DNA from: Paeniglutamicibacter quisquiliarum
GTDB lineage: Bacteria; Actinomycetota; Actinomycetes; Actinomycetales; Micrococcaceae
NCBI RefSeq assembly: GCF_019084045.1
Contig: NZ_JAHRED010000002.1
Coordinates: 124,001-188,000 of the forward strand
Length of the DNA: 64,000 nt
Direction of reading: 5' to 3'
Shown: piece by piece, positions 1 through 64,000 of the stretch
Layout of the letters: every line of letters starts with the position of its first letter
How positions within the stretch are numbered: position 1 is the first letter of the stretch
The notes under the pieces: generated by a model
The model's input: the letters and a program-made list of their open reading frames with translations, nothing else
Told to the model about the DNA's origin: nothing
Database searches by the model: none
Position numbers and translations under genes: made by a program

Positions 1-45
1 AGGCTGCTGCGCCGCCGCGGCCTGGCCCCGGGGGCCGGGCGATGA
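1..45 (+). CDS. C-terminal end of an upstream gene (partial)
   Basis: The frame open from base 1 reads 14 residues, rich in Arg and Leu, to a TGA at 43-45. It would be the tail of a gene lying mostly outside the window. The next gene starts 65 bases on with its own ribosome binding site. By position it could be part of a sulfite or nitrite reduction operon, but nothing in the tail identifies it. Confidence 0.35.
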   Translation, partial: RLLRRRGLAPGAGR

Positions 46-110
46 GCCGGCGGCAATCCCGCCACCCGCACCACCCCACCCACCATCGGACCCACCCCAG
101 GGAGCAGGCC

Positions 111-1364
111 ATGACGGCATCCAACGATTCACCCATCCACCCGCTGGCCCTGCGCCTGGCCGGGAAGGACGTGCTCTGCGTGGGCGCCGGAAAGGTGGCG
201 GCACGACGCATCGCCCAGCTGCTGGAGGCCGGCGCGAAGATCACCGTCATCGCCCCGGAGGCCGTCGGGCCGATCGCCGAGGCCGCGGCCGCCGGGAAGC
301 TGCTCTGGCTAAGGCGCGGCTATGCGCCCGGGGACCTGGAGGGCATGTGGCTGGCCCACACCGCCACCGGGAACACGGAGCTGGACGCCCGGGTCTCGGC
401 CGATGCCGACGCGCGGCGGACCTGGTGCGTCAACGCCTCGGACCACGCGGCCTCCAGCGCCTGGACCCCCGCCGTCGCGCGGACCGGGGAGGGAACCACC
501 GTGGCGGTCACCGCCGGCGGGGACCCGCGCCGGGCCGCCGGGCTGCGCAACGCCATCGCGCTGGCAGCGGACACCGGGCTGCTGCCGCTGCGCCGCCGCC
601 GCTCCGGGCCCGGCTCCGTGGCCCTGGTCGGGGGAGGCCCGGGCGATCCCGGGCTGATCACCGTCACCGGGCGCCGGCTGCTGGCCGCCGCCGACGTGGT
701 GGTCGCGGACCGGCTGGGCCCGCGCGGGTTGCTGGGCGAACTCGACCCGTCCGTGCGCGTCATCGAGGTCGGCAAGGCCCCCGGCGACCACCTGGCCACG
801 CAGGATGAGATCAACGCGGTGCTGGTCGCCGAGGCACGGGCGGGCAACCGCGTGGTGCGGCTCAAGGGCGGGGACCCGTTCGTGCTGGGCCGCGGCGGCG
901 AGGAAGCGGCCCACTGCCGTGCGCACGGCGTCGAGGTGTCCGTCGTCCCCGGGGTCACCAGCGCCATCTCGGTGCCCGCCGCCGCCGGGATCCCCGTCAC
1001 CCACCGCGGGGTGGCCACCGGCTTCTCGATGGCCACCGGGCACGAGGAGCTGGCCGAACTGCCGGCCCGCCCCGACCACACCCTGGTCCTGCTCATGGGC
1101 GTGGCCCGGCTGGCACGCAACGCCGCCACGCTGCTGGGCCGCGGGCTGCCCGCCGACACCCCCGTGGCGATCATCGAGCGCGGCTGGTGCCCGGACCAGC
1201 GCATCACGATCGACCGGCTCGATGCCATCGCCGCCACCGCCGCGCGGATCGGCGTGGCGAACCCCGCGGTGATCGTCATCGGCGACGTGGTGCGCATCAG
1301 CCCGCACGCCGCCGGGGCCCTGGCCCCGGCCGCGAACACCCGGCAGCTGCTGCCCGCCGGCTGA
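111..1364 (+). CDS. cysG: Siroheme synthase-like: precorrin-2 dehydrogenase / uroporphyrinogen-III C-methyltransferase
   Basis: The 417-residue protein has two domains. The N-terminal part (about 1-150) is a Rossmann-type precorrin-2 dehydrogenase with the GAGKVAARR nucleotide-binding loop near residue 25. The C-terminal part (about 170-417) is the SAM-dependent uroporphyrinogen-III methyltransferase, with VGGGPGDPGLIT, VRLKGGDPFVLGRGGEE and the VPGVTSAISVPAAAGIPVTHR segment. It makes siroheme precursors for sulfite or nitrite reductase. The N-terminal domain is short compared with enterobacterial CysG, so the ferrochelatase step may belong to another protein. I chose ATG 111 because AGGGAG lies just upstream; the longer frame from 42 has no good site and codes for a His/Pro-rich stretch. 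The FprA-type reductase follows after 49 bases, probably in the same operon. Confidence 0.93.
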   Translation: MTASNDSPIHPLALRLAGKDVLCVGAGKVAARRIAQLLEAGAKITVIAPEAVGPIAEAAAAGKLLWLRRGYAPGDLEGMWLAHTATGNTELDARVSADADARRTWCVNASDHAASSAWTPAVARTGEGTTVAVTAGGDPRRAAGLRNAIALAADTGLLPLRRRRSGPGSVALVGGGPGDPGLITVTGRRLLAAADVVVADRLGPRGLLGELDPSVRVIEVGKAPGDHLATQDEINAVLVAEARAGNRVVRLKGGDPFVLGRGGEEAAHCRAHGVEVSVVPGVTSAISVPAAAGIPVTHRGVATGFSMATGHEELAELPARPDHTLVLLMGVARLARNAATLLGRGLPADTPVAIIERGWCPDQRITIDRLDAIAATAARIGVANPAVIVIGDVVRISPHAAGALAPAANTRQLLPAG

Positions 1365-1413
1365 GCACACCCCAACACCCCACCAAACCGGCCATACCCC
1401 CAGGAGGACCCCC

Positions 1414-2919
1414 ATGCCCCAGAAACACCCATCCGCACCGGCACCGGCGGCGACACCCGCCGCCTTCGCCGGCCGCCCGCTGCGCGTTGCCATCATCGGC
1501 GCCGGCCCCGCCGGAGTGTACGCCGCGGACATCCTGACCAAGGCCGAGCGCGACTTCGAGCTCGCGATCGACCTCTTCGACCGCTACCCGGCACCCTACG
1601 GGCTGATCCGCTACGGCGTCGCCCCGGACCACCCGCGCATCAAGGGCATCGTCAAGGCGCTGCACAAGGTGCTGGACCGCGGGGACATCCGCTTCTTCGG
1701 GAACGTGGACTACGGAACCGACCTGTCGATCGCGGAGCTGCGCGAGCACTACGACGCCGCCATTTTCGCCACCGGCGCCATCAACGACGCGGACCTGAAC
1801 ATCCCGGGCATCGAGCTGGAGGGCTCCCACGGCGGCGCGGACTTCGTCTCCTGGTACGACGGGCACCCGGACGTGCCGCGCACCTGGCCGCTGGAGGCCA
1901 CGGAAATCGCGGTGCTCGGCAACGGCAACGTGGCCCTGGACGTGGCCCGCGTGCTCTCCAAGCACCCCGAGGACCTCTTGGTCACCGAGATCCCCGAGAA
2001 CGTGTACCGGGGCCTGGCCGCCTCCCCGGTCACCGACGTGCACGTCTTCGGCCGCCGGGGACCTGCCCAGGTCAAGTTCACGCCGCTGGAGTTGCGCGAG
2101 CTTTCGCACAGCCAGGACGTGGACATCGTGCTCTACCCGGAGGATTTCGAGTTCGACGCCGCCTCCGACGCCGCGATCAAGACCAACAACCAGGTCAAGA
2201 CCATGGTCGGCACGCTGACCAACTGGCTGATCGAACAGGAGGAGCGCGAGGAACGGGGGGAGGCCGTCGACGCCACCGAGTCCGGGCGCCCGCGCCGCCG
2301 GCTGCACCTGCACTTCCTGCATTCCCCGGTGGAGGTCACGGGCACCGACGGCAAGGTCTCCGGCATCAGGTTCGAGCGCCAGGAGCTCGACGGCACCGGA
2401 AACGCGCGTGGCACCGGCGAGTTCGTCGACTACCCGGTCCAGGCCGTCTACCGCGCCATCGGCTACTTCGGCTCGGCGCTGCCGGAGATCGAATACGACG
2501 GGCGCACCGGCACGGTGCCCAACCTCGAGGGCAAGGTGCTGGATGCCGCCGGCACCCAGGTGCCCGGGCTCTACGCCACCGGCTGGATCAAGCGCGGCCC
2601 CATCGGGCTGATCGGCCACACCAAGTCCGACGCCGCCGAGACCATCGCCCACCTGCTCGCGGACCTCAACGAGCTGCCGGTTGCAGCGAACCCCGCACCC
2701 GATGCGGTGACCGCGCTGCTGGACGCCAAGAAAGTCGCCTACACCAGCTGGGACGGCTGGATCGCGCTGGATGCGCACGAGCAGGCGCTCGGGACCGCGG
2801 CAGACCCGGCGCCTACCCCGCAGGGACCGGTGGCGCGCGAGCGGGTCAAGGTCGTTGACCGCGCCGAGATGGTTGCAGTGTCCCGCGCGGTGGACGAGCC
2901 GGCGGCCTCCCGCGGCTGA
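1414..2919 (+). CDS. fprA: FprA-type ferredoxin/adrenodoxin-like NADP+ reductase
   Basis: The 501-residue flavoprotein belongs to the adrenodoxin-reductase/FprA family. It has an FAD-binding GAGPAGVYAA near residue 28, the RYPAPYGLIRYGVAPDHPR segment typical of this family, the NADP-binding GNGNVALDVARVL near 170, and a C-terminal GWIKRGPIGLIGHTKSDA motif that contacts FAD. It moves electrons between NADPH and ferredoxin. Lying directly downstream of cysG, it probably supplies reductant to a siroheme-dependent sulfite or nitrite reductase, which is inference from context. An AGGAGG site sits about 8 bases before the ATG. The last 60 or so residues are a low-similarity tail. Confidence 0.93.
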   Translation: MPQKHPSAPAPAATPAAFAGRPLRVAIIGAGPAGVYAADILTKAERDFELAIDLFDRYPAPYGLIRYGVAPDHPRIKGIVKALHKVLDRGDIRFFGNVDYGTDLSIAELREHYDAAIFATGAINDADLNIPGIELEGSHGGADFVSWYDGHPDVPRTWPLEATEIAVLGNGNVALDVARVLSKHPEDLLVTEIPENVYRGLAASPVTDVHVFGRRGPAQVKFTPLELRELSHSQDVDIVLYPEDFEFDAASDAAIKTNNQVKTMVGTLTNWLIEQEEREERGEAVDATESGRPRRRLHLHFLHSPVEVTGTDGKVSGIRFERQELDGTGNARGTGEFVDYPVQAVYRAIGYFGSALPEIEYDGRTGTVPNLEGKVLDAAGTQVPGLYATGWIKRGPIGLIGHTKSDAAETIAHLLADLNELPVAANPAPDAVTALLDAKKVAYTSWDGWIALDAHEQALGTAADPAPTPQGPVARERVKVVDRAEMVAVSRAVDEPAASRG

Positions 2920-3057
2920 GCCGGCGGCCACCGGGCCGGACGGGCGTTCGGCGGCGGGTGTCGGCAAAACGTGGTCGTGCCCGGCTAGGCTCGGGGGACA
3001 AGCGCGGATGGTCGGCACCTCGCCGGCCATCCGTTCGGCACCAGGGGGAGAAGCGTC

Positions 3058-3432
3058 ATGAGCATGCAGGCCAGCGGAAACAACCAGCCCGGAACGGGTG
3101 TTGCGGCACTGGGGAACTTCCCGCCCGGAACACCGGTCTTCGAATTCCGCGGGGGAGCGGCAACGTGGTTCGGCACGCAATTGCTGGGCATGGCCATCAC
3201 CATCTTCACGCTGGGGATTTGCTATCCCTTTGCGGTGGTGCTGGTGGAGCGCTGGCGGGCCAGGAACACCTTCCTGATGGGTAGGCCGCTGCAGTTCGCC
3301 GGCACCGGGTGGGGTATCTTCGGGCTGTGGGTGAAGTGGTTCCTGTTGTGCATCATCACCCTGGGCATCTATTCGTTCTGGGTGTACCCGCGCCTGACGG
3401 CGTGGAAGGTCGAAAACACCGTGTTGAACTAG
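3058..3432 (+). CDS. DUF898-like small membrane protein
   Basis: This 124-residue protein has an N-terminal FEFRGGAATWFG motif and two hydrophobic segments, about 40-62 and 85-110. Each ends in a TLGI(C/Y) motif followed by aromatic residues. That repeated pattern is characteristic of DUF898 (YjgN-like) membrane proteins, whose role is unknown. GGGGGAG is 5 bases before the ATG. It stands alone, convergent with the DUF222 gene. Confidence 0.75.
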   Translation: MSMQASGNNQPGTGVAALGNFPPGTPVFEFRGGAATWFGTQLLGMAITIFTLGICYPFAVVLVERWRARNTFLMGRPLQFAGTGWGIFGLWVKWFLLCIITLGIYSFWVYPRLTAWKVENTVLN

Positions 3433-3453
3433 ACGTCACTTTTGCGCCGTGCC

Positions 3454-3498
3454 GCGGGCGGCCTGCCGCTCCCGAGGTGAGGGGATCAGGCCGCCCGC
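3454..3498. terminator. Inverted repeat between convergent genes
   Basis: GCGGGCGGCCTG at 3454-3465 is the exact complement of 3487-3498. It lies between the DUF898 gene and the end of the DUF222 gene and overlaps the latter's stop codon. There is no clear U-tract, so a shared terminator is only likely. Confidence 0.45.
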
Positions 3499-5198
3499 TG
3501 GGGTTCGGCCGCGGGGTGGAAGATCCAATTGAGCCGCGGCAGCTGCAGGGGATCGCGGGATGCGGGCAGGATGACATAGGGCCTCCCGCGGATCATCTCG
3601 ATCCGGAACCTGCCCGCGTGGTACGCCTGGTGGCACATTGGACACAAGAGGCAGCCCCGCGAGACATCGGTCCTGCCGCCGAGGTTCCAGGCATCCACGT
3701 GGTGCGCCTCGCACCGGTTCGGCGGCATGGTGCACCCGGGGTTGGCACAGCCCTTGTCGCGCACCGCGATGGCGCGGCGCTGGGCGCGGTTGAAGTATCG
3801 TCGTGTCCGCCCAAGCTCGAGCGGGACCCCGGCACCGTCCAGCACGCTCGGGATGATCCCGGCGTTGCAGGCGATGCGCCGGCAGCTGGCCGGTGAAATG
3901 TCTTCGCCGTGGTCGGTGATCCCGGCGGCATCGAGCTGGCCCATGAACGTTTCCAGGGTGATGGTCACGTTCATCGTGAAGTTGGGGGCCAATGGCATCT
4001 GCCCGTCGGCGGCATCCGGGGAGCCGGGTTCCGCCGGGCTGGTGGTGATGCGCACCGAATCGATGATGAGCTGGTGCAGGCGGCGGGCCCGTTGGCGGCT
4101 CAGCGCAGCCTCGATCGATTCCCCGGGCCGCATCTCGACGGCGGGCTCCAGCTGCGGGGGCTGCCCCAGGTCGGTGAACCCTGCCAAGGGCCGTTCCCCG
4201 ACCGGGGTGTTCTGGTCGATGGCCCATTCGGGGATGGGCGGGCCCGCCTCCGGGACGGGAGCGGGCGCAGTCCCGGCCCTGGTCCTGGGACTGTTGAGGA
4301 TGTCGGCGGCGGTGGCCAGCAGTTCGTGGCCCTCCGCGGTGGTGATGACCTTGTACTCGTAGCCCTTGCGGGTGTGTCCGAGGTAGTAGGCGCCGACGAA
4401 CATCTCCTCGGCCGCCTCGCGGCGGGTCGCCGTCGCATCGTCGAGCCGCTTCGCCTGGTCCTTGAGCAGTTTCTCGGTGCCCTGGGAATTGCGGGTGCGC
4501 GCGGCCTCGGCCAGCTCCGCCTCCAGCGCCCGGCCGGCCTCCCCGTCGTCCATCCGGTCGCGGGAGGGGGCGAGATTATCGAATTTCCGGGCCAGCGTGG
4601 CCAGCGCTTTCGGGTCCGCGGCGGCGTCGTCGAGCACCTGGCCCAGCAGCGGGAACCTCGGCGGGACGAGGGAGCCGTTGAACCCGGTGTGCGGGACCAG
4701 GTTCTCGGCGCTCTGCACGCGGTGCTGGGCCTGGAAGTGCGTGAGGTTCAGCTCGCCGGCCAGGAAATCGGTGTCGTCGCGGAACAGCGGCGTGGTCCCG
4801 GGACGCGTCGGCACATCGACCGGCAGCTCCGGTGCGGCGGCGAAGGCGACCGGATCGCGCAGGAGTTCGTTGAGTTCGGCCAGCGGCGCCTCGGTGATGG
4901 CGTGCACCTGCGCGTCGACGGCGCGGGAGGCGGCCAGCAGCTGGCCGTAGCCGGCCTGCCGGTGGATGGCCTCGGTGAGCGCCACGAAGGCCGCGGCAAG
5001 CACCGGGGACGAGCCGACGGAGGCGGCTGCCCGTTCGAGCACCGCCCGAAGCACCGGCGCGAGGATCGCCAGCTCGCGCAACCCATCGCCCCGGGTGCAG
5101 GGCTCCGAGGCCCGCTCGTCCGGGGTAGCGGTGGTGCAGGGAAGCGCCATCGACATGGCGTCCAGCACCGTCGCCGCAAGCGCTGGCGTGTTGGTCAT
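3486..5198 (-). CDS. DUF222 / HNH endonuclease-signature (13E12 repeat family) protein
   Basis: The 570-residue protein has the DUF222 layout: a long helical N-terminal domain and a C-terminal HNH nuclease fold. Near the C-terminus, CANPGCTMPPNRCEAHHVDAW and then CLLCPMCHQAYHAGRFRIEM give the paired Cys-x-x-Cys zinc knuckles and the HH..N/H catalytic arrangement. The 13E12 family occurs in many copies in Actinobacteria and has been linked to mobile DNA; its role is not settled. I prefer the start at 5198 (MTNTPALAAT). The longer frame to 5354 would run over the ileS T-box promoter and has ordinary intergenic composition. Confidence 0.88.
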   Translation of the reverse strand: MTNTPALAATVLDAMSMALPCTTATPDERASEPCTRGDGLRELAILAPVLRAVLERAAASVGSSPVLAAAFVALTEAIHRQAGYGQLLAASRAVDAQVHAITEAPLAELNELLRDPVAFAAAPELPVDVPTRPGTTPLFRDDTDFLAGELNLTHFQAQHRVQSAENLVPHTGFNGSLVPPRFPLLGQVLDDAAADPKALATLARKFDNLAPSRDRMDDGEAGRALEAELAEAARTRNSQGTEKLLKDQAKRLDDATATRREAAEEMFVGAYYLGHTRKGYEYKVITTAEGHELLATAADILNSPRTRAGTAPAPVPEAGPPIPEWAIDQNTPVGERPLAGFTDLGQPPQLEPAVEMRPGESIEAALSRQRARRLHQLIIDSVRITTSPAEPGSPDAADGQMPLAPNFTMNVTITLETFMGQLDAAGITDHGEDISPASCRRIACNAGIIPSVLDGAGVPLELGRTRRYFNRAQRRAIAVRDKGCANPGCTMPPNRCEAHHVDAWNLGGRTDVSRGCLLCPMCHQAYHAGRFRIEMIRGRPYVILPASRDPLQLPRLNWIFHPAAEPQRAA

Positions 5199-5296
5199 GG
5201 ATCCAGCATGGGCCGGGAACGCCGCCCGCGGGGCGGCCGCGGGGAAATTGTGGATAACCCGCTCCGGCGGCTCCCGGATCACCGCGATCGCCGGGA

Positions 5297-5327
5297 TTGA
5301 GCGCCGGGCGCCAAGGCGCGCTAGACT
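5297..5327 (+). promoter_or_regulatory. Promoter of the ileS T-box transcript
   Basis: TTGAGC at 5297-5302 and TAGACT at 5322-5327 are separated by 19 bases and sit just before the T-box leader. The spacer is on the long side. Confidence 0.5.
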
Positions 5328-5334
5328 TGTGGCA

Positions 5335-5595
5335 ACATGACGTCGACCCGGCAATCACCGGCGAGTCCTTGGAAGAACGGTGAACACCCGGCGTGCCGGG
5401 GGAGAACCCGGTAGAACCAAGCGGGTAAGCCCGTCACAGCAGTCAACGAGCGGCCAGGGACGGTCCGGGTAATTCCGGGGCGAACCGGGCAAGCGGGGTG
5501 GTACCGCGAGGTGGAGCGACCAATTGCTTCGACTCGTCCCTGTGTTGGAGAACGCCTAAGCGCCCACGCGCCTTCGATCACCAGGACTGCCGCAG
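5335..5595 (+). ncRNA. ileS T-box leader (isoleucine tRNA-sensing, translational type)
   Basis: The T-box core GCGGGGTGGTACCGCG is at 5493-5508 and the downstream CGTCCC element is near 5536. A short specifier stem is visible at 5345-5367: GAC and CCGG pair with CCGG and GTC around a loop containing ATC (5354-5356), the isoleucine codon. No U-tract follows, and the element runs into the ileS ribosome binding site. This fits the actinobacterial ileS T-box class with an ultrashort stem I that controls translation: uncharged tRNA-Ile should free the start region. The boundaries are approximate. Confidence 0.9.
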
Positions 5596-8500
5596 ATGAC
5601 CAGCTACCCCAAGGCCTCGACCGACCCGCATGGCACAACGCCATCCTCTCCCCGCTTCCCGGAGATCGAGGAACGGGTCCTTTCCTACTGGAAGGACGAT
5701 TCGACCTTCCAGGCCTCCATTGACGCCCGCGATGCAGGTGTTGACGGGGCCAACGAGTTCGTCTTCTACGACGGCCCCCCCTTCGCCAACGGCCTGCCGC
5801 ACTACGGCCACCTGCTCACCGGGTACGTCAAGGACCTGGTCGCCCGCTACCAGACCCAGCGCGGCTCCCGCGTGGAGCGCCGCTTCGGCTGGGACACCCA
5901 CGGACTGCCGGCCGAGCTCGAGGCCATGAAGCAGCTGGGCATGAGCGACAAGGCGCAGATCGAGGCCATGGGCATCGACAAGTTCAACGACGCCTGCCGC
6001 TCCTCGGTGATGAAGTACGCCGACGAGTGGCAGGACTACGTCACCCGCCAGGCGCGCTGGGTCGACTTCGAGAACGACTACAAGACGCTGAACGTCGAGT
6101 ACATGGAATCGGTCATCTGGGCCTTCAAGCAGCTGCACGACAAGGGGCTGACCTACAAGGGCTTCCGCGTGCTTCCGTATTGCTGGAAGGACGAGACCCC
6201 GCTGTCCAACCACGAGCTGCGCATGGACGACGACGTCTACAAGGACCGCCAGGACCAGACCGTCACCGTCTCCTTCCCGCTGCTGGCCGGGGAGTCCGCG
6301 GTCTCCAAGGAGCTGGCCGGCGTGCAGGCCCTGGCCTGGACCACCACCCCCTGGACGCTGCCGACCAACCTGGCCCTGGCCGTGGGACCCGACGTCGTCT
6401 ACGTCGTGCTGCCCGCCGGCGAGAACGGCGTGAAGGCCTCCGGGGCGACCGGCAGCTTCATGCTGGCCGAGGACCTGCTCGGCTCCTACGCCAAGGACCT
6501 GGGCTACGCCGATGCCGCCGCTGCCGCCGCCGCCGTCACCGCGCGCCACACCGGTGCGGACCTTGCCGGGATCAGGTACGCGCCGCTCTGGGACACCTTC
6601 GCCGACGTGGACACCTGGAACACCGGCAATGCGTGGCAGCTGCTGGTCGCCGACTACGTCACCACCACCGACGGCACCGGCATCGTCCACCAGGCCCCGG
6701 CCTACGGCGAGGAGGACCAGAAGATCTGCGAGGCCGCCGGCATCCCGGTGATCCTCTCCATCGACGAGGGCGCGAAGTTCCTGCCGGTGTTCAAAGGTGG
6801 CGAGCTGGCGGAAATCGTCGGCGTGCAGGCCTTCGAGGCCAACAAGGCCATCACCAACGTGCTGCGGAGCGATGCGCGCCTCATCAAGCAGGCCTCCTAC
6901 GTGCACTCCTACCCGCACTGCTGGCGCTGCCGCACCCCGCTGATCTACCGCGCCATCTCCTCCTGGTACGTCGAGGTGACCAAGGTCAAGGACCGGATGC
7001 TGGAGCTGAACCAGCAGATCAACTGGATCCCGGAGAACGTGAAGGACGGCCAGTTCGGCAAGTGGCTGGCCAACGCCCGGGACTGGTCGATCTCCCGCAA
7101 CCGCTACTGGGGATCCCCGATCCCGGTCTGGGAATGCGACGGCGCGAACTGCACCCACCGCGAGGTCCACGGCTCGCTGGATGAGATCAAGGCGGCCTTC
7201 GGGCGCCTGCCGCTGAACAACGAGGGACAGCCGGACCTGCACCGCCCGTTCATCGACGATTTGGTCCGCGCGCATGAGGGCTGCGCCGATGCCGGCACGC
7301 TGCGCCGCGTCGAGGACGTGCTGGACGTGTGGTTCGACTCCGGGTCGATGCCCTACGCCCAGGCGCACTACCCGTTCGAGAACAAGGAGTGGTTCGACAC
7401 CCACCACCCGGCTGACTTCATCGTGGAGTACATCGGGCAGACCCGCGGCTGGTTCTACACCATGCACGTGCTCTCCACCGCGCTCTTTGACCGCCCCGCG
7501 TACAAGAACGTGATCAGCCACGGCATCGTGCTGGGTTCCGACGGGCAGAAGATGTCCAAGTCGCTGCGCAACTACCCGGACGTCAACGAGGTCCTGGACC
7601 GCGACGGCTCCGACGCCATGCGCTGGTTCCTGATGGCCTCCCCGATCCTGCGCGGCGGCAACCTGGTCGTCACCGAGCAGGGCATCCGCGAGGGCGTGCG
7701 CCAGGTATTGCTGCCGATGTGGAACGTCTGGCACTTCTTCTCCCTCTACACCAACGCCGCGAACGGCGGCGCGGGCTACGAGGCGAAGATCGCGCACAGC
7801 TCCACCGACCCGCTCGATGCGTACATGTTGGCTGCCACCGGGGACCTGGTCCGCGAGGTCACCGCGTCGCTGGATGCCTACGACATCTCCGAGGCCGCCG
7901 AAACGATCCGCCGCTACATGGACACGCTGACCAACTGGTACGTGCGCCGGAGCCGCCAGCGCTTCTTCGACGAGGACACCCGCGCCTTCGACACCCTGTA
8001 CACCGCGCTGGAGACCCTGACCCGCGTCGCGGCCCCGCTGCTGCCGCTGGCCACCGAGGAAATCTGGCGCGGGCTGACCGGCGGGCGCTCGGTGCACCTG
8101 GCGCAGTGGCCCGACGCGGAACTCTTCCTCCGCGACGACGACCTGGTCGCCGCGATGGAGACCACCCGCAAGATCGCCTCGGTCGGCTCCTCGCTGCGCA
8201 AGGCGGCGAACCTGCGCGTGCGCCTGCCGCTGGCCGGCATGACCGTGGCCGTGCCGGGCGCCGCGGCGCTGGAAGGGACGTTCGCCGGGATCATCCGCGA
8301 CGAGCTAAACCTGCGCTCGCTCACGCTCCTGGACGCCGGGCAGGCCGACGCCGGGCAATACGGCATCAGCCAGCGCCTGGTCGTCAACGCCCGCGCCGCG
8401 GGCCCGCGCCTGGGCAAGAACGTGCAGGTGGCCATCAAGGGCGCCAAGTCCGGGGACTGGTCGGTGGACGAGGCCGGAGTGGTCACCGCCGGGGGACTGG

Positions 8501-8901
8501 GGCTCCAGGAACACGAGTACACGCTCGAGACCGTCGTGGAGGCCACCGAGGGCGCCGACTCGATCGCCGCGGCGGTGCTGCCCGGCGGCGGCTTCCTGGT
8601 GCTTGACACGCAAGTCACCCAGGAGCTGGCGGCCGAGGGCACGGCACGGGACATGATCCGCGCCATCCAGTCCGCCCGCAAGGACGCCGACCTTCTGGTC
8701 TCGGACCGCATCCGCACCGAGATCACCGCCGACGCCGCCACCGTGGCGGCGCTGCACGCCAACGCCGAGCTCATCAAGGGCGAGACGCTCAGCCTCGGGC
8801 TGGTCCTGGTGGCCGGGCCCGACGGCCAGGCCCCCGTGGTCAGCGTCGAAACCGTTGCCGCGGCCGAGGCCGCCGACAAGGAAATGGGACCCACCACATG
8901 A
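5596..8901 (+). CDS. ileS: Isoleucyl-tRNA synthetase
   Basis: This 1101-residue class I aminoacyl-tRNA synthetase charges tRNA-Ile. The HIGH-type motif GLPHYGHLL is near residue 72 and the KMSKS motif [12 protein letters not shown] near 650. The large editing (CP1) domain lies between them, including the TTPWTLPTN segment, followed by the [11 protein letters not shown] zinc-binding-like stretch. Length and motifs match the long, eukaryote-like IleRS type, which is often mupirocin-tolerant; that is family knowledge, not tested here. The T-box leader controls it. The stop overlaps the folC start (ATGA). Confidence 0.97.
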
Positions 8902-10262
8902 GCAACACCTTTGACAGGTTCTCGGTAGAGAGCGTCTACGCGGAGCTTCTGGCCCGCGCGCCGGAGAACAAGATCGAGCCGCGCATGGAACCCATGCGCC
9001 GGGCCATGGAGATCCTGGGGGAGCCGAACAAGGCCTACCCGATCATCCACGTCACCGGCACCAACGGGAAGACCTCCACGGCGCGGATGATCGAATCCCT
9101 GCTGCGCGCCCACGACCTGCGCACCGGGCGCTACTCCTCCCCGCACCTGGTCTCGGTCACCGAGCGCATCGCGATCGACGGGGAGTCGGTGGACGATGAG
9201 ACGTTCGTGCGGATCTGGGACGAGATCCGCCCCTACCTGCAGATCGTCGACGACGAGCTCGCCGCGAAGGGCGAGAACCGGCTGACCTACTTCGAGGCAG
9301 TGACCATCCTGGGCTTCGCGGTCTTCGCCGACACCCCGGTGGACGTGGCGATCATCGAGGTCGGCCTGGGCGGGATCACCGACGCCACCAACGTGGGCGA
9401 CGGCCAGGTCTCGGTGTTCACCCCGATCTCCCTTGACCACACCGACCTGCTGGGCGACACCGTCGAGCTGATCGCCGACGAGAAGGCAGGCATCATCAAG
9501 CCCGGCGGCTTCATGGTCTCCAGCGCGCAGCCCGCCGACGCGGCCCAGGTGCTGCTGGAACGCGCCCGCGGGCTCGAGGTCCCCTACAGGTTCGAGGGCG
9601 TGGAATTCGGCGTCGAAAACCGCACCGTCGCCGTCGGCGGCCAGCAGATCGACCTGCAGGGCCTGGCCGGGCGCTACCCCGGCATCCTGCTGCCACTGCA
9701 CGGCGAGCACCAGGCGCAGAACGCCGCCGTGGCCCTGGCCGCGGTCGAGGCGTTCATCGGCGGCGGGGAAACCCCGCTGAACCACGACCTGGTGATGGAG
9801 GGCTTCGGCGCCGCCACCAGCCCCGGGCGCCTGGAGGTCATCCGCAAGGCCCCGACGGTGCTGCTTGACGCGGGGCACAACCCCGACGGCATCCGCGCCT
9901 CGGCGGCCGCGGTGAAGGAATCCTTCGGCTTCACCAAGCTGGTGCTGGTCATCGGGATCCTGGCGGAGAAGGACGCCCCGGCCATGCTCGCGCAGCTGCG
10001 CGAATCCTACCTGGACCTCACCGAGGACATCTGCATCACCCAGTCCAATTCGCCGCGCGCCATCCCCGCCGGGGAACTGGCGGGAATGGCGCTGGAGGCC
10101 GGGTTCAACGAGGAGGACATCTTCGTCACCGAGCGCCTGGACGACGCCCTGGAATGGGCCGTGGGACGCTCCGAGGCCGGGGAGGACTTCGGCGGCGGCG
10201 TGCTCGTCACCGGGTCCATCACGCTGGTCGGCGAGGCCCGCATGCTGCTGGGAGGTGCCTAG
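8898..10262 (+). CDS. folC: Bifunctional dihydrofolate synthase / folylpolyglutamate synthase
   Basis: The 454-residue Mur-ligase family enzyme adds glutamate to dihydropteroate and folates. It shows the P-loop [19 protein letters not shown] near residue 54, the signature segment [17 protein letters not shown], the [12 protein letters not shown] motif near 150, and C-terminal HNPDGIRAS. It overlaps ileS by four bases, so translation is probably coupled and it may share the T-box response. Confidence 0.96.
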
Positions 10263-10266
10263 CCAC

Positions 10267-10728
10267 ATGGCGAAAATGACCAAGGCGCAGCGCGAATGGC
10301 GCCCGGGAGTGCCGAAGAAGCCCCGCTCGACCCGTGTGATGTTCGCCTCCACGGTGCTGGTGCTCGAGGCGTTCCTGGCGATCTTCGTGGCGCTTGCCCT
10401 CTTCGGGCTCAAGCGCGAGGAACTGTCCCCGGTCCTGGTGATCGGCGCCGGCGCGGTGGTCGCGCTCATCTGCGTCTTCACCTGCGCGCTGCTGAAGAAA
10501 CCGCTGGGATACGCCATCGGCTGGGCGCTGCAGCTGCTGTTCATCCTCACCGGGTTCCTGCTGACCTCGATGTTCTTCATCGGGGCCGCGTTCGCCGCCA
10601 CCTGGTGGTACGCGGTCACCAAGGGCCGGTCGATGGACCTGGAGACGGCCCGCCGGGCCCGCGAGCAGGCCGCCTGGGAGGCGGCGCACCCGCCGGAAGA
10701 TCCCGGCGCACCGACTGCCCAACCGTAG
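10267..10728 (+). CDS. DUF4233 membrane protein
   Basis: The 153-residue protein has a basic N-terminus followed by three or four hydrophobic segments between residues 25 and 115. DUF4233 proteins of this size typically follow folC in Actinobacteria; their function is unknown. I chose ATG 10267 (MAKMTKAQRE), preceded by GGGAGG at the very end of folC, over the in-frame ATG at 10255 that overlaps folC. Confidence 0.82.
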   Translation: MAKMTKAQREWRPGVPKKPRSTRVMFASTVLVLEAFLAIFVALALFGLKREELSPVLVIGAGAVVALICVFTCALLKKPLGYAIGWALQLLFILTGFLLTSMFFIGAAFAATWWYAVTKGRSMDLETARRAREQAAWEAAHPPEDPGAPTAQP

Positions 10729-10731
10729 AAT
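10726..10731 (+). promoter_or_regulatory. Probable ndk -10 element
   Basis: TAGAAT overlaps the stop of the DUF4233 gene and lies 49 bases before the ndk start. This matches the TAnnnT boxes seen before several genes in the window. Confidence 0.4.
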
Positions 10732-10779
10732 CAAGACCAACGACACATGTGCACCACCACCACAGAAGGAGCCGCACCC

Positions 10780-11196
10780 ATGGCCATTGAACGCACCCTG
10801 ATCCTCATCAAGCCCGACGGCGTCAAGCGCCAGCTGACCGGCCAGATCCTTTCCCGCATCGAGGCCAAGGGCTACGTGATCGCCGAGCTCAAGCAGGTCT
10901 CCGCGACCCGCGAACTGCTCGAGGCGCACTACGAGGAGCACGTGGGCAAGCCGTTCTACGAGCCGCTGGTCGAGTTCATGCTCTCCGGCCCGCTCGTGGC
11001 GCTCATCGCCGAGGGCCAGAACGTCATCCCCGGCTTCCGCTCGCTGGCCGGCACCACCGACCCGACCACCGCGGCCCCGGGCACCATCCGCGGGGACCTG
11101 GGCCGCGACTGGGGCCTGAAGGTCCAGCAGAACCTGGTCCACGGCTCGGACTCGGTCGAATCCGCCGCCCGCGAAATCGGCATCTGGTTCTCCTGA
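10780..11196 (+). CDS. ndk: Nucleoside diphosphate kinase
   Basis: The 138-residue enzyme transfers the gamma-phosphate between nucleoside di- and triphosphates. The family signature is near the C-terminus: NLVHGSDSVESAAREI holds the catalytic histidine, and RTLILIKPDGVKR is at the N-terminus. The full length is usual for bacterial Ndk. I chose ATG 10780 because AAGGAG lies 8 bases upstream; the upstream ATG at 10747 precedes that site. Confidence 0.97.
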   Translation: MAIERTLILIKPDGVKRQLTGQILSRIEAKGYVIAELKQVSATRELLEAHYEEHVGKPFYEPLVEFMLSGPLVALIAEGQNVIPGFRSLAGTTDPTTAAPGTIRGDLGRDWGLKVQQNLVHGSDSVESAAREIGIWFS

Positions 11197-11223
11197 TCCA
11201 AGGGGGGATACCCACCCCCGCAG

Positions 11224-11270
11224 AGAGGGCCCGGCACTTCCACGCGAGTGGAAAATGCCGGGCCCTCTTT
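11224..11270. terminator. Strong bidirectional terminator after ndk
   Basis: AGAGGGCCCGGCA pairs with TGCCGGGCCCTCT around an inner CTTCCAC/GTGGAA arm and is followed by TTT. It sits between ndk and the convergent DUF2809 gene and can serve both. Confidence 0.85.
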
Positions 11271-11290
11271 CGCCTCCGCGCAGGCCGCGT

Positions 11291-11782
11291 TCAGCCCGCG
11301 GTTGGCCGCCGGACCCGGATCCTGCCCGCCAGCACATCCGCGCCGAGCGCCAGCGCGGAGCCAATCGCGTAGGCCAGCAGGTCAAGGGGCGCGAAGCCCG
11401 TGCCCAACACCAGCCGGACCGGCGGGAAGGCGCGGGCCAGGTCCGCGGGAATGCCGGTGAGCTGCAGCAGCTCGATGAGCACGCAGAGCACCAGGGCGGC
11501 GGCGGCAATCGAGAGCGCCGCGGCCCGGGGGCGCAGCACCGTGAGCAGCAGGTAGATGAGCACCGCGTAGAACACGCCACCGGAAAGGTCGGCCGGCAAC
11601 CCGGCACCCAGGAAACGCGAGGCAAGGCCCGCCGCGACGACCGGCGGCACCAGGGCGGCGGCCGCCAGCCGCCGCGCTCCGTGCCGCCGCCCGGCGGCCG
11701 GGGCCTCAGGCGCCAACGAAGGCGCCGGGGAAGCGCAGGACGACGGTGGCGGCGGTGATGACCAGCAGCACGACCACCGCAA
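11291..11782 (-). CDS. DUF2809 family membrane protein
   Basis: At up to 163 residues, the protein has four hydrophobic segments. The core GAGLPADLSGGVFYAVLIY and the later TGFAPLDLLAYAIG motif match DUF2809, a small integral membrane family of unknown role. The start is uncertain: ATG 11782 lies well inside the upstream VKOR gene, and a TTG near 11714 overlapping the VKOR stop is an alternative. The two are probably co-transcribed. Confidence 0.72.
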   Translation of the reverse strand: MRWSCCWSSPPPPSSCASPAPSLAPEAPAAGRRHGARRLAAAALVPPVVAAGLASRFLGAGLPADLSGGVFYAVLIYLLLTVLRPRAAALSIAAAALVLCVLIELLQLTGIPADLARAFPPVRLVLGTGFAPLDLLAYAIGSALALGADVLAGRIRVRRPTAG

Positions 11783-12338
11783 CCCAGGTCCATTCGCCGG
11801 CCGCGCGGCGCAGTGCCGCCGGCGCGGGGAGCACGCCGTGGGCGATGTTGCGGGCCGTGGTGTACATGAACATCGGGATCATCATCGCCCAAACCACCAT
11901 GCAGTAGGGGCACAGGGCGTTGATTTCGTAGAGCGCCTGGGACCAGAGCCACACGATGAACACCATCGCCAGGGTGACTCCGACCTGCACGCCGACCCAG
12001 TACCAGCGGGCGAAGCGGGCCCCGGCCAGCAGCGCCATGCCGATGGTGACCACGATGCCGAAGCCCACGATGCCCAGGAACGGGTTGGGGAAGCCCAGCA
12101 GGGCAGCCTGGGTGGATTTCATGACGGTGCCGCAGGAGACCCAGGGGTTGAAGTCGCAGCTGGTCACGTAGTCGGGGTCCTTGTACAGGGCGATGCGCTC
12201 GAGCACCAGGATCCCCGAGGCGATCCAGGCCACCGCGCCGGCGAGCACCAGGAACAGGCCAAAGGGCCGGTCCCGGGCCATGCGCGGCACCGCGTCCCCG
12301 TCGCGTGGTGGCGCGGCTGCTGCTTCGGACATGCTCAT
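11706..12338 (-). CDS. Vitamin K epoxide reductase (VKOR) family protein
   Basis: The 210-residue polytopic membrane protein carries the VKOR marks: the loop cysteines in SCDFNPWVSC near residue 60 and the catalytic CPYC at about 135, in the segment before the fourth helix. In Actinobacteria, VKOR homologues reoxidise DsbA-like proteins and so support disulfide formation outside the cytoplasm. GAGGGAG precedes the chosen ATG at 12338. The DUF2809 gene follows and overlaps. Confidence 0.92.
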   Translation of the reverse strand: MSMSEAAAAPPRDGDAVPRMARDRPFGLFLVLAGAVAWIASGILVLERIALYKDPDYVTSCDFNPWVSCGTVMKSTQAALLGFPNPFLGIVGFGIVVTIGMALLAGARFARWYWVGVQVGVTLAMVFIVWLWSQALYEINALCPYCMVVWAMMIPMFMYTTARNIAHGVLPAPAALRRAAGEWTWVAVVVLLVITAATVVLRFPGAFVGA

Positions 12339-12453
12339 CGGTGCTCCCTCGTGGCGGTTCGGTTTTCCCCCGGCGTGCGGCCACCCGGGATTTCCGGCGT
12401 GGATGCCACGCCGGGCCGGGAAGTTGCGGGTGGCCACAGCTGAAGTCTAGTGG

Positions 12454-12488
12454 CCCCCGGCGGCGCGGATCCTGCCCCGCGCCGGGGG
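12454..12488. terminator. GC-rich inverted repeat between VKOR and rne
   Basis: CCCCCGGC at 12454-12461 pairs with GCCGGGGG at 12481-12488, and the inner GCGG pairs with CCGC. It lies upstream of both divergent genes, without a U-tract. It could be a structural or insulating hairpin rather than a terminator. Confidence 0.3.
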
Positions 12489-12884
12489 TTGGCACAAGGG
12501 AAGGGGCAATGCGCGGCGCGCGCGGTGCCCGTCGGCGTGTCGATGTGAGACAATTGCAGTGGTTGTTCGTGGATCCACAGTCTGCTTTCAACCCAACGAC
12601 AGGCTTTCAAGCCCGATTGCGATGCATCTGCTGCGTAGAGACCGCCTATACGAAGGTCTGAGCGAATACCGCGATATGGTCGCCGCAACGTAAAGCGGCT
12701 TGCTTGGAAAAGCGCCGTTGGCCTTGCACGGATGCCGCGCCCCGCAATGGTGGGCGCACCCGTTCAAGACATCTACAAGGACTTCCGCTGGGACACGCGG
12801 CCACAAGGCCCGGTCCGGCGAACCAACCAGGGGAGACGCGCTATCTGTGGGAGCAGCCGACCCGCCGAGGAGCACTCTTTTAAC
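12489..12884 (+). promoter_or_regulatory. Long leader region of the RNase E/G gene
   Basis: About 400 bases separate the hairpin at 12454-12488 from the rne start. I see no gene in it. The frame that extends rne upstream to 12732 lacks the Ala/Pro bias of the protein and has no ribosome binding site. A long untranslated leader would fit autoregulation, which is known for RNase E in enterobacteria. I found no recognisable motif. Confidence 0.35.
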
Positions 12885-15800
12885 ATGGCACTGAATCGCG
12901 ACGAATCAAAGGCAGCAATGGGCCAGGGGCCAAAGGGCCGCAGCCGTACCTCCCGCCCGCCGCGCGGCAACTTCAACGAACCGTCACCGCCGCCGCCGCG
13001 CCGGGCCATGACCCTGGCCGAGCTCAACGACGCAGCAGCCGCACCGACGCGCAAGGTGCGCGCCAACGTTTCCCCGCGCGCCGCCACCGCGCGCCGCGCC
13101 CCTGCCACCCGGAACGCCCCCGCCCGGGAAGCGACGGTTGAATCGGTCGTCGCCGAGGCGACCGGCAAGGCCCCGGCCGCCAAGGTCCAGGCACCTGCCG
13201 CCGAGGCAGTGACAGCCCCCGCGAAGGCACCTGCCCGCCGCGGCCCGCGCCGCGCCACCTCCGGGGTCACCTCCCCGGGAGCGGCAGCCGTGGAGGCGCC
13301 GGCAGTCATCGAGGCCCCGGCCGCGCTGGCCGCCGCCGAGGCCCAGACCGAAATCGTTGCCGAGAAGTCAGCGGCCCCGGCCGCCGAGGCCGCAGAGCCG
13401 AAGACCGCCGCCAAGCGCCCGGCCCGCGGCCGCGGCCGCAAGGCCACTGCCCCGGCTTCGAACACCGAGGCGCCCGCCGCCGAGGAGGCCCCCGAGGTTC
13501 CGGCCGCCGAGGCAGCCGTCGAGGCCACCGAGGAGCAGGCCGAAGGCACCGAGCCGGCCAAGGCCACCCGCCGCCGTCCGGCCCGAGGCGGCCGCGGCAC
13601 CCGCGCCGCCCAGGAAGCCGCCGCCGAAACCCCGGCCGCCGAGTCCGCCGAACCCGAGGCCGCTGCCGCCGATGCAACCACCGAACCGGATCCGGCAACC
13701 ATCTCCGACCCGTTCGCCATCCCCGAATCCGCGCTGTCGCTGATCTTCCAGGCACCGAGCCTGCCCGCCGCCGGCACCCCCGCCGACGAGGACGAGCACC
13801 AGGAAGCGGCCGGCAGCGGCCGCCGTGGCCGCTCCGACGCGGCCGGCGAGGACGCCGATGACGAAAACGCGGACGGCTCCGGAGCCGTCTCGCGCCGCCG
13901 CCGTCGCCGCCGCCGCGGCGAGGCCGACCTTGAGTTGGCCGGCGGATCCGAAAACGACCCGCCCAACACCATCACCAGGGTCCGCGCCCCGCGCACCACC
14001 CTGGAACCGGTGGTCTCCAACAAGGTCACCGCCGTGCGCGGATCCACCCGCCTCGAAGCCAAGCGCCAGCGCCGCCGCGACTCCCGCGAGTCCGGCCGCC
14101 GCCGCCAGGTCATCACCGAGGCGGAGTTCCTGGCCCGCCGCGAATCCGTCGACCGCCAGATGATCGTGCGCCAGCGCGAGGACCGCATCCAGATCGGCGT
14201 CCTCGAGGACGGCATCCTGGCCGAGCACTTCGTCTCCAAGACCCAGCAGGACTCCCTGATCGGCAACGTGTATGTCGGCAAGGTGCAGAACGTGCTCCCG
14301 TCGATGGAGGCCGCCTTCGTCGACATCGGACGCGGACGCAATGCCGTGCTCTACGCCGGCGAGGTCAACTGGGACGTCGCGGGCCTGGACGGCCAGCCGC
14401 GCCGCATCGAGCACGCCCTGAAGTCCGGGGACACCGTCCTGGTGCAGGTCACCAAGGACCCGGTCGGCCACAAGGGCGCCCGCCTGACCTCCCAGATCTC
14501 CCTGCCCGGCCGCTACCTGGTGTACGTGCCGGGCGGCTCGATGACCGGGATCTCGCGCAAGCTTCCCGACGTGGAGCGCAACCGCCTGAAGAAGATCCTC
14601 AAGGACCACCTGCCGGAGAACGCGGGCGTCATCGTGCGCACCGCCGCCGAGGGGGCCTCCGAGGAAGAGTTGATGAACGACATCAACCGCCTGCGCGCCC
14701 AGTGGGAAGGGATCGAGGCCGCCTCGACCTCCACCAAGACCCTGGCACCCGAGCTGCTCTACGGGGAGCCGGATCTGACCATCAAGGTCGTCCGCGATGT
14801 CTTCAACGAGGACTTCACCAAGCTCATCGTCTCCGGCGACGAGGCCTGGGACACCATCGAGGCCTACGTCACCTACGTGGCCCCGGACCTGGTCTCGCGC
14901 CTGGAGAAGTGGGAGTCCGACGAGGACATCTTCGGCCACTACCGCCTCGACGAGCAGATCCACAAGGCCCTGGACCGCAAGGTCTTCCTGCCCTCCGGCG
15001 GCTCCCTGGTGATCGACCGCACCGAGGCCATGACCGTGGTCGACGTGAACACCGGCAAGTACACCGGATCCGGCGGAAACCTCGAGGAAACCGTCACCAA
15101 GAACAACCTGGAGGCGGCCGAGGAGGTCGTGCGCCAGCTGCGCCTGCGCGACATCGGCGGCATCATCGTCATTGACTTCATCGACATGGTCCTGGAGTCC
15201 AACCGCGACCTGGTGCTCCGCCGCCTGGTCGAGTGCCTGGGCCGCGACCGCACCAAGCACCAGGTTGCAGAGGTCACCTCCCTTGGCCTGGTCCAGATGA
15301 CGCGCAAGCGCATGGGCACCGGTCTGCTGGAGGTCTTCGGCGAGAACTGCGAGGCCTGCAACGGCCGCGGCGTGATCACCCACGACGTGCCGGTGGAACA
15401 CCGCCGGTCCTTCAACTCGGCCGGCGAGGCCCACGGCCCGAGCAGCCGCGCCGCGGAGAAGCCCTCGCGGGCCGAGCGCCGCCGCCGCAACCGTTCCACC
15501 GACGGCGAGGCCGGCACCGAAGGCGGTGCCGAAGGCGGTGCCGAGGAAACCACCGAGGCCCCCGCAGCGGTGTCCGCGCCGAACGAGGCCAAGGCCACCG
15601 CCACGCGCAACGCCTTTGCCACGATCGCCGCGGCGGCACATGCAGCCCACGAACACGACGATGCGGAAGCCGCCGACGGCGGCGCAACGCTGACCGTGGC
15701 AGGGGAGTCGGTGGTGGTTCCCGCCGCGCGCCGCAACCGCCGTGCCGCCTCCTCCGAGGCCAGCGCGCCGTCGCTGACCCTGGAGAACCTGGAAGCCGCG

Positions 15801-16268
15801 CTGCCGGACAACTCCCCGGTGGCCGACGCGCCAGCCGAGGCCGAGGAAGGCGAGTCCGCGCAATCGCGTCCGGCCCGCTCCCGCACCCGCCGCAAGGCCC
15901 GTGCCAAGGCTCCCGAGGCAAGTGCCGCCCCCGCCGCCGAACAGCCGGCTGCGGCATCGGCACCCGTGATCTCGGGTGTGGCCGGGCAGGCCTCCGACGA
16001 TGCGCCTTCCGAGGCGCCGGCGGCAACCTCAACCAAAAAGACTTCGGGCATCGAGCCGGTGGCGCGCGCCAAGCGCAGCCGCCGTGCCACGAGCCCGCAG
16101 GGTGGATCCGACACCGCAGTTTCTGTGGCATCGGACACGCTTGCGGCATCGGGTACCTCCCATGTCGCTTCGCTCGCTGACCCAACCAAGGCCCCGCAGC
16201 CGCCAATCGCCGCCAATGCGCCGATTATGCTGGGTGTCGGGGTGCCGGTCAAAGAGTTGAAAGAGTAG
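12885..16268 (+). CDS. rne: Ribonuclease E/G family endoribonuclease
   Basis: This 1127-residue protein has a conserved core flanked by long disordered arms. Residues 1 to about 400 are Ala/Pro/Glu-rich with Arg-rich blocks. The core (about 420-870) begins with an S1 RNA-binding region (IGNVYVGKVQNVLPSMEAAFVDIG). It continues with the DNase I-like catalytic site (LVIDRTEAMTVVDVNTGKYTG and IIVIDFIDM, with the metal-binding aspartates) and the zinc-link CEACNGRG. The C-terminal 290 residues are again disordered, with RSRTRRKARAK-type patches. It initiates mRNA decay and rRNA processing; the arms probably bind RNA or degradosome partners. AGGAG lies 12 bases before ATG 12885. Confidence 0.95.
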   Translation: MALNRDESKAAMGQGPKGRSRTSRPPRGNFNEPSPPPPRRAMTLAELNDAAAAPTRKVRANVSPRAATARRAPATRNAPAREATVESVVAEATGKAPAAKVQAPAAEAVTAPAKAPARRGPRRATSGVTSPGAAAVEAPAVIEAPAALAAAEAQTEIVAEKSAAPAAEAAEPKTAAKRPARGRGRKATAPASNTEAPAAEEAPEVPAAEAAVEATEEQAEGTEPAKATRRRPARGGRGTRAAQEAAAETPAAESAEPEAAAADATTEPDPATISDPFAIPESALSLIFQAPSLPAAGTPADEDEHQEAAGSGRRGRSDAAGEDADDENADGSGAVSRRRRRRRRGEADLELAGGSENDPPNTITRVRAPRTTLEPVVSNKVTAVRGSTRLEAKRQRRRDSRESGRRRQVITEAEFLARRESVDRQMIVRQREDRIQIGVLEDGILAEHFVSKTQQDSLIGNVYVGKVQNVLPSMEAAFVDIGRGRNAVLYAGEVNWDVAGLDGQPRRIEHALKSGDTVLVQVTKDPVGHKGARLTSQISLPGRYLVYVPGGSMTGISRKLPDVERNRLKKILKDHLPENAGVIVRTAAEGASEEELMNDINRLRAQWEGIEAASTSTKTLAPELLYGEPDLTIKVVRDVFNEDFTKLIVSGDEAWDTIEAYVTYVAPDLVSRLEKWESDEDIFGHYRLDEQIHKALDRKVFLPSGGSLVIDRTEAMTVVDVNTGKYTGSGGNLEETVTKNNLEAAEEVVRQLRLRDIGGIIVIDFIDMVLESNRDLVLRRLVECLGRDRTKHQVAEVTSLGLVQMTRKRMGTGLLEVFGENCEACNGRGVITHDVPVEHRRSFNSAGEAHGPSSRAAEKPSRAERRRRNRSTDGEAGTEGGAEGGAEETTEAPAAVSAPNEAKATATRNAFATIAAAAHAAHEHDDAEAADGGATLTVAGESVVVPAARRNRRAASSEASAPSLTLENLEAALPDNSPVADAPAEAEEGESAQSRPARSRTRRKARAKAPEASAAPAAEQPAAASAPVISGVAGQASDDAPSEAPAATSTKKTSGIEPVARAKRSRRATSPQGGSDTAVSVASDTLAASGTSHVASLADPTKAPQPPIAANAPIMLGVGVPVKELKE

Positions 16269-16284
16269 GGGTCTTGACGACTCG

Positions 16285-16320
16285 CGGGGCAGTCTGTATT
16301 TGCCCCCGCAGCGCTTTTTA
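16285..16320 (+). terminator. Terminator after rne
   Basis: GCGGGGCA at 16285-16292 pairs with TGCCCC(C)GC at 16302-16310; a run of five T follows at 16316-16320. Confidence 0.65.
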
Positions 16321-16460
16321 GCGTAGTCTAGATCCTCGGTGCGAACGCCAGCTATCGGATTCTTCCGCTCGGCGTGCCAGCACAGCGCAATCCCCGGTTT
16401 GTTTTGGGGTAGTGATGCGCAGCAAGACAGATTGAACGTCGAGTAGAAGTGAGTACCCAC

Positions 16461-16769
16461 GTGGTGTACGCAATTGTCCGCGCTGGCGGCCGCCAGGAAA
16501 AGGTTTCTGTTGGAGACCTCGTTACCCTTGACCGCCTGAAGGCCGCCCCAGGCGCCTCCATTGAATTGCCAGCCCTGTTGCTGGTTGATGGCGAGAAGGT
16601 AACTTCGGCAGCCGATGAGCTTGCCAAGGTTAAGGTGACCGCTGAGGTCATTGAGAACCTTCGCGGCCAGAAGATTGTCATCCAGAAGTTCAAGAACAAG
16701 ACCGGTTACAAGAAGCGCCAGGGTTTCCGCGCTATGTTGACCAAGGTCAAGGTCACCTCGATCGCTTAA
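16461..16769 (+). CDS. rplU: 50S ribosomal protein L21
   Basis: The 102-residue protein starting [18 protein letters not shown], with [11 protein letters not shown] near the C-terminus, is L21, which binds 23S rRNA. I chose GTG 16461 because it gives the usual actinobacterial length and N-terminus and follows AGAAGTGAG. A GTG at 16449 would add four residues. L27 follows, the usual order. Confidence 0.95.
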
Positions 16770-16817
16770 TTGCGGTTGATTCCAAGAATTCTCATTACCT
16801 GAAGGTAGGCATTTTCA

Positions 16818-17072
16818 ATGGCACATAAGAAGGGCGCGAGTTCCACTCGCAACGGTCGCGATTCCAACGCCCAGTACCTTGGCGTCAAGCGCTTCGGTGG
16901 TCAGGTCGTTTCGGCCGGCGAAATCATCGTTCGCCAGCGTGGCACCCACTTCCACCCGGGCGCCGGCGTGGGACGTGGCAAGGACGACACCCTGTTCGCA
17001 CTGGAAGCCGGGGCTGTCGAATTCGGCACTCGCCGCGGCCGTAAAGTCGTGAACATCGTTACCGCTGGCTAA
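16818..17072 (+). CDS. rpmA: 50S ribosomal protein L27
   Basis: The 84-residue protein starts [20 protein letters not shown] and contains [16 protein letters not shown], both diagnostic of L27. Its N-terminus reaches the peptidyl transferase centre. There is no N-terminal cleavage extension of the firmicute type. It lies 48 bases after rplU and is co-transcribed with it. Confidence 0.98.
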
Positions 17073-17100
17073 CTAGCGCGTAACCGCATTCATTACACTG

Positions 17101-17139
17101 TAGAGGGTGGGCCGCACGGCTCACCCTCTATGTGTTTTT
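17101..17139 (+). terminator. Terminator after rpmA
   Basis: TAGAGGGTG...CACCCTCTA forms a long stem (17101-17130) with an inner GCCG/CGGC, followed by TGTGTTTTT. It separates the ribosomal protein pair from obgE. Confidence 0.85.
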
Positions 17140-17222
17140 CCAAAACCCCCAGTTTTTTGCCGCACCCCGCCCCCGGGCGGGCAGCGGAAAACACCATCCT
17201 TTTTTGCTAGGAGCTTTCAACC

Positions 17223-18794
17223 GTGGCAGCCTTCATCGACCGAGTGGTCCTCCATGTCTCCGGTGGTACCGGTGGGCACGGCTGTGTCTCCATCAAACGC
17301 GAAAAATTCAAGCCCCTCGGCGGACCCGACGGCGGCAGTGGCGGCGACGGCGGAAACGTGGTCCTGCGTGTAGACGCGCAGACCACCACCCTGCTTTCCT
17401 ACCACCACTCGCCGCACCGCCACGCCGGAAACGGCGAGGGCGGCAAGGGCGACCTGCGCCCGGGCAAGAACGGCGAGTCCCTCGTCCTGCCCGTGCCCGA
17501 GGGCACCGTGGTCAAGAACCGCGACGGCGACATCCTGGCCGACCTGATCGGTGACGGATCCGAATACGTCGTTGCCTCCGGCGGCCTGGGCGGCCTGGGC
17601 AACGCAGGGCTCTCCAGCCAGCGCCGCAAGGCCCCCGGGTTCGCGTTGCTGGGCACCCCCGGCACCGCCGCCGAGGTCATCCTCGAGCTGAAGTCGGTCG
17701 CCGACGTCGCCCTGGTGGGTTACCCCTCGGCCGGAAAGTCCTCGCTGATCGCCGCGCTCTCCGCGGCCCGGCCCAAGATCGCCGACTACCCCTTCACCAC
17801 CCTGGTCCCGAACCTCGGCGTGGTCCAGGCGGGCGACGTGCGCTACACCGTCGCCGACGTGCCGGGCCTGATCCCCGGAGCCTCGCAGGGCCGCGGCCTG
17901 GGCCTGGAGTTCCTGCGCCACGTCGAACGCTGCGCCGCCCTGGTGCACGTGCTTGACTGCGGCGCCCTGGAAACGGACCGCGACCCGGTTGCCGACCTGG
18001 AAACCATCCAGGCCGAGCTTGACGCCTACGAGGTCGACTCCTCGTTTGCCGGCGCCGACGGCCAGATCATTCCGCTGAACGAACGCCCCCGCCTGATCGC
18101 CCTGAACAAGGTCGACATGCCGGACGGCCGTGACATGGCAGAATTCGTGCGCCCGGAACTGGAGAAGCGCGGCTACCGCGTCTTCGAGGTCTCGGCCATG
18201 AGCCGCGAGGGGCTGCGCGAGCTCTCCTTCGCCATGTCCGAGCTGGTCACCGAGGCGCGCGCCAAGATCGAGGCAGCCCCGCTGCCCGTTCCCGTCGAGG
18301 TGCTGCGCCCGCGCGGCAGCAAGGCCAGCAAGGCCGGATTCGTCATCCGCAAGGAGGAGCGCAACCTCGAGCCGCTCTTCCGCGTCATCGGCGAAAAGCC
18401 CGAGCGCTGGATCATGCAGACCGACTTCCGCAACGACGAGGCAGTGGGCTACCTCGCCGACCGCCTGGCCAAGCTCGGCGTCGAAAACCAGCTGTACAAG
18501 CTGGGCGCCAAGCCCGGTGACGCGGTGGTCATCGGCTCCGAGGTCGACGCCGTGGTCTTCGACTGGGAGCCGACGATGGCCGCCGGTGCCGAGCTCCTGG
18601 GCTCGCGCCGCGGACAGGACGAGCGCCTGGCCGAATTCGGCGCACGCCCCTCCCGCGAGGAGAAGCGTGCGCAGCACGAGGCGCGCAAGGGCGCCAAGGC
18701 CGCGGCCCGCGAGGACCTGGAAGCCGAGCGCAAGGCCGGAATCTGGACGGAGTCCGTCAACTACAAGCACCAGCTTCCCAAGTCCGGGGAGTAA
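17223..18794 (+). CDS. obgE: GTPase ObgE/CgtA
   Basis: The 523-residue GTPase acts in ribosome assembly and stress signalling. It has the glycine-rich Obg fold (about 1-160, with [26 protein letters not shown]), the G domain (G1 [11 protein letters not shown] near 166, G3 DVPGLI, G4 NKVD) and an OCT domain (about 340-425). An additional charged C-terminal extension of about 80 residues is common in Actinobacteria. It starts with GTG 17223 after AGGAG. proB follows after 9 bases, so they share an operon. Confidence 0.97.
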
Positions 18795-18803
18795 CACAGC
18801 ACC

Positions 18804-19943
18804 GTGCGCGCCACCCACCAGCCCTCGGGCATCACGCAACGCCAGGACCTGCCCCGTGCCTCACGCATCGTGGTCAAGGTCGGTTCCTCGTCCCTGACCA
18901 CGCTGGCCGGGGGCATCTCCGAGGAGGCGCTCAGTTCCCTGGTTGACCGCCTTGCCGCGGTCAACACCGCCGGGACCGAGCTGATCCTGGTCTCCTCCGG
19001 CGCCATCGCCGCCGGGCTGGCACCCCTGGACCTGGGGCGCCGCCCGCGGGACCTGGCCACGCAGCAGGCAGCCGCCTCGGTGGGCCAGGGGCTGCTGATG
19101 GCCAAGTACACCCAGGCGTTCTCCGCCCACGGGGTCACCGTCGGCCAGGTGCTTTTGACGGCCGACGACCTGATCCGCCGCCAGCAGTACGCCAACGCCT
19201 TCCGCGCGCTGAACCGGCTGCTGGCCCTGGGCGTGGTGCCGATCGTGAACGAAAACGACACGGTGGCCACCCACGAGATCCGCTTCGGCGACAACGACCG
19301 GCTGGCGGCCCTCGTGGCGCACCTGGTCAAGGCCGATGCGCTGCTGCTGCTCTCCGACGTCGACGCGGTCTACGACGCACCGCCGAACGCCGGGGGAGTG
19401 CGCGTCTCCCGGGTCGACCGGGCCGAGGACCTGGCGAGCCTGCGCATCGGCTCCACCGGGGGAGCCGGGCTGGGCACCGGCGGCATGGCCACCAAGGTCG
19501 AGGCCGCCACCATGAGCGCCGAATCGGGCATCCCCACGCTGGTCACCTCCACCGCCAACGCGGCAGCCGCGCTGGCCGGGGCGGACGTGGGAACCTGGTT
19601 CTCCGCCCGCGGCGGACGGCGCTCCACCCGGATGCTGTGGCTGGCCCACCTCGCCACCACCCAGGGGCGGCTGCTGCTGGATCCCGGGGCCGTGCGCGCC
19701 GTGGCCTCGGGTGTCGCCTCGCTGCTGCCTGCCGGGATCACCGGGGTCAAGGGGTCCTTCGAGGCCGGGGACGCGGTGGAAATCACCGACGCCGCCGGGC
19801 GGGTCATCGCCCGGGGACTGGTGAACTTCTCCTCCGCGGAATTGCCGCAGATGCTGGGCCGCTCCACCCGGGAACTCGGCGAGGACCTGGGGAGCCAATT
19901 CGAACGCGCCGTGGTGCACGTCGACGACCTGGTCGTCGTCTAG
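18804..19943 (+). CDS. proB: Glutamate 5-kinase
   Basis: The 379-residue enzyme performs the first step of proline synthesis. The amino acid kinase domain (about 15-260) holds VVKVGSSSLT, SSGAIAAGL and NENDTVA. A C-terminal PUA domain (about 285-370) includes LLPAGITGVKGSFEAGDAVEI. The gene starts with GTG 18804. proA follows after a hairpin and its own apparent promoter. Confidence 0.97.
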   Translation: MRATHQPSGITQRQDLPRASRIVVKVGSSSLTTLAGGISEEALSSLVDRLAAVNTAGTELILVSSGAIAAGLAPLDLGRRPRDLATQQAAASVGQGLLMAKYTQAFSAHGVTVGQVLLTADDLIRRQQYANAFRALNRLLALGVVPIVNENDTVATHEIRFGDNDRLAALVAHLVKADALLLLSDVDAVYDAPPNAGGVRVSRVDRAEDLASLRIGSTGGAGLGTGGMATKVEAATMSAESGIPTLVTSTANAAAALAGADVGTWFSARGGRRSTRMLWLAHLATTQGRLLLDPGAVRAVASGVASLLPAGITGVKGSFEAGDAVEITDAAGRVIARGLVNFSSAELPQMLGRSTRELGEDLGSQFERAVVHVDDLVVV

Positions 19944-19946
19944 GAC

Positions 19947-19965
19947 CCGGGCACGCGATGCCCGG
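19947..19965 (+). terminator. Short hairpin between proB and proA
   Basis: CCGGGCA pairs with TGCCCGG around a five-base loop. A U-tract is lacking, so termination is uncertain. Confidence 0.4.
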
Positions 19966-20011
19966 CCCGTCCCCGTGCTTAACATGGGGGCGGGCCGCTG
20001 TGCATCCACCG

Positions 20012-20017
20012 TAGAAT
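20012..20017 (+). promoter_or_regulatory. -10 element placing the proA transcript start at or near its ATG
   Basis: TAGAAT ends 8 bases before ATG 20026 and no ribosome binding site is visible, so proA may be a leaderless mRNA. Confidence 0.5.
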
Positions 20018-20025
20018 GGGTGATC

Positions 20026-21345
20026 ATGAGCCAGAACATTGACGCATCGCTGAATCTTACCGACGTAGCAGGTCCCGCCGACGGCATCGCGGCCGCCACG
20101 GTGGCCGTGGGCAAGCTCGCCGACCGGGCCCGGTCCGCCTCGCGCGTGCTGGCCCGCGCCGACCGCAACTGGAAGGACCGGGCGCTGCTGGCCATTGCCG
20201 CGTCGCTGGATGCCAACCGCGCCGCCGTCATCAAGGCCAACGCCAAGGACATTGCCGCGGGCCGCGCCAACGGCACCTCCGACGCGCTGCTGGACCGGCT
20301 CAAGCTCAACGACGCGCGCGTGGACGCGCTGATCGCCGCGCTCGAGGAACTGGCCGGGCTGCCGGACCCCGTGGGCACCGTGCTGCGCGGCCAGACCCTG
20401 CCCAACGGGCTGCGGCTGCGCCAGGTCCACGTCCCGATGGGCGTCATCGGCGCGATCTACGAGGCCCGCCCCAACGTCACCGTCGACATCGCCGGGCTGG
20501 CCCTGAAGAGCGGCAACGCGGTGCTGCTGCGCGGGGGAAGCGCCGCGGCGCACTCCAACGTGGCATTGCTGGCGCTGATCCGCGACGCCCTGGAATCCGT
20601 GGGTCTGCCGGCCGACGCCGTGGCCTCGGTCGACGCCTGGGGACGCGACGGCGCCGACGCGATGATGGGTGCGCGCGGGAAGATCGACGTGCTGATTCCC
20701 CGCGGCGGCCGCGAGCTGATCCAGCGCGTGGTCACCACCGCCAGCGTCCCGGTCATCGAGACCGGCGAGGGCAACGTGCACATCTACCTCGACGAATCGG
20801 CCGACGCCGCGATGGCGGTGCCGATCCTGCTCAACGCCAAGACCCAGCGCCCCTCGGTGTGCAACACCGTGGAGACGCTGCTGCTCAACGCGAACGCCAA
20901 GGCCTCCGGCGAGGTCCTCGCGGCCCTGCACAAGGCCGGGGTGCGCCTGCACGTCGACGCCCGCGCCAAGGCGCTTGCCGGCGCGACACCCACCGTCGAC
21001 GCGGTCGAGGCGGACTGGGACACCGAGTACATGGACCTTGACCTGGCCGTTGCCGTGGTCGATGACCTGGGCGGCGCCATCAAGCACATCCGGGCGCACA
21101 GCACCGGGCACACCGAGGCAATCCTGACCAACAATCTCTCGCACGCCGAGCGCTTCATTGCCGAGGTCGATTCGGCCGCGGTGATCGTCAACGCCTCCAC
21201 CCGCTTCACCGACGGCGGGCAGCTGGGCCTGGGGGCGGAGGTCGGCATTTCCACGCAGAAGATGCATGCGCGCGGTCCCATGGGCCTGCGCGAGCTCACC
21301 ACCACCAAGTGGATTGTGCAGGGCGATGGGCATGTTCGTTCGTAG
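20026..21345 (+). CDS. proA: Glutamate-5-semialdehyde dehydrogenase (gamma-glutamyl phosphate reductase)
   Basis: The 439-residue enzyme reduces gamma-glutamyl phosphate with NADPH, the second step to proline. It shows the ProA signature (MGVIGAIYEARPNVTVDIA), the KSGNAVLLRGGS segment, and the catalytic-cysteine region NAKTQRPSVCNTVETLL near residue 285. C-terminal STRFTDGGQLGLGAEVGIS is also typical. I chose ATG 20026 over the upstream 19975 because of the -10 box between them. Confidence 0.97.
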   Translation: MSQNIDASLNLTDVAGPADGIAAATVAVGKLADRARSASRVLARADRNWKDRALLAIAASLDANRAAVIKANAKDIAAGRANGTSDALLDRLKLNDARVDALIAALEELAGLPDPVGTVLRGQTLPNGLRLRQVHVPMGVIGAIYEARPNVTVDIAGLALKSGNAVLLRGGSAAAHSNVALLALIRDALESVGLPADAVASVDAWGRDGADAMMGARGKIDVLIPRGGRELIQRVVTTASVPVIETGEGNVHIYLDESADAAMAVPILLNAKTQRPSVCNTVETLLLNANAKASGEVLAALHKAGVRLHVDARAKALAGATPTVDAVEADWDTEYMDLDLAVAVVDDLGGAIKHIRAHSTGHTEAILTNNLSHAERFIAEVDSAAVIVNASTRFTDGGQLGLGAEVGISTQKMHARGPMGLRELTTTKWIVQGDGHVRS

Positions 21346-21362
21346 CCGCGTGCCAAGGTGGG

Positions 21363-21368
21363 TACGAT
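21363..21368 (+). promoter_or_regulatory. Possible -10 element upstream of the small membrane protein
   Basis: TACGAT lies 80 bases before the ATG at 21449, downstream of the proA stop. Confidence 0.3.
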
Positions 21369-21448
21369 AGAGGCTAACGAGTCATAAAAGATACAACACA
21401 GTGCCGCCCACGCATGTGCGCGTCCGGCACGCAACAACCTGGAGAAAC

Positions 21449-21673
21449 ATGTTTACCCAGTCCCTGAACGCGGCCCTCGCCGCTTCCGAAAACGCCGGTG
21501 GCGGCATGTCCACCGAAACGCAGGCACTGATTGTCGGCGGCGGCATCTTCCTGCTCTTCATGGTGATGCTGCTGATCACGATGTCCTACTCCAACGTCGG
21601 CAACCGCCACCAGGTCAAGCCGGAGCCCGAGGACACGCACCGCACGCACACCAACAAGCACGGCCATCACTAG
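21449..21673 (+). CDS. Small single-span membrane protein between proA and nadD
   Basis: The 74-residue protein has a central hydrophobic segment (about 25-48) and a His-rich tail ending [12 protein letters not shown] precedes ATG 21449 by four bases. A small protein like this at the proA-nadD junction is known in related genomes but has no assigned role. The His-rich tail might bind metal, which is inference only. Confidence 0.7.
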
Positions 21674-21719
21674 CCGTCTGACGGCCGAACGAACGGACCG
21701 CCCATTTCGCCTGGGCGTC

Positions 21720-22307
21720 ATGGGCGGCACGTTCGATCCGATCCACCACGGCCACCTGGTGGCCGCCAGCGAAGTTGCAGCGGTCTTCGACCTGGACGAA
21801 GTCGTGTTCGTGCCCACCGGGGAACCCTGGCAGAAGCTGGACCGCGACGTGGCCCCGGCCGAACATCGCTACCTGATGACGGTGATCGCCACGGCGGCGA
21901 ATCCCCGATTCACCGTGAGCCGGGTGGACATCGACCGTCCCGGCCCCACGTACACGATCGATACGCTGCGGGACCTGCGCGCGCAGCGTCCGGACGCCGA
22001 GTTGTTCTTCATCACCGGCGCGGACGCCATGGCCCAGATCCTGGGCTGGAAGGACGCCGAGGAGCTCTGGCAGCTGGCGCACTTCGTGGGGGTCACCAGG
22101 CCCGGCCACGAGCTGCCGGTGCTTGACCGCAACGACGTTTCGTTGATGGAGGTCCCGGCCATGGCGATTTCCTCGACTGATTGCCGGGAACGGGTGCGGA
22201 CCGGACATCCGGTGTGGTACCTGGTGCCGGACGGCGTGGTGCAATACATCGCCAAGTACAAGCTGTACAACGACAAGAACAACGCAGTAAGCAACGGCCA
22301 GGTATAG
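21720..22307 (+). CDS. nadD: Nicotinate-nucleotide adenylyltransferase
   Basis: The protein (195 residues from ATG 21720) has the nucleotidyltransferase motif [12 protein letters not shown], then FVPTG(E)PWQK and, near the C-terminus, [10 protein letters not shown] (the ISSTxxR motif). It joins nicotinate mononucleotide and ATP in NAD synthesis. The ATG begins exactly at the motif, so the first beta strand (RLGV, encoded just upstream in frame) would be missing. The open frame extends back to 21666 but holds no ATG, GTG or TTG. The true start may be a non-canonical codon; see the finding. Confidence 0.93.
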
Positions 22308-22319
22308 AGACGGCCGGGA

Positions 22320-23915
22320 ATGGACAAGATGAGCGACGAGACCGGGCCCGCGCTCAGCAGGCGAGCCCTGCGGGAGCAGCGACGTGCCGAGGCCGAAGCC
22401 CAGCTTGCCCAAGAGCAGGCGCAGGGCCAGGCGCCCGCGACCCCCGCCGGCAAGCCGGCCAACGCCAAGCCTTCCGTGCCCGCTCCCGCCGCTCCGGCTG
22501 CAAAGACCCCGCCGGCGCCCAAGGCGCCCGCACCCGCGGCAAAGACGCCTGCTCCCGGGACCAAGACCCCAGCACCCGCGGCGAAGAGCCCGGCTCCGGC
22601 CGCCAAGCCGGCAGCCCCGGCCGCACCTGCGCCCGCCGCCAAGTCAGCGCCGCAAGCCGATGAGCCCGTGCGCAGCCGCCGCGCCGCCGCCGGCGTGGTG
22701 GACGCCGTGTCCCAGCGCACCGAACGCACCTCGCTACAGCGTGCCCGCGACCGCGAGGCACTGCGTACCCGCCGCCGGCTGGAACAGGAAGTCTCCGAGC
22801 TTTCCCCCAAGGATCCGTCTCCAGCCGACGACCCCGCACCGCTGACGCGCAAGCAGATGCGCCTGCAGGCGCTCAGCACCGCCAAGGAGGCAGGCTCCGG
22901 CGCCGAACCGGGCCCGGCCAAGGCCCCTGCACAGCCCCAAGCCAGTGCAATGGCCAAGCCTGCTGCATCCAAGCCAGAGGACGCCAAGCCCGCTGCCGCA
23001 GCGAAGGCTCCCGCCAAGCCGCGTGTTGATCCCGCGGCGCAGGCACCCGGTGCCGTGGCACCCCAGATGAGCGTCGAAGAGGCCTTGGCGCTGCGCCGGC
23101 GCTCCGGCGGGGCGGCCCCGAGCGAGCCGCTGCTGATCCAGCCCGAGGAAGACCTGGCCGACGTGGACCTGGAGGTCCTGGCCCAGCAACGCGAACTTGC
23201 CGCCCGTGCGGCCATCATTTCCCGCCGCGCCGCCGAACGCCAGCGCATGCAGGAAGAAAACAGCCAGCGTGCCGGCGCCCGCCGCTCCGACCCCTTTACC
23301 GGGGCGATGAACCACCTGCGCGAAGAGGACATCGAGAAGAAGCTGGTCAACACCGGCATCACCGGTCCGCTGACGCGCGGCTACAACATTGCCATGACCG
23401 ACCAGGGCACCATCGTCGAGAATCGGCAAACCCCCGCGGCTCCGGCCACCAAGACTCCGGCATCGGCGCCCCGCGCGCCGAAGCCGACGACCCCGGCAGC
23501 GAAAGCCCCGGCGGTCACACCTGCGCACAAGCCAAAGGCTGCTACTCCGGCCCAGGCACCGGCTCGCGACTCCACGTCTCCCGCCGCTTCACAAGCTGCC
23601 GCAGCAGCACCGGCACGGACGGCGGCGGCCAGGCCCGCTGCCTCCGCACCCGCCGGCCCCAAGGCCCCCGTGGCCCCGGGCGCCGGCAAGGCAGGGCAAG
23701 CACCCGATACCAAGGATGCCCCCGCCGAAAATGGTGGGTCTTCGGTGGCTCGCCCACCCGTGCGTGCCGTTCGCGCGCAGGGGCTTGAGCCACTGGATGT
23801 GCAGACCGCCGGAATGCGCCGTGCCAACAACATGTACTTGATGGTCATCGCGGCTTTGTCCGTTGGAGGCGCGGCACTTGTTGCCGGTCTCATTATGTTC
23901 CTGAACTCAAACTAG
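22320..23915 (+). CDS. Large Ala/Pro/Lys-rich protein with C-terminal membrane anchor
   Basis: This 531-residue protein is dominated by low-complexity Ala-Pro-Lys repeats (about 40-125 and 370-480). Between them are charged, probably helical segments: RTSLQRARDREALRTRRRLEQE near 145 and QQRELAARAAIISRRAAERQRM near 300. A single hydrophobic segment (about 508-528) ends the protein, which suggests a tail-anchored cytoplasmic protein. No enzymatic motif is visible. It sits 12 bases after nadD and 39 before rsfS, in an operon-like array. The repeats resemble those of histone-like or cell-envelope linker proteins, but no function can be given. Confidence 0.8.
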   Translation: MDKMSDETGPALSRRALREQRRAEAEAQLAQEQAQGQAPATPAGKPANAKPSVPAPAAPAAKTPPAPKAPAPAAKTPAPGTKTPAPAAKSPAPAAKPAAPAAPAPAAKSAPQADEPVRSRRAAAGVVDAVSQRTERTSLQRARDREALRTRRRLEQEVSELSPKDPSPADDPAPLTRKQMRLQALSTAKEAGSGAEPGPAKAPAQPQASAMAKPAASKPEDAKPAAAAKAPAKPRVDPAAQAPGAVAPQMSVEEALALRRRSGGAAPSEPLLIQPEEDLADVDLEVLAQQRELAARAAIISRRAAERQRMQEENSQRAGARRSDPFTGAMNHLREEDIEKKLVNTGITGPLTRGYNIAMTDQGTIVENRQTPAAPATKTPASAPRAPKPTTPAAKAPAVTPAHKPKAATPAQAPARDSTSPAASQAAAAAPARTAAARPAASAPAGPKAPVAPGAGKAGQAPDTKDAPAENGGSSVARPPVRAVRAQGLEPLDVQTAGMRRANNMYLMVIAALSVGGAALVAGLIMFLNSN

Positions 23916-23954
23916 CGCCCACCGCGTCGCACCCAATTTCTCAAGGAGAACCCC

Positions 23955-24368
23955 ATGAGCGCCCACGAACATTCCATCGACCTGGTGCAGACCGCTGCCC
24001 TCGCCGCTGCCGAGAAGCAGGCTGAAAACCTGGTCGCATTGGACGTTTCCGAACGCCTCGGTGTCACCGATGCGTTCCTGATCGCCTCGGCCGCTTCCGA
24101 GCGCCAGGTCAATTCCATTGTTGACGAGATCGAAGACAAGCTCGCCGAGAAGTTCGAGATCCGTCCGGTTCGCCGCGAGGGTCGCGGCCAGGGCCGCTGG
24201 GTCCTGCTCGACTACGCGGATGTCGTCATCCACGTCCAGCACAACGAGGACCGCGTTTTCTACGCCTTGGAGCGCCTCTGGGGCGACTGCCCGGTCATCG
24301 AACTGCCGACCACGGGCGAGCCGGCCACCGACATGTCGCACGTCGAAACGCTCCCGGATTCGCTCTAG
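23955..24368 (+). CDS. rsfS: Ribosomal silencing factor RsfS
   Basis: The 137-residue protein binds L14 on the large subunit and blocks subunit joining during starvation. It shows the RsfS/Iojap core: NLVALDVSERLGVTDAFLIASAASERQV, then GRWVLLDYADVVIHVQHNEDRVFYALERLWGD in two blocks. AAGGAG lies 7 bases before the ATG. The nadD-linked position is conserved in Actinobacteria. Confidence 0.96.
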   Translation: MSAHEHSIDLVQTAALAAAEKQAENLVALDVSERLGVTDAFLIASAASERQVNSIVDEIEDKLAEKFEIRPVRREGRGQGRWVLLDYADVVIHVQHNEDRVFYALERLWGDCPVIELPTTGEPATDMSHVETLPDSL

Positions 24369-24440
24369 GTCCCTCGATTTGCGCCACACGTTTTGTGTGG
24401 CCTATGATGGTTGAGTTGCCCGCAAGGGCGGCTCTCATTT

Positions 24441-24516
24441 GGGGGTATGGCGCAGTTGGTAGCGCGTCTGCATGGCATGCAGAAGGTCAGGGGTTCGAAT
24501 CCCCTTACCTCCACCA
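24441..24516 (+). tRNA. tRNA-Ala (GGC)
   Basis: The cloverleaf is complete: acceptor GGGGGTA with TACCTCC, D-arm GCGC...GCGC, anticodon stem TCTGC/GCAGA around ATGGCAT with anticodon GGC, and T-arm AGGGG/CCCCT with TTCGAAT. CCA is encoded. A small hairpin (24384-24400) lies just upstream. Confidence 0.97.
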
Positions 24517-24530
24517 AAATGTATGAATGA

Positions 24531-24562
24531 AAAGGTCCCCGGCTTCGGCCGGGGACCTTTTT
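24531..24562 (+). terminator. Terminator after tRNA-Ala
   Basis: A perfect 13-bp stem with a TTCG tetraloop, AAAGGTCCCCGGC against GCCGGGGACCTTT, is followed by TT. Confidence 0.92.
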
Positions 24563-24727
24563 GCTTGCCCAAGGCCCTGTCTTCGCGGCCCCGGTTCCGG
24601 GCCCGGAAGCGGGAAGATGGCCCCGAGCGTAGCCGGGTCGCGTGCGGAGAAGGCCCTTCGTTTTCTGTGGATGGTGCGGGGCCTCGCATGTGCTCGCCTT
24701 TGTGAAAGGGACGACAAGTCCCAGGCA

Positions 24728-24756
24728 TTGTGAATAACGGTACAAGTCTGTAAGTT
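24728..24756 (+). promoter_or_regulatory. Promoter of the SatD-like gene (leaderless)
   Basis: TTGTGA (24728-24733) and TAAGTT (24751-24756) have a 17-base spacer, and the ATG follows 6 bases later, so the transcript should start at the start codon. Confidence 0.6.
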
Positions 24757-24762
24757 TGTGTC

Positions 24763-25368
24763 ATGATTGTCATCACCATAGACCAGCGTAGGTCCCGCTC
24801 GGGGCCGGACAAGGTCGAGTCCCTGCTGCGCCGACTGGACGGCGAGTACAACGCGGTGCGGGGATTCGAGAGAACCGCGGGCGATGAGCTGCAGGGAGTG
24901 CTCGACGACGGTGCCATGGCCGTTGCCTTGGCCCTGGACGTCGCACACACGGGGGAGTGGAGCGTAGGAATCGGGGTGGGGTCGGTGCAGACCCCGATGC
25001 CCCGGGAAACGCGGGCGGGACGAGGGCAGGCCTTTGAGTATGCGCGGGATTCGGTCGAGCGGGCAAAGAACTCAAGTGGCGCCCTGGCGCTGTCGGGCCC
25101 CGGGCCGGAAGCGGAGCGGATCGAGGCCGAACTGCAGCTCCTCGCGCTGGTCAACGCGCGACGAACCAAAACGTCGGCCGAGGCCGGCACACTGGTGTCA
25201 CAGGGCCTGACCCAGCAGCAGGTCGCTGCACGCCTGGAGATCACGCAGCAGGCCGTTTCGGCGCGCCTGGCCTCGGGGCTCTGGTACGAGACCGCCAGGC
25301 TCACCGATCTGGCGGGTCGGGCGCTGGCAGACTATTCGATGACGATGGAAGGCGGGCAGGGTTCATGA
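24763..25368 (+). CDS. SatD-like protein with C-terminal helix-turn-helix
   Basis: This 201-residue protein has an N-terminal domain resembling SatD proteins: a beta strand IVITIDQRRSR, then FERTAGDELQGVLDD (the GDExQ motif) and VGIGVGSVQTP. A C-terminal segment (about 145-185, VSQGLTQQQVAARLEITQQAVSARL) is a clear helix-turn-helix. SatD-type proteins are linked to acid and other stress responses; their biochemistry is not known. It overlaps the next membrane protein gene by four bases, suggesting a functional pair. Confidence 0.72.
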   Translation: MIVITIDQRRSRSGPDKVESLLRRLDGEYNAVRGFERTAGDELQGVLDDGAMAVALALDVAHTGEWSVGIGVGSVQTPMPRETRAGRGQAFEYARDSVERAKNSSGALALSGPGPEAERIEAELQLLALVNARRTKTSAEAGTLVSQGLTQQQVAARLEITQQAVSARLASGLWYETARLTDLAGRALADYSMTMEGGQGS

Positions 25369-25913
25369 GCTGGATTGCCTGGGCATTGCTGGTCAGTGTT
25401 ATTCCGTTGGGCACCCCTAGATACTTCGCGGATTCCGGCTTTCGCTGGCCGTTGAAGCAGTCGACCGCCAGCTACCTGCTCGTGGCCGTGCTTGGCCTGG
25501 CAGGTCTCGCCGCTGCGATCGGCGACCACCTTCCCGCCGCATCCTCCATCCCGCATGAACTTGTGGTCGTGGCAAGCGTTGCGGCCGCAACCCTGGGTGG
25601 GGGCCCGGTCACCGAAACGGTCTTCCGGCTTGCGGCCTTCAAAAGGGCCGCCGGGGACGACGCTTCCGATGATGTGGAGCCGAGCCCGCTGCGCGGAGGC
25701 ATGTGGATCGGGTTGTTGGAACGCGCGGCAATAGCCTCGACCCTGTGGGCCTCCTGGCCGGAGGGCCTGGCAGTGGTTCTGGCGGTGAAGGGTCTGGGGC
25801 GATTTTCCGAGCTTAAGCAACACGCGGCCGCGGAGCAGTTCATTCTGGGAACCTTCGTCAGCGTTTTGTGGGCATGCGCGGCAGTTGGAGTGGGCCGGAT
25901 CATCAGTCTCTAG
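25365..25913 (+). CDS. Membrane protein partnered with the SatD-like protein
   Basis: The 182-residue protein has four or five hydrophobic segments (about 3-18, 33-52, 62-80, 117-145, 160-180). Between them, RGGMWIGLLERAAIAS and VKGLGRFSEL.....AEQFILGT are the most motif-like parts. Its start overlaps the upstream stop (ATGA). I do not recognise an enzyme or transporter. The coupling suggests it acts with the SatD-like protein at the membrane. Confidence 0.75.
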   Translation: MSWIAWALLVSVIPLGTPRYFADSGFRWPLKQSTASYLLVAVLGLAGLAAAIGDHLPAASSIPHELVVVASVAAATLGGGPVTETVFRLAAFKRAAGDDASDDVEPSPLRGGMWIGLLERAAIASTLWASWPEGLAVVLAVKGLGRFSELKQHAAAEQFILGTFVSVLWACAAVGVGRIISL

Positions 25914-25981
25914 GCCAGGGACCGCGGGGATGTACTGCCGCGTGGCGTTTACGGCCAGGCGGACGAGTTCTGCGGTCGTAC

Positions 25982-25987
25982 TAGAAT
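25982..25987 (+). promoter_or_regulatory. -10 element of the PhnA-like gene (leaderless)
   Basis: TAGAAT ends 7 bases before ATG 25995; no ribosome binding site is seen. Confidence 0.55.
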
Positions 25988-25994
25988 GATGGGC

Positions 25995-26345
25995 ATGAGT
26001 GACGTATTGCCATCGTGCCCGCAGTGTTCAAGCCCCTATACATATGAAATGGGCGCCCTGCTGGTTTGCCCCGAGTGCGCCCACGAATGGTCGGCCGAAG
26101 CCGACGCAGTGGACGAGCCGAAGGAAGCCGTTATCAAGGATTCCGTCGGCAAGGTGCTTTCCGACGGCGATACCGTCACCATCGTCAAGGACCTGAAAGT
26201 CAAGGGGCAAGCCCAGTCCATCAAGGTCGGCACCAAGGTGCGCAACATCCGTCTGGTCAACGGCGTCGACGGCCACGACATCGACTGCAAGGTCGATGGG
26301 TTCGGGCCCATGCAGCTCAAGTCTTCCGTCGTAAAAAAGGTCTAA
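25995..26345 (+). CDS. phnA: PhnA/YjdM family zinc-ribbon protein
   Basis: This 116-residue protein starts with a zinc ribbon, [21 protein letters not shown], with two CxxC pairs near residues 7 and 27. The conserved PhnA domain follows, with [23 protein letters not shown] and the C-terminal [21 protein letters not shown]. It is found with phosphonate genes in E. coli, but its role remains unclear. The start may instead be ATG 25986. It is monocistronic and ends at a strong terminator. Confidence 0.93.
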
Positions 26346-26368
26346 TACGCCGCATTCAGCCATTGGCC

Positions 26369-26403
26369 AAGCGCCACCTCTCCTGAAGGAGGGGTGGCGC
26401 TTT
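26369..26403 (+). terminator. Terminator after phnA
   Basis: AAGCGCCACC...GGTGGCGCTT, with an inner CTCC/GGAG, forms a long stem followed by TTCG-TTT. Confidence 0.85.
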
Positions 26404-26761
26404 CGTTTGGGCCGCAGGTGAACCTGGCGACCGGTCATGAATTTGATATCGCTGAGCAAATCGGAAAGCACGACGGCAATACCCCGAGGCGTCTTGGTGC
26501 TCGCGAGCTCCGCCGCGAATCAGGCCAGTGGAGTTGCCGGCGCATCTTCCCCTGCGGCGGCCAGGTCGGTAATCCTTAAAAGCACCCCCGTCTTGTTGGC
26601 CACGGAGTTGTGGATCGACTGGATCGCGGCGCCGCGTTCGCGGGCCGGGACATTGGGTTTGTCTGCATGATGGGAATCCGTGAGAAGGCATAGAGCTCCA
26701 GTGACTGGAAGCGTATCGTAGCGACACAGCGACCAAGGCTTCAGGCAATGAGGAGACCGCC
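26404..26761. other. Gene-poor stretch with possible decayed coding sequence
   Basis: There is no intact gene. On the minus strand, one frame from about 26690 down to about 26520 reads a protein-like stretch, including ARERGAAIQSIHNSVANKTG, to a TGA. It then continues in the same frame through LASTKTPRGIAVVLSDLL. No start codon with a ribosome binding site is evident. It may be a remnant; I cannot name a family. Confidence 0.25.
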
Positions 26762-27880
26762 ATGAAAAGCCGACGACAGAATCACTTCACCATCATCATT
26801 GGAGCTGGCCACTGCGGATTGGCCATGGCCCACGAATTGGCGGTGAAAGGTGAAGAATTCGTGGTGCTTGAAGCAGGGCAGACTCCGGGGAACAGCTGGA
26901 GTTCCCGGTGGGAATCCTTGGAATTGTTCACACCTGCGGAACATGACGGGTTGCCCGGCAAGAGGTTTCCGGCAGCACGCGGAACATTTCCCACCGCCAG
27001 GGCCGTTTCAGAGTACTTGCGGACGTACGCCGCGTCCTTCCAGCTGCCGATCCAGACCTCGACAACAGCCCGCCGACTGGAAATGGGCCCCGGCGGCGGA
27101 TTCCGCGTACGAACCGATAGGGGAGTGTTCGAGGCCAGCCGGGTGGTAGTGGCCACGGGCGTGCAGCAAATGCCCCGGATTCCTCCGCTTTCGAAACAAA
27201 TCTCCGCAGATGCAATGCAACTGCATTCGAGCGAATACCGGAACCCTGCCCAGATCCCGGATGGCCCCGTGGCAGTGGTTGGATTCGGGACGTCCGGTGC
27301 CCAAATCGCCTGCGAGCTGGCTCCTGGCCACCGGGTCACCATTTCCGGAAGGCCCACACCCCACGTCCCGGAAGCACTCATTCGCTACGCCCCCGCGCTG
27401 TATTGGCTCCTGGTCCATAGGCTGTTGACGCGATCGACTCCGGCTGGCCGGAAGGTCGCCCAGCGGATCCACAATCGAGGTGCACCGCTGATCCGGGTGT
27501 CCACCCAGGACGTTGCAGCCGCAGGCGTAGCCGCTGTCGGGAGAATCGAAGCGGTGCGCGATGGGGTGATGACGACCCAGGACGGGACCCCGGTCGAGGC
27601 GTCCACGATCATATGGGCCACGGGATACCGCCCGGACTATTCATGGATCGAGGGGCTCGGGACGGATGGGAACGGCTATCCATTCCACCGCCGGGGCGTC
27701 AGTACCGAGTTTCCCGGATTGGGGTTTCTCGGCATTCCCTTCCAGTATGGCCTGACCTCCGGCATCATCGGCGGGGCCGGTCGCGATGCGCGCCATCTGG
27801 CGCGTCGGTTGGATCCCGCCCCTGCGGTTGCGGCCAAAATGGGGTTCGTGCCGGATCCGGGAGGGACGGCGAACGGGTAA
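26762..27880 (+). CDS. CzcO-like FAD/NAD(P)-binding flavoprotein (putative monooxygenase)
   Basis: The 372-residue flavoprotein has an N-terminal FAD site IIGAGHCGLAMAHEL (near residue 12). A second Rossmann site, VAVVGFGTSGAQIACEL near 177, is for NAD(P), and a C-terminal IWATGYRPDYSWI (the ATG motif) is near 280. The layout matches CzcO-type or flavin-containing monooxygenase-like proteins, which often oxygenate thio or keto substrates or act in metal and redox stress. The substrate cannot be inferred. ATGAGGAG precedes the ATG at good distance. Confidence 0.85.
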   Translation: MKSRRQNHFTIIIGAGHCGLAMAHELAVKGEEFVVLEAGQTPGNSWSSRWESLELFTPAEHDGLPGKRFPAARGTFPTARAVSEYLRTYAASFQLPIQTSTTARRLEMGPGGGFRVRTDRGVFEASRVVVATGVQQMPRIPPLSKQISADAMQLHSSEYRNPAQIPDGPVAVVGFGTSGAQIACELAPGHRVTISGRPTPHVPEALIRYAPALYWLLVHRLLTRSTPAGRKVAQRIHNRGAPLIRVSTQDVAAAGVAAVGRIEAVRDGVMTTQDGTPVEASTIIWATGYRPDYSWIEGLGTDGNGYPFHRRGVSTEFPGLGFLGIPFQYGLTSGIIGGAGRDARHLARRLDPAPAVAAKMGFVPDPGGTANG

Positions 27881-27984
27881 GGCCGGGCCCTGTCGGGACA
27901 TGCTATCTTGGCGTTGGTGCACTGGCCATCCGAATGATGCGCCGTGCCTTCGACGCTCCTCATCGTGAAAGACTTTCCCCCTCC

Positions 27985-28746
27985 ATGACACAGCCGCTAA
28001 AATCCTCCAACCCTGCCGCCGCCCAGGCCAACTCCATCGACGATTTCAAGCAAAACCTTGCCTCTGTCAGGTCCCGGATCGATGCCGCGGCGCGAAAGGC
28101 CGGGCGGGACCCCGCCTCGATCCGGTTGTTGCCGGTTAGCAAGACCGTGCCGGAGGACCGCCTTCGCCTGGCTATTGCGGCGGGAATGGATTTTCTGGGG
28201 GAAAACAAGGTCCAGGAGGTGGCTCGAAAGGCGGAGCTCCTGGCCGACATTCCGGGACTGAAGTTCTCCGTCATTGGAAGCCTGCAAACCAACAAGGCAA
28301 AATTCGTGGCGAAGTATGCAGACGAATTCCAGGCGCTGGACAGCCTTCGCCAGGCGGAAGCCCTGCAGCGCCGGCTCGAAGTCGAGGATCGCCAGCTCGA
28401 TGTTTTTGTCCAAGTCAACACGTCCGACGAGGAAAGCAAGTCCGGTCTGGCCCCGGAAGACGTTCGGGAATTCGTGAACCAGCTGCCCCGGTTTGACCGG
28501 CTCCATGTCAAGGGCCTGATGACGCTCGCATTGTTCAGTGACGACAGCGAAGCGGTTCGCGCATGTTTCGTGCGACTGCGGGAACTCCGGGACTCACTGC
28601 GCGAAAGCGCGCCCGCCGGGATGTCCATCGAGGAACTGTCCATGGGCATGAGTGGCGACTTTGAGCTGGCCATTGCAGAGGGTGCGACTGTGGTGCGTGT
28701 AGGACAGGGAATCTTCGGCGCCCGGTCGCTGCCCGTCGCCGGCTAG
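27985..28746 (+). CDS. YggS/PROSC-family pyridoxal phosphate homeostasis protein
   Basis: The 253-residue single-domain PLP-binding protein shows the family motifs LLPVSKTVPEDRL (PLP lysine), FLGENKVQEV, FSVIGSLQTNKAKF and ELSMGMSGDFELAIAEGATVVRVGQGIFG. These proteins buffer PLP and affect amino acid pools. I chose ATG 27985 (MTQPLK); the frame is open further upstream over the end of the flavoprotein gene. The usual neighbours of YggS in Actinobacteria (ftsZ, sepF) are absent, so this is a second-copy-type location. Confidence 0.92.
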   Translation: MTQPLKSSNPAAAQANSIDDFKQNLASVRSRIDAAARKAGRDPASIRLLPVSKTVPEDRLRLAIAAGMDFLGENKVQEVARKAELLADIPGLKFSVIGSLQTNKAKFVAKYADEFQALDSLRQAEALQRRLEVEDRQLDVFVQVNTSDEESKSGLAPEDVREFVNQLPRFDRLHVKGLMTLALFSDDSEAVRACFVRLRELRDSLRESAPAGMSIEELSMGMSGDFELAIAEGATVVRVGQGIFGARSLPVAG

Positions 28747-29256
28747 CTGCCCGGGGCAGTCCGAAGCCCTCGGGTTTCGCCGCAATCCGGAAAAATCCGC
28801 GGGAAATGTTCCGATTGCCGTGGCAACGGTCGGGAATTTGACCTGAATCAGGGCCGGTGGAGACGGAATCCCGGTTTCGCTGGGAGCACGACTGCGGTGG
28901 GCGATTTATCTTTTGCCGGCACCCGGATCCAAGTTTTCAGTCGTGCACCGCCCAGCGTTGGATGCTGCACGGGTATGCCCTCTGTCCGTTTGACTTCCCC
29001 GGTCTCGGGGGCGCAGCGCGAACGAACGTTGAGTCAGGCGTCCATCATATTGCCAGCCGCCTAAGGGGAAAATTTTCTTCATGGGTGCGGCTCTCGACCC
29101 GCTGCGTTTTTTGTGGGGGAGAGTGCGGCGTTTGGCGGCCAGGTCTACTACCAGTAGTGCTAGCGTTCATGCTGTCGGGCCATATCTAGTGGTTTGACGC
29201 CAGGTACTCGACACGCCGTGCTGAACGACACGCCAGTTCTTTAATCTGTGGTTGAT
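28747..29256. other. Non-coding stretch upstream of nrdH, distal part
   Basis: About 510 bases without a credible gene. The 110-codon frame at 28857-29189 has no ribosome binding site and a composition unlike coding sequence. A small palindrome, ACTACCAGTAGT, sits at 29147-29158. Otherwise I see nothing. Confidence 0.5.
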
Positions 29257-29342
29257 TGCTCCACAGGGTGTGGATAGATTTTCGATTTCGCTGGATTCAT
29301 GCGGTTTAACGGCCGCTCTTTATCCACAAGGCTTGTGGACAG
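29257..29342. promoter_or_regulatory. Cluster of DnaA-box-like sequences upstream of nrdHIEF
   Basis: There are four 9-mers in 86 bases. TGCTCCACA is at 29257-29265 and TGTGGATAG at 29269-29277 (complement CTATCCACA, one mismatch). A perfect TTATCCACA is at 29320-29328, and TGTGGACAG is at 29334-29342 (complement CTGTCCACA). They form two inverted pairs. DnaA controls nrdAB in E. coli, so a regulatory role here is plausible. Confidence 0.55.
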
Positions 29343-29369
29343 GTGTGGGGTCGAATGACAGGGGTGTAA

Positions 29370-29415
29370 TACATCATGTTGGGGTCTAACGCCCCGACCC
29401 CTACTAGATGTAGTA
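29370..29415 (+). promoter_or_regulatory. Tandem NrdR-box-like sites and nrd promoter
   Basis: TACTAGATGTAGTA (29402-29415) is a palindrome with TACTA/TAGTA arms. TACATCATGTTGGG (29370-29383) matches it at 8 of 14 positions, exactly 32 bases upstream, close to three helical turns as usual for NrdR pairs. A promoter fits across them: TTGGGG at 29379-29384, a 17-base spacer, and TACTAG at 29402-29407. Repression by NrdR when dATP is high is the expected logic. Confidence 0.55.
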
Positions 29416-29447
29416 TTGAATTAGCTGGTGAGGCCTAGTGCGCGAAC

Positions 29448-29538
29448 CTCCGGAATACGGAGAAATGTACGAATCCCCGCCTCCTGAGGGCTCAATCGCC
29501 CTCGGAGCAAAACGTTCGTATGTCTCTTCCCGCGGGGA
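29448..29538 (+). ncRNA. Candidate structured leader RNA (hairpin plus pseudoknot) of nrdHIEF
   Basis: P1 is CTCCG (29448-29452) with CGGAG (29458-29462). P2 pairs 29465-29473 with 29515-29523, including TACGAA with TTCGTA. P3 is nested in P2: 29481-29491 pairs with 29498-29507, a 10-bp stem with one bulge. P4 pairs TCCCCGC (29474-29480, inside the P2 loop) with GCGGGGA (29532-29538, outside), which makes an H-type pseudoknot. The elements are contiguous with almost no unused bases. It lies between the probable transcription start (about 29414) and nrdH. I recognise no known riboswitch class. Confidence 0.55.
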
Positions 29539-29600
29539 ATGCGCATAGGGACCCAGCCACTTCACATACACAGAATTTTTGCACGAGGGGATTTACGGAT

Positions 29601-29846
29601 ATGACCGTCACGGTTTACACGAAGCCAGCATGCGTACAGTGCAACGCAACCTACCGAGCTCTTGATAAGAAGGGCATCGTCTACCAAAGCGTTGACATTT
29701 CGCAGGATCCCGCTGCCCTGGAGCGCGTACGCGCCCTGGGCTACATGCAGGCACCGGTTGTCATCACCGATGCCGACCACTGGTCGGGCTTCCGACCGGA
29801 CAAGATTGATGAGCTGGCCCAGGATTTGAGCTCCTCCGTGGCCTAA
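29601..29846 (+). CDS. nrdH: Glutaredoxin-like NrdH redoxin
   Basis: The 81-residue thioredoxin-fold protein reduces the class Ib ribonucleotide reductase. The active site CVQC is at residues 11-14, and WSGFRPDKI near the C-terminus is the NrdH signature. I chose ATG 29601 (MTVTVYTKPA); the longer frame from 29520 runs through the structured leader. nrdI follows 48 bases on. Confidence 0.96.
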   Translation: MTVTVYTKPACVQCNATYRALDKKGIVYQSVDISQDPAALERVRALGYMQAPVVITDADHWSGFRPDKIDELAQDLSSSVA

Positions 29847-29894
29847 CCAGCCACCTCCAGCCTTACCGATTCCAGTGATTTCGAGGCGATCAAG

Positions 29895-30377
29895 ATGCCT
29901 GCTTCATCGTTGGCTACACCGCCAATGCATGATCACGCCGTTCCGGCAGAGGTACTTACCAACAGCAAATTGATCTATTTCTCCTCGGCCTCGGGTTATA
30001 CCCACCGATTCGTGGAGAAACTGGATCTGGGATGCGCTCGCATTCCGTTGCTGAACCATGAACCGCACTTGGTGGCGGCTGAGCCGTATGTGCTACTGCT
30101 TCCCACCTATGGCGGTGAAAAGGGCGAAAGATCAATACCCCCGCAAGTCGTCAAGTTCCTCAACGATGAGCGCAACCGAAACCTATTACGAGGCGTAATT
30201 GGTGCCGGAAACACAAACTTTGGAACCACATATTGCTTGGCCGCAATCAAGATCGCAGCCAAATGCAACGTTCCGCTTCTATACAAATTTGAGCTCATGG
30301 GCACTCCAGAAGATGTGACCCGGGTTCGCGAAGGATTGGAAGTCTTTTGGACACGAAAGTCGCAGTACCTGAAATGA
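29895..30377 (+). CDS. nrdI: NrdI flavodoxin-like protein
   Basis: The 160-residue flavodoxin supplies the oxidant that assembles the Mn(III)2-tyrosyl radical of NrdF. It shows [18 protein letters not shown] (FMN phosphate loop), LLLPTYGGE and [27 protein letters not shown] precedes ATG 29895; an internal ATG at 29925 is an alternative. Its GC content is visibly lower than that of the flanking genes. The stop overlaps the nrdE start. Confidence 0.96.
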
Positions 30378-32515
30378 AGCAGGATTCTAAGGAATTGCCG
30401 GCCGCTTTTCAGGGCCTGGGTTATCACGAGCTGAACGCCATGCTGAACCTTTACGGGGCAGATGGGCGCATCCAGTTCGAGGCCGATCGTGCCGCGGCAC
30501 GCCAGTACTTCCTGGAGCACGTGAACAACAACACCGTGTTCTTCCACGACCTGGACGAGAAACTCGAATACCTGGTCAAGCACGAGTACTACGAGCGCGA
30601 GACGCTCGACCAGTACACGATGAACTTCATCCGCGACCTCTACCGCGGTGCCTACGCCAAGAAGTTCCGCTTTGAGACGTTCCTGGGTGCCTTCAAGTTC
30701 TACACCTCGTACACGCTGAAGACATTTGACGGCAAGCGTTACCTTGAGCGCTACGAGGACCGCGTCTGCATGGTTGCACTTCACCTGGCACGCGGCAACG
30801 AGGAAATGGCAGTCGCCCTGGTCAACGAGATCATCGAGGGACGCTTCCAGCCCGCCACCCCGACGTTCCTGAACGCCGGCAAGGCCCAGCGCGGCGAACT
30901 CGTCTCCTGCTTCCTGCTGCGCATTGAAGACAACATGGAGTCGATCTCCCGCGGCATCAACTCCTCGCTGCAGCTTTCCAAGCGCGGCGGCGGCGTTGCC
31001 CTCTCGCTGACCAACGTCCGCGAGCACGGCGCCCCGATCAAGCAGATCGAGAACCAGTCCTCCGGCGTCATCCCCGTGATGAAGCTCCTCGAAGACAGCT
31101 TCTCCTACGCCAACCAGCTGGGCGCACGCCAGGGCGCCGGTGCCGTGTACCTCAACGCGCACCACCCGGACATCCTGCGCTTCCTGGACACCAAGCGCGA
31201 GAACGCCGACGAAAAGATCCGCATCAAGACCCTGTCCCTGGGCGTCGTGGTTCCGGACATCACCTTCGATCTGGCCCGCAAGAACGAGGACATGTACCTC
31301 TTCTCGCCGTATGACGTCGAGCGGGTCTACGGCGTGCCGTTCAGCGACATCTTCGTCACCGAGAAGTACTACGAGATGGTCGATGATGCGCGCATCAAGA
31401 AGACCAAGATCAACGCGCGCGAATTCTTCCAGACCCTGGCGGAGATCCAATTCGAATCCGGCTACCCGTACATTATGTTCGAGGACACCGTAAACCGCGC
31501 CAACCCGATCAAGGGCAAGATCTCGATGAGCAACCTGTGCTCGGAGATCCTGCAGGTCTCGACTCCCTCGGAGTACAACGAAGACCTCGGATACAAGACC
31601 GTGGGCAAGGACATCTCCTGCAACCTCGGCTCGATGAACATTGCCAAGGCCATGGACGGCAAGGACCTCGGGGCCTCGATCGAGACCGCGATCCGCGCGC
31701 TGTCCGCAGTGTCGGACATGTCCTACATCAACTCGGTGCCCTCGATCGCCCAGGGCAATGCCAAGACCCACGCCATCGGCCTGGGACAGATGAACCTGCA
31801 CGGCTACCTGGCCCGCGAACGCGTCCACTACGGCTCCGAAGAGGGGTTGGACTTCACCAACATCTACTTCTACACCGTGGTGTTCCACGCGCTGCGTGCC
31901 TCGAACAAGCTCGCCATCGAAACCGGTGAGTCCTTCGACGGCTTCGCGGATTCGAAGTACGCCTCGGGCGAGTTCTTCGACAAGTACACCGAGCAGGAAT
32001 GGGTTCCGGGCACCGAGCGTGTGCGCGAACTCTTCGCCGGGATCGACATCCCGACGCAGGACGACTGGCGTGCGCTGAAGGCCTCCATCATGGAGCACGG
32101 CATCTACAACCAGAACCTGCAGGCCGTCCCGCCGACCGGCTCGATCTCCTACATCAACAACTCGACCTCCTCCATCCACCCGGTGGCGGCGAAGATCGAG
32201 ATCCGCAAGGAAGGCAAGATCGGCCGCGTGTACTACCCGGCCCCGTACCTGGACAACGACAACCTGGAGTACTACCAGGATGCCTACGAAATCGGCTACG
32301 AGAAGATCATCGACACCTACGCGGTTGCCACGCAGCACGTGGACCAGGGCCTGTCCCTGACCCTGTTCTTCAAGGACACGGCCACCACGCGCGACATCAA
32401 CAAGGCGCAGATCTACGCATGGAAGAAGGGTATCAAGACGCTCTACTACATCCGCCTGCGCCAACTGGCTCTCGAAGGAACCGAAGTGGATGGTTGCGTC
32501 AGCTGCATGCTCTAA
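30374..32515 (+). CDS. nrdE: Class Ib ribonucleoside-diphosphate reductase alpha subunit
   Basis: The 713-residue catalytic subunit converts NDPs to dNDPs. It has the short N-terminus of class Ib, without an ATP-cone. It also shows [23 protein letters not shown] with an active-site cysteine, the loop NLCSEILQ with the thiyl-radical cysteine, MNLHGYLA, and [17 protein letters not shown]. The C-terminal GCVSCML is the CxxC that NrdH reduces. I chose ATG 30374, which overlaps the nrdI stop as ATGA, over the TTG at 30347. The missing ATP-cone means overall activity is not regulated by dATP at the enzyme, which makes NrdR control more important. Confidence 0.97.
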
Positions 32516-32558
32516 TCGCAGCCGCTTCACCCCCGGTTGCCAGGTCGCGATAGCCTAA

Positions 32559-33620
<1,062 letters not shown>

Positions 33621-33642
33621 GTCCCACCCCAACCACATCGGC

Positions 33643-33687
33643 CCAAGGGCGCCAGCGTCACCACAACGGTGAAGCCGGCGCCCTTGG
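33643..33687 (+). terminator. First terminator after nrdF
   Basis: CCAAGGGCGCC (33643-33653) pairs with GGCGCCCTTGG (33677-33687). An inner TCACC...GGTGA arm extends the stem and TTTT follows shortly after. Confidence 0.8.
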
Positions 33688-33705
33688 TGATTTTCAAGTT
33701 AGGTG

Positions 33706-33749
33706 GCGAAAACCGCTGGCGTTCCTGTCGGGACGCCAGCGGTTTTCGC
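33706..33749. terminator. Second, perfect 17-bp inverted repeat after nrdF
   Basis: GCGAAAACCGCTGGCGT (33706-33722) pairs perfectly with 33733-33749. With A- and T-rich stem ends it can terminate in both directions: nrdHIEF from the left and the SIP remnant from the right. Confidence 0.75.
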
Positions 33750-33830
33750 GGTTAACAGTTGCATCGCGAAGAGCGATTCCTCGAATTTGCCGCCGCGGCC
33801 CGAATCGGGCGCACCCATTGCCCATGTCAA

Positions 33831-34007
33831 CTACGTCGGGCGGACAGTATCCGCTGCTTTCATCCAGGTGCGGACCCGGAAGCATGATGAATCTGCTGAT
33901 GCGCGGGGGAAGCCTGGGGCGACCTGCTCGCGGCCGATGACCTCCAGGGTCAGATTCTTGGAGCCCATGGCGGTCAGGAAGACGATGCCTTCCCGGTTGC
34001 GCTTCAT
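33831..34007 (-). pseudogene. Truncated siderophore-interacting-protein (SIP) N-terminal fragment
   Basis: From ATG 34007, with AAGGAG six to seven bases upstream, a 58-residue frame reads MKRNREGIVFLTAMGSKN, then LTLEVIGREQVAPGF. That fits the N-terminal beta strand of SIP-type ferric-siderophore reductases. After about 35 residues the sequence loses resemblance and stops; an intact SIP would have about 250-300. An iron box lies 62 bases upstream. I read it as a remnant with its control region intact. The family assignment rests on a short match. Confidence 0.4.
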
Positions 34008-34069
34008 GCAACACTCCTTCATGAAGCGCCCCGGTTTTGAGAACGCGCCCCAGGTCACCTATCTTTGAC

Positions 34070-34088
34070 TTAAGTAAGCCTAACCTAA
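34070..34088. promoter_or_regulatory. IdeR/DtxR iron box
   Basis: TTAAGTAAGCCTAACCTAA matches the TTAGGTTAGCCTAACCTAA-type consensus at 17 of 19 positions. It lies between the SIP remnant and the penicillin-acylase-like gene, overlapping the promoter region of both (TTGACT at 34065-34070). Iron-bound IdeR should repress. Confidence 0.85.
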
Positions 34089-34104
34089 GTTCGAGAGCGC
34101 CCCT

Positions 34105-36258
34105 GTGATCATGACGCCTGCCCCCGCCAGCCCCGGCAACCACACCTCCGGCAATGTCCCCGGCTCGGGCACCTACCGCGATGGCTGGGGGATTCCGCAC
34201 CTGCGGGCCGATTCCGCAGACCAGCTGGCGCATCTGCAGGGCCTGAACGCCGCCACCGACCGCTCCTGGCAAATTGAGCTGGAACGCTGGCGCTCCGAGG
34301 GGCGCACCGCCGAAATGCTGGGCGCCGACGGCGTGCCGTGGGACCGTTTCTCCCGCCAGTGCAGGCTCGACGACACCGCGCGCCGCTGCTTCGAGTCCCT
34401 CGACGCCGACACGCAGCGCTGGTGCACCGGCTACGTGGACGGCATCAACCAGGCGCTCGACGCCGGGCTGCGCGGCGGGCCGGAATTCGATCAGTCCGGC
34501 ACCGCTCCGGCCCGGTGGAACCCGTGGACCCCCCTGGGCGTGTTCCTCGTCCAGCACATCCTCTTCTCCACGTTCCCGAACAAGCTCTTCCGAGCCCATG
34601 TCGCCCGGACCCTGGGACCCGAGGCCGTCGCCCTGTTCAGCATCGAGGCCCCCGTATGGTCCGGCAGCAATGCCTGGGCCGCCCACGGGTCGGCCACCGC
34701 GGGCGGGTCGCCGCTGATCGCCGGGGACCCGCACCGGATCCTGGAACTGCCCGGGGTCTACCAGCAGATTCACCTGTCCTGCCCCGAGTTCGACGCCGTC
34801 GGCTTCGCCTTCCCCGGCGTCCCGGGCCTGCCGCACTTCGGCCACACCGGCCATACCGCCTGGGCCATCACCAACGCCATGGCCGATTACCAGGACCTCT
34901 TCGAGGAAGAGCTGCGCCGGAGCGCTGACGGCGGCATCCAGGCGTATGGCCCCCTGGGCTGGGAATCCGCCGTCGCGAGCGTCGAGACGATCCTGGTCCG
35001 CGGCGGGGCATCCGAGGACGTGGAGGTTATCGAGACCGCCCGCGGCCCGGTCGTCGCCGGGGGACTCGACGGCGGCGCGTTGAGCCTGCGGATGCCGGCC
35101 CGGGTCGAGGGGCGGCTGGGTTTTGAGGCACTGCTGCCGCTGTTGCGCAGCCGCCGCGTCGCCGACGTGGAGACGGCCTTGGAGCGGTGGGTGGAGCCGG
35201 TAAACAGCGTTCTCGCTGCGGACACCGAAGGAACCGTGCGGCACTTCCTTGCCGGGCTGGTGCCGCGGCGAAACCACGAGAACCGGCGCGTGCCGGTGCC
35301 TGCAGCCTCGGCCGAACATGCCTGGGACGGCAGCTATGTGCAGCTGCCGAGGACCGGGGTGGACCGTTTCGCGGTGAGCGCCAACGACCGCGAAGCGGGA
35401 GGCGGGGACCCCGTCGGAATGGAATTCGCTCCCGCCCACCGCGCCCGGCGGATCCGCGAACTCCTGGAGACCGCCGATGCCGAACCCCTCACCGTGGCGG
35501 ACATGCAGGCCATCCACTCGGACACCCTGCTCGGCTCGCTGCCCGCCTTCCGTGCCCTGCTGGGATCGCTCGATGCCCGGACGCTGGCGCCCGCCGCCGC
35601 CCGGCTCCGCGCCCGCATACTCGCTTGGGACGGCCACATGGCCGCGGGCAGTGGCGACGCAGGGGCGTTCGCCGCGTGGCGCTCGGCCCTGGTCCGCAGG
35701 ATTGCCCGGCACCCGGCCCTGGAACCCCTGGCCACAGCGCACGGGTATTCGCCGCTGTTCGGGCCGTGGCTTTCGGTGGCCTCCCGGGTGGGCTTCGCCA
35801 TTGAGACCCTGCTGCTTCGTGGCACCGAGCTGGGGATCGACACGGGTGCGGAGGCTGCGGCCGCCCTGGCCGAGGCCGCCGCCGGGCCGGAGGAAAGCTG
35901 GGGTGGGCACCACACGCTTCTGGCCGTGCACGAGCTTCCCGGCCGGCTCGCGGCCCGCGTCCCGGCCACGGCCCTCTCCGGCGACACCGGCTGCGTGCTC
36001 GCCACCGAGTCCCTGCCCGGCGTCGAGGACCGCAGCTTCCGCGGACCGGTGGCCCGCTACGTCTGGGACCTGGCGGACCGCGCGAATTCCCGCTGGGTCG
36101 TCCCGTTCGGCGCGGACGGCAACCCCGAACGCCCCCATTTTTCCGACCAACTGCCGCTCTGGGCGGCCGGCGGCCTCGTTCCGGTCATCACGGACTGGAA
36201 CCTGCTGGTCAAAGACCCCGCTCTTGCCACGGAACCCCCATCCGGAAGGACCCCATGA
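34105..36258 (+). CDS. Penicillin acylase family (Ntn-hydrolase) protein, iron-regulated
   Basis: The 717-residue protein has the acylase alpha-chain start (YRDGWGIPHLRADSADQLAHLQGL). The auto-cleavage site is SGSNAWAAHG near residue 193; its internal serine would become the N-terminal nucleophile of the beta chain. HTGHTAWAITNA near 250, and the N in YSWVSANDRE-like RFAVSANDREAGG, are also typical. No signal peptide is seen, unlike secreted penicillin acylases. Related enzymes act on siderophore side chains, as PvdQ does in pyoverdine. The iron box and the downstream hydroxamate-type acyltransferase suggest siderophore tailoring or hydrolysis. The start is GTG 34105 or ATG 34111. Confidence 0.88.
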   Translation: MIMTPAPASPGNHTSGNVPGSGTYRDGWGIPHLRADSADQLAHLQGLNAATDRSWQIELERWRSEGRTAEMLGADGVPWDRFSRQCRLDDTARRCFESLDADTQRWCTGYVDGINQALDAGLRGGPEFDQSGTAPARWNPWTPLGVFLVQHILFSTFPNKLFRAHVARTLGPEAVALFSIEAPVWSGSNAWAAHGSATAGGSPLIAGDPHRILELPGVYQQIHLSCPEFDAVGFAFPGVPGLPHFGHTGHTAWAITNAMADYQDLFEEELRRSADGGIQAYGPLGWESAVASVETILVRGGASEDVEVIETARGPVVAGGLDGGALSLRMPARVEGRLGFEALLPLLRSRRVADVETALERWVEPVNSVLAADTEGTVRHFLAGLVPRRNHENRRVPVPAASAEHAWDGSYVQLPRTGVDRFAVSANDREAGGGDPVGMEFAPAHRARRIRELLETADAEPLTVADMQAIHSDTLLGSLPAFRALLGSLDARTLAPAAARLRARILAWDGHMAAGSGDAGAFAAWRSALVRRIARHPALEPLATAHGYSPLFGPWLSVASRVGFAIETLLLRGTELGIDTGAEAAAALAEAAAGPEESWGGHHTLLAVHELPGRLAARVPATALSGDTGCVLATESLPGVEDRSFRGPVARYVWDLADRANSRWVVPFGADGNPERPHFSDQLPLWAAGGLVPVITDWNLLVKDPALATEPPSGRTP

Positions 36259-36863
36259 AAACCACCCCCACAACGGCCCAGGACCTCGGCCTTCGCGCCG
36301 CCCTCTACACCGAGGACCTCGAATCCTGGGGGACGGTACGGGTCGTGCCGCTGTCCCCGGAGGGCGACCTCGACCTCATCCACGGCTGGGTCACGCAGGA
36401 TCGTGCCCGGTACTGGGGCATGACCGAATACTCCCGCAGCGACGTCCTGGAGGTCTACCAGTTCCTCGAGTCGCTTCAGACGCACCACGCGTTCCTGGTG
36501 CTGCTCGATGGCGAACCGGTGGCCCTCTTCCAGACCTACGAGCCACTGCATGATCCCGTGGGGGAGGCCTACCCGGCCCGAGTTGAGGACATCGGGATGC
36601 ACCTGCTGCTGGCACCGGCCACCCGTCCCGTCCCGAATTTCACGCCGCGGCTGGCCACCTCGCTGATCAATTTCATGTTCTCCGACCCCGCCATCGACCG
36701 GATCGTGGTGGAGCCCGATGCCCGGAATGACAAGGCGGTTCGCCGGCTGGAGGCCACGTGCTTTGAGCTTGGGCCCAAGATCCAGCTGGCGGAGAAGGAA
36801 GCGCAGTTGGCCTACCTGACGCGGGAACGCTTTGGGCGCACGGAAAGGTTGCGTACGCGCTGA
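36255..36863 (+). CDS. IucB/MbtK-type siderophore acyltransferase (GNAT fold)
   Basis: The 202-residue acyltransferase carries the Acetyltransf_8 pattern: DLIHGWVTQDRARYWGM near residue 40, GEPVALFQTYEP near 85, and GMHLLLAP then IDRIVVEPDARNDKAVRRL further on. Family members acylate N-hydroxylysine or N-hydroxycadaverine in aerobactin, mycobactin and desferrioxamine synthesis. It overlaps the penicillin-acylase-like gene by four bases. The expected partners (a lysine/diamine monooxygenase and an NIS synthetase) are not in the window, so it would work with genes elsewhere. Confidence 0.85.
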   Translation: MKTTPTTAQDLGLRAALYTEDLESWGTVRVVPLSPEGDLDLIHGWVTQDRARYWGMTEYSRSDVLEVYQFLESLQTHHAFLVLLDGEPVALFQTYEPLHDPVGEAYPARVEDIGMHLLLAPATRPVPNFTPRLATSLINFMFSDPAIDRIVVEPDARNDKAVRRLEATCFELGPKIQLAEKEAQLAYLTRERFGRTERLRTR

Positions 36864-37091
36864 GCCTTGATCCGTGGCCGATGCAGATACGACGTTCACG
36901 GGCCGGTTTTCGAATCTCCCGTCGGCCGGCAGCACGGCCCCCCGCTCATGGCTGGCGCGCCGGGCGGGCCGGTAGGCAAGGGCGTCACTGCCCGGTTGAA
37001 AGTCGCGTCGCTGGCCGCCGGGATGGTTGGCGGAGCTGGTTTCTCAACGCCATGGCCGAGGCCGCCGCGGGTAGCGGAGGCACTTCGACGA

Positions 37092-37490
37092 CTATTCCAT
37101 CGTCGACGCGGCCGCCGCGTAATTCGGGGTCAAGGCCGAGAAGGCGCAAAGCCATCCGGAAGGCCGGCGGATGAAGGTTTCCGTCACCCACTCGTCGGCA
37201 GCGAACGGCTCTCCTTGCCACCGGCCCTTGTTGGTGCCGTGGGCCAGCACCACCGCCACGTCGCCATAGACCCTGGCCTCGAGGACCTCGAAGGACATCT
37301 CGGAGTGGGTAAGGTTCCCCGACTCGACGGCCGCAAGGAACCCCTCCCGTTTTCCCGGACCCCCTTCGGGAGTGACCATCGTCCAGTCCGGTTCGGCGAA
37401 GGAGCCGATCCGTGTTGCATCGTTGGCGACTATGGCTTCGGCCCATCGGTCGAGGAGAAGTTGGAACGCTGCAAGATTGTCGGTTTCCAT
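37092..37490 (-). CDS. SnoaL/NTF2-like (DUF4440-type) protein
   Basis: The 132-residue protein has a cone-like alpha+beta fold pattern: FQLLLDRWAEAIVANDATRIGSFAEPDWTMV at the start, then FEVLEARVYGDVAVVLAHG and VTETFIRRPSGWLCAFSALTP. These match the SnoaL/DUF4440 group, small ligand-binding or catalytic proteins of varied role. I chose ATG 37490 (METDNLAAF) rather than the in-frame ATG at 37586. Confidence 0.8.
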   Translation of the reverse strand: METDNLAAFQLLLDRWAEAIVANDATRIGSFAEPDWTMVTPEGGPGKREGFLAAVESGNLTHSEMSFEVLEARVYGDVAVVLAHGTNKGRWQGEPFAADEWVTETFIRRPSGWLCAFSALTPNYAAAASTME

Positions 37491-38253
37491 GTGCACAGTA
37501 TGGGCCCGCCATGCACGGCAGGCAACAAACCGGGGCGGGCGGGATGAAGGAAAGGCACTTAGGGCGTGCCGGTGGTGCGGAGACAAGCACGGGGAACATG
37601 CCGGCGGCCCCGGACTGCACCGTCCGGACAGGGGAGTGGAAACTTAATTTGCCGGCACACCAGGGATCCACAGCGGCTCTCCGGCTCGGCCAGGTCCGGG
37701 CGCAGGGACGTGGTCCCGGTCGCAACCAGCGTGCGCGTGTCCGACCATGATTTGCCTCCACTGGCCACAAACCGGCACCCGAGCCGGCTGAGTGAACGCA
37801 GGTCGCTTCTCCAAGTCCCTAGGCATCGCCCCCGTGCCTCATCCCGGTTCAAACCTATGAACTTTCAAGGTCATCCAGGGTTCGGGCCTTCTCCGCCCGC
37901 GCGCCCGGGCACGCCAGGAACATGACCACCGTGACGGCCTTGCGGGGGCTCACCGTCAGCGCCATTCCCTCGAGGTTCTCCGCGCCCTAGGTCACCCCGA
38001 CCTTTTGCCATGAGGCAACGCGTCCAGGCACGTGAAATCCTTTCGTGAGTCAATTCGGTCCCTCTAATCTGCGAGCACTTTTCATGAGTCTCGCCGGCCC
38101 CTTGAACTCCACTGGGACCGGGCCTAGCATTGCTGGCACGGGCACGGACGGGGCACCCGATTGTCCAGGTGCCGGTGAGGCCCGAAAACGAACTGGCCGT
38201 CCTCGGGACAGGGGACCGGCAGAGGGCTACGTCGATCGGATCGGGGGAACATC
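37491..38253. other. Gene-poor stretch between two small genes
   Basis: About 760 bases without a credible gene. On the minus strand near 37980-37870, a short frame that includes MALTVSPRKAVTVVMFLACP looks protein-like. It ends at a stop and has no proper start, so part of this may be decayed sequence. No repeats or transposon ends are apparent. Confidence 0.35.
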
Positions 38254-38889
38254 ATGGGCGAGACTACGGCAGGGGTGTCGTCGGCGGAGCTAATGGTGGA
38301 CCTGATCATTTCCCTGGACGGGTACGCCTCGGCCGAGGGATGGCCCGGCTGGTGGGGCCTTGAGGCGCCGGAATACCTTGCCTGGCTCGAGCGGGAAGGG
38401 CAGAAGCAGCACACCTACCTCCTCGGCGCGAACACCTACCGGTTGATGTCCGCCATGTCGGCGGAGGCGGCGGCCGCGGATTCCGGATTCTCCGAGACCG
38501 AAGCCGCCAGTCTGACGGGCCTTGCCGACGTGCCCAAAGTCGTCTTCTCCTCGTCCCTTCGGGCGCCCCTGAGCTGGCCGAATTCGAGGCTGGTGAGCGG
38601 GGATGCGGTCGAGGCCGTGGCCGAGATGAAGCGGAGCGGCAACGGTCCGATGAGCACCCTCGGGAGCCTCAGCCTGAGCCGGTCGCTACTGACCGCGGGA
38701 CTCGTGGACCGCTTCCGGATAGTCGTTTTCCCCGTGATCACGGGCAGGACCGGCAAGGAACGCATCTACGACGGGTATCCGGACGTGGCACTCGAAATGG
38801 TGGACAGCAGAACCTTCGACGGACGGCTTCAGCTGCTCGAATACGTCCCCACCGTGCTCAACGGTCCGCCGGGCACCGCACCGAAGTGA
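38254..38889 (+). CDS. Dihydrofolate reductase-family (RibD C-terminal domain) protein
   Basis: The 211-residue protein has VDLIISLDGYASAEGWPG (substrate loop), YLLGANTYRLM and the C-terminal VDRFRIVVFPVITGRTGKERIYDG. These match the RibD_C/YyaP-like reductases found as stand-alone proteins in Actinobacteria. An NADPH-dependent reductase with unknown substrate is likely. GGGGGAA is seven bases before the ATG. Confidence 0.87.
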   Translation: MGETTAGVSSAELMVDLIISLDGYASAEGWPGWWGLEAPEYLAWLEREGQKQHTYLLGANTYRLMSAMSAEAAAADSGFSETEAASLTGLADVPKVVFSSSLRAPLSWPNSRLVSGDAVEAVAEMKRSGNGPMSTLGSLSLSRSLLTAGLVDRFRIVVFPVITGRTGKERIYDGYPDVALEMVDSRTFDGRLQLLEYVPTVLNGPPGTAPK

Positions 38890-38957
38890 GCCCATCCTAG
38901 TGAGTCTGCCTTTTTGGAAGTGGTCGGCCGGCAGGGCAGCCCCATGTGCCGGGTGTG

Positions 38958-39560
38958 CTAGGAAGCCGCAGGATTCTTCCGGGTTGGCCTGGCCCGAACA
39001 TGCATGCGTTCGCCTTGCGGCCCAAAGAGGCTGAGGAACTCCACGCCCTGCCCGTCCGCCAGCCCAAACCAGTGCGGGGTGTGCGTATCGAATTCGGCCG
39101 CCTCGCCGGCCGGGAGGACGAGGTCGTGGTCCCCGAGCCGCAGTCTCAGGTTCCCCTTCAGGACATAGAGCCATTCATAGCCCTCGTGGGTCGCCAGCGG
39201 CGGGTCGGCAATGGTTTTGCCTGCCGGGATCACGTGTTTGAATGCCTGGAGCCCGCCGCCGGTCCCGCGGCTCAGCGGCAGGATGGTCATGCCGTGGCGG
39301 ACGATGGGCCTGATGTGGATGCGCGGGTCCCCGGTGGCCGGAGCCCCCACCAAGTCGTCCAGGGGCACACCGTGGGCGCGCGCCAGTGGCAAGAGTTGTT
39401 CCAGGGTGGGTCTGCGCTGGCCGGATTCCAGTCGGGACAGGGTGCTGACCGAAATGCCGGTCTGCGCTGAGAGCTCCTGCAGGGTGAAGTTGCTGCCGTT
39501 CCGCAGGCTGCGCAGCCGGGGTCCGACTTGCGCGAGGGTGCTGTCCAGGTCTTGTTCCAT
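38958..39560 (-). CDS. XRE-family regulator with C-terminal cupin domain
   Basis: The 200-residue protein combines a helix-turn-helix (about 12-66: LRSLRNGSNFTLQELSAQTG, then ISVSTLSRLESGQRRPTLEQL) with a cupin sensor (about 100-190, with HEGYEWLYVLKGNLRLRLGD and EFDTHTPHWFG). Such regulators control nearby metabolic or redox genes. I chose ATG 39560; the longer frame to 39833 runs over the divergent flavoprotein gene. A palindrome sits 8 bases upstream. The flavoprotein is transcribed divergently and is the likely target. Confidence 0.9.
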   Translation of the reverse strand: MEQDLDSTLAQVGPRLRSLRNGSNFTLQELSAQTGISVSTLSRLESGQRRPTLEQLLPLARAHGVPLDDLVGAPATGDPRIHIRPIVRHGMTILPLSRGTGGGLQAFKHVIPAGKTIADPPLATHEGYEWLYVLKGNLRLRLGDHDLVLPAGEAAEFDTHTPHWFGLADGQGVEFLSLFGPQGERMHVRARPTRKNPAAS

Positions 39561-39567
39561 GGTCCCA

Positions 39568-39586
39568 TTTTGCCATACCGGCAAAA
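39568..39586. promoter_or_regulatory. Putative operator of the XRE-cupin regulator
   Basis: TTTTGCC (39568-39574) and GGCAAAA (39580-39586) form a perfect inverted repeat around ATACC. It starts 8 bases before the regulator's ATG and lies 87 bases before the divergent flavoprotein gene. Confidence 0.55.
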
Positions 39587-39672
39587 ATGATTGCCAGATG
39601 TTGGGAGATGGATCCATGCTGGGTGGTGCACCGGATTTCCCCGGTGAAAAGACGATCCAAGGAGCATGAACC

Positions 39673-40632
39673 ATGAACACGACGCCGGATACATTCGACG
39701 TGGCCATCATCGGCGGGGGAGCGGCGGGACTGGCCGCAGCCCAGGCGCTGGGACGCTCCCGCCGCAGCGTCGTCGTCATCGATGCGGGGGAACCGCGCAA
39801 CGCCCCGGCCGAAGGAGTGCACAACTTCCTCACGCGCGACGGACTGCCGCCACGTGAGCTACTTGCCCTCGGCCGGGCAGAGGCGGGGGGCTACGGCGTC
39901 GAATTCCGCGACGCCCGGGCCACGGCAACGCGCCGCGACGACGCCGGCTTCGGAATCGAGCTGGAGGGCGGGCGGTGGCTTGCCGCCCGCCGTATCATCC
40001 TCGCCTCGGGTGTCAGCGACCAGCTTCCTGAGGTTGCGGGATTGGCGGCATACTGGGGCAAGAACGCGCTGCACTGTCCCTACTGCCACGGCTGGGAGGT
40101 CAGGGACAGGGACATTGCCGTACTCGACAGCCCCTTTGCCGTCCACCAGGCCCTGATGTTCAGACAGTTGAGCGATCGCGTCACTCTGTTCACTGCACCG
40201 GGGCGGGAATTTGATCCGCTGGAACGCGAAAAGCTGGAGGCTCGCGGCATCGGAATCATGGCGCAGGAAATCATCGCGGTGCGCGGCAACGAGACGCACC
40301 TGACCCACTTGGCCTTCCGGGACGGTGGCGAGCAGGCAGTCGATGCCCTGGTTGTCATGCCGCGCTTCACGGCGGGGATCGCGGCCCTGGCGGGCGTTGG
40401 CCTGCAGGCAACGGCGCACCCCTCGGGCATCGGCACACACGTGGCCGCCGACGAGACCGGCAAGACCGAGATCCCGGGGCTGTGGGCGGCAGGGAACACG
40501 CGGGATCCCATGGCGCAGGTGATGATGGCCGCCGCCGACGGGCTGCGCGTTGGGGCGATGGTCAACGCCGACCTCATCCAGGAGGAGACCGACGCGGCGG
40601 TGGCTGCCTTGCGTGCCCGTGCCGTCGTCTAG
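39673..40632 (+). CDS. Thioredoxin reductase-like NAD(P)/FAD oxidoreductase
   Basis: The 319-residue flavoprotein resembles TrxB. It has an N-terminal FAD site (VAIIGGGAAGLAAAQALG), a CPYCHGWEVRD redox motif near residue 138 in place of the usual CATC, and a C-terminal IPGLWAAGNTRDPMAQVMMAAADG. The second pyridine-nucleotide motif is weak (IAVLDSPFAVHQALMF lacks GxGxxG), so NADPH may not be the donor. The group includes ferredoxin/flavin-type and HcpR-type TrxB-like proteins. Its stop overlaps that of the convergent poxB-like gene (CTAG). Confidence 0.87.
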   Translation: MNTTPDTFDVAIIGGGAAGLAAAQALGRSRRSVVVIDAGEPRNAPAEGVHNFLTRDGLPPRELLALGRAEAGGYGVEFRDARATATRRDDAGFGIELEGGRWLAARRIILASGVSDQLPEVAGLAAYWGKNALHCPYCHGWEVRDRDIAVLDSPFAVHQALMFRQLSDRVTLFTAPGREFDPLEREKLEARGIGIMAQEIIAVRGNETHLTHLAFRDGGEQAVDALVVMPRFTAGIAALAGVGLQATAHPSGIGTHVAADETGKTEIPGLWAAGNTRDPMAQVMMAAADGLRVGAMVNADLIQEETDAAVAALRARAVV

Positions 40633-42353
40633 AAGAGCTGGCGCCAGTTGGTGGATGCAAGGTCCAACAGCTCGTCGCCCTTTCCCGACATCACGGTGCG
40701 GACGGCGTAGAGCGCAAAGCCCTTCGCCTGCTCGGCGGTGATGGCCGGGGGCATTGAGAGTTCCTGGCGATCCGTCACCACGTCGATGAGGGCGGGACCG
40801 TCATGGGCCAGGGCGTCGCGCAGGGCGTTGGGCAGGTCCTTCGACTTTTCCACCCGGAACCCGCGGATGCCCATGGCCGTGGCGACGTCGGCGAAGTTGG
40901 GATTGGACAGGTCGGTGGCGAAGGTGACGAACCCGGCCGCCTTCATCTCGAGTTCCACGAAGTTCAGTGACGAGTTGTTGAAGACCACGATCTTCACCGG
41001 CAGCTTCGACTGGACCAGCGTGAGCAAATCGCCCAGCAGCATGGCCAGCCCGCCGTCGCCCGAAAGGGTCACCACCTGCCTGCCCGGGTTCGAGGCCTGG
41101 ACCCCGATGGCCTGCGGGATTGAGTTGGCCATGGTGCCGTGGTTGAAGGATCCCAGCAGCCTGCGCCGCCCGTTCATGGTGAGGTAGCGGGCCGCCCAGA
41201 CCACCGGGGAGCCGACATCGGCCAGGAAGACGGCGTCGTCGTCAGCCAGCTCGTCCAGCGTGCGGGCCAGGTATTGCGGGTGGATCTTCGCGCCCTTGCG
41301 CGCGGGGGTGGCCAGGTCGTCGAGCTTCTCGCGGGTCTTGCGGTAGTGTTTCTGCGCGTCCTGCAGGTGCGTGGTGTCGGCCTTGCGCTCCAGCAGCGGT
41401 GCCAGCACCTCCAGCGTGTCGGCGACGGTGCCGACCAGCCCCGCGTCGATCGGGGTGCGCCGGCCCAGCTGTTCCCCGCGCACGTCGACCTGGATGATCT
41501 TCGCATCCCTCGGGTAAAACTGTTGGTAGGGGAAGTCGGTGCCCAGCAGCAGGATGGTGTCGGCGGCGTCCATGGCCCGGTACCCGGAGGCGAAGCCGAG
41601 CAGGCCGGTCATCCCGACGTCGTAGGGGTTGTCGTACTCGATGTGCTCCTTGCCGCGCAGCGCGTGCACCACCGGGGCGCCGAGGATCCCGGCGGTGTCA
41701 ATGACCTGCGCGTGGGCACCCGCCACGCCGGCGCCGGCCAGGATGGTGACCCGCTTGGCGGCGTTCAGCAGCTCCGCGGCCCGGGCCAGGTCCTCGGCGT
41801 GGGGCAGGACGGCGGAGCGGCTGGCGTTGAGCACCGAGACGCGCGTGCCCTTGGCCTCGGCAAGGGCGACGTCTCCGGGGATGACCAGCACCGCGACCCC
41901 GCGCCGCTCGATGGCCGTGCGCATGGCGATTTCCAGCAGCCGCGGCATTTGCTCGGGGGCGGAAACCGTCTCGCAGAACACGCTGGCCTCGCGGAAGAGC
42001 TCGGCCGGGTGGGTCTCCTGGAAGTAGTTGCTGCCGATCTCGGAAGTGGGGATGTGCGCGGCGATGGCCAGTACCGGGACGCGGTTGCGGTTGGCGTCGT
42101 AGAGCCCGTTGACCAGATGCAGGTTTCCCGGTCCGCAGCTTCCGGCGCAGACCGTGAGCCTGCCGGTCATTTCCGCCTCGGCGCCGGCGGCGAAGGCGGC
42201 GGTTTCCTCGTGCCGCACCGGGAGCCAGGCGATCGACCCGTCCTTGCGCATCGCGTCGGTGAGGCCGTTGAGCGAGTCACCCGCCACCCCGTAGATCCGC
42301 TGGACTCCGTTGGCCTTGAGGGTGGCGATCATGGTTTCGGCGACAGTGGGCAT
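40629..42353 (-). CDS. poxB: Pyruvate oxidase/dehydrogenase-like ThDP enzyme (PoxB type)
   Basis: The 574-residue ThDP-dependent enzyme has the three expected domains. The N-terminal Pyr domain holds the catalytic glutamate in RHEETAAFAAGAEAE near residue 50. A central FAD-binding domain is at about 190-340. The C-terminal PP domain has the GDGGLAMLLGDLLTLVQSKLPVKIVVFNN cofactor motif near 430. Pyruvate decarboxylation to acetate, with electrons passed to quinones, is the PoxB reaction. The C-terminus lacks a clear E. coli-type membrane-binding peptide. ATG 42353 is at the known N-terminus (MPTVAETMI). Confidence 0.9.
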   Translation of the reverse strand: MPTVAETMIATLKANGVQRIYGVAGDSLNGLTDAMRKDGSIAWLPVRHEETAAFAAGAEAEMTGRLTVCAGSCGPGNLHLVNGLYDANRNRVPVLAIAAHIPTSEIGSNYFQETHPAELFREASVFCETVSAPEQMPRLLEIAMRTAIERRGVAVLVIPGDVALAEAKGTRVSVLNASRSAVLPHAEDLARAAELLNAAKRVTILAGAGVAGAHAQVIDTAGILGAPVVHALRGKEHIEYDNPYDVGMTGLLGFASGYRAMDAADTILLLGTDFPYQQFYPRDAKIIQVDVRGEQLGRRTPIDAGLVGTVADTLEVLAPLLERKADTTHLQDAQKHYRKTREKLDDLATPARKGAKIHPQYLARTLDELADDDAVFLADVGSPVVWAARYLTMNGRRRLLGSFNHGTMANSIPQAIGVQASNPGRQVVTLSGDGGLAMLLGDLLTLVQSKLPVKIVVFNNSSLNFVELEMKAAGFVTFATDLSNPNFADVATAMGIRGFRVEKSKDLPNALRDALAHDGPALIDVVTDRQELSMPPAITAEQAKGFALYAVRTVMSGKGDELLDLASTNWRQLF

Positions 42354-42542
42354 CGGTATCTCTTCCTGGCGGGTCGGGACGATTGTTCCCCACCCTACGC
42401 CGGGGCCTCTCGGCCCGCCAAGGGTTTTTGCTGGTCACCGGGTGATTCCGCGGCTGAATTGTGGCCCGGGTCGCATTGCTCGCTAAGCTGGGTCCCGGAT
42501 ACACGGTGGCAGGAGTGCCACGCGGACGAGGGAATGGGAACC

Positions 42543-43373
42543 ATGACGCAAACGGCGGCCGAACATAATCTTCCGGAACTCGCGGTGGGAGACTTCTACT
42601 ACCTTCCGACCGGCGTGGGCACCTACCGCTCCACGGTGCACGCCCAGGGCGCCTGGAATCCGCACGAGCAGCACATGGCCCCGGCCACCGGGGTGCTGGT
42701 GCACGCCCTGGAGCTTTTCGCCCCGCGGCCCGACATGCGCATGGCCCGGGTGTCGCTGGACATCCACGGCATCATCCACGGCGGGGAATTTGAGATCACC
42801 ACGCGGATGATCCGCCCCGGCCGCACCATCGAACTCATCGAGGCGGAGATGGTGTCGCAGGGCCGCACCTGCATCGTCGCCCGCGGCTGGCGCCTGTTGA
42901 CCCTGGACAGCTCAGCGGTGGCGGCCACCGAGGACGCCGGCGTCGTCCACCCCGAGGAGCTGGTGACCTTCGAGGGCATGTCGCCATGGCCCGGCGGGTA
43001 CATCGAGGGCCTGGAATTCCGCGGCGCCGACGGGCACCGGCCGGGCAAGGGCGTGGTGTGGATGCGCAACAACTTCGAAATGGTCGCCGGCACGCACACC
43101 TCCGACCTGGTCAGGCTGCTGGGGATGGTCGACACCGCCAACGGCGTGGCCCCCCGTGTGGAGCCGGGCCCGGAGTCCTGGATGTTCCCGAACGTGGACC
43201 TGCAAATCCACATGCACCGCAAGCCCGCGGGGCAGTGGCTCGGCATCGAGGCGCAGCAGACCTACGGAACCGACGGGATCGGGCTGACCAGCGCGGTGCT
43301 GCACGATGTGCACGGGCCCTTCGGGCGCAGCGAGCAGATCCTCACCGTGCGCCCGGCGCCGGCCGGACTGTAG
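42543..43373 (+). CDS. Acyl-CoA thioesterase-like (double hotdog) protein
   Basis: The 276-residue protein has two hotdog-like halves: FYYLPTGVGTYRSTVHAQGAW near residue 20 and a second half with VVWMRNNFEMVAGTHTSDLVRLLGMVDTANG near 180. A TesB/4HBT_3-type thioesterase acting on an acyl-CoA is the best fit, without a substrate. GAGGGAATGGGAACC precedes the ATG. It overlaps the convergent membrane protein gene by 32 bases. Confidence 0.78.
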   Translation: MTQTAAEHNLPELAVGDFYYLPTGVGTYRSTVHAQGAWNPHEQHMAPATGVLVHALELFAPRPDMRMARVSLDIHGIIHGGEFEITTRMIRPGRTIELIEAEMVSQGRTCIVARGWRLLTLDSSAVAATEDAGVVHPEELVTFEGMSPWPGGYIEGLEFRGADGHRPGKGVVWMRNNFEMVAGTHTSDLVRLLGMVDTANGVAPRVEPGPESWMFPNVDLQIHMHRKPAGQWLGIEAQQTYGTDGIGLTSAVLHDVHGPFGRSEQILTVRPAPAGL

Positions 43374-43938
43374 CCGACGGGGCCCGGCCGAGGCGCTGCT
43401 CGGCCCGCCGGAAGGCGGATTCGAGTTCGGCGACCGCGTGCCCGTAGCCGGCCGCGGTGCTCCCGGGGCCCGGATCCGGCGGGTTGCGACGCAGGCGCTC
43501 GGCCCGGGCCAGTGCCCTTGCCAGCTCGCCCGTCTCCGGGACGCGCACGTCGTTCATCCCCGGGTTCTCGATGGCCGCGGCCGGGTCCAGCTCGTAGCGG
43601 CCCCACGCCCGGAGCACCCGGTCGTGGCGCTCCTCAAGGGCCAAGTGTTCGGCTGCCACCCGGGAGCGGGCGTCAGCCTCCGCCCGGAGGACGGCGGCGC
43701 GGCGCAGATAGCCGCAGGCGGCCAGGCCGGTGCAGGCCAGCGCCGCGAGCATGCCGGCCCCGGCCCACGGGTCCAGCAGGACGGCCCCCAGCACCAACGG
43801 TGCAAGCACGCAGAACCCGCAGAAACCGTACCAAAACCTGGCATCGGGATCCCGCTCCACGGTGGGGCCGGAGGCCATGAGCCAGGTCGTGCCGATGCCC
43901 ACGGCCAGGGCAAGCAGGCCAAGTGTTGGAACCAGCAT
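43342..43938 (-). CDS. Membrane protein with charged cytoplasmic domain
   Basis: The 198-residue protein has two hydrophobic segments (about 2-24 and 35-78, the latter possibly two helices). A charged, probably helical tail follows, with EADARSRVAAEHLALEERH near 90. No family is recognised. I chose ATG 43938 because GGAGG lies just upstream, inside the longer frame from 43956. Confidence 0.65.
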   Translation of the reverse strand: MLVPTLGLLALAVGIGTTWLMASGPTVERDPDARFWYGFCGFCVLAPLVLGAVLLDPWAGAGMLAALACTGLAACGYLRRAAVLRAEADARSRVAAEHLALEERHDRVLRAWGRYELDPAAAIENPGMNDVRVPETGELARALARAERLRRNPPDPGPGSTAAGYGHAVAELESAFRRAEQRLGRAPSATVRPAPGAR

Positions 43939-44040
43939 GCGCCACCTCCGGGTCACCGGCCCGGCATCGCGACCTGCCGGGCCTCCTGCTCCATTCCAGC
44001 CCGATCCGCAACGGCGGTCAAGGGGCAGGGGTGAACCGGC

Positions 44041-44646
44041 TCAGGCGGCGGCCAGCATCGCCTTCAGCGCCCGCTTGCCCACCGGGGCGAAGCCGGCCGC
44101 CAGGTGCCGGGCACGGATCTCGCGGTCGGCGCGGAACAGCGCGTATCCGCGCTTGAGCAGGAACGGCAGCGGCTTGCGCCGCTCCCGCACATCGCGCACG
44201 AGCCGCCGGATCGCGGTGCCCAGGGGCGAGACCTCGATGTAGTACGCCCGCACCGGAACGCCCAGGCGCTGCAGCGGGGCCAGGATCTCGGAAACGAAGA
44301 TTCCCTCGGCGACCAGCGGGCCGCCGTTGAGCTCGATCCGGCGCATCGAGTCATAGCTGGAAGTGCTGATCGAATAGTTCGGGACCTCTGTCGCGCCGCT
44401 TTCGAGCAATTCGACCAGGGCGTCGACGGCCAGCGCGCAGTTCCACGTCCCGGCGTGGTCCCAGTCGATTTCGCCGTAGCCGGTCTGCGGCAGCGGCGTT
44501 CCGGGGGTGTGCTCGGAGATCTCGCGGTAGAAGTTGTCGAGTTCCACATGGGGTCGGCCGAAGCGGTGGGCCAGGTAGGACTTTCCGGATCCGGAGGCCC
44601 CTCCCAGCAAGATCAGGGGGGAATGTTGTTTCGGCACGACATCCAT
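44041..44646 (-). CDS. P-loop kinase (uridine kinase-like)
   Basis: The 201-residue protein starts with the Walker A motif GGASGSGKSYLAHRF, then a uridine-kinase-like VELDNFYRE and DWDHAGTWN, the usual base-binding region. VAEGIFVSEI and the arginine-rich lid RRLVRDVRERRKPLP follow. It probably phosphorylates a nucleoside or similar small molecule. It is divergent from the lipoate ligase-like gene with only 37 bases between the starts. Confidence 0.83.
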   Translation of the reverse strand: MDVVPKQHSPLILLGGASGSGKSYLAHRFGRPHVELDNFYREISEHTPGTPLPQTGYGEIDWDHAGTWNCALAVDALVELLESGATEVPNYSISTSSYDSMRRIELNGGPLVAEGIFVSEILAPLQRLGVPVRAYYIEVSPLGTAIRRLVRDVRERRKPLPFLLKRGYALFRADREIRARHLAAGFAPVGKRALKAMLAAA

Positions 44647-44670
44647 TATTCACTGCCGCGCATCCGGACC

Positions 44671-44676
44671 TAGAAT
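44671..44676 (+). promoter_or_regulatory. -10 element of the lipoate ligase-like gene (leaderless)
   Basis: TAGAAT ends 7 bases before ATG 44684 and there is no ribosome binding site. Confidence 0.55.
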
Positions 44677-44683
44677 CGTCCCC

Positions 44684-45421
44684 ATGAGTCTTTGGAATCC
44701 CGATGCCGACCACCCGCTGCACGTGCGGATCGAGGATGCCTCGGGGGACCCGGAGGCCGACCTGGGGGCCGGGATCGAGCTGTTGGGTGCGGTGCGCAAC
44801 GGGGAGGCGCCGGCGACGCTGCGCATCTACCGGCCCGATCCGACCCTGGCCTTCGGACAACGCGACGTGCGCCTGGCCGGATACGCGCTGGCCGTGGCGA
44901 GGTCCCTGGAACACGGCTTTGCCCCGGTGGTGCGCAAGGCCGGGGGTCGCGCCGCCGCGTACCACCGCGGCACGGTGATCGTCGACCACGTGGAGCCCGC
45001 AGCCGAGGCCATGATGGGCCACCAGCACCGCTTCAAGGCGCTGGGCGCACTCTACGCCGACGCCCTGCGCCGCGGCGGCATCGACGCCCGGGTGGGGGAG
45101 ATCGCAGGGGAATACTGTGCCGGGGAATTCAGCGTCCACGGGGTGCCGGGTGCGGCCTCCCGGACACGGAACGAGGTGAAGCTGGTGGGCACCGCGCAGC
45201 GCGTGGTGTCCGGGGCGTGGCTGTTTTCCAGCGTGTTCGTGATCGAGGATTCGGCACCCATCCGCGCGCTGTTGGACGACGTGTACCTGGCCATGGAAAT
45301 CCCGATGGATCCGGCCACCGTCGGCGCCGCCGACGACCTGCTGCCCGGCTACACGACCGAGGCGTTCATTGACGACCTGCTGGCGGAATACGCAGTGCAT
45401 GCGGAGCTGGTCCGGGCGTAG
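44684..45421 (+). CDS. Lipoate--protein ligase family protein (LplA/LipL-like)
   Basis: The 245-residue protein shows the BPL/LplA fold motifs. VVRKAGGRAAAYHRGTVIVDHV is the lipoyl-binding RR.GGG..VYH region in a variant form, with GGR for GGG. NEVKLVGTAQRVVSGAWLFSSVF provides the catalytic lysine. It may ligate, or transfer between proteins, lipoate or octanoate. The shortened glycine loop makes the exact reaction uncertain. Confidence 0.82.
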   Translation: MSLWNPDADHPLHVRIEDASGDPEADLGAGIELLGAVRNGEAPATLRIYRPDPTLAFGQRDVRLAGYALAVARSLEHGFAPVVRKAGGRAAAYHRGTVIVDHVEPAAEAMMGHQHRFKALGALYADALRRGGIDARVGEIAGEYCAGEFSVHGVPGAASRTRNEVKLVGTAQRVVSGAWLFSSVFVIEDSAPIRALLDDVYLAMEIPMDPATVGAADDLLPGYTTEAFIDDLLAEYAVHAELVRA

Positions 45422-45430
45422 CCCCGGGAT

Positions 45431-45718
45431 TCATCGGGATCGCCTGCCCACGGCCAGGCCCGCCCAGAATGCGGCGGCGCAGGCGGCCAGGACGACGAGC
45501 AGCCAGCCGGTGATCTGCAGCGGGCCGAGAAAGAGCATCCCCGGGGCGAAGGCACCCGCGGAAAGGGGCGCATAGGCGAACCAGCCGAAGTCTGCCTTTT
45601 CTCCGCTGCCCGCGGCCAATGTCGCGACGCCCGCAACCAGCGCGAGCAGGGCAATGGTTCCGGCGAGCGCCGCCGCCCCGCGCCGGGGATGCTTCCGCGG
45701 GTGCCTGGGATCGTCCAT
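45431..45718 (-). CDS. Small two-helix membrane protein
   Basis: The 95-residue protein has hydrophobic segments at about 15-33 and 60-88, with a basic start (MDDPRHPRKHPRRG) and end (GRRSR). No family is recognised. It converges on the lipoate ligase-like gene, with 9 bases between their stops. Confidence 0.6.
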   Translation of the reverse strand: MDDPRHPRKHPRRGAAALAGTIALLALVAGVATLAAGSGEKADFGWFAYAPLSAGAFAPGMLFLGPLQITGWLLVVLAACAAAFWAGLAVGRRSR

Positions 45719-45919
45719 GGGATGAGTATGCCACGTGGCAAAGCTGAAAGTGGTGGTGGGTACGGGTTTACGGGGTGCCTGCCGTTGCCGGGCCGCCGTG
45801 GGACCTGCCCCGCGGCGCGCACACGCCGTGTGCAGGGGTGTGCATTGCGCCGCGCGCCGGAGCGGGCAATACTCGTCCCTATTGCACCGAGCCTTGCCCG
45901 ATCCCCGGAGGTACCTGTC

Positions 45920-46000
45920 ATGGCCCAAACGCCGGCACCCGCCCATTGTCCGCCGCCCGCCGCGGACACCCCCGCCCTGGAGAACGGATGGAACGCCTGA
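45920..46000 (+). CDS. Short upstream ORF coupled to the alcohol dehydrogenase
   Basis: A 26-codon frame starts at ATG 45920, seven bases after a perfect GGAGGT. The peptide is Pro/Ala-rich (MAQTPAPAHCPPPAADTPAL and six more residues). Its TGA (45998-46000) overlaps the dehydrogenase ATG at 46000. A promoter fits upstream: TTGCGC, 17 bases, AATACT. This is the layout of a translated leader or of a coupled small protein. It lacks the mycofactocin precursor C-terminus. Confidence 0.5.
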   Translation: MAQTPAPAHCPPPAADTPALENGWNA

Positions 46001-47121
46001 TGCGCGCGGCCATCCTGCGCGAACTGCCGGGGGACGGAAGCGGCAGCTATGCCCAAAGCCTGCCGCTGTCCATCGAGGAGCTGCCCACGCAGCTCCCGCG
46101 CGCCGGGGAGGTCGGCGTGGACATCGTCTACTCCTCGCTGTGCCACTCGGACCTTTCGGTCATCAACGGGTCCCGGCCCCGCCCGCTGCCCATGGCCCTG
46201 GGCCATGAGGCGGTCGGACGGATCGCCTCGCTGGGCGAGGGCGTGGGACACCTGGAAATCGGCGCCAAGGTCGTGCTGGTCTTCGTGCCAAGCTGCGGCG
46301 ACTGCCGCGCCTGCGCGGCAGGGCGCCCGGCACTGTGCCACAGGGCCGCGGCGAGCAACGCCTCCGGTGACCTGCTCCATGGGCCGGCGCTGCTGCGCGG
46401 GGCCGGCGGGGAGCGGGTCAACCACCACCTGGGGGTCTCGGCCTTTGCCGACCACGCGGTCGTGGCAGCGGAATCCGTCGTGCCGGTCGATGAGGACGTG
46501 CCCGACGAGGTGGCGGCCATGTTCGGGTGCGCGGTGCTCACGGGCATCGGGGCCATTCGGCACACCGCGAAGCTGGAGGCGGGCCAGTCGGTGGTCGTCT
46601 ACGGGCTGGGCGCCGTGGGGTTGGCGGCGATCATGGGCGCGGTGCTTGCCGGTGCCGGCAGCATCATTGCCATCGACCCCAACACGGCCAAGCACGAACT
46701 CGCGCTGGCGGCAGGGGCCACCGCCGCGGGCACGCCCGAACAGGCGCGGGAGCTGGTTGCGGCGGCCACCGGCGACGGGGCCGACGTCGCGATCGAGGCA
46801 TCGGGCTCGGCCCGGGTGATTGGCGAGGCGCTTGAAGTGCTGACCCGCGGAGGGGCGGTGGTCTGCGTGGGACTGCCGCACCCGGAAGCCGAACTCACGG
46901 TGCCGGCGCTTTCCTTCGCCGGGGCGGGCAAGCGCCTGCTGGGCTCCTACATGGGGGACGCCCGGCCGGCGGAGGACATCGCCTTCTTCGTCGGGGCCTG
47001 GCGCGAGGGCAGGCTCCCGGTCCACCTGCTGCACAGCGACACCCGGCCGCTGGGGGAGATCAACCAGGCCCTGGACGCGCTGGCCGGGGGCAGGGTCATC
47101 CGCCGGCTGCTCAAGCCCTGA
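46000..47121 (+). CDS. Zinc-dependent alcohol dehydrogenase (MDR superfamily, class III-like)
   Basis: The 373-residue enzyme has the catalytic zinc site SSLCHSDLSVINGSRP and GHEAVGRI, and structural zinc-loop cysteines in SCGDCRACAAGRPALC. An NAD-binding GLGAVGLAAIMGAVLAGA is near 205. It resembles the AdhD/mycothiol-type alcohol dehydrogenases. Its substrate is unknown. The start may be ATG 46000, coupled to the short upstream ORF, or ATG 45988 with GGAG five bases upstream, adding four residues. Confidence 0.9.
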   Translation: MRAAILRELPGDGSGSYAQSLPLSIEELPTQLPRAGEVGVDIVYSSLCHSDLSVINGSRPRPLPMALGHEAVGRIASLGEGVGHLEIGAKVVLVFVPSCGDCRACAAGRPALCHRAAASNASGDLLHGPALLRGAGGERVNHHLGVSAFADHAVVAAESVVPVDEDVPDEVAAMFGCAVLTGIGAIRHTAKLEAGQSVVVYGLGAVGLAAIMGAVLAGAGSIIAIDPNTAKHELALAAGATAAGTPEQARELVAAATGDGADVAIEASGSARVIGEALEVLTRGGAVVCVGLPHPEAELTVPALSFAGAGKRLLGSYMGDARPAEDIAFFVGAWREGRLPVHLLHSDTRPLGEINQALDALAGGRVIRRLLKP

Positions 47122-47190
47122 AAAGGGTGTGGGCGGCAAGGGAACGGTTTCCCGTTCACTTGCCGCCCACCCGGGGAGCTGCGCGTGCGG

Positions 47191-47820
47191 CTAGTGCCCG
47201 CGCTTGATCCATTCATCCAGGTTCGGGGCCTCGGCCCCGATGGTGGTGGCATCCCCGTGTCCGGTGTTCACCACGGTGGCACCGGGCAGGGTGAGCAGGC
47301 GTTCGCGGATCGAGTCGATGATCGTCTCGAAGCTCGAGTAGCTGCGCCCGGTCGCGCCCGGTCCGCCGTTGAACAGCGTGTCGCCGGAGAACAGGGTTCC
47401 CAGGGACTCGGCGTAGAAGCAGGTCGATCCGGGGGAGTGCCCGGGGGTGTGCAGGGCCACCAGGGTGGTCCCGGCAACCTCGAAGGTGTCCCCGTCCTTG
47501 ATTTCCGCGTCAGCGGCGGTGCCCGGGAAGATGGCTTCCCAGAGCATCGCGTCGGCCGGGTTCAGGTGGATCGGCGCCTGCACCAGGTCGGCGAACGCGC
47601 GGGCGTAGCGGATGTGGTCGTCGTGCCCGTGGGTCAGCAGCACGGCCTTGACCGCGCGGTTGCCGACGGCTTCCTTGATCTTGGACGGCTCGTGGGCCGG
47701 GTCGATCACGAAGACCTCGTCCTCGTTCCCGATGATCCACACGTTGTTTTCCACGTCCCAGGTGCCCCCGTCCAGGGAGAAGGTGCCGGAGGTGACGAGG
47801 TTTTCGATCTGTGCCGGCAT
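47191..47820 (-). CDS. MBL-fold hydrolase paired with mycothiol-dependent formaldehyde dehydrogenase
   Basis: The 209-residue metallo-beta-lactamase fold protein has THGHDDHIRYA (HxHxDH) near residue 63, the second metal ligands in HTPGHSPGSTCF, GDTLFNGGPG, and a late NTGHG. It is the usual partner of MscR in Actinobacteria and probably hydrolyses S-formylmycothiol or a similar thioester. Its ATG overlaps the stop of the upstream dehydrogenase gene. Confidence 0.9.
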   Translation of the reverse strand: MPAQIENLVTSGTFSLDGGTWDVENNVWIIGNEDEVFVIDPAHEPSKIKEAVGNRAVKAVLLTHGHDDHIRYARAFADLVQAPIHLNPADAMLWEAIFPGTAADAEIKDGDTFEVAGTTLVALHTPGHSPGSTCFYAESLGTLFSGDTLFNGGPGATGRSYSSFETIIDSIRERLLTLPGATVVNTGHGDATTIGAEAPNLDEWIKRGH

Positions 47821-48905
47821 TAGAGTTCCACCACCGAGCGCAGGACCTTGCCCTCGCCCATCTTGGTGAAGGCCGCCTCCACGTCGCCGAGCCCGATGCG
47901 CTCGGAGACGAACGCGTCAAGGTCCAGTCGGCCGAGCTTGTACTGCTCGACCAGCATCGGGAAGTCGCGGGACGGCAGGCAGTCGCCGTACCAGGAGGAC
48001 TTCAGCGACCCGCCGTGGCCGAAGACATCCAGCAGCGGCAGCTCCAGCTTCATCTCCGGGGTCGGGACGCCCACGAGCACCACGCGGCCGGCCAGGTCGC
48101 GGGCGTAGAACGCCTGCTTGTAGGTTTCCGGGCGGCCCACGGCCTCGATGACGACGTCGGCGCCGAAGCCGCCGGTGACGGCCTTGATGCCCTCGACGGC
48201 GTCACTGGTCTTGGAGTTCACGGTGTGCGTGGCACCCATCTTGGTGGCCATGGCCAGCTTGTCGTCGTCGATGTCCACCGCGACGATGGTGGTGGCCCCG
48301 GCCAGCTTCGCCCCGGCGATCGCGGCGATGCCGACCCCGCCGCAACCGATCACCGCGACGGACTCGCCGCGCTTGACCTCGCCGGTGTTCATGGCCGCGC
48401 CGATGCCGGCCATGACCCCGCAGCCCAGCAGGCCCACGGCGGCCGGGTCGACGTCCTCATCGACCTTGGTGCACTGCCCGGCGGCGACCAGGGTCTTCTC
48501 GGCGAACGCGCCAATGCCCAGGGCCGGCGAAAGCTCGGTGCCGTCCTCCAGGGTCATCTTCTGTGAGGCGTTGGCGGTGTTGAAGCAGTACTGCGGGGTG
48601 CCCTTGGCGCAGGCGCGGCACTGGCCGCAGACCGCGCGCCAGTTCAGGATGACCCGGTCGCCGACCGCGACGTTGCTGACACCCTCGCCGATCTTGGAGA
48701 CCACGCCGGTGGCCTCGTGGCCCAACAGGTACGGGTAGTCGTTTCCGATGCCGCCGAGCTTGTAGTGCAAGTCGGTGTGGCAGACGCCGCAGGTGAGGAT
48801 GTCAACCACTGCCTCGCCCGCGGCGGGGTCGGGAACAATGATGGTCACCGTCTCGACGGGGGCATCCTTGGCGCGGACGATTACGGCCTGGACTTTTTGT
48901 GACAT
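47820..48905 (-). CDS. mscR: S-(hydroxymethyl)mycothiol dehydrogenase (NAD/mycothiol-dependent formaldehyde dehydrogenase)
   Basis: The 361-residue zinc-dependent dehydrogenase detoxifies formaldehyde through its mycothiol adduct and also acts as a nitrosomycothiol reductase. It shows [28 protein letters not shown], the structural zinc cysteines in [15 protein letters not shown], and [18 protein letters not shown]. The pairing with the MBL hydrolase and the nearby mycoredoxin supports the mycothiol assignment. Confidence 0.94.
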
Positions 48906-49018
48906 GTCACTCCAATTCTTGCGGGGCGGTCGCGCACGCGCGCGACAAAAACTTTAACGTGGAAGGGGTGCCGCCTGCCTTTCGGCAAGTGGCACCCCTC
49001 CATCCAAGCACAGCCTGA

Positions 49019-49291
49019 CTAGACGCGCTCGAGGACTTCCTCAATCCGCGGGTTTGTTGCGGCGGTTCCGTCCGGGAAGATCAAGGTCGGGACGGTCTGG
49101 TTCCCGCCGTTGAAGGCCTCCACCAGCTCGGCGGTTCCCTCGACTTCCTCGATGTTTACCTCGGTGTAGCCGATCCCCCTGGCATCCATGAGGCGCTTGA
49201 GGTTGCGGCAGTAGCCGCACCACGAGGTGGTGAACATCGTGACAGCGCCGGCATCGGGAATGTACGGGGCAAGTTTTTCATTTTCACTCAT
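49019..49291 (-). CDS. mrx1: Mycoredoxin (glutaredoxin-like)
   Basis: The 90-residue thioredoxin-fold protein has the active site CGYC at residues 25-28 (FTTSWCGYCRNLKRLMDARG). TVPTLIFPDG (cis-Pro) and TNPRIEEVL follow. Mycoredoxins remove mycothiol from proteins. I chose ATG 49291 over the in-frame ATG at 49306. It is divergent from the YedK-like gene with 35 bases between. Confidence 0.9.
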   Translation of the reverse strand: MSENEKLAPYIPDAGAVTMFTTSWCGYCRNLKRLMDARGIGYTEVNIEEVEGTAELVEAFNGGNQTVPTLIFPDGTAATNPRIEEVLERV

Positions 49292-49326
49292 ACCCCATGT
49301 AACCACGGACGTGAGAGTCTTATTTC

Positions 49327-50082
49327 ATGTGCGGACGATATGTGATGGCCAAGGCAATCGGCGACCTGGTGGCGGAGGCGGAGGCCGAGGCCGACGCGAA
49401 CCTGGAACTGCGGCAATCCTGGAATGTGGCCCCGACGACCGACGTGCCGATCGTTCTCGAGCGGCTCGTCGAGGGCGCGGTGCGCCGGCAGGTTCACGTG
49501 GCCAAGTGGGGGCTTGTTCCCTCCTGGGCGAAAGACGCCGCCGTTGGCGTGCGGGCCTTCAACGCCCGCAGCGAGACGGTCATTGAGAAGCCCACGTTCC
49601 GCTCCGCCGTCAAGGCCCGGCGCTGCGCCGTGCCGGCGGAGGGCTACTACGAATGGCTCGCCGGGGACACGCCCAAGGCCAAGAAACGCCCGTTCTACGT
49701 GCATCCTGCCGACGACTCGCTGATCTTCTTTGCCGGGCTCTACGAATGGTGGAAGGACCCGGCCAAGGAGGACGGGGACCCTGAAAAGTGGCTGCTCTCG
49801 ACCACAATCCTCACCGGCCCGTCCCCGGAGCCCGATGCGGACGTGCCGGTCCTGCGGGAACTGCACGGGCTGCACGACAGGTTGCCGCTCCCATTGGCCA
49901 AGGATTCGCTGGCCGAATGGCTGGACCCGGAAAACAAGGATGCCGACGAGCTGGTGGAGATGGTTCGCGCGGGGGCCGATGAGGTGGCATCGGGCTGGGA
50001 GCTGCGCGAGGTCGATGCTGCGGTGGGCAACGTGCGCAACGACGGACCAGAGCTCGTCGAGGCGCATTCGGGCCTGTTCTAG
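49327..50082 (+). CDS. SOS response-associated peptidase (YedK/HMCES family)
   Basis: The 251-residue protein starts MCGRY; Cys2 forms a thiazolidine crosslink with abasic sites in single-stranded DNA after Met removal. Conserved FNARSETV, RCAVPAEGYYEW and the later LHDRLPLPL (catalytic histidine) are present. It protects abasic sites at stalled forks. Its stop overlaps the end of the convergent XseA-like gene by a few bases. Confidence 0.95.
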   Translation: MCGRYVMAKAIGDLVAEAEAEADANLELRQSWNVAPTTDVPIVLERLVEGAVRRQVHVAKWGLVPSWAKDAAVGVRAFNARSETVIEKPTFRSAVKARRCAVPAEGYYEWLAGDTPKAKKRPFYVHPADDSLIFFAGLYEWWKDPAKEDGDPEKWLLSTTILTGPSPEPDADVPVLRELHGLHDRLPLPLAKDSLAEWLDPENKDADELVEMVRAGADEVASGWELREVDAAVGNVRNDGPELVEAHSGLF

Positions 50083-51521
50083 GCAATGGGGTCCTTGAGT
50101 CCCGGCGGCAGGTGCCTCTGAAGGCGCCGCAGCCGGCGGATGGTCCTAACTTTCTTGATCTCGGCCATCCATTCCGATTCCGTGGGTGGCCTGCGCAGGG
50201 GGTCGCGGGCGGGCCACTTGATCTTCTCGCGTGAAACCTCGAGCCTCCACGTAATGATCCAGGCCGCGATGATTGCCGTACACCGCGTTGCCAGAACCGC
50301 TGGACGCGTCGGTTCCACTCCGAAAAATTCGAGCCACGCGCTGGCGCCGAAAAATACGGAAACCGCCAAACCGACCACGAGACCAGAGGCCAGTCGGGAA
50401 TATCCCCGGACCCGTCGCCGGGCCATGTCCAATAGCGCATGAATGTGCTGGCTTTCTTGCTCCGTTGATCTGCGGTGTAATGCGCCCATGGATCTCTCAG
50501 CTTCGGCAAGCTCGGTTTGGAGGTCCGCGATCATCCGCGAGTCCTCGTGTTGTCTTTTCTGTGCTCGCGCGGCTGCTTGTTCGTCACGGGCCTTATGTGC
50601 CTTGGACTTCTGGGCCTTGAAGGTCGTGGTGATTGCTGCTGCAACGGCACTGGGCGTGATGAACGAAGCTACAGCGGCCCTATCTGCCAGTGAAACGTCT
50701 TCGGCATGGCCGACCGCTGTTACCACCGGCACCTCTGCAGTCATGATGAGGTCGGCAAGTTCCCTGCTTTCGAAAGCCTGCATCCCCAACCAGTGACCGC
50801 CGCCGCGGACAAGCACCACCAGCCCATGGCCTTCCTCCTTTGCGGCCCGGACGAGTTGGCTGAAATGCGCCAATGCGCCTTCGCGATGCCAGTTGATGCT
50901 TTGGTAATCGACGTTGCGAGGGCGGTTGTATTTGCCTTTCAATTCAAACCGCAAGTCGTTCCTCCCTTGGGAACGCTCTGGCCCGATGACCGTCACGCCT
51001 TCAAGCTTGTCGGCGGGAACGGGAAGCCCTCGGTCAGAGTTCCAATGGACCTCGTTTCGCGGAAGTCCGGCACGAGGATTGCTCGGATAGCTTCTGGCAA
51101 AATCAGCTAATCTCTGTAACTCTTCACGGTGCAATTTGCCAGTCCGACGAAACTCGGGACGGATGAGCGAAACATGAAGTTTCAGCGAATTGCGCCATAT
51201 GTCGGTTTCGCCCTGCACTTTTAGACTCATGCCGTTGTTTAACGCCGCGGCTAGTGATGAACCTCGAGAACGAAGGTAACCATCAATATTGATCGCGTCA
51301 GAGTGCCGAATCTGGCAGGGGATGATGAATATCTCTTCGCTCTGGCCACGGCTCGATTCCTTGGTAACCAAGTCGAAACTCCACACGGAATTAGAGCTCT
51401 TCCAGGCGTTCTTACACTCTCCGGTCACCCAGTACCGCTGCTTGGAACAAGCAGCCTCAATCTTCCGGCTGAGGGCTCCTGCGGAGATAGTTTCTATCGG
51501 GAATCCTGTTGAACGCGTCAT
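50079..51521 (-). CDS. Exonuclease VII large subunit-like protein with transmembrane C-terminus
   Basis: This 480-residue protein begins with an OB-like segment (about 12-120, with YWVTGECKNAW and VWSFDLVT). A domain resembling the ExoVII catalytic core follows: VVLVRGGGHWLGMQAFESRE (about 235-254), VPVVTAVGHAEDVSLADRAA (264-283) and ITPSAVAAAI (288-297). These match the RGGG, GHExDxxxxD and TPSxAA landmarks of XseA. A charged coiled-coil stretch spans 301-370 and two hydrophobic helices lie at about 380-398 and 408-426. It is about the size of XseA but lacks the full coiled-coil needed for XseB binding, and no xseB is nearby. GC is lower than the neighbours'. A membrane-bound nuclease, perhaps in defence, is inference. 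Confidence 0.72.
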   Translation of the reverse strand: MTRSTGFPIETISAGALSRKIEAACSKQRYWVTGECKNAWKSSNSVWSFDLVTKESSRGQSEEIFIIPCQIRHSDAINIDGYLRSRGSSLAAALNNGMSLKVQGETDIWRNSLKLHVSLIRPEFRRTGKLHREELQRLADFARSYPSNPRAGLPRNEVHWNSDRGLPVPADKLEGVTVIGPERSQGRNDLRFELKGKYNRPRNVDYQSINWHREGALAHFSQLVRAAKEEGHGLVVLVRGGGHWLGMQAFESRELADLIMTAEVPVVTAVGHAEDVSLADRAAVASFITPSAVAAAITTTFKAQKSKAHKARDEQAAARAQKRQHEDSRMIADLQTELAEAERSMGALHRRSTEQESQHIHALLDMARRRVRGYSRLASGLVVGLAVSVFFGASAWLEFFGVEPTRPAVLATRCTAIIAAWIITWRLEVSREKIKWPARDPLRRPPTESEWMAEIKKVRTIRRLRRLQRHLPPGLKDPIA

Positions 51522-51743
51522 TGCCGGATCCTTTCACCGGGTTGCAGACATTGTTGGTTGTGAGTGTCCGATTGAGGCTAGCGCCCCGACATGTCAATTG
51601 GGCATTCCTGAACCAGTGGATCATGACTTGTCTGCAGTCCTCATGTCCTGACGATATTGCAGACGGGACAGGTCTCGCGGGCCCACGCCGACGCAGTACA
51701 GGTGCTGGACCGTCGCGGATTCGCTGACCTCTCGGCCAACCGG
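51522..51743. other. Intergenic region between the XseA-like gene and the first secreted-protein gene
   Basis: This is the divergent promoter region for both genes. I see no gene; frames over it are shadows. Base composition is nearer to the XseA-like gene than to the core genome. Confidence 0.5.
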
Positions 51744-51764
51744 CTACGTACGAATGCGTATGGC
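51744..51764 (+). promoter_or_regulatory. Conserved upstream motif, copy 1
   Basis: This 21-base element is shared at 19 positions with 53973-53993. Both contain TACG-N8-CGTA followed by TGGC and lie 97-98 bases before the start of a secreted 162-residue protein. It is probably a binding site or promoter element. Confidence 0.5.
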
Positions 51765-51841
51765 ACATGCCGGGTCCCGGGAGAAGACTTGGGCGTATCG
51801 GTGCGAAGGGTACGTACCGCCAACGGAAGAGGAATCGGCAA

Positions 51842-52330
51842 ATGGGTATCAAGACTTGGGGGGTCCGGGCCGCAGCCGCCGCCGGGGCGGTTGCGTTGCT
51901 TTCGGTCGTGGCGGCCCCGGCGGCACTGGCGCACGATTGCTTCAAGAAGCAGTGGAGTGATGCTGCCTACGCACAGCAACTGAAGCAGGACCGGTGGATC
52001 CCGCTGGATGTCATTGCGGACCGGTTCGTCATTGCGGAGATCGCCCCGGACTGCGAGGGCAAGATCGATTTCGTCCCCTACCTGGAGCCGTGGATGGAGG
52101 CCGAGGGCATCTCGCATGTGCCCCTGATTTACCTGAACACCAACATCTCCGAAAGCTCGGCTGCCGCATGGGCCAACGAAAACGGTAACTCGATTCCGGC
52201 CCTGCTGGGTTCGGGCAAGGAGAGCCAAGCCATCGGCTACCTGGAGAACCACTTCGACGTCTTGGACCAGCTGGTCTTCGAAGCGCTGACGGACGCGGTG
52301 TCCAACGGGGTGTGCGAGCTCCAGACATAG
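51842..52330 (+). CDS. Secreted 162-residue protein, paralogue 1
   Basis: An N-terminal signal peptide (basic KTWGVR, hydrophobic run to residue 30, cleavage ALA-HD) is followed by a mature domain of about 132 residues. That domain has three cysteines (HDCFKKQW, APDCEGK, NGVCEL) and the conserved YLEPWMEAEGISHVPLIY block. The protein at 54070-54558 is aligned without gaps, with roughly five of six residues identical by eye. I do not recognise the family. Paired with a convergent LuxR-type regulator gene. The start is chosen by homology to paralogue 2 and the signal peptide; the ribosome binding site is weak (GGAAGAGG). Confidence 0.82.
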   Translation: MGIKTWGVRAAAAAGAVALLSVVAAPAALAHDCFKKQWSDAAYAQQLKQDRWIPLDVIADRFVIAEIAPDCEGKIDFVPYLEPWMEAEGISHVPLIYLNTNISESSAAAWANENGNSIPALLGSGKESQAIGYLENHFDVLDQLVFEALTDAVSNGVCELQT

Positions 52331-52430
52331 CCGCGCACGTGATCGGCGCCGAAAGGTTGCCAGGGGGCGACCCGCTCCCGGTTGGCGCTACGGCGTTTCG
52401 TGCCTTTGGCTGCTCCAACCCGGTGGCACG

Positions 52431-53501
52431 TCAGTGGCCGCCGGCCATGGCCACCAGTGCGCCTCGGCTTTGCACCCCGCACTTGCCGAAAAGCGACTTG
52501 AACTGGTCCTGAACGGTGTACCTGCCGATGCCCAGCGCGCGTGCGAGCGCCGCGGTGTCCAGCCCGGTTGCCGCCAGCTCGAGCAGCCGGTATTCGCGCG
52601 GGCTCAGAGCGAAGCAGCGCGCAAAGACCGCCATGCGCTCGGCGGGCAACGCATCCTGGATGGTCACGGCGATGGGCGCCGTCCCGCCGTCGGCCGGTGA
52701 GTTCATGCGCGTTGCCGACAAGCGCGCCCACACACCTTCCCCCACATGGACCAACGCGCTGGCAGGGTGGGCGTCGACGCCGTGCTCAACGGCCAGCAAC
52801 TGCGCGGCCACGTTGAGCACCTCCGCCGGGATGCCATGGTGGGGGCGGGGTCCGGGCTGCAACAGGTCCAGCCAGGCGACGGGCGAAGCCGTTTGGCTGA
52901 TGATTCCCAGGTCGTCGCCCAGCACCAGCACCGCCTGGGCATGGGTTTGCGTCCCCGAATCGTTTCCGACCTGGAATTGCCGCGCCGACCAGTTCCGCAG
53001 ACCGGTGGTGACCGCCGGGGCCAGCGCCGAGAGCTCGTCCGCTTCCTCGCCGGTGAAGGTGCCGGCACCGGCGCCCCGCCACAAATCAAGCCAGCCCCAG
53101 ACACCCCACCTGTCCGCGAAAACAATCGAGAGGATGTCGGTGATTCCGTACCGGCAGAGGACCCTCGCCCAGGATTCGCTGCGTGACAGCTCTCCGGCGG
53201 TGGCTGCGGCCAGCGAGACGGCGCGGGGCGGACTCGTCGGCAGCGATGTCCACCGGTTCAGCGCCGTGGCGTACTTGAGGCTAATCAGCAGGGGCAGTTC
53301 CTCGGTGCACGGGATGCGGGCCATCGGGGAGATGCCGACGGTGGTGAGCGGATCGGCCAGCGGCTACACCCAGGCCTCGTGCCCGACGAAACCGGCGATT
53401 TCCCGAAGCACCGCACGCCGGTATTCGTGGCTCTCGAGCCGCGCGCCATCCAGGGCGGCAATGCGCTGAACGCAGCGGCCTTGGGCCCACCTGCTTCCCA
53501 T
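52431..53501 (-). pseudogene. LuxR-type regulator interrupted by an in-frame amber codon
   Basis: Read from ATG 53501, the frame gives a 356-codon regulator with one TAG at 53364-53366 (codon 46), in HEAWV-stop-PLADPLTT where Trp is likely. After it, MARIPCTEEL starts an open frame (53324-52431) of 297 codons. That part has a GAF-like sensor segment and a C-terminal LuxR helix-turn-helix (LSPREYRLLELAATGLDTAA and GIGRYTVQDQFKSLFGKCGV). A -10 element CATACT lies 6 bases before ATG 53501, supporting the long form. It may be a fresh pseudogene, restart at 53324, or be a sequencing error. It is convergent with paralogue 1. Confidence 0.75.
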
Positions 53502-53554
53502 GTGACAAGTATGCGCGCACGCCTTGCACGCAGGGGGGTGCGGAGAGACCGGGT

Positions 53555-53572
53555 ATCCCAGAAAACTGGGAT
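53555..53572. promoter_or_regulatory. Inverted repeat upstream of the small barrel protein
   Basis: ATCCCAG, AAAA, CTGGGAT is a perfect repeat. It is 23 bases upstream of a -10-like TACGCT (53596-53601), so it is placed as an activator or repressor site. It also lies in the divergent region upstream of the LuxR-type gene. Confidence 0.5.
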
Positions 53573-53645
53573 GGCGACATGCCTGGCGTCGCGCCTACGC
53601 TCAAGGCATCGGCCACGGAAACGGCCCCGAGGAAAGGAAAGCGTG

Positions 53646-53942
53646 ATGTACACGCTCCAGATTGAACATGGCGTCAAGGACTTCGAGATGTGGAAGGGCG
53701 CATACGGCGCCGACCCGCTGGGACGCACCGGCTCCGGAGTCCTGGCCGAGCGCATCTACCGCCCCGTGGGCGACGAGCACTATGTGGTGCTGGACTTGGA
53801 TTTTGCCACCCGCGGGGAAGCTGCGGAATTCCTGGAGCGGCTGCGGTCCAAGGTGTGGTCCATGCCCTCGGCATCCCCCGCGCTGGCCTCCGGTCCCAAG
53901 GCCCGCATCGTGGAGCAAGTGGACGTCGCAGGTCGCGCGTAG
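53646..53942 (+). CDS. Small dimeric alpha/beta-barrel-like protein
   Basis: The 98-residue protein reads as a beta-alpha-beta-beta-alpha-beta ferredoxin-like unit: MYTLQIEHGVKDFEMWKGAYG, then EHYVVLDLDFATRGEAAEFLERL. That fits the dimeric alpha/beta-barrel group (antibiotic monooxygenase-like), which covers heme- and quinone-related enzymes and small binding proteins. No catalytic residues stand out. GAGGAAAGGAAAGC precedes ATG 53646. It lies between the LuxR-type gene and paralogue 2. Confidence 0.7.
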   Translation: MYTLQIEHGVKDFEMWKGAYGADPLGRTGSGVLAERIYRPVGDEHYVVLDLDFATRGEAAEFLERLRSKVWSMPSASPALASGPKARIVEQVDVAGRA

Positions 53943-53972
53943 GGTCGGGGCGGGACATCGGCCGCCCCTGCG

Positions 53973-53993
53973 CTACGTACCAGTGCGTATGGC
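53973..53993 (+). promoter_or_regulatory. Conserved upstream motif, copy 2
   Basis: The second copy of the 21-base element, 97 bases before the start of paralogue 2, with the same TACG-N8-CGTA core. Confidence 0.5.
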
Positions 53994-54069
53994 GCAGGGC
54001 GGGCTTGGGCGGAAGACTGGTGCCTGTCGGCGCGAAGGGAACGCGCCACCAAACTTGGAGGAGTCTGTA

Positions 54070-54558
54070 ATGGGTATCAGAACTTGGGGAGTGAGGGCCG
54101 CTGCGGCCACCGGGGCCGTCGCGTTGCTGTCGGTGGTGGCGGCCCCCGCGGCGCTGGCACACGAATGCTTCAAGAAGCAGTGGAGCGATGCCGCCTATGC
54201 GCAGCAGCTGCAACAGGACCGGTGGATCCCGCTGGATGTCCTGGCGAACCAGTTCATCATCGCGGAGATCGCCCCGGACTGCGCGGGCAAGGTCGACCTC
54301 GTCCCGTATCTTGAGCCATGGATGGAGGCGGAGGGCATCTCGCACGTGCCGCTGATCTACAACAACTTCAACATCTCCGAAAGCTCATTTGCCGCCTGGG
54401 CCAATGAGAGCGGGAACTCGGGACCGGGCTTGCTGGGTTCGGGCAAGGAAAGCCGTGCCATCGGCTACATCGGCAACCACATCGGCTTCCTGGATCAGAT
54501 GCTGACCGAGGCGTTAATGGACGCGGTGTCCAACGGGGTGTGTGAGTTCCCGGAGTAG
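54070..54558 (+). CDS. Secreted 162-residue protein, paralogue 2
   Basis: It has the same layout as paralogue 1: a signal peptide ending ALA-HE at residue 30-31, three cysteines at equivalent positions, and YLEPWMEAEGISHVPLIY. Differences concentrate in residues 58-77, 98-119 and 133-145. GGAGGAG lies nine bases before the ATG. Its last 64 bases overlap the end of the convergent LuxR-type gene. The function is unknown. Confidence 0.85.
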   Translation: MGIRTWGVRAAAATGAVALLSVVAAPAALAHECFKKQWSDAAYAQQLQQDRWIPLDVLANQFIIAEIAPDCAGKVDLVPYLEPWMEAEGISHVPLIYNNFNISESSFAAWANESGNSGPGLLGSGKESRAIGYIGNHIGFLDQMLTEALMDAVSNGVCEFPE

Positions 54559-55346
54559 TCTCCGGGACGTACATCGGCACCGGCGGGCTGCTGGGGGAGC
54601 AACCCGCATTGTTGGGCGCGGAGGACCGCTGAAAGGCGGTCCACCGCGCCCAATTTGCGGTACAGGTTCTCCTGGTGCTTGTGCACGGTCCGGGGCGAGA
54701 CGCAGAGCCGGGCCGCGATGCCGTTGACCGTGCAACCCTGGGCGACCAGGACCAGAACCAGCTGTTCGCGGGCCGTCAGTGGACGCCCCGGTGCCGCGGC
54801 GGGGACGGAAGGCAAGGACTCCAGCAGGCGGATGTGTGTATCCAGGCCGCGGACGATGGGCTGCAGGCACCGGGCGGTTTCCCTGTCGCGCTCGAGGTAC
54901 GCGCCGTCGCTGACGAAACCGTAGGTGGCCGACTCCGGACCGGAGATATCGAGGGGCAGCGAGAGCTGGTGCGGGCTGAGGCCGAGCTGCTCGATCATGG
55001 AAGCGGCGAACTCGGAAACCGGCCAGCCGCGCTCGCCGACCTCCAACAGGGTCACCGGGGTGGGGTCGGCGGTGGTGTTGTGGTAGGCAAACATCGGGTG
55101 GTCGGTCCCGGCGCGCTCCACGGCCAGTGGCCAGGCGGGAGTGTCCAGGGCGGCATACCGCCCGAAGATCGCCACCGCCCCGATTCCACCTTTTAGGGCC
55201 AAAGGGGCACGCGCCGCCGCGAAGGCATGGAACGATTTCAACAAGGCATCGTGCAATTGTTTCCGGGCAACCCGGGGGTCGGTTTCCTGCAAGATCCCGG
55301 CTGCCGTCTCGAGCCACCGCTCCCGCAGGCGGTCGGTGCTGTCCAT
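54495..55346 (-). CDS. LuxR-family transcriptional regulator
   Basis: The 283-residue protein has an N-terminal sensor-like region (about 20-170, possibly GAF/PAS-type) and a C-terminal LuxR helix-turn-helix (LTAREQLVLVLVAQGCTVNG and IAARLCVSPRTVHKHQENLY). The last 30 residues extend past the usual domain end and overlap the secreted paralogue gene on the other strand. I chose ATG 55346 with GGAAGGAAAG upstream. It is not a close paralogue of the interrupted LuxR-type gene. It likely controls paralogue 2. Confidence 0.85.
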   Translation of the reverse strand: MDSTDRLRERWLETAAGILQETDPRVARKQLHDALLKSFHAFAAARAPLALKGGIGAVAIFGRYAALDTPAWPLAVERAGTDHPMFAYHNTTADPTPVTLLEVGERGWPVSEFAASMIEQLGLSPHQLSLPLDISGPESATYGFVSDGAYLERDRETARCLQPIVRGLDTHIRLLESLPSVPAAAPGRPLTAREQLVLVLVAQGCTVNGIAARLCVSPRTVHKHQENLYRKLGAVDRLSAVLRAQQCGLLPQQPAGADVRPGDYSGNSHTPLDTASINASVSI

Positions 55347-55505
55347 GCAGGCTTTCCTTCCCCAAGTTCGCTGCGACGGAAGTACGCGTTGGGGATAGGT
55401 TACGCCGCGGGGCGCCCGCGCGGGAAGGGTACGCGCGCACCTGGCGCGAAAGGGCGGGAGGTCCTTGTGCCCGCGGTGCCCCGAGGAAGCTGTCCGGTGC
55501 CAGAA

Positions 55506-55528
55506 AGGGTGTCCCGGGAGGGTATCCC
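55506..55528. promoter_or_regulatory. Direct-repeat operator upstream of the MmyB-type regulator
   Basis: AGGGTGTCCC (55506-55515) and AGGGTATCCC (55519-55528) are each near-palindromic and 13 bases apart. They end 19 bases before the -10 element, covering the -35 region. Confidence 0.5.
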
Positions 55529-55547
55529 TCTTCCTGGCACCCGCCCG

Positions 55548-55553
55548 TACGCT
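55548..55553 (+). promoter_or_regulatory. -10 element of the MmyB-type regulator (leaderless)
   Basis: TACGCT ends 7 bases before ATG 55561; no ribosome binding site. Confidence 0.5.
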
Positions 55554-55560
55554 TAAGGGC

Positions 55561-56454
55561 ATGGATAATCGGTCGGAAGTGCGCGAATTCCTGATGTCGC
55601 GGCGGGCGAAGGTCACCCCGGAGCGCGCGGGGTTGCCAACGATCGGCAACCGGAGGGTTGCCGGTTTGCGCCGCGGAGAAGTGGCAAGCCTGGCCGGGGT
55701 CAGCGTGGAGTACTACGCGAAGCTCGAACGAGGGGCGATCGCCGGGGCCTCGGCGTCGGTCCTCGACGCGGTGTCCCGGGCGTTGATGCTCACCGAGACC
55801 GAGCGCGCACACCTGTTTGACCTGGCCCGCGCCGCCGACGGCATTCCGACCTCGGGGCGCCAGCGCCGTCCGAGCTCCCCGGCCCGACCGCCGCGTGAAT
55901 CCCTGCAATGGGTCTTGGACTCGCTGAAGGACTCCGTGGCCTTTGTGCGAAACGAGGTCCAGGACCTGGTGGCCGTCAACGAACTGGGCCGGGCGTTCTA
56001 TTCTCCGGTGATCGGCGATGGCGGACGGGTGCCCAACCTGGCCCGGTTCCAGTTCCTGGATCCGGCGTCCCGGGACTTCTACCCCGATTGGGAGCTGTTT
56101 GCCCAGATGTGCGTGGCCATCATCCGGAACGAAGCGGGCAGGGATCCGCAGCACCGCGGCATCCAGGATCTGGTGGGCGAGCTGTCCACGCAGAGCGATA
56201 CCTTCCGTACGCTGTGGGCCGCACATGACGTGCGGACCCACGGCACGGGAACCAAGCGGTTCAACCACCCGGAGGTGGGAGAGCTGCAGCTGGCCTACGA
56301 GGAGTTGGCAATCACTGCGGATCCGGGCCTGGTTCTCCTGGTCTATACGGCGCGGCCGGACTCGGAGTCACACCAGAAACTCCAACTGCTCGGTTCATTG
56401 AACAAGACCCGACTGCTCAATCAACCCGCCCTTCGCGTAGAAAAAGGGAACTAG
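55561..56454 (+). CDS. Helix-turn-helix regulator with MmyB-like ligand-binding domain
   Basis: The 297-residue protein joins an XRE-type helix-turn-helix (about 8-75, GNRRVAGLRRGEVASLAGVS and VEYYAKLERG) to the MmyB/MLTR ligand-binding domain (about 105-285, with AVNELGRAFYSPVI and DPASRDFYPDWE). Members often repress a neighbouring reductase or transporter gene. The gene ends just upstream of the acetyltransferase; the operator at 55506-55528 suggests autoregulation. Confidence 0.93.
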   Translation: MDNRSEVREFLMSRRAKVTPERAGLPTIGNRRVAGLRRGEVASLAGVSVEYYAKLERGAIAGASASVLDAVSRALMLTETERAHLFDLARAADGIPTSGRQRRPSSPARPPRESLQWVLDSLKDSVAFVRNEVQDLVAVNELGRAFYSPVIGDGGRVPNLARFQFLDPASRDFYPDWELFAQMCVAIIRNEAGRDPQHRGIQDLVGELSTQSDTFRTLWAAHDVRTHGTGTKRFNHPEVGELQLAYEELAITADPGLVLLVYTARPDSESHQKLQLLGSLNKTRLLNQPALRVEKGN

Positions 56455-56571
56455 GAACCTTGGCACACAAAAACCTGCCCGAACCCCCAGAGGCGCCATG
56501 AACGCCCCCCGGGCAGCCACGGTCTGAGACGATGAGCGGAACTTTTGCAAACACCCGGACGAAGGGAAAAC

Positions 56572-57141
56572 ATGGAACTCACCGAATTGCTGGCGGAATT
56601 GGATGCGGGGCGCACCATCACGGGGGACTCGCCGTTGCACGGCCTGATGCACCGGGTCAGCCAGGAAGCATTGCGCCTCACGGGCGAGCTCAATGGCGGG
56701 TACCGGGAACCCGAACGGGTCCGGGAGCTGCTGGCGCTGCTGATCGGCAAGCCGGTTGACGATTCCGTGACGCTTTTCCCTCCGTTCAATGCCGACTTCG
56801 GCAAGAACATCACCCTCGGGAAACGGATCTTCATCAATGCCGGGTGCAAGTTCCAGGACCAGGGCGGGGTGTCCATCGGGGACGACACCCTCATCGGGCA
56901 CAACGTGGTCATTGCCACGCTGAACCACGACCTTGCGCCGAGCCGCCGGGCGGACATGCATCCGGCCCCCGTGGCGATCGGCCGCAATGTGTGGATCGGA
57001 TCCAACGCCACCATCCTGCCGGGGGTGAGGATCGGGGACGACGCCGTCGTGGCCGCCGCCTCCGTTGTCACGAAGGACGTTCCCGAAGGCGCCGTTGTCG
57101 TGGGTTCGCCGGCACGGGTGGTGCGGACCGTGGCCGGGTAG
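56572..57141 (+). CDS. Sugar O-acetyltransferase (maltose acetyltransferase-like, left-handed beta helix)
   Basis: The 189-residue protein has hexapeptide repeats forming a left-handed beta helix: GKNITLGKRIFINAGCKFQD, VSIGDDTLIGHNVVIATLNHD (catalytic His region), and IGRNVWIGSNATILPGVRIGD. It resembles maltose/galactoside O-acetyltransferases, which use acetyl-CoA. GAAGGG lies 6 bases before ATG 56572. Confidence 0.92.
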   Translation: MELTELLAELDAGRTITGDSPLHGLMHRVSQEALRLTGELNGGYREPERVRELLALLIGKPVDDSVTLFPPFNADFGKNITLGKRIFINAGCKFQDQGGVSIGDDTLIGHNVVIATLNHDLAPSRRADMHPAPVAIGRNVWIGSNATILPGVRIGDDAVVAAASVVTKDVPEGAVVVGSPARVVRTVAG

Positions 57142-57191
57142 GGACGCCCGGTGTCGGTGCGGCCGCCATGCCGACACCGGGGCCGCGCTGA

Positions 57192-57197
57192 TAACCT
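57192..57197 (+). promoter_or_regulatory. -10 element of the AraC-type gene (leaderless)
   Basis: TAACCT ends 7 bases before ATG 57205. Confidence 0.45.
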
Positions 57198-57204
57198 CGA
57201 TCCC

Positions 57205-57618
57205 ATGAAGCCGTACGAGCTCGAGGTGCTTACGGCACTGCGCCGGGCCAAGGACATGATCGACAGGGAGTACGCCAGGCCCCTTGACGTGCCCACCATG
57301 GCGGCCAAGGCCATGATGTCCCCGGCGCATTTCTCCCGGCAGTTCAAGGTTGCCTACGGGCAGAGTCCGTACGCCTACCTGATGACCCGGCGCATCGAGC
57401 GGTCCATGGCGTTGCTGCGCGCCGGGGTCAGCGTCACCGACGCCTGCATGGAAGTGGGGTGTACCTCCCTGGGCTCCTTCAGCACCAGTTTCACCCAGAT
57501 CACCGGGGAAAGCCCGAGTGCCTACCGGAACCGGGAGCATGCCGCGGTGCACGCCATGCCTGCCTGCATCGCCAAGTCCGTCACCCGGCCAAAAAGCACC
57601 AAGGCGCCGCGTTTCTAG
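57205..57618 (+). CDS. AraC-family regulator (short, HTH-only)
   Basis: The 137-residue protein is little more than the two AraC helix-turn-helix units: DVPTMAAKAMMSPAHFSRQF near 30 and VSVTDACMEVGCTSLGSFST near 85, ending with the SPSAYRNR motif. The C-terminal 30 residues are basic. With no sensor domain, it may sense by level or respond to another protein. The VOC protein follows after 116 bases. Confidence 0.9.
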   Translation: MKPYELEVLTALRRAKDMIDREYARPLDVPTMAAKAMMSPAHFSRQFKVAYGQSPYAYLMTRRIERSMALLRAGVSVTDACMEVGCTSLGSFSTSFTQITGESPSAYRNREHAAVHAMPACIAKSVTRPKSTKAPRF

Positions 57619-57734
57619 GTGCCCGGCGCTCGCCGAGGGGCAGATGCACCGCGCGGTGCCGAGCGAACCCCGGCGGAGGACATCGAGCAGGATCCAAGAA
57701 GCGCGCCCGGGCAGCGGGTGCCTATGGTGGAGCC

Positions 57735-58136
57735 ATGGACATTTCACTGCAGTACTCGCACATCACCGTCAACGACGTCGACGAGGCCATCGGGTTCTAC
57801 CGCGACGGGCTGGGCCTGAAGGTGGAGAACGACGTGGCCTCGGGGGAACACCGCTGGGTCACCCTGGGCACGGACACGCAGCCGGGGCTGGGCATCGTGC
57901 TCTCGGACCCGCATGCCGGACGCTCGGAGGCCGACGGCGATGCGGTGCAGGAGTTGCTCACCAAGGGCGTGCTGCCCATGACGGTCTTCAGCACCAACGA
58001 CCTCGACGGGCTCTTTGAGCAGGTCCGCGCCACCGGGGCCGAGATCCTCCAGGAGCCCATCGACCAGCCGTGGGGTCCCAGGGACTGCGCCTTCAGGGAT
58101 CCCTCGGGCAACATGATCCGCCTCAACCAGCGCTAG
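57735..58136 (+). CDS. Glyoxalase/bleomycin resistance (VOC) superfamily protein
   Basis: The 133-residue protein has two beta-alpha-beta-beta-beta modules: YSHITVNDVDEAIGFYRDGLGLK and later MTVFSTNDLDGLFEQVRATG, ending GPRDCAFRDPSGNMIRLNQ (metal ligand region). A small-molecule binding or metal-dependent role is expected. A TATGGT lies 6 bases before ATG 57735, so it may be leaderless. AraC-plus-VOC is a common pairing. Confidence 0.9.
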   Translation: MDISLQYSHITVNDVDEAIGFYRDGLGLKVENDVASGEHRWVTLGTDTQPGLGIVLSDPHAGRSEADGDAVQELLTKGVLPMTVFSTNDLDGLFEQVRATGAEILQEPIDQPWGPRDCAFRDPSGNMIRLNQR

Positions 58137-58216
58137 GAGCATCCCGGCATTCGAGACCAGGCAGGCCGGGCACCGCCGTGGTGGCGGTGTCCGGCCTGTG
58201 GTCGTGGTCTGTGCAC

Positions 58217-58420
58217 CTACCGGATCGGCGGGTACGGACCGATGGGCTCGGGCTCGATCGGCGGATAGGGCGGCTCCGGATCAGGCGGATGGGGATGGTC
58301 CGGATGAGGCGGGCGGGGAACGGGGCCCGGGTCCGGTGGCGGCTCGTTCGGCGGAACAGGCGGAACGTGGCCGGGCTCGGCTGGCCGGGCCGGGGGCTCG
58401 GGAGGCTGTGGGATGGTCAT
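58217..58420 (-). CDS. Proline-rich small protein
   Basis: The 67-residue frame is nearly half proline (PPNEPPPDPGPVPRPPHPDH and similar). GGAAGAAAG lies upstream of the ATG 58420 or GTG 58426. The reverse strand also reads open in this base pattern, so the coding assignment rests on the ribosome binding site and length only. No function can be given. Confidence 0.35.
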   Translation of the reverse strand: MTIPQPPEPPARPAEPGHVPPVPPNEPPPDPGPVPRPPHPDHPHPPDPEPPYPPIEPEPIGPYPPIR

Positions 58421-58513
58421 GGTCACTCACTTTCTTCCGATAGTGGATGCAAGGCCAGTGTAGGGCGCGCACCGGTGGTGTCGGAACCCCGGTACCCCGA
58501 GCGCCGTGGATCA

Positions 58514-59476
58514 TCACCGAGTCCGGGCAAATGCGCGTCTGCGGTCGTGCAGCACCAACAGGATGGCCAACCCCGTCAGCACGCCCGCCACGATGCCTGC
58601 CTCTGCGGCCAGCACGCGCGCCACCGGATATTCGGGAGCGGGCCTCGCGTCGACGCGGGTGGCGGACAAGCTGCTGAAGAGGCTTTGGGCAAAGAGGACC
58701 GAGGAGGAGATCCACGCCGTCGCCATGGGCGGCAGGAACCTGCGCGGCCCCCGGCGGGTGGCAAGCACCAGCACGCCCCATGCCCCGGCGAGCGCCCATG
58801 CGCCCGTGCTGAATGAGATCAGGTGCCACCACACATCGCGTTCTGCGAGCAGGATTGGGTCGATGCCCAGTGTTCCACCCACCGACCAGTACACCTTGGT
58901 GGCGCCGAGCAGTACGCAGCCCGCAGCGGCGAATCCGGCGAGGCCGATTTGCAGCTGGCTTGTGCTTCCCGGCAACCCCGGGTGGCCAAGCGGACCCCCG
59001 AGCGCTTCCGGCCACCGCGCCTTGGCGTATCCGGCCAGGCAGGCCGGCAGTCCGAGGCCCGTCCCGACCAGGGACACCATGACAAGCAATTGCTCCCAAG
59101 CCCAGACATCGGCGGCGCCGGCGGCTTGGTCCCGGGCCATGGCCGCCGGTCCGAGCACCGGTGCCAGCAAGGCGGCCGGAACCACCAAGCCGGTTCCCAC
59201 CCAGACGGGCAGTGCCACCAGTGGCGCGGGCAGCCGTTCGCCCCAGGGCCTGCAGAACGCCATGGCCAGGACGATGGCGGTCGTTGCGAGCAGCACTGTG
59301 GCGGCGTTGACCATCCGCCAGCCCACCTCACCCATGTGTTCGGCCGGAAGGAAGATGCCCAGGGTCCAGGCGATCTTGATCAGCAGGTAGGGCATCAGCA
59401 CGATGGCGACGCCGTAGCCGGTGATGCGCCGGAATGCCAGCAGCGGCGCGTGGGGGAACGCTGTATCGGTGTGCAT
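58514..59476 (-). CDS. Multi-spanning membrane protein divergent to a two-component system
   Basis: The 320-residue protein has about eight hydrophobic segments (near 20-40, 55-75, 85-110, 130-155, 185-205, 215-235, 245-262 and 285-310). No transporter motif is recognised. I chose ATG 59476 (MHTDTAFPHA). It is divergent from the histidine kinase gene with 109 bases between, so it is a likely target of that system. Confidence 0.82.
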   Translation of the reverse strand: MHTDTAFPHAPLLAFRRITGYGVAIVLMPYLLIKIAWTLGIFLPAEHMGEVGWRMVNAATVLLATTAIVLAMAFCRPWGERLPAPLVALPVWVGTGLVVPAALLAPVLGPAAMARDQAAGAADVWAWEQLLVMVSLVGTGLGLPACLAGYAKARWPEALGGPLGHPGLPGSTSQLQIGLAGFAAAGCVLLGATKVYWSVGGTLGIDPILLAERDVWWHLISFSTGAWALAGAWGVLVLATRRGPRRFLPPMATAWISSSVLFAQSLFSSLSATRVDARPAPEYPVARVLAAEAGIVAGVLTGLAILLVLHDRRRAFARTR

Positions 59477-59572
59477 GACCTTCAAGTTACCGAGTGCCCG
59501 GCCGTGACGGATCCCCCGGGGGAGCGATTCGGATCCCCCTTCCGAGGGAGGCGGAGGGCGCGGGCGTCGTGT

Positions 59573-59578
59573 CAGACT
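59573..59578 (+). promoter_or_regulatory. -10 element of the histidine kinase gene (leaderless)
   Basis: CAGACT ends 7 bases before ATG 59586. Confidence 0.45.
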
Positions 59579-59585
59579 GGGTGGC

Positions 59586-60794
59586 ATGAGGATCCTGTGG
59601 CGGCGGTGGTTGTTCCTGGTGGTCGGAGGGGCGTTGTTTACGCCGTACGCCATCCTCGCGGGCGTGGCGGTTCCCCTGGCTGCACCGGCACTGAAACCGG
59701 GAATCGACGGTGCGTTCGTCGCCGCGTTCATGGCGGTCATTCTCCTCGCCATTGCTGCAACCTCCCTTCTGCCGGTTGTCAGGACGCTTGAGGGTGCCCT
59801 GGTGCCGGTGTTGCTCGGCGGTGCGGCATCCTCCCTGGTGGTCACGCCGGCCCTCACCTGGGAAGAGCGGGGGCGGACGGCGGCCTGGTACCTGCTGCAC
59901 ACGATTTTCGGCGCGGTCATTTCGCTGGCCTCCGTTCTTGTCCCGACGACTGCCATGCTGCTGCTGTCGTCGTGGATCCGCGGTGACGCCGTGGTCCCGG
60001 CGGGTGATCGCGAGGTCTCGGTTCCCGATTCCTGGGCGCCGTTCCTGGCGCTCGGCATGGTGGTGTTGCTGCTGGCCGCCATCCGGGGTTCCGGCGCGGC
60101 GGCGGCGTGGCTGTCACCGCGGCTGCTCGGGCCGGGCCCGGCGGCACGAATCGCGGAGCTGGAACGGCGGAGCGCAGAGCTCACCGAACGCAACCGGCTG
60201 GCCCGCGAGCTGCACGATTCCATCGGGCACGCGCTGACGGTGACCACCCTCCAGGCCGGCGCCGCCCGCACGGTGCTGCACACCGACCCCGGCTTCGTCG
60301 AGCGGGCACTGCTGGCGATCGAGGAAACGGGCAGGTCGGCGGCCGCCGACCTCGATGGCTTCCTGGGGCTCCTGCGCGAGGACGACGACGCGCGTGCTGC
60401 GCAGCCGGGCCTGGGGGATGTCCAGGCGCTCGTTGCCTCGCACCGCAAGGCGGGTCTTCCCGTCACGCTGGGCATCGAGGGGGACCTCACCGCCGTTCCG
60501 CCGGTGATCGGGCGCGAGGTCTACCGGATCATCCAGGAGGGGCTGACCAATGTGCAGCGGCACGGTGGAGCGGTGCCGACCGAGGTCAGCCTGGCCGTTG
60601 ACGGCGATGAGCTGGTCGCCCAGGTGCGCAACCTGGCCGGCCGCGGGCCGGGCGCACCCCGGGGACGGAGTGGCGGCCATGGCCTGGACGGGATCCGCGA
60701 GCGCGTTCAGCTACTGGGCGGGCGGGTCGAGGCAGGGGCGACCGGGCACGGCTGGTTGTTGCTGGCTATCGTGCCGGCGGGGACCCCGCGATGA
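59586..60794 (+). CDS. NarL-type sensor histidine kinase
   Basis: The 402-residue protein has four N-terminal membrane segments (about 5-30, 40-60, 72-90, 98-125) and one more near 155-175. The HisKA_3 dimerisation box has the phospho-histidine in RLARELHDSIGHALTVT near 210. A short HATPase domain ends with GGHGLDGIRERVQLLGGRVE. It senses an unknown signal at the membrane and passes phosphate to the response regulator that overlaps it by four bases. Confidence 0.95.
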   Translation: MRILWRRWLFLVVGGALFTPYAILAGVAVPLAAPALKPGIDGAFVAAFMAVILLAIAATSLLPVVRTLEGALVPVLLGGAASSLVVTPALTWEERGRTAAWYLLHTIFGAVISLASVLVPTTAMLLLSSWIRGDAVVPAGDREVSVPDSWAPFLALGMVVLLLAAIRGSGAAAAWLSPRLLGPGPAARIAELERRSAELTERNRLARELHDSIGHALTVTTLQAGAARTVLHTDPGFVERALLAIEETGRSAAADLDGFLGLLREDDDARAAQPGLGDVQALVASHRKAGLPVTLGIEGDLTAVPPVIGREVYRIIQEGLTNVQRHGGAVPTEVSLAVDGDELVAQVRNLAGRGPGAPRGRSGGHGLDGIRERVQLLGGRVEAGATGHGWLLLAIVPAGTPR

Positions 60795-61435
60795 TCACGG
60801 TCCTGCTGGTCGACGACGAACCCCTGGTGCGCAGCGGACTGCGTGCGGTGCTCGCCGGCGCCGGGGACATCGAGGTGGTGGGCGAGGCCGCCGACGGGGC
60901 CGAGGTGCCGGGGTTGGTGGCGCGATTGCACCCGTCCATGGTGCTGATGGACGTGCGGATGCCCGGGATCGACGGGATCTCGGCGACCCGGCAGCTGATG
61001 GCGGCAGCGGAACCGCCCAGGGTGCTGGTGGTGACGACGTTTGAAAACGACGAATACGTCTACGCGGCGCTGCGCGCCGGTGCCAGCGGCTTCCTGCTCA
61101 AGCGAGCCCGGCCGGAGGAAATCGTGCAAGCGGTGCGCACCGTCGCCGCGGGGGATTCGTTGCTGTTTCCGGCCGCGATCCGGTCGCTGGCGCACTCATT
61201 CGGCGACGGCGAGGAGGCTGCGTCCATCAAGCGGCTGAGCGGGCGCGAGCGGGAGGTGCTGCGGCTGATGGCCCGGGGGATGTCAAACGCCGAGATCGCC
61301 GGTGAACTCTTCGTTGCCGTGGAGACCGTCAAGACCCACGTCGGCTCCGTCCTGGGCAAGCTCGGGGCCCGCGACCGCACCCAGGCCGTGATCCGCGCCT
61401 ACGAGTCCGGATTCGTCGCCTCGTCCCCGCATTGA
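60791..61435 (+). CDS. NarL/LuxR-family response regulator
   Basis: The 214-residue protein has an N-terminal receiver domain (TVLLVDDEPLVRSGLRAVLA, phospho-acceptor in VLMDVRMPG near residue 54, conserved Thr and Lys in VVTTFEND and LLKRARPEE). A LuxR helix-turn-helix follows (LSGREREVLRLMARGMSNAE and LFVAVETVKTHVGSVLGKLG). Translation is coupled to the kinase (ATGA). The divergent membrane protein is a likely target. Confidence 0.97.
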   Translation: MITVLLVDDEPLVRSGLRAVLAGAGDIEVVGEAADGAEVPGLVARLHPSMVLMDVRMPGIDGISATRQLMAAAEPPRVLVVTTFENDEYVYAALRAGASGFLLKRARPEEIVQAVRTVAAGDSLLFPAAIRSLAHSFGDGEEAASIKRLSGREREVLRLMARGMSNAEIAGELFVAVETVKTHVGSVLGKLGARDRTQAVIRAYESGFVASSPH

Positions 61436-61464
61436 GCGCCGGCACGTCTCCCCGGGGGGAATGC

Positions 61465-62475
61465 CTAGCCGACGGCCTCGCCGACCTCCAGTGGCCGGGC
61501 CGGTTTTCCCTTTCTCGGGGCTTGGATCGCTGTCCCGGCCCCGAGGTAGGTACGGTCCCGGTACCCGGTGGGGCTCACCCCGAATCTTCTCTTGAAAGCC
61601 GTGCTCAAGGCGAAGGGGCTGCCGTAGCCGACCTTGGCTGCGATCTGCGTGGTGGTCAGCCGGGGGTCGGCGAGCAGTTCGCTGGCCAGCAGCATCCGCC
61701 AGTTCGCCAAGTACGTCATGGGTGGTTCGCCGACGCCGGCGCGAAACCTGCCGGCAAGGGTCGCCCGCGACACGTTCAGGCGCTGCGCCAGGGAATCAAG
61801 GCTCCAGGCCTCGGCGGGGGACTCGTGAAAAAACGTCAGCGTCCGGGCGATGAGCGGATCCGTGCCACCGGCGAGCCAGCCGCGGGCGGTGTCGGGATGG
61901 AGCGCCACCCAGGCGCGGATCGAGTGGACGAGAAGCACATCGAGCAGCCGGTCGATGGTACTGCCTTGCCCGGGTGCGTCGCTGATGATTTCGCCCTCGA
62001 GGAATCCCATGAGCGACGGGTTGACTTCGCCGGCCGGGACCACCGCGATGCGGGGCAGTGCGGTCGTGACGGCCGCGCCGATCTCGGCGTCGGTTTCGTA
62101 GGTGCCGATCAGCATCGTGGTCTGCCCGGCGGCGGCGTTGCCCCAGGTGCGTATTCCGTGGGTCATGCTCGTTTGGAGATCGGTCCCCGACGGGGAGGTG
62201 CACCGCTGGCCGGGATGAATGACCACATCCGGGGCGCGGGATGGATCATCCGATACGGTGTAGGGCTCCGGGCCGCGGACGATTGCCACGTCCCCCTGCC
62301 GCAACCCGAATCGTTCATCCCCGGCTTCCAGCCAGGCGTTGCCGGACATCATGGCCATTAGCGTCAGGGGAGCCCGGTCCTGCACCTTGATGGACCAGTT
62401 CGGGTCCATGACCACGCGGAGGGCGAAGGCGCGGCGGGCACGGGGGCCGTCGAGCAGGTGGGTGAGTGGATCCAT
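61465..62475 (-). CDS. AraC-family regulator with cupin_6 sensor domain
   Basis: The 336-residue protein has an N-terminal cupin-like part (about 10-185: FALRVVMDPNWSIKVQDRAP and WLEAGDERFGLRQGDVAIV) and a C-terminal AraC HTH pair (SLDSLAQRLNVSRATLAGRF near 225, LTTTQIAAKVGYGSPFALST near 275, ending RFGVSPTGYRDR). Such cupin regulators often control a divergent NAD(P)-binding reductase, here the NmrA-like gene 80 bases away. Confidence 0.93.
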   Translation of the reverse strand: MDPLTHLLDGPRARRAFALRVVMDPNWSIKVQDRAPLTLMAMMSGNAWLEAGDERFGLRQGDVAIVRGPEPYTVSDDPSRAPDVVIHPGQRCTSPSGTDLQTSMTHGIRTWGNAAAGQTTMLIGTYETDAEIGAAVTTALPRIAVVPAGEVNPSLMGFLEGEIISDAPGQGSTIDRLLDVLLVHSIRAWVALHPDTARGWLAGGTDPLIARTLTFFHESPAEAWSLDSLAQRLNVSRATLAGRFRAGVGEPPMTYLANWRMLLASELLADPRLTTTQIAAKVGYGSPFALSTAFKRRFGVSPTGYRDRTYLGAGTAIQAPRKGKPARPLEVGEAVG

Positions 62476-62555
62476 ACGCCCACTCTAGACGATCGCGTAT
62501 GGATGTTCACCGTAGGACTATTCAAAGTGTAAACCGGGTGCGGTTGACTGGTGCC

Positions 62556-63398
62556 ATGACCCATACAAATGTGCTTGTTCTTGGCGGTACCGGTCGCACC
62601 GGCCGCCGCATCGTCCGCCGTCTTCGGGACCGCGGCATCCCGAACCGAGTCGCCTCGAGGCGCGGAAGCAGTCCGTTCCGCTGGGAGGACCGCTCGACCT
62701 GGGACGCAGCGCTGCGGGGGGCCTCGGCCGCCTACCTCTGCTATTCGCCGGACCTGGCCTTTCCCGGCGTGGCCGAGCTGATCGGGGAATTCGCCCAACG
62801 GGCACGAAGCCTGGAGGTGAATCGCCTGGTGTTGCTCTCGGGCCGCGGGGAGGAGGGCGCCCGCGCGAGCGAGAAGGCCGTACAGGAAACGGCGGCCGAG
62901 TGGACGATCATCCGCTCGTCGTGGTTCGCGCAGAACTTCAGCGAACACTTCCTCCTCGGTCCCGTCCTGCGCGGACGGCTGGTGCTCCCGGCGGGCGATG
63001 TCAGCGAACCCTTCATCGACCTCGAGGACCTGGCCGAGGTCGCGACCGACGCGCTCGCCGGCGACGGGCATTTCAACACCGTCCACGAGGTGACAGGTCC
63101 GCGCCTGTTGTCCATGCACGAGGTGGCGGCCGGGATCTCCGAAGCCGTGGGACGGGATGTCGAATACGTGCCCAGCACGGCCGCGGAGTTCGTGGCCGAC
63201 GTCGCCCGTGACGGCGTGCCGCACGATGAGGCCCTGCCGCTGGCCGAACTCTTCGAATCGATCCTCGACGGGCGCAATGCCTCCATCACGACGGACCTGG
63301 AATCCGCCCTGGGGCGACCGGCGACCGACTTCACCGACTATGCCCGGCGCGCTGCCGCGAGCGGCGCCTGGAATCCGCGCACCGAGTCCCGCCCGTGA
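62556..63398 (+). CDS. NmrA-like NAD(P)-binding reductase
   Basis: The 280-residue protein starts with a Rossmann loop VLVLGGTGRTGRRIVRRL and continues as an atypical SDR: RLVLLSGRGEEGARASEKAV, WTIIRSSWFAQNFSEHF and FIDLEDLAEVATDALAG. It resembles NmrA/AzoB-type quinone or azo reductases. I chose ATG 62556; upstream frame sequence overlaps the divergent regulator. It overlaps the DUF1772 gene at the end by four bases (GTGA). Confidence 0.93.
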   Translation: MTHTNVLVLGGTGRTGRRIVRRLRDRGIPNRVASRRGSSPFRWEDRSTWDAALRGASAAYLCYSPDLAFPGVAELIGEFAQRARSLEVNRLVLLSGRGEEGARASEKAVQETAAEWTIIRSSWFAQNFSEHFLLGPVLRGRLVLPAGDVSEPFIDLEDLAEVATDALAGDGHFNTVHEVTGPRLLSMHEVAAGISEAVGRDVEYVPSTAAEFVADVARDGVPHDEALPLAELFESILDGRNASITTDLESALGRPATDFTDYARRAAASGAWNPRTESRP

Positions 63399-63882
63399 GC
63401 GGCGCAATCCTGACCGCCGCCACCATCGCGTCCGCCGCCGGCGCAGGTGTCTCCGGCGGGGTGTATCTCGCTTTCTCGGCCATCGTCATGCCCGCGCTGC
63501 GCGGACTTCCCGCCGGCCAGCGAGTCGCCTCGATGCAGCTCGTCAACGCCAATGCGGTCCGGCTGCCCTTCATGACGGTCTTTTTCGGGGGCGCCGCGGC
63601 CTCGGTTGCCCTGGTCGTTGCCGAGCTCGGCTCCGAGACGGCCGCACCGGGGGCGGCACAGCGCCTCGTGGGTGCTGGCTTTCACTCGCCGCCTTCGGCA
63701 TCACCATCGTGCGCAACGTCCCGCTGAACAACGACCTGGCCCGGATCGCGCCCGGCACGGCGGACGCCGCGGCGCCATGGGCGGCGTTTGACCGGGGATG
63801 GAGCCGGGCCAACCATGTGCGGGCGGCCGCCTCGATCGGGGCGGCGCTCGTGCTCCTGGATGCGCTCGCCAGGCCGGCGTGA
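63395..63882 (+). pseudogene. DUF1772 (anthrone oxygenase-like) membrane protein, frameshifted
   Basis: From GTG 63395 the frame codes for the family start (ATIASAAGAGVSGGVYLAFS and RVASMQLVNANAVRLPFMTV). Around 63671-63676 it shifts: the downstream part WLSLAAFGITIVRNVPLNND, then RGWSRANHVRAAASIG, continues in another frame to TGA at 63880-63882. One missing base near 63675 would restore a protein of about 162 residues. It is either a real mutation or a sequencing error. DUF1772 proteins have four membrane segments and often pair with NmrA-like genes. Confidence 0.85.
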
Positions 63883-64000
63883 GGAGCGAGGATCCTGCCC
63901 CCGAAATGGAACCCGGAGGACCGGAAATTTCGATCCTGCCCACGACTCTTTTCCCGTGGTGCGGACGTAAAATGAGAGGGCCGAAATTCCACCAAGGATG
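63883..64000. other. Right edge, intergenic
   Basis: No gene. A -10-like TAAAAT (63967-63972) near the edge may serve a gene beyond the window. Confidence 0.35.

Follow-up and report, generated by a model that had tools for sequence, protein, structure and literature searches.

The nrdHIEF mRNA of Paeniglutamicibacter carries a 5′ leader, approximately 135 nt long, whose fold is a four-way junction of a closing stem (P0) and three arms (A, B, and C), as established by covariation among the species of the genus. The leader is a structured cis-acting RNA without an Rfam family, so far found in one genus, and it probably tunes the amount of RNR made. Its most likely mode of action, to which we give a probability of about one half, is the tuning of nrdH translation through pairing between a conserved linker and the Shine–Dalgarno (SD) segment, as a layer beneath the control by NrdR.

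The operon lies within the window, the 64,000-nt stretch of DNA analysed here (Table 1). The start of nrdH is at 29601, and the ATG at 29520 in the ORF list is an in-frame extension of it; the mechanically called start of the nrdE ORF is probably too early. No RNR besides nrdHIEF was found in the genome: the class I/II large-subunit family PF02867 has a single match, at this operon, and the class III RNR family PF13597 has none. NrdE shows the class Ib domains, including RNR_N, and the ATP-cone was not matched, in agreement with an earlier note made from the window alone. One NrdR is present in the genome. The closest named relative is Paeniglutamicibacter sulfureus, with an NrdH identity of 100%.

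Table 1. The nrdHIEF leader, its proposed helices, and neighbouring features (window coordinates)
Feature	Position	Strand	Basis or remarks
NrdR-like box 1	29369..29384	+	motif spacing to box 2; edges by eye
NrdR-like box 2	29401..29416	+	includes TAGTAT, possible −10; edges by eye
Conserved structured leader RNA, four-way junction	29424..29557	+	between NrdR box 2 and nrdH; covariation
P0 closing stem, 5′ strand	29424..29429	+	pairs with 29552–29557; 95.2% paired, 14 species
P0 closing stem, 3′ strand	29552..29557	+	partner of 29424–29429
PJ 5′ strand, GAGG	29430..29433	+	can pair with 29474–29477, extending arm A
Arm A hairpin	29438..29470	+	29438–42/29466–70 and 29448–51/29459–62; includes proposed 5-bp hairpin
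Linker AAUCCCC	29472..29478	+	conserved; complementary to SD segment 29587–29593
Arm B hairpin	29483..29506	+	core 29489–91/29498–500; variable lower stem 29483–85/29504–06; part of proposed nested hairpin
Arm C hairpin	29515..29551	+	29515–17/29549–51, 29519–23/29543–47, 29527–30/29536–39
Competing helix P0b (rod fold)	29434..29549	+	29434–37/29546–49 and 29439–44/29540–45
SD segment of nrdH, GGGGAUU	29587..29593	+	read from sequence
Proposed 5-bp hairpin	29448–52/58–62	+	5 bp
Proposed 9-bp stem	29465–73/29515–23	+	9 bp, two wobbles
Proposed nested hairpin	29481–84/29504–07 + 29486–91/29498–503	+	10 bp, one bulged U
Proposed pseudoknot	29474–80/29532–38	+	7 Watson–Crick pairs
nrdH	29601..29846	+	TIGR02194, E 3.5e-31
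nrdI	29895..30377	+	TIGR00333, E 7.8e-41
nrdE, class Ib	30347..32515	+	TIGR04170; RNR_N, lgN, lgC only
nrdF	32646..33620	+	TIGR04171 over cut-off; PF00268

A four-way junction before nrdH

The earlier note had proposed a compact pseudoknotted RNA before nrdHIEF, and a structured leader is indeed present there: positions 29440–29545 fold at −49.6 kcal/mol (z −5.84), and none of 200 dinucleotide shuffles is as good. The proposed extent, 29448–29538, is too narrow: the conserved element spans approximately 29424–29557, and parts of both the closing stem and the 3′ arm fall beyond the proposed limits.

A DNA search with a 281-base query matched 173 of 245 genomes of the family; among the matches listed, nearly the full query was aligned in at least 13 genomes, our own and 12 others of its genus, for which the named records give Paeniglutamicibacter, and in other genera it was mostly the promoter or the start of nrdH that aligned. 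The alignment comprised the 14 genomes of the genus with a DNA match, out of 15; G219, which had no match, was left out. In these 14 species, 191–197 nt separate the TAGTAT of box 2 from the end of the start codon, and the leader core has a mean pairwise identity of 65%. RNAalifold, given a plain MAFFT alignment with no structure supplied, returned the four-way junction, which replaced a first alternative model combining helix P0b with an SD helix. With the promoter and SD parts of the alignment trimmed, the model has 33 pairs, 31 of which are formed in the window. Across the alignment, 92.4% of 461 cells are paired, with 38 double-change cells compared with 12.9 (sd 3.2) in shuffles, although the 14 sequences represent about seven lineages by our own grouping, and the double-change cells are therefore not independent events. 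When the model is slid along the alignment, only 38–51% of cells are paired, and none of 200 column-shuffled alignments reaches the alifold energy of the 14-species core (z −9.1).

The alignment was also reduced to seven subsets: without L017, which is poorly aligned (20 of 33 pairs); without the clade of the window, with or without L017; one sequence per clade, with or without L017; L009–L014 only; and the clade of the window together with its sister clade. Six of the seven give z values of −9.4 to −12.1 and recover 31–33 of the 33 pairs, and all 33 are recovered both from the one-per-clade set and from L009–L014, which include no near relatives of the window. The last subset, the window clade with its sister clade, gives a rod-like fold with a z of −3.9 and 13 of the 33 pairs.

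The leader was compared with other segments of the same 14 loci, a comparison in which it has a z of −10.3 and 41 double-change cells. Eleven downstream segments of 138 nt, from nrdH onward and on both strands, give z values of −3.4 to +0.8 and 0–6 double-change cells; these are mostly coding and 74–92% identical, against 65% for the leader, which leaves them less room for change. On its reverse strand, the leader again does better than its shuffles, though by a smaller margin (z −4.5, 0 of 200; in the segment comparison, z −4.7 and 25 double-change cells). Of the two upstream controls, which precede the NrdR boxes, 29191–29328 has a z of −0.9 and six double-change cells, and 29231–29368 has a z of −5.9 and one double-change cell, a signal that is put down to the DnaA-like inverted repeats in that stretch and shows that an alifold z alone is no proof of RNA structure. 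The earlier note had named protein-binding DNA sites as another way of explaining conservation; this is unlikely for the leader core because the core has 38–41 two-sided pair changes, in contrast to the neighbouring stretch with DNA inverted repeats, which has a folding signal but one two-sided change. The leader thus has a secondary structure conserved by compensatory changes. Folded singly, the leaders of eight other species of the genus have modest MFE z values of 0 to −2.1 (30 shuffles each).

Arm C is the strongest part of the junction, with 92.3% of cells paired and 19 double-change cells against 5.8 in shuffles; arm A is 92.8% paired, with 11 against 3.8, and in arm B, the core is 92.9% paired and the lower stem 85.7%. 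An unbiased scan of 297 helices by number of double-change cells puts the outer helix of arm C first, a 3-bp helix that is not part of the junction model second, and P0b third. P0 forms five of its six pairs in the window, with U–C at 29429/29552, a position that is U–A, C–G, or U–G in 11 of the 14 species. A further short helix, PJ (GAGG/UCYC), appears in the RNAalifold folds of all five subsets in which the window clade is omitted or thinned, and is absent from the full set and from both subsets that retain the entire clade. PJ has all four pairs in nine of the 14 species and one A–C mismatch in the window and the four others, and its changes are one-sided only. With PJ included, 92.3% of 517 cells are paired, again with 38 double-change cells (13.0 in shuffles), so that compensatory changes in relatives, which the earlier note had asked for, are present in the leader.

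In the energy model, the species of the window prefers a different structure. Its MFE fold is a rod, made of P0b (29434–44 with 29540–49) and the proposed 9-bp stem, and the junction lies 9 kcal/mol above it; in the predicted ensemble, arms A and C have probabilities near 0 and P0 has 0.40, and the outer helix of arm C dominates the ensemble in only three of the 14 species. Covariation is trusted here over nearest-neighbour energies because the latter omit tertiary contacts and most junction effects. P0b itself is 85.7% paired, with 10 double-change cells against 4.3 in shuffles, and is broken in L010, L011, L014, and L017; the 9-bp stem, which makes up the rest of the rod, is not supported by covariation in the 14 species. 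Since P0b covaries and cannot form together with the outer portions of arms A and C, the two folds may alternate.

The four pairings of the earlier proposal can all be drawn within 29448–29538 of the window, where the 9-bp stem and the 7-bp pairing would form an H-type pseudoknot. On the plain MAFFT alignment, the proposed structure has 74.2% of cells paired and 19 double-change cells against 9.4 in shuffles, which fall mostly in the 5-bp hairpin and in the nested one. The relatives support the 5-bp hairpin as a part of arm A, though it is rare (0.02) in the predicted ensemble of the window's own species; what they support of the nested hairpin is mainly its GGC/GCC core, together with a lower stem whose register shifts. 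The 9-bp stem (69.1% of cells paired, two double-change cells against 2.8 in shuffles) is complete in three of the 14 species and lacks its first pair in 11, and the 7-bp pseudoknot (79.8% paired, two against 1.6) is complete in six, the window and L003–L007. Both fail the test of compensatory changes that had been set beforehand, and the H-type pseudoknot is largely refuted for the genus. That it is nonetheless the functional fold is very improbable: it is complete in the window and two near-identical relatives, and its 9-bp stem belongs to the MFE fold of the window, but that stem does not covary, the pseudoknot hardly does, and many pairs are broken. A pseudoknot that looks thermodynamically favourable in a single sequence can thus turn out to be wrong.

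An upstream ORF was also considered. By eye, the window has a reading frame of 27 codons that starts with the ATG at 29465; it does not represent a conserved leader peptide, because the codon aligned to this ATG is not ATG in six of the 14 species (L009, L011, L012, L013, L014, and L017).

The linker and the Shine–Dalgarno segment

The linker that follows arm A (AAUCYCC) has several bases that are invariant or nearly so in the 14 species, and it is complementary to the SD segment of nrdH, within a region in which GAGGGGAT (29585–29592) is invariant in all 14. The two segments can form 7–9 contiguous pairs in 12 of the 14 species, seven in a further one, L009, in the alignment register, and five in L017, and the linker is the best contiguous anti-SD segment of the whole leader in 10 of the 14 by a simple pair score. 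In L012 and L013, an SD of GGGGAUC faces a linker of GAUCUCC, retaining seven pairs; this is the sole co-change, and the plain alignment of the 14 species has no two-sided column change in the linker–SD helix. Measured by energy, the best SD duplex in the leader beats shuffled leaders (p ≤ 0.05) in just one of the 14 rows, L010, in which the SD partner is not the linker. For that reason, an SD switch via the linker is something we infer, and the structure of the leader is what we regard as established. As the conserved linker complements the nrdH SD, translational control is the most likely role of the leader.

The invariant stretch before nrdH is longer than the SD segment: UUUUGCACGAGGGGAU (29577–29592) is identical in all 14 species, which exceeds the needs of an SD alone. 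Among leaders of at least 100 nt in other genera, 12 of 52 have some segment with at least seven contiguous pairs to the SD region. In the Arthrobacter agilis group, six of 14 leaders (L049, L056, L058, L060, L070, and L083) form stronger pairings with their own SD than shuffled leaders do (p < 0.05). The segments involved are CCCC-U-rich and match the A-rich flank of the SD, and an independent SD control in this group is possible. One of these records, L070, is titled Vibrio cholerae strain 35D; its nrdH region is Arthrobacter-like, and the assembly is mislabelled or contaminated.

Promoter region and distribution of the leader

Two NrdR-like boxes precede the leader, about 16 bp apart with their edges set by eye. 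The pattern of box 2 occurs at one place in the window, as two overlapping matches on opposite strands (0.03 expected). In NrdR-controlled RNR promoters, a spacer of 15–16 bp between the boxes is described as the common one (PMC12051234, in the part available), and such promoters are also the subject of PMC12176259 (likewise in part). The arrangement here resembles theirs in its spacing, and differs from the leader in kind, being control at the DNA level that accounts for the region upstream of the leader and not for the leader itself. No consensus sigma-70 site was found in 29180–29700, and taking the TAGTAT at 29411 as a −10 element is a guess from its sequence. Two terminator-like sites (29260 and 29301) both lie upstream of the leader, and no intrinsic terminator was found within it.

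The promoter is far more widely shared than the leader. The named loci are the best 80 of 528 confirmed, eight of which (L032–L038 and L067) are records of the same members of the genus, leaving 72 outside it. The motif spacing between boxes 1 and 2 is identical in all 81 upstream regions, the window and these 80; past box 2 the family sequences diverge, and the distance to the start codon ranges from 57 to 200 nt. In 18 of the 81, which have the same NrdR boxes, this distance is only 57–69 nt, which leaves no room for such an element.

DnaA-like boxes, called with a motif that we take to be the DnaA box, lie just upstream of the nrdH promoter at 29269–29277 (−), 29320–29328 (+), and 29334–29342 (−). 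At least one such box, with at most one mismatch, occurs within 200 nt of box 1 in 77 of the 81 upstream regions (about 0.03 expected from window shuffles), and the window as a whole shows no enrichment of the motif (eight found, 10.4 expected). These boxes suggest that DnaA may couple RNR expression to replication.

A covariance model of the leader (R1), built from the 14 sequences of the genus, has one match per genome in 14 of the 15 genomes of the genus, always before nrdH; as these are the sequences from which it was built, the matches arise by construction, and the independent test is the subset analysis. The remaining genome, G219, which is 88% complete, has neither a DNA match nor an R1 match. 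Under stricter filters, with 8–11 candidates scored per genome, R1 was found in 14 of 395 genomes of the family, all in the genus itself (one of 32 genera), and in one of 296 genomes of the class, our own (one of 115 genera). When R1 was applied to 81 further loci, a single one scored above chance, L067, which is the named record of a member of the genus. The leader thus has a fixed position upstream of one type of gene, nrdH, in the same 14 of 15 genomes that supplied the model; an occurrence in several lineages or gene contexts, which is usual for riboswitches and not required of them, was not found with R1 in the 395 family and 296 class genomes.

Rfam 15 identifies only a tRNA in the whole window, and 29400–29640 has no match up to an E value of 5. 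The view of the earlier note that the RNA belongs to no recognised class holds on these results, as does its exclusion of a cobalamin riboswitch, for which there was no match at the gathering threshold or up to E 5. The leader is not described in the available portions of the literature on nrd or RNR leaders, riboswitches, structured-RNA surveys, and the genus, and a word search of the main text of two surveys of new bacterial RNAs returned neither nrd nor Arthrobacter.

Other Micrococcaceae leaders were aligned in three hand-picked groups of 14, 15, and 7, with alifold z values of −2.7, −0.05, and +0.6; no family-wide structure is seen. The Paenarthrobacter and related records (L085, L089, L090, L092, L098, L105, L107, L108, L111, and L093) have a different kind of long and well-conserved nrdH leader, from which an internal block of about 45 nt is missing in L093; the alignment of the 15 Paenarthrobacter-type leaders has no structure signal. 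By eye, the motif GCUGGYGAGGC (29424–29434), right after box 2, recurs at the homologous place in other genera, in L039, L040, L041, and L053, and with one change in L048. It is sometimes the loop of a small hairpin with a differing stem, UUGC/GCAA in L040 and CUGC/GCAG in L039 and L053. Zafaria (L041) has an 8-bp CGCUGGCG/CGCCAGCG pairing, also noted by eye.

Possible roles of the leader

In the proposed mechanism, the linker would pair with the nrdH SD and hide it, or would be held off the SD, for example when its UCYC pairs with the GAGG that immediately follows the 5′ strand of P0, a pairing that is mismatch-free in nine species. The balance between these states could depend on a protein, a small ligand, temperature, or the speed of transcription, or on no such signal at all, and the leader would tune the translation of nrdH and, via the transcript, of the whole operon. 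It would thus add a post-transcriptional layer beneath NrdR to the control of the one RNR found in this genome. Pseudoknots or linkers that take up the SD control translation in preQ1, SAM-II, SAM-IV, and similar riboswitches, which share with the present leader a junction or hairpin domain before the start codon and a conserved anti-SD segment; here, there is no known ligand and no Rfam match, the element occurs in one genus before one gene, and the SD pairing does not covary.

The leader could instead be passive, a structured 5′ end that shields the mRNA against ribonuclease attack or keeps the ribosome-binding site open, without any switching. P0 begins 8 nt past the end of the TAGTAT hexamer, a −10-like candidate from which the start would follow, so that the transcript may begin almost base-paired, and both the restriction to one genus and the widely varying leader lengths across the family fit such a role. 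A stabiliser would not need a linker of conserved bases that complements the SD, however, and we consider this reading somewhat unlikely. An orphan riboswitch, in which a nucleotide, a metal, or another ligand bound at the junction would set linker–SD pairing against linker sequestration, or the junction against the rod, is distinctly unlikely and not favoured. Such a model draws on the junction architecture with conserved single strands, on two mutually exclusive pairings that both covary, and on the position before the sole RNR detected, in whose large subunit no ATP-cone was matched; the occurrence in one genus, one gene context, and one copy per genome argues against it, as do the lack of covariation in half of the rod and the 18 short leaders behind the same NrdR boxes. 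Structured leaders before actinobacterial RNR operons have a precedent in Streptomyces, in which a cobalamin riboswitch precedes RNR genes, but the present architecture is different and has no Rfam match up to E 5.

A more elaborate version is a bistable RNA whose arms A and C swap strands against the long rod, with the linker, bound to GAGG or to the SD, as its readout. Translation of the only RNR would then follow a signal linked to deoxynucleotide supply, and the leader would be an RNA sensor replacing the missing ATP-cone; we regard this version as improbable. Binding of a cellular protein to the junction, for instance a product of the operon that would repress or activate translation, is quite improbable: ribosomal-protein leaders likewise place a junction near the SD, but there is no candidate protein here and no likeness to the known protein-binding leaders in Rfam. 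Tuning of nrdH translation through linker–SD pairing remains the reading that we prefer.

The leader adds a structured RNA outside Rfam that is tied to the enzyme limiting DNA precursor supply, and the divergence within one genus was enough to define its fold. As an element confined to a single genus, it should be useful for asking how such leaders arise, and its presence suggests that post-transcriptional control can operate beneath NrdR in an RNR operon.
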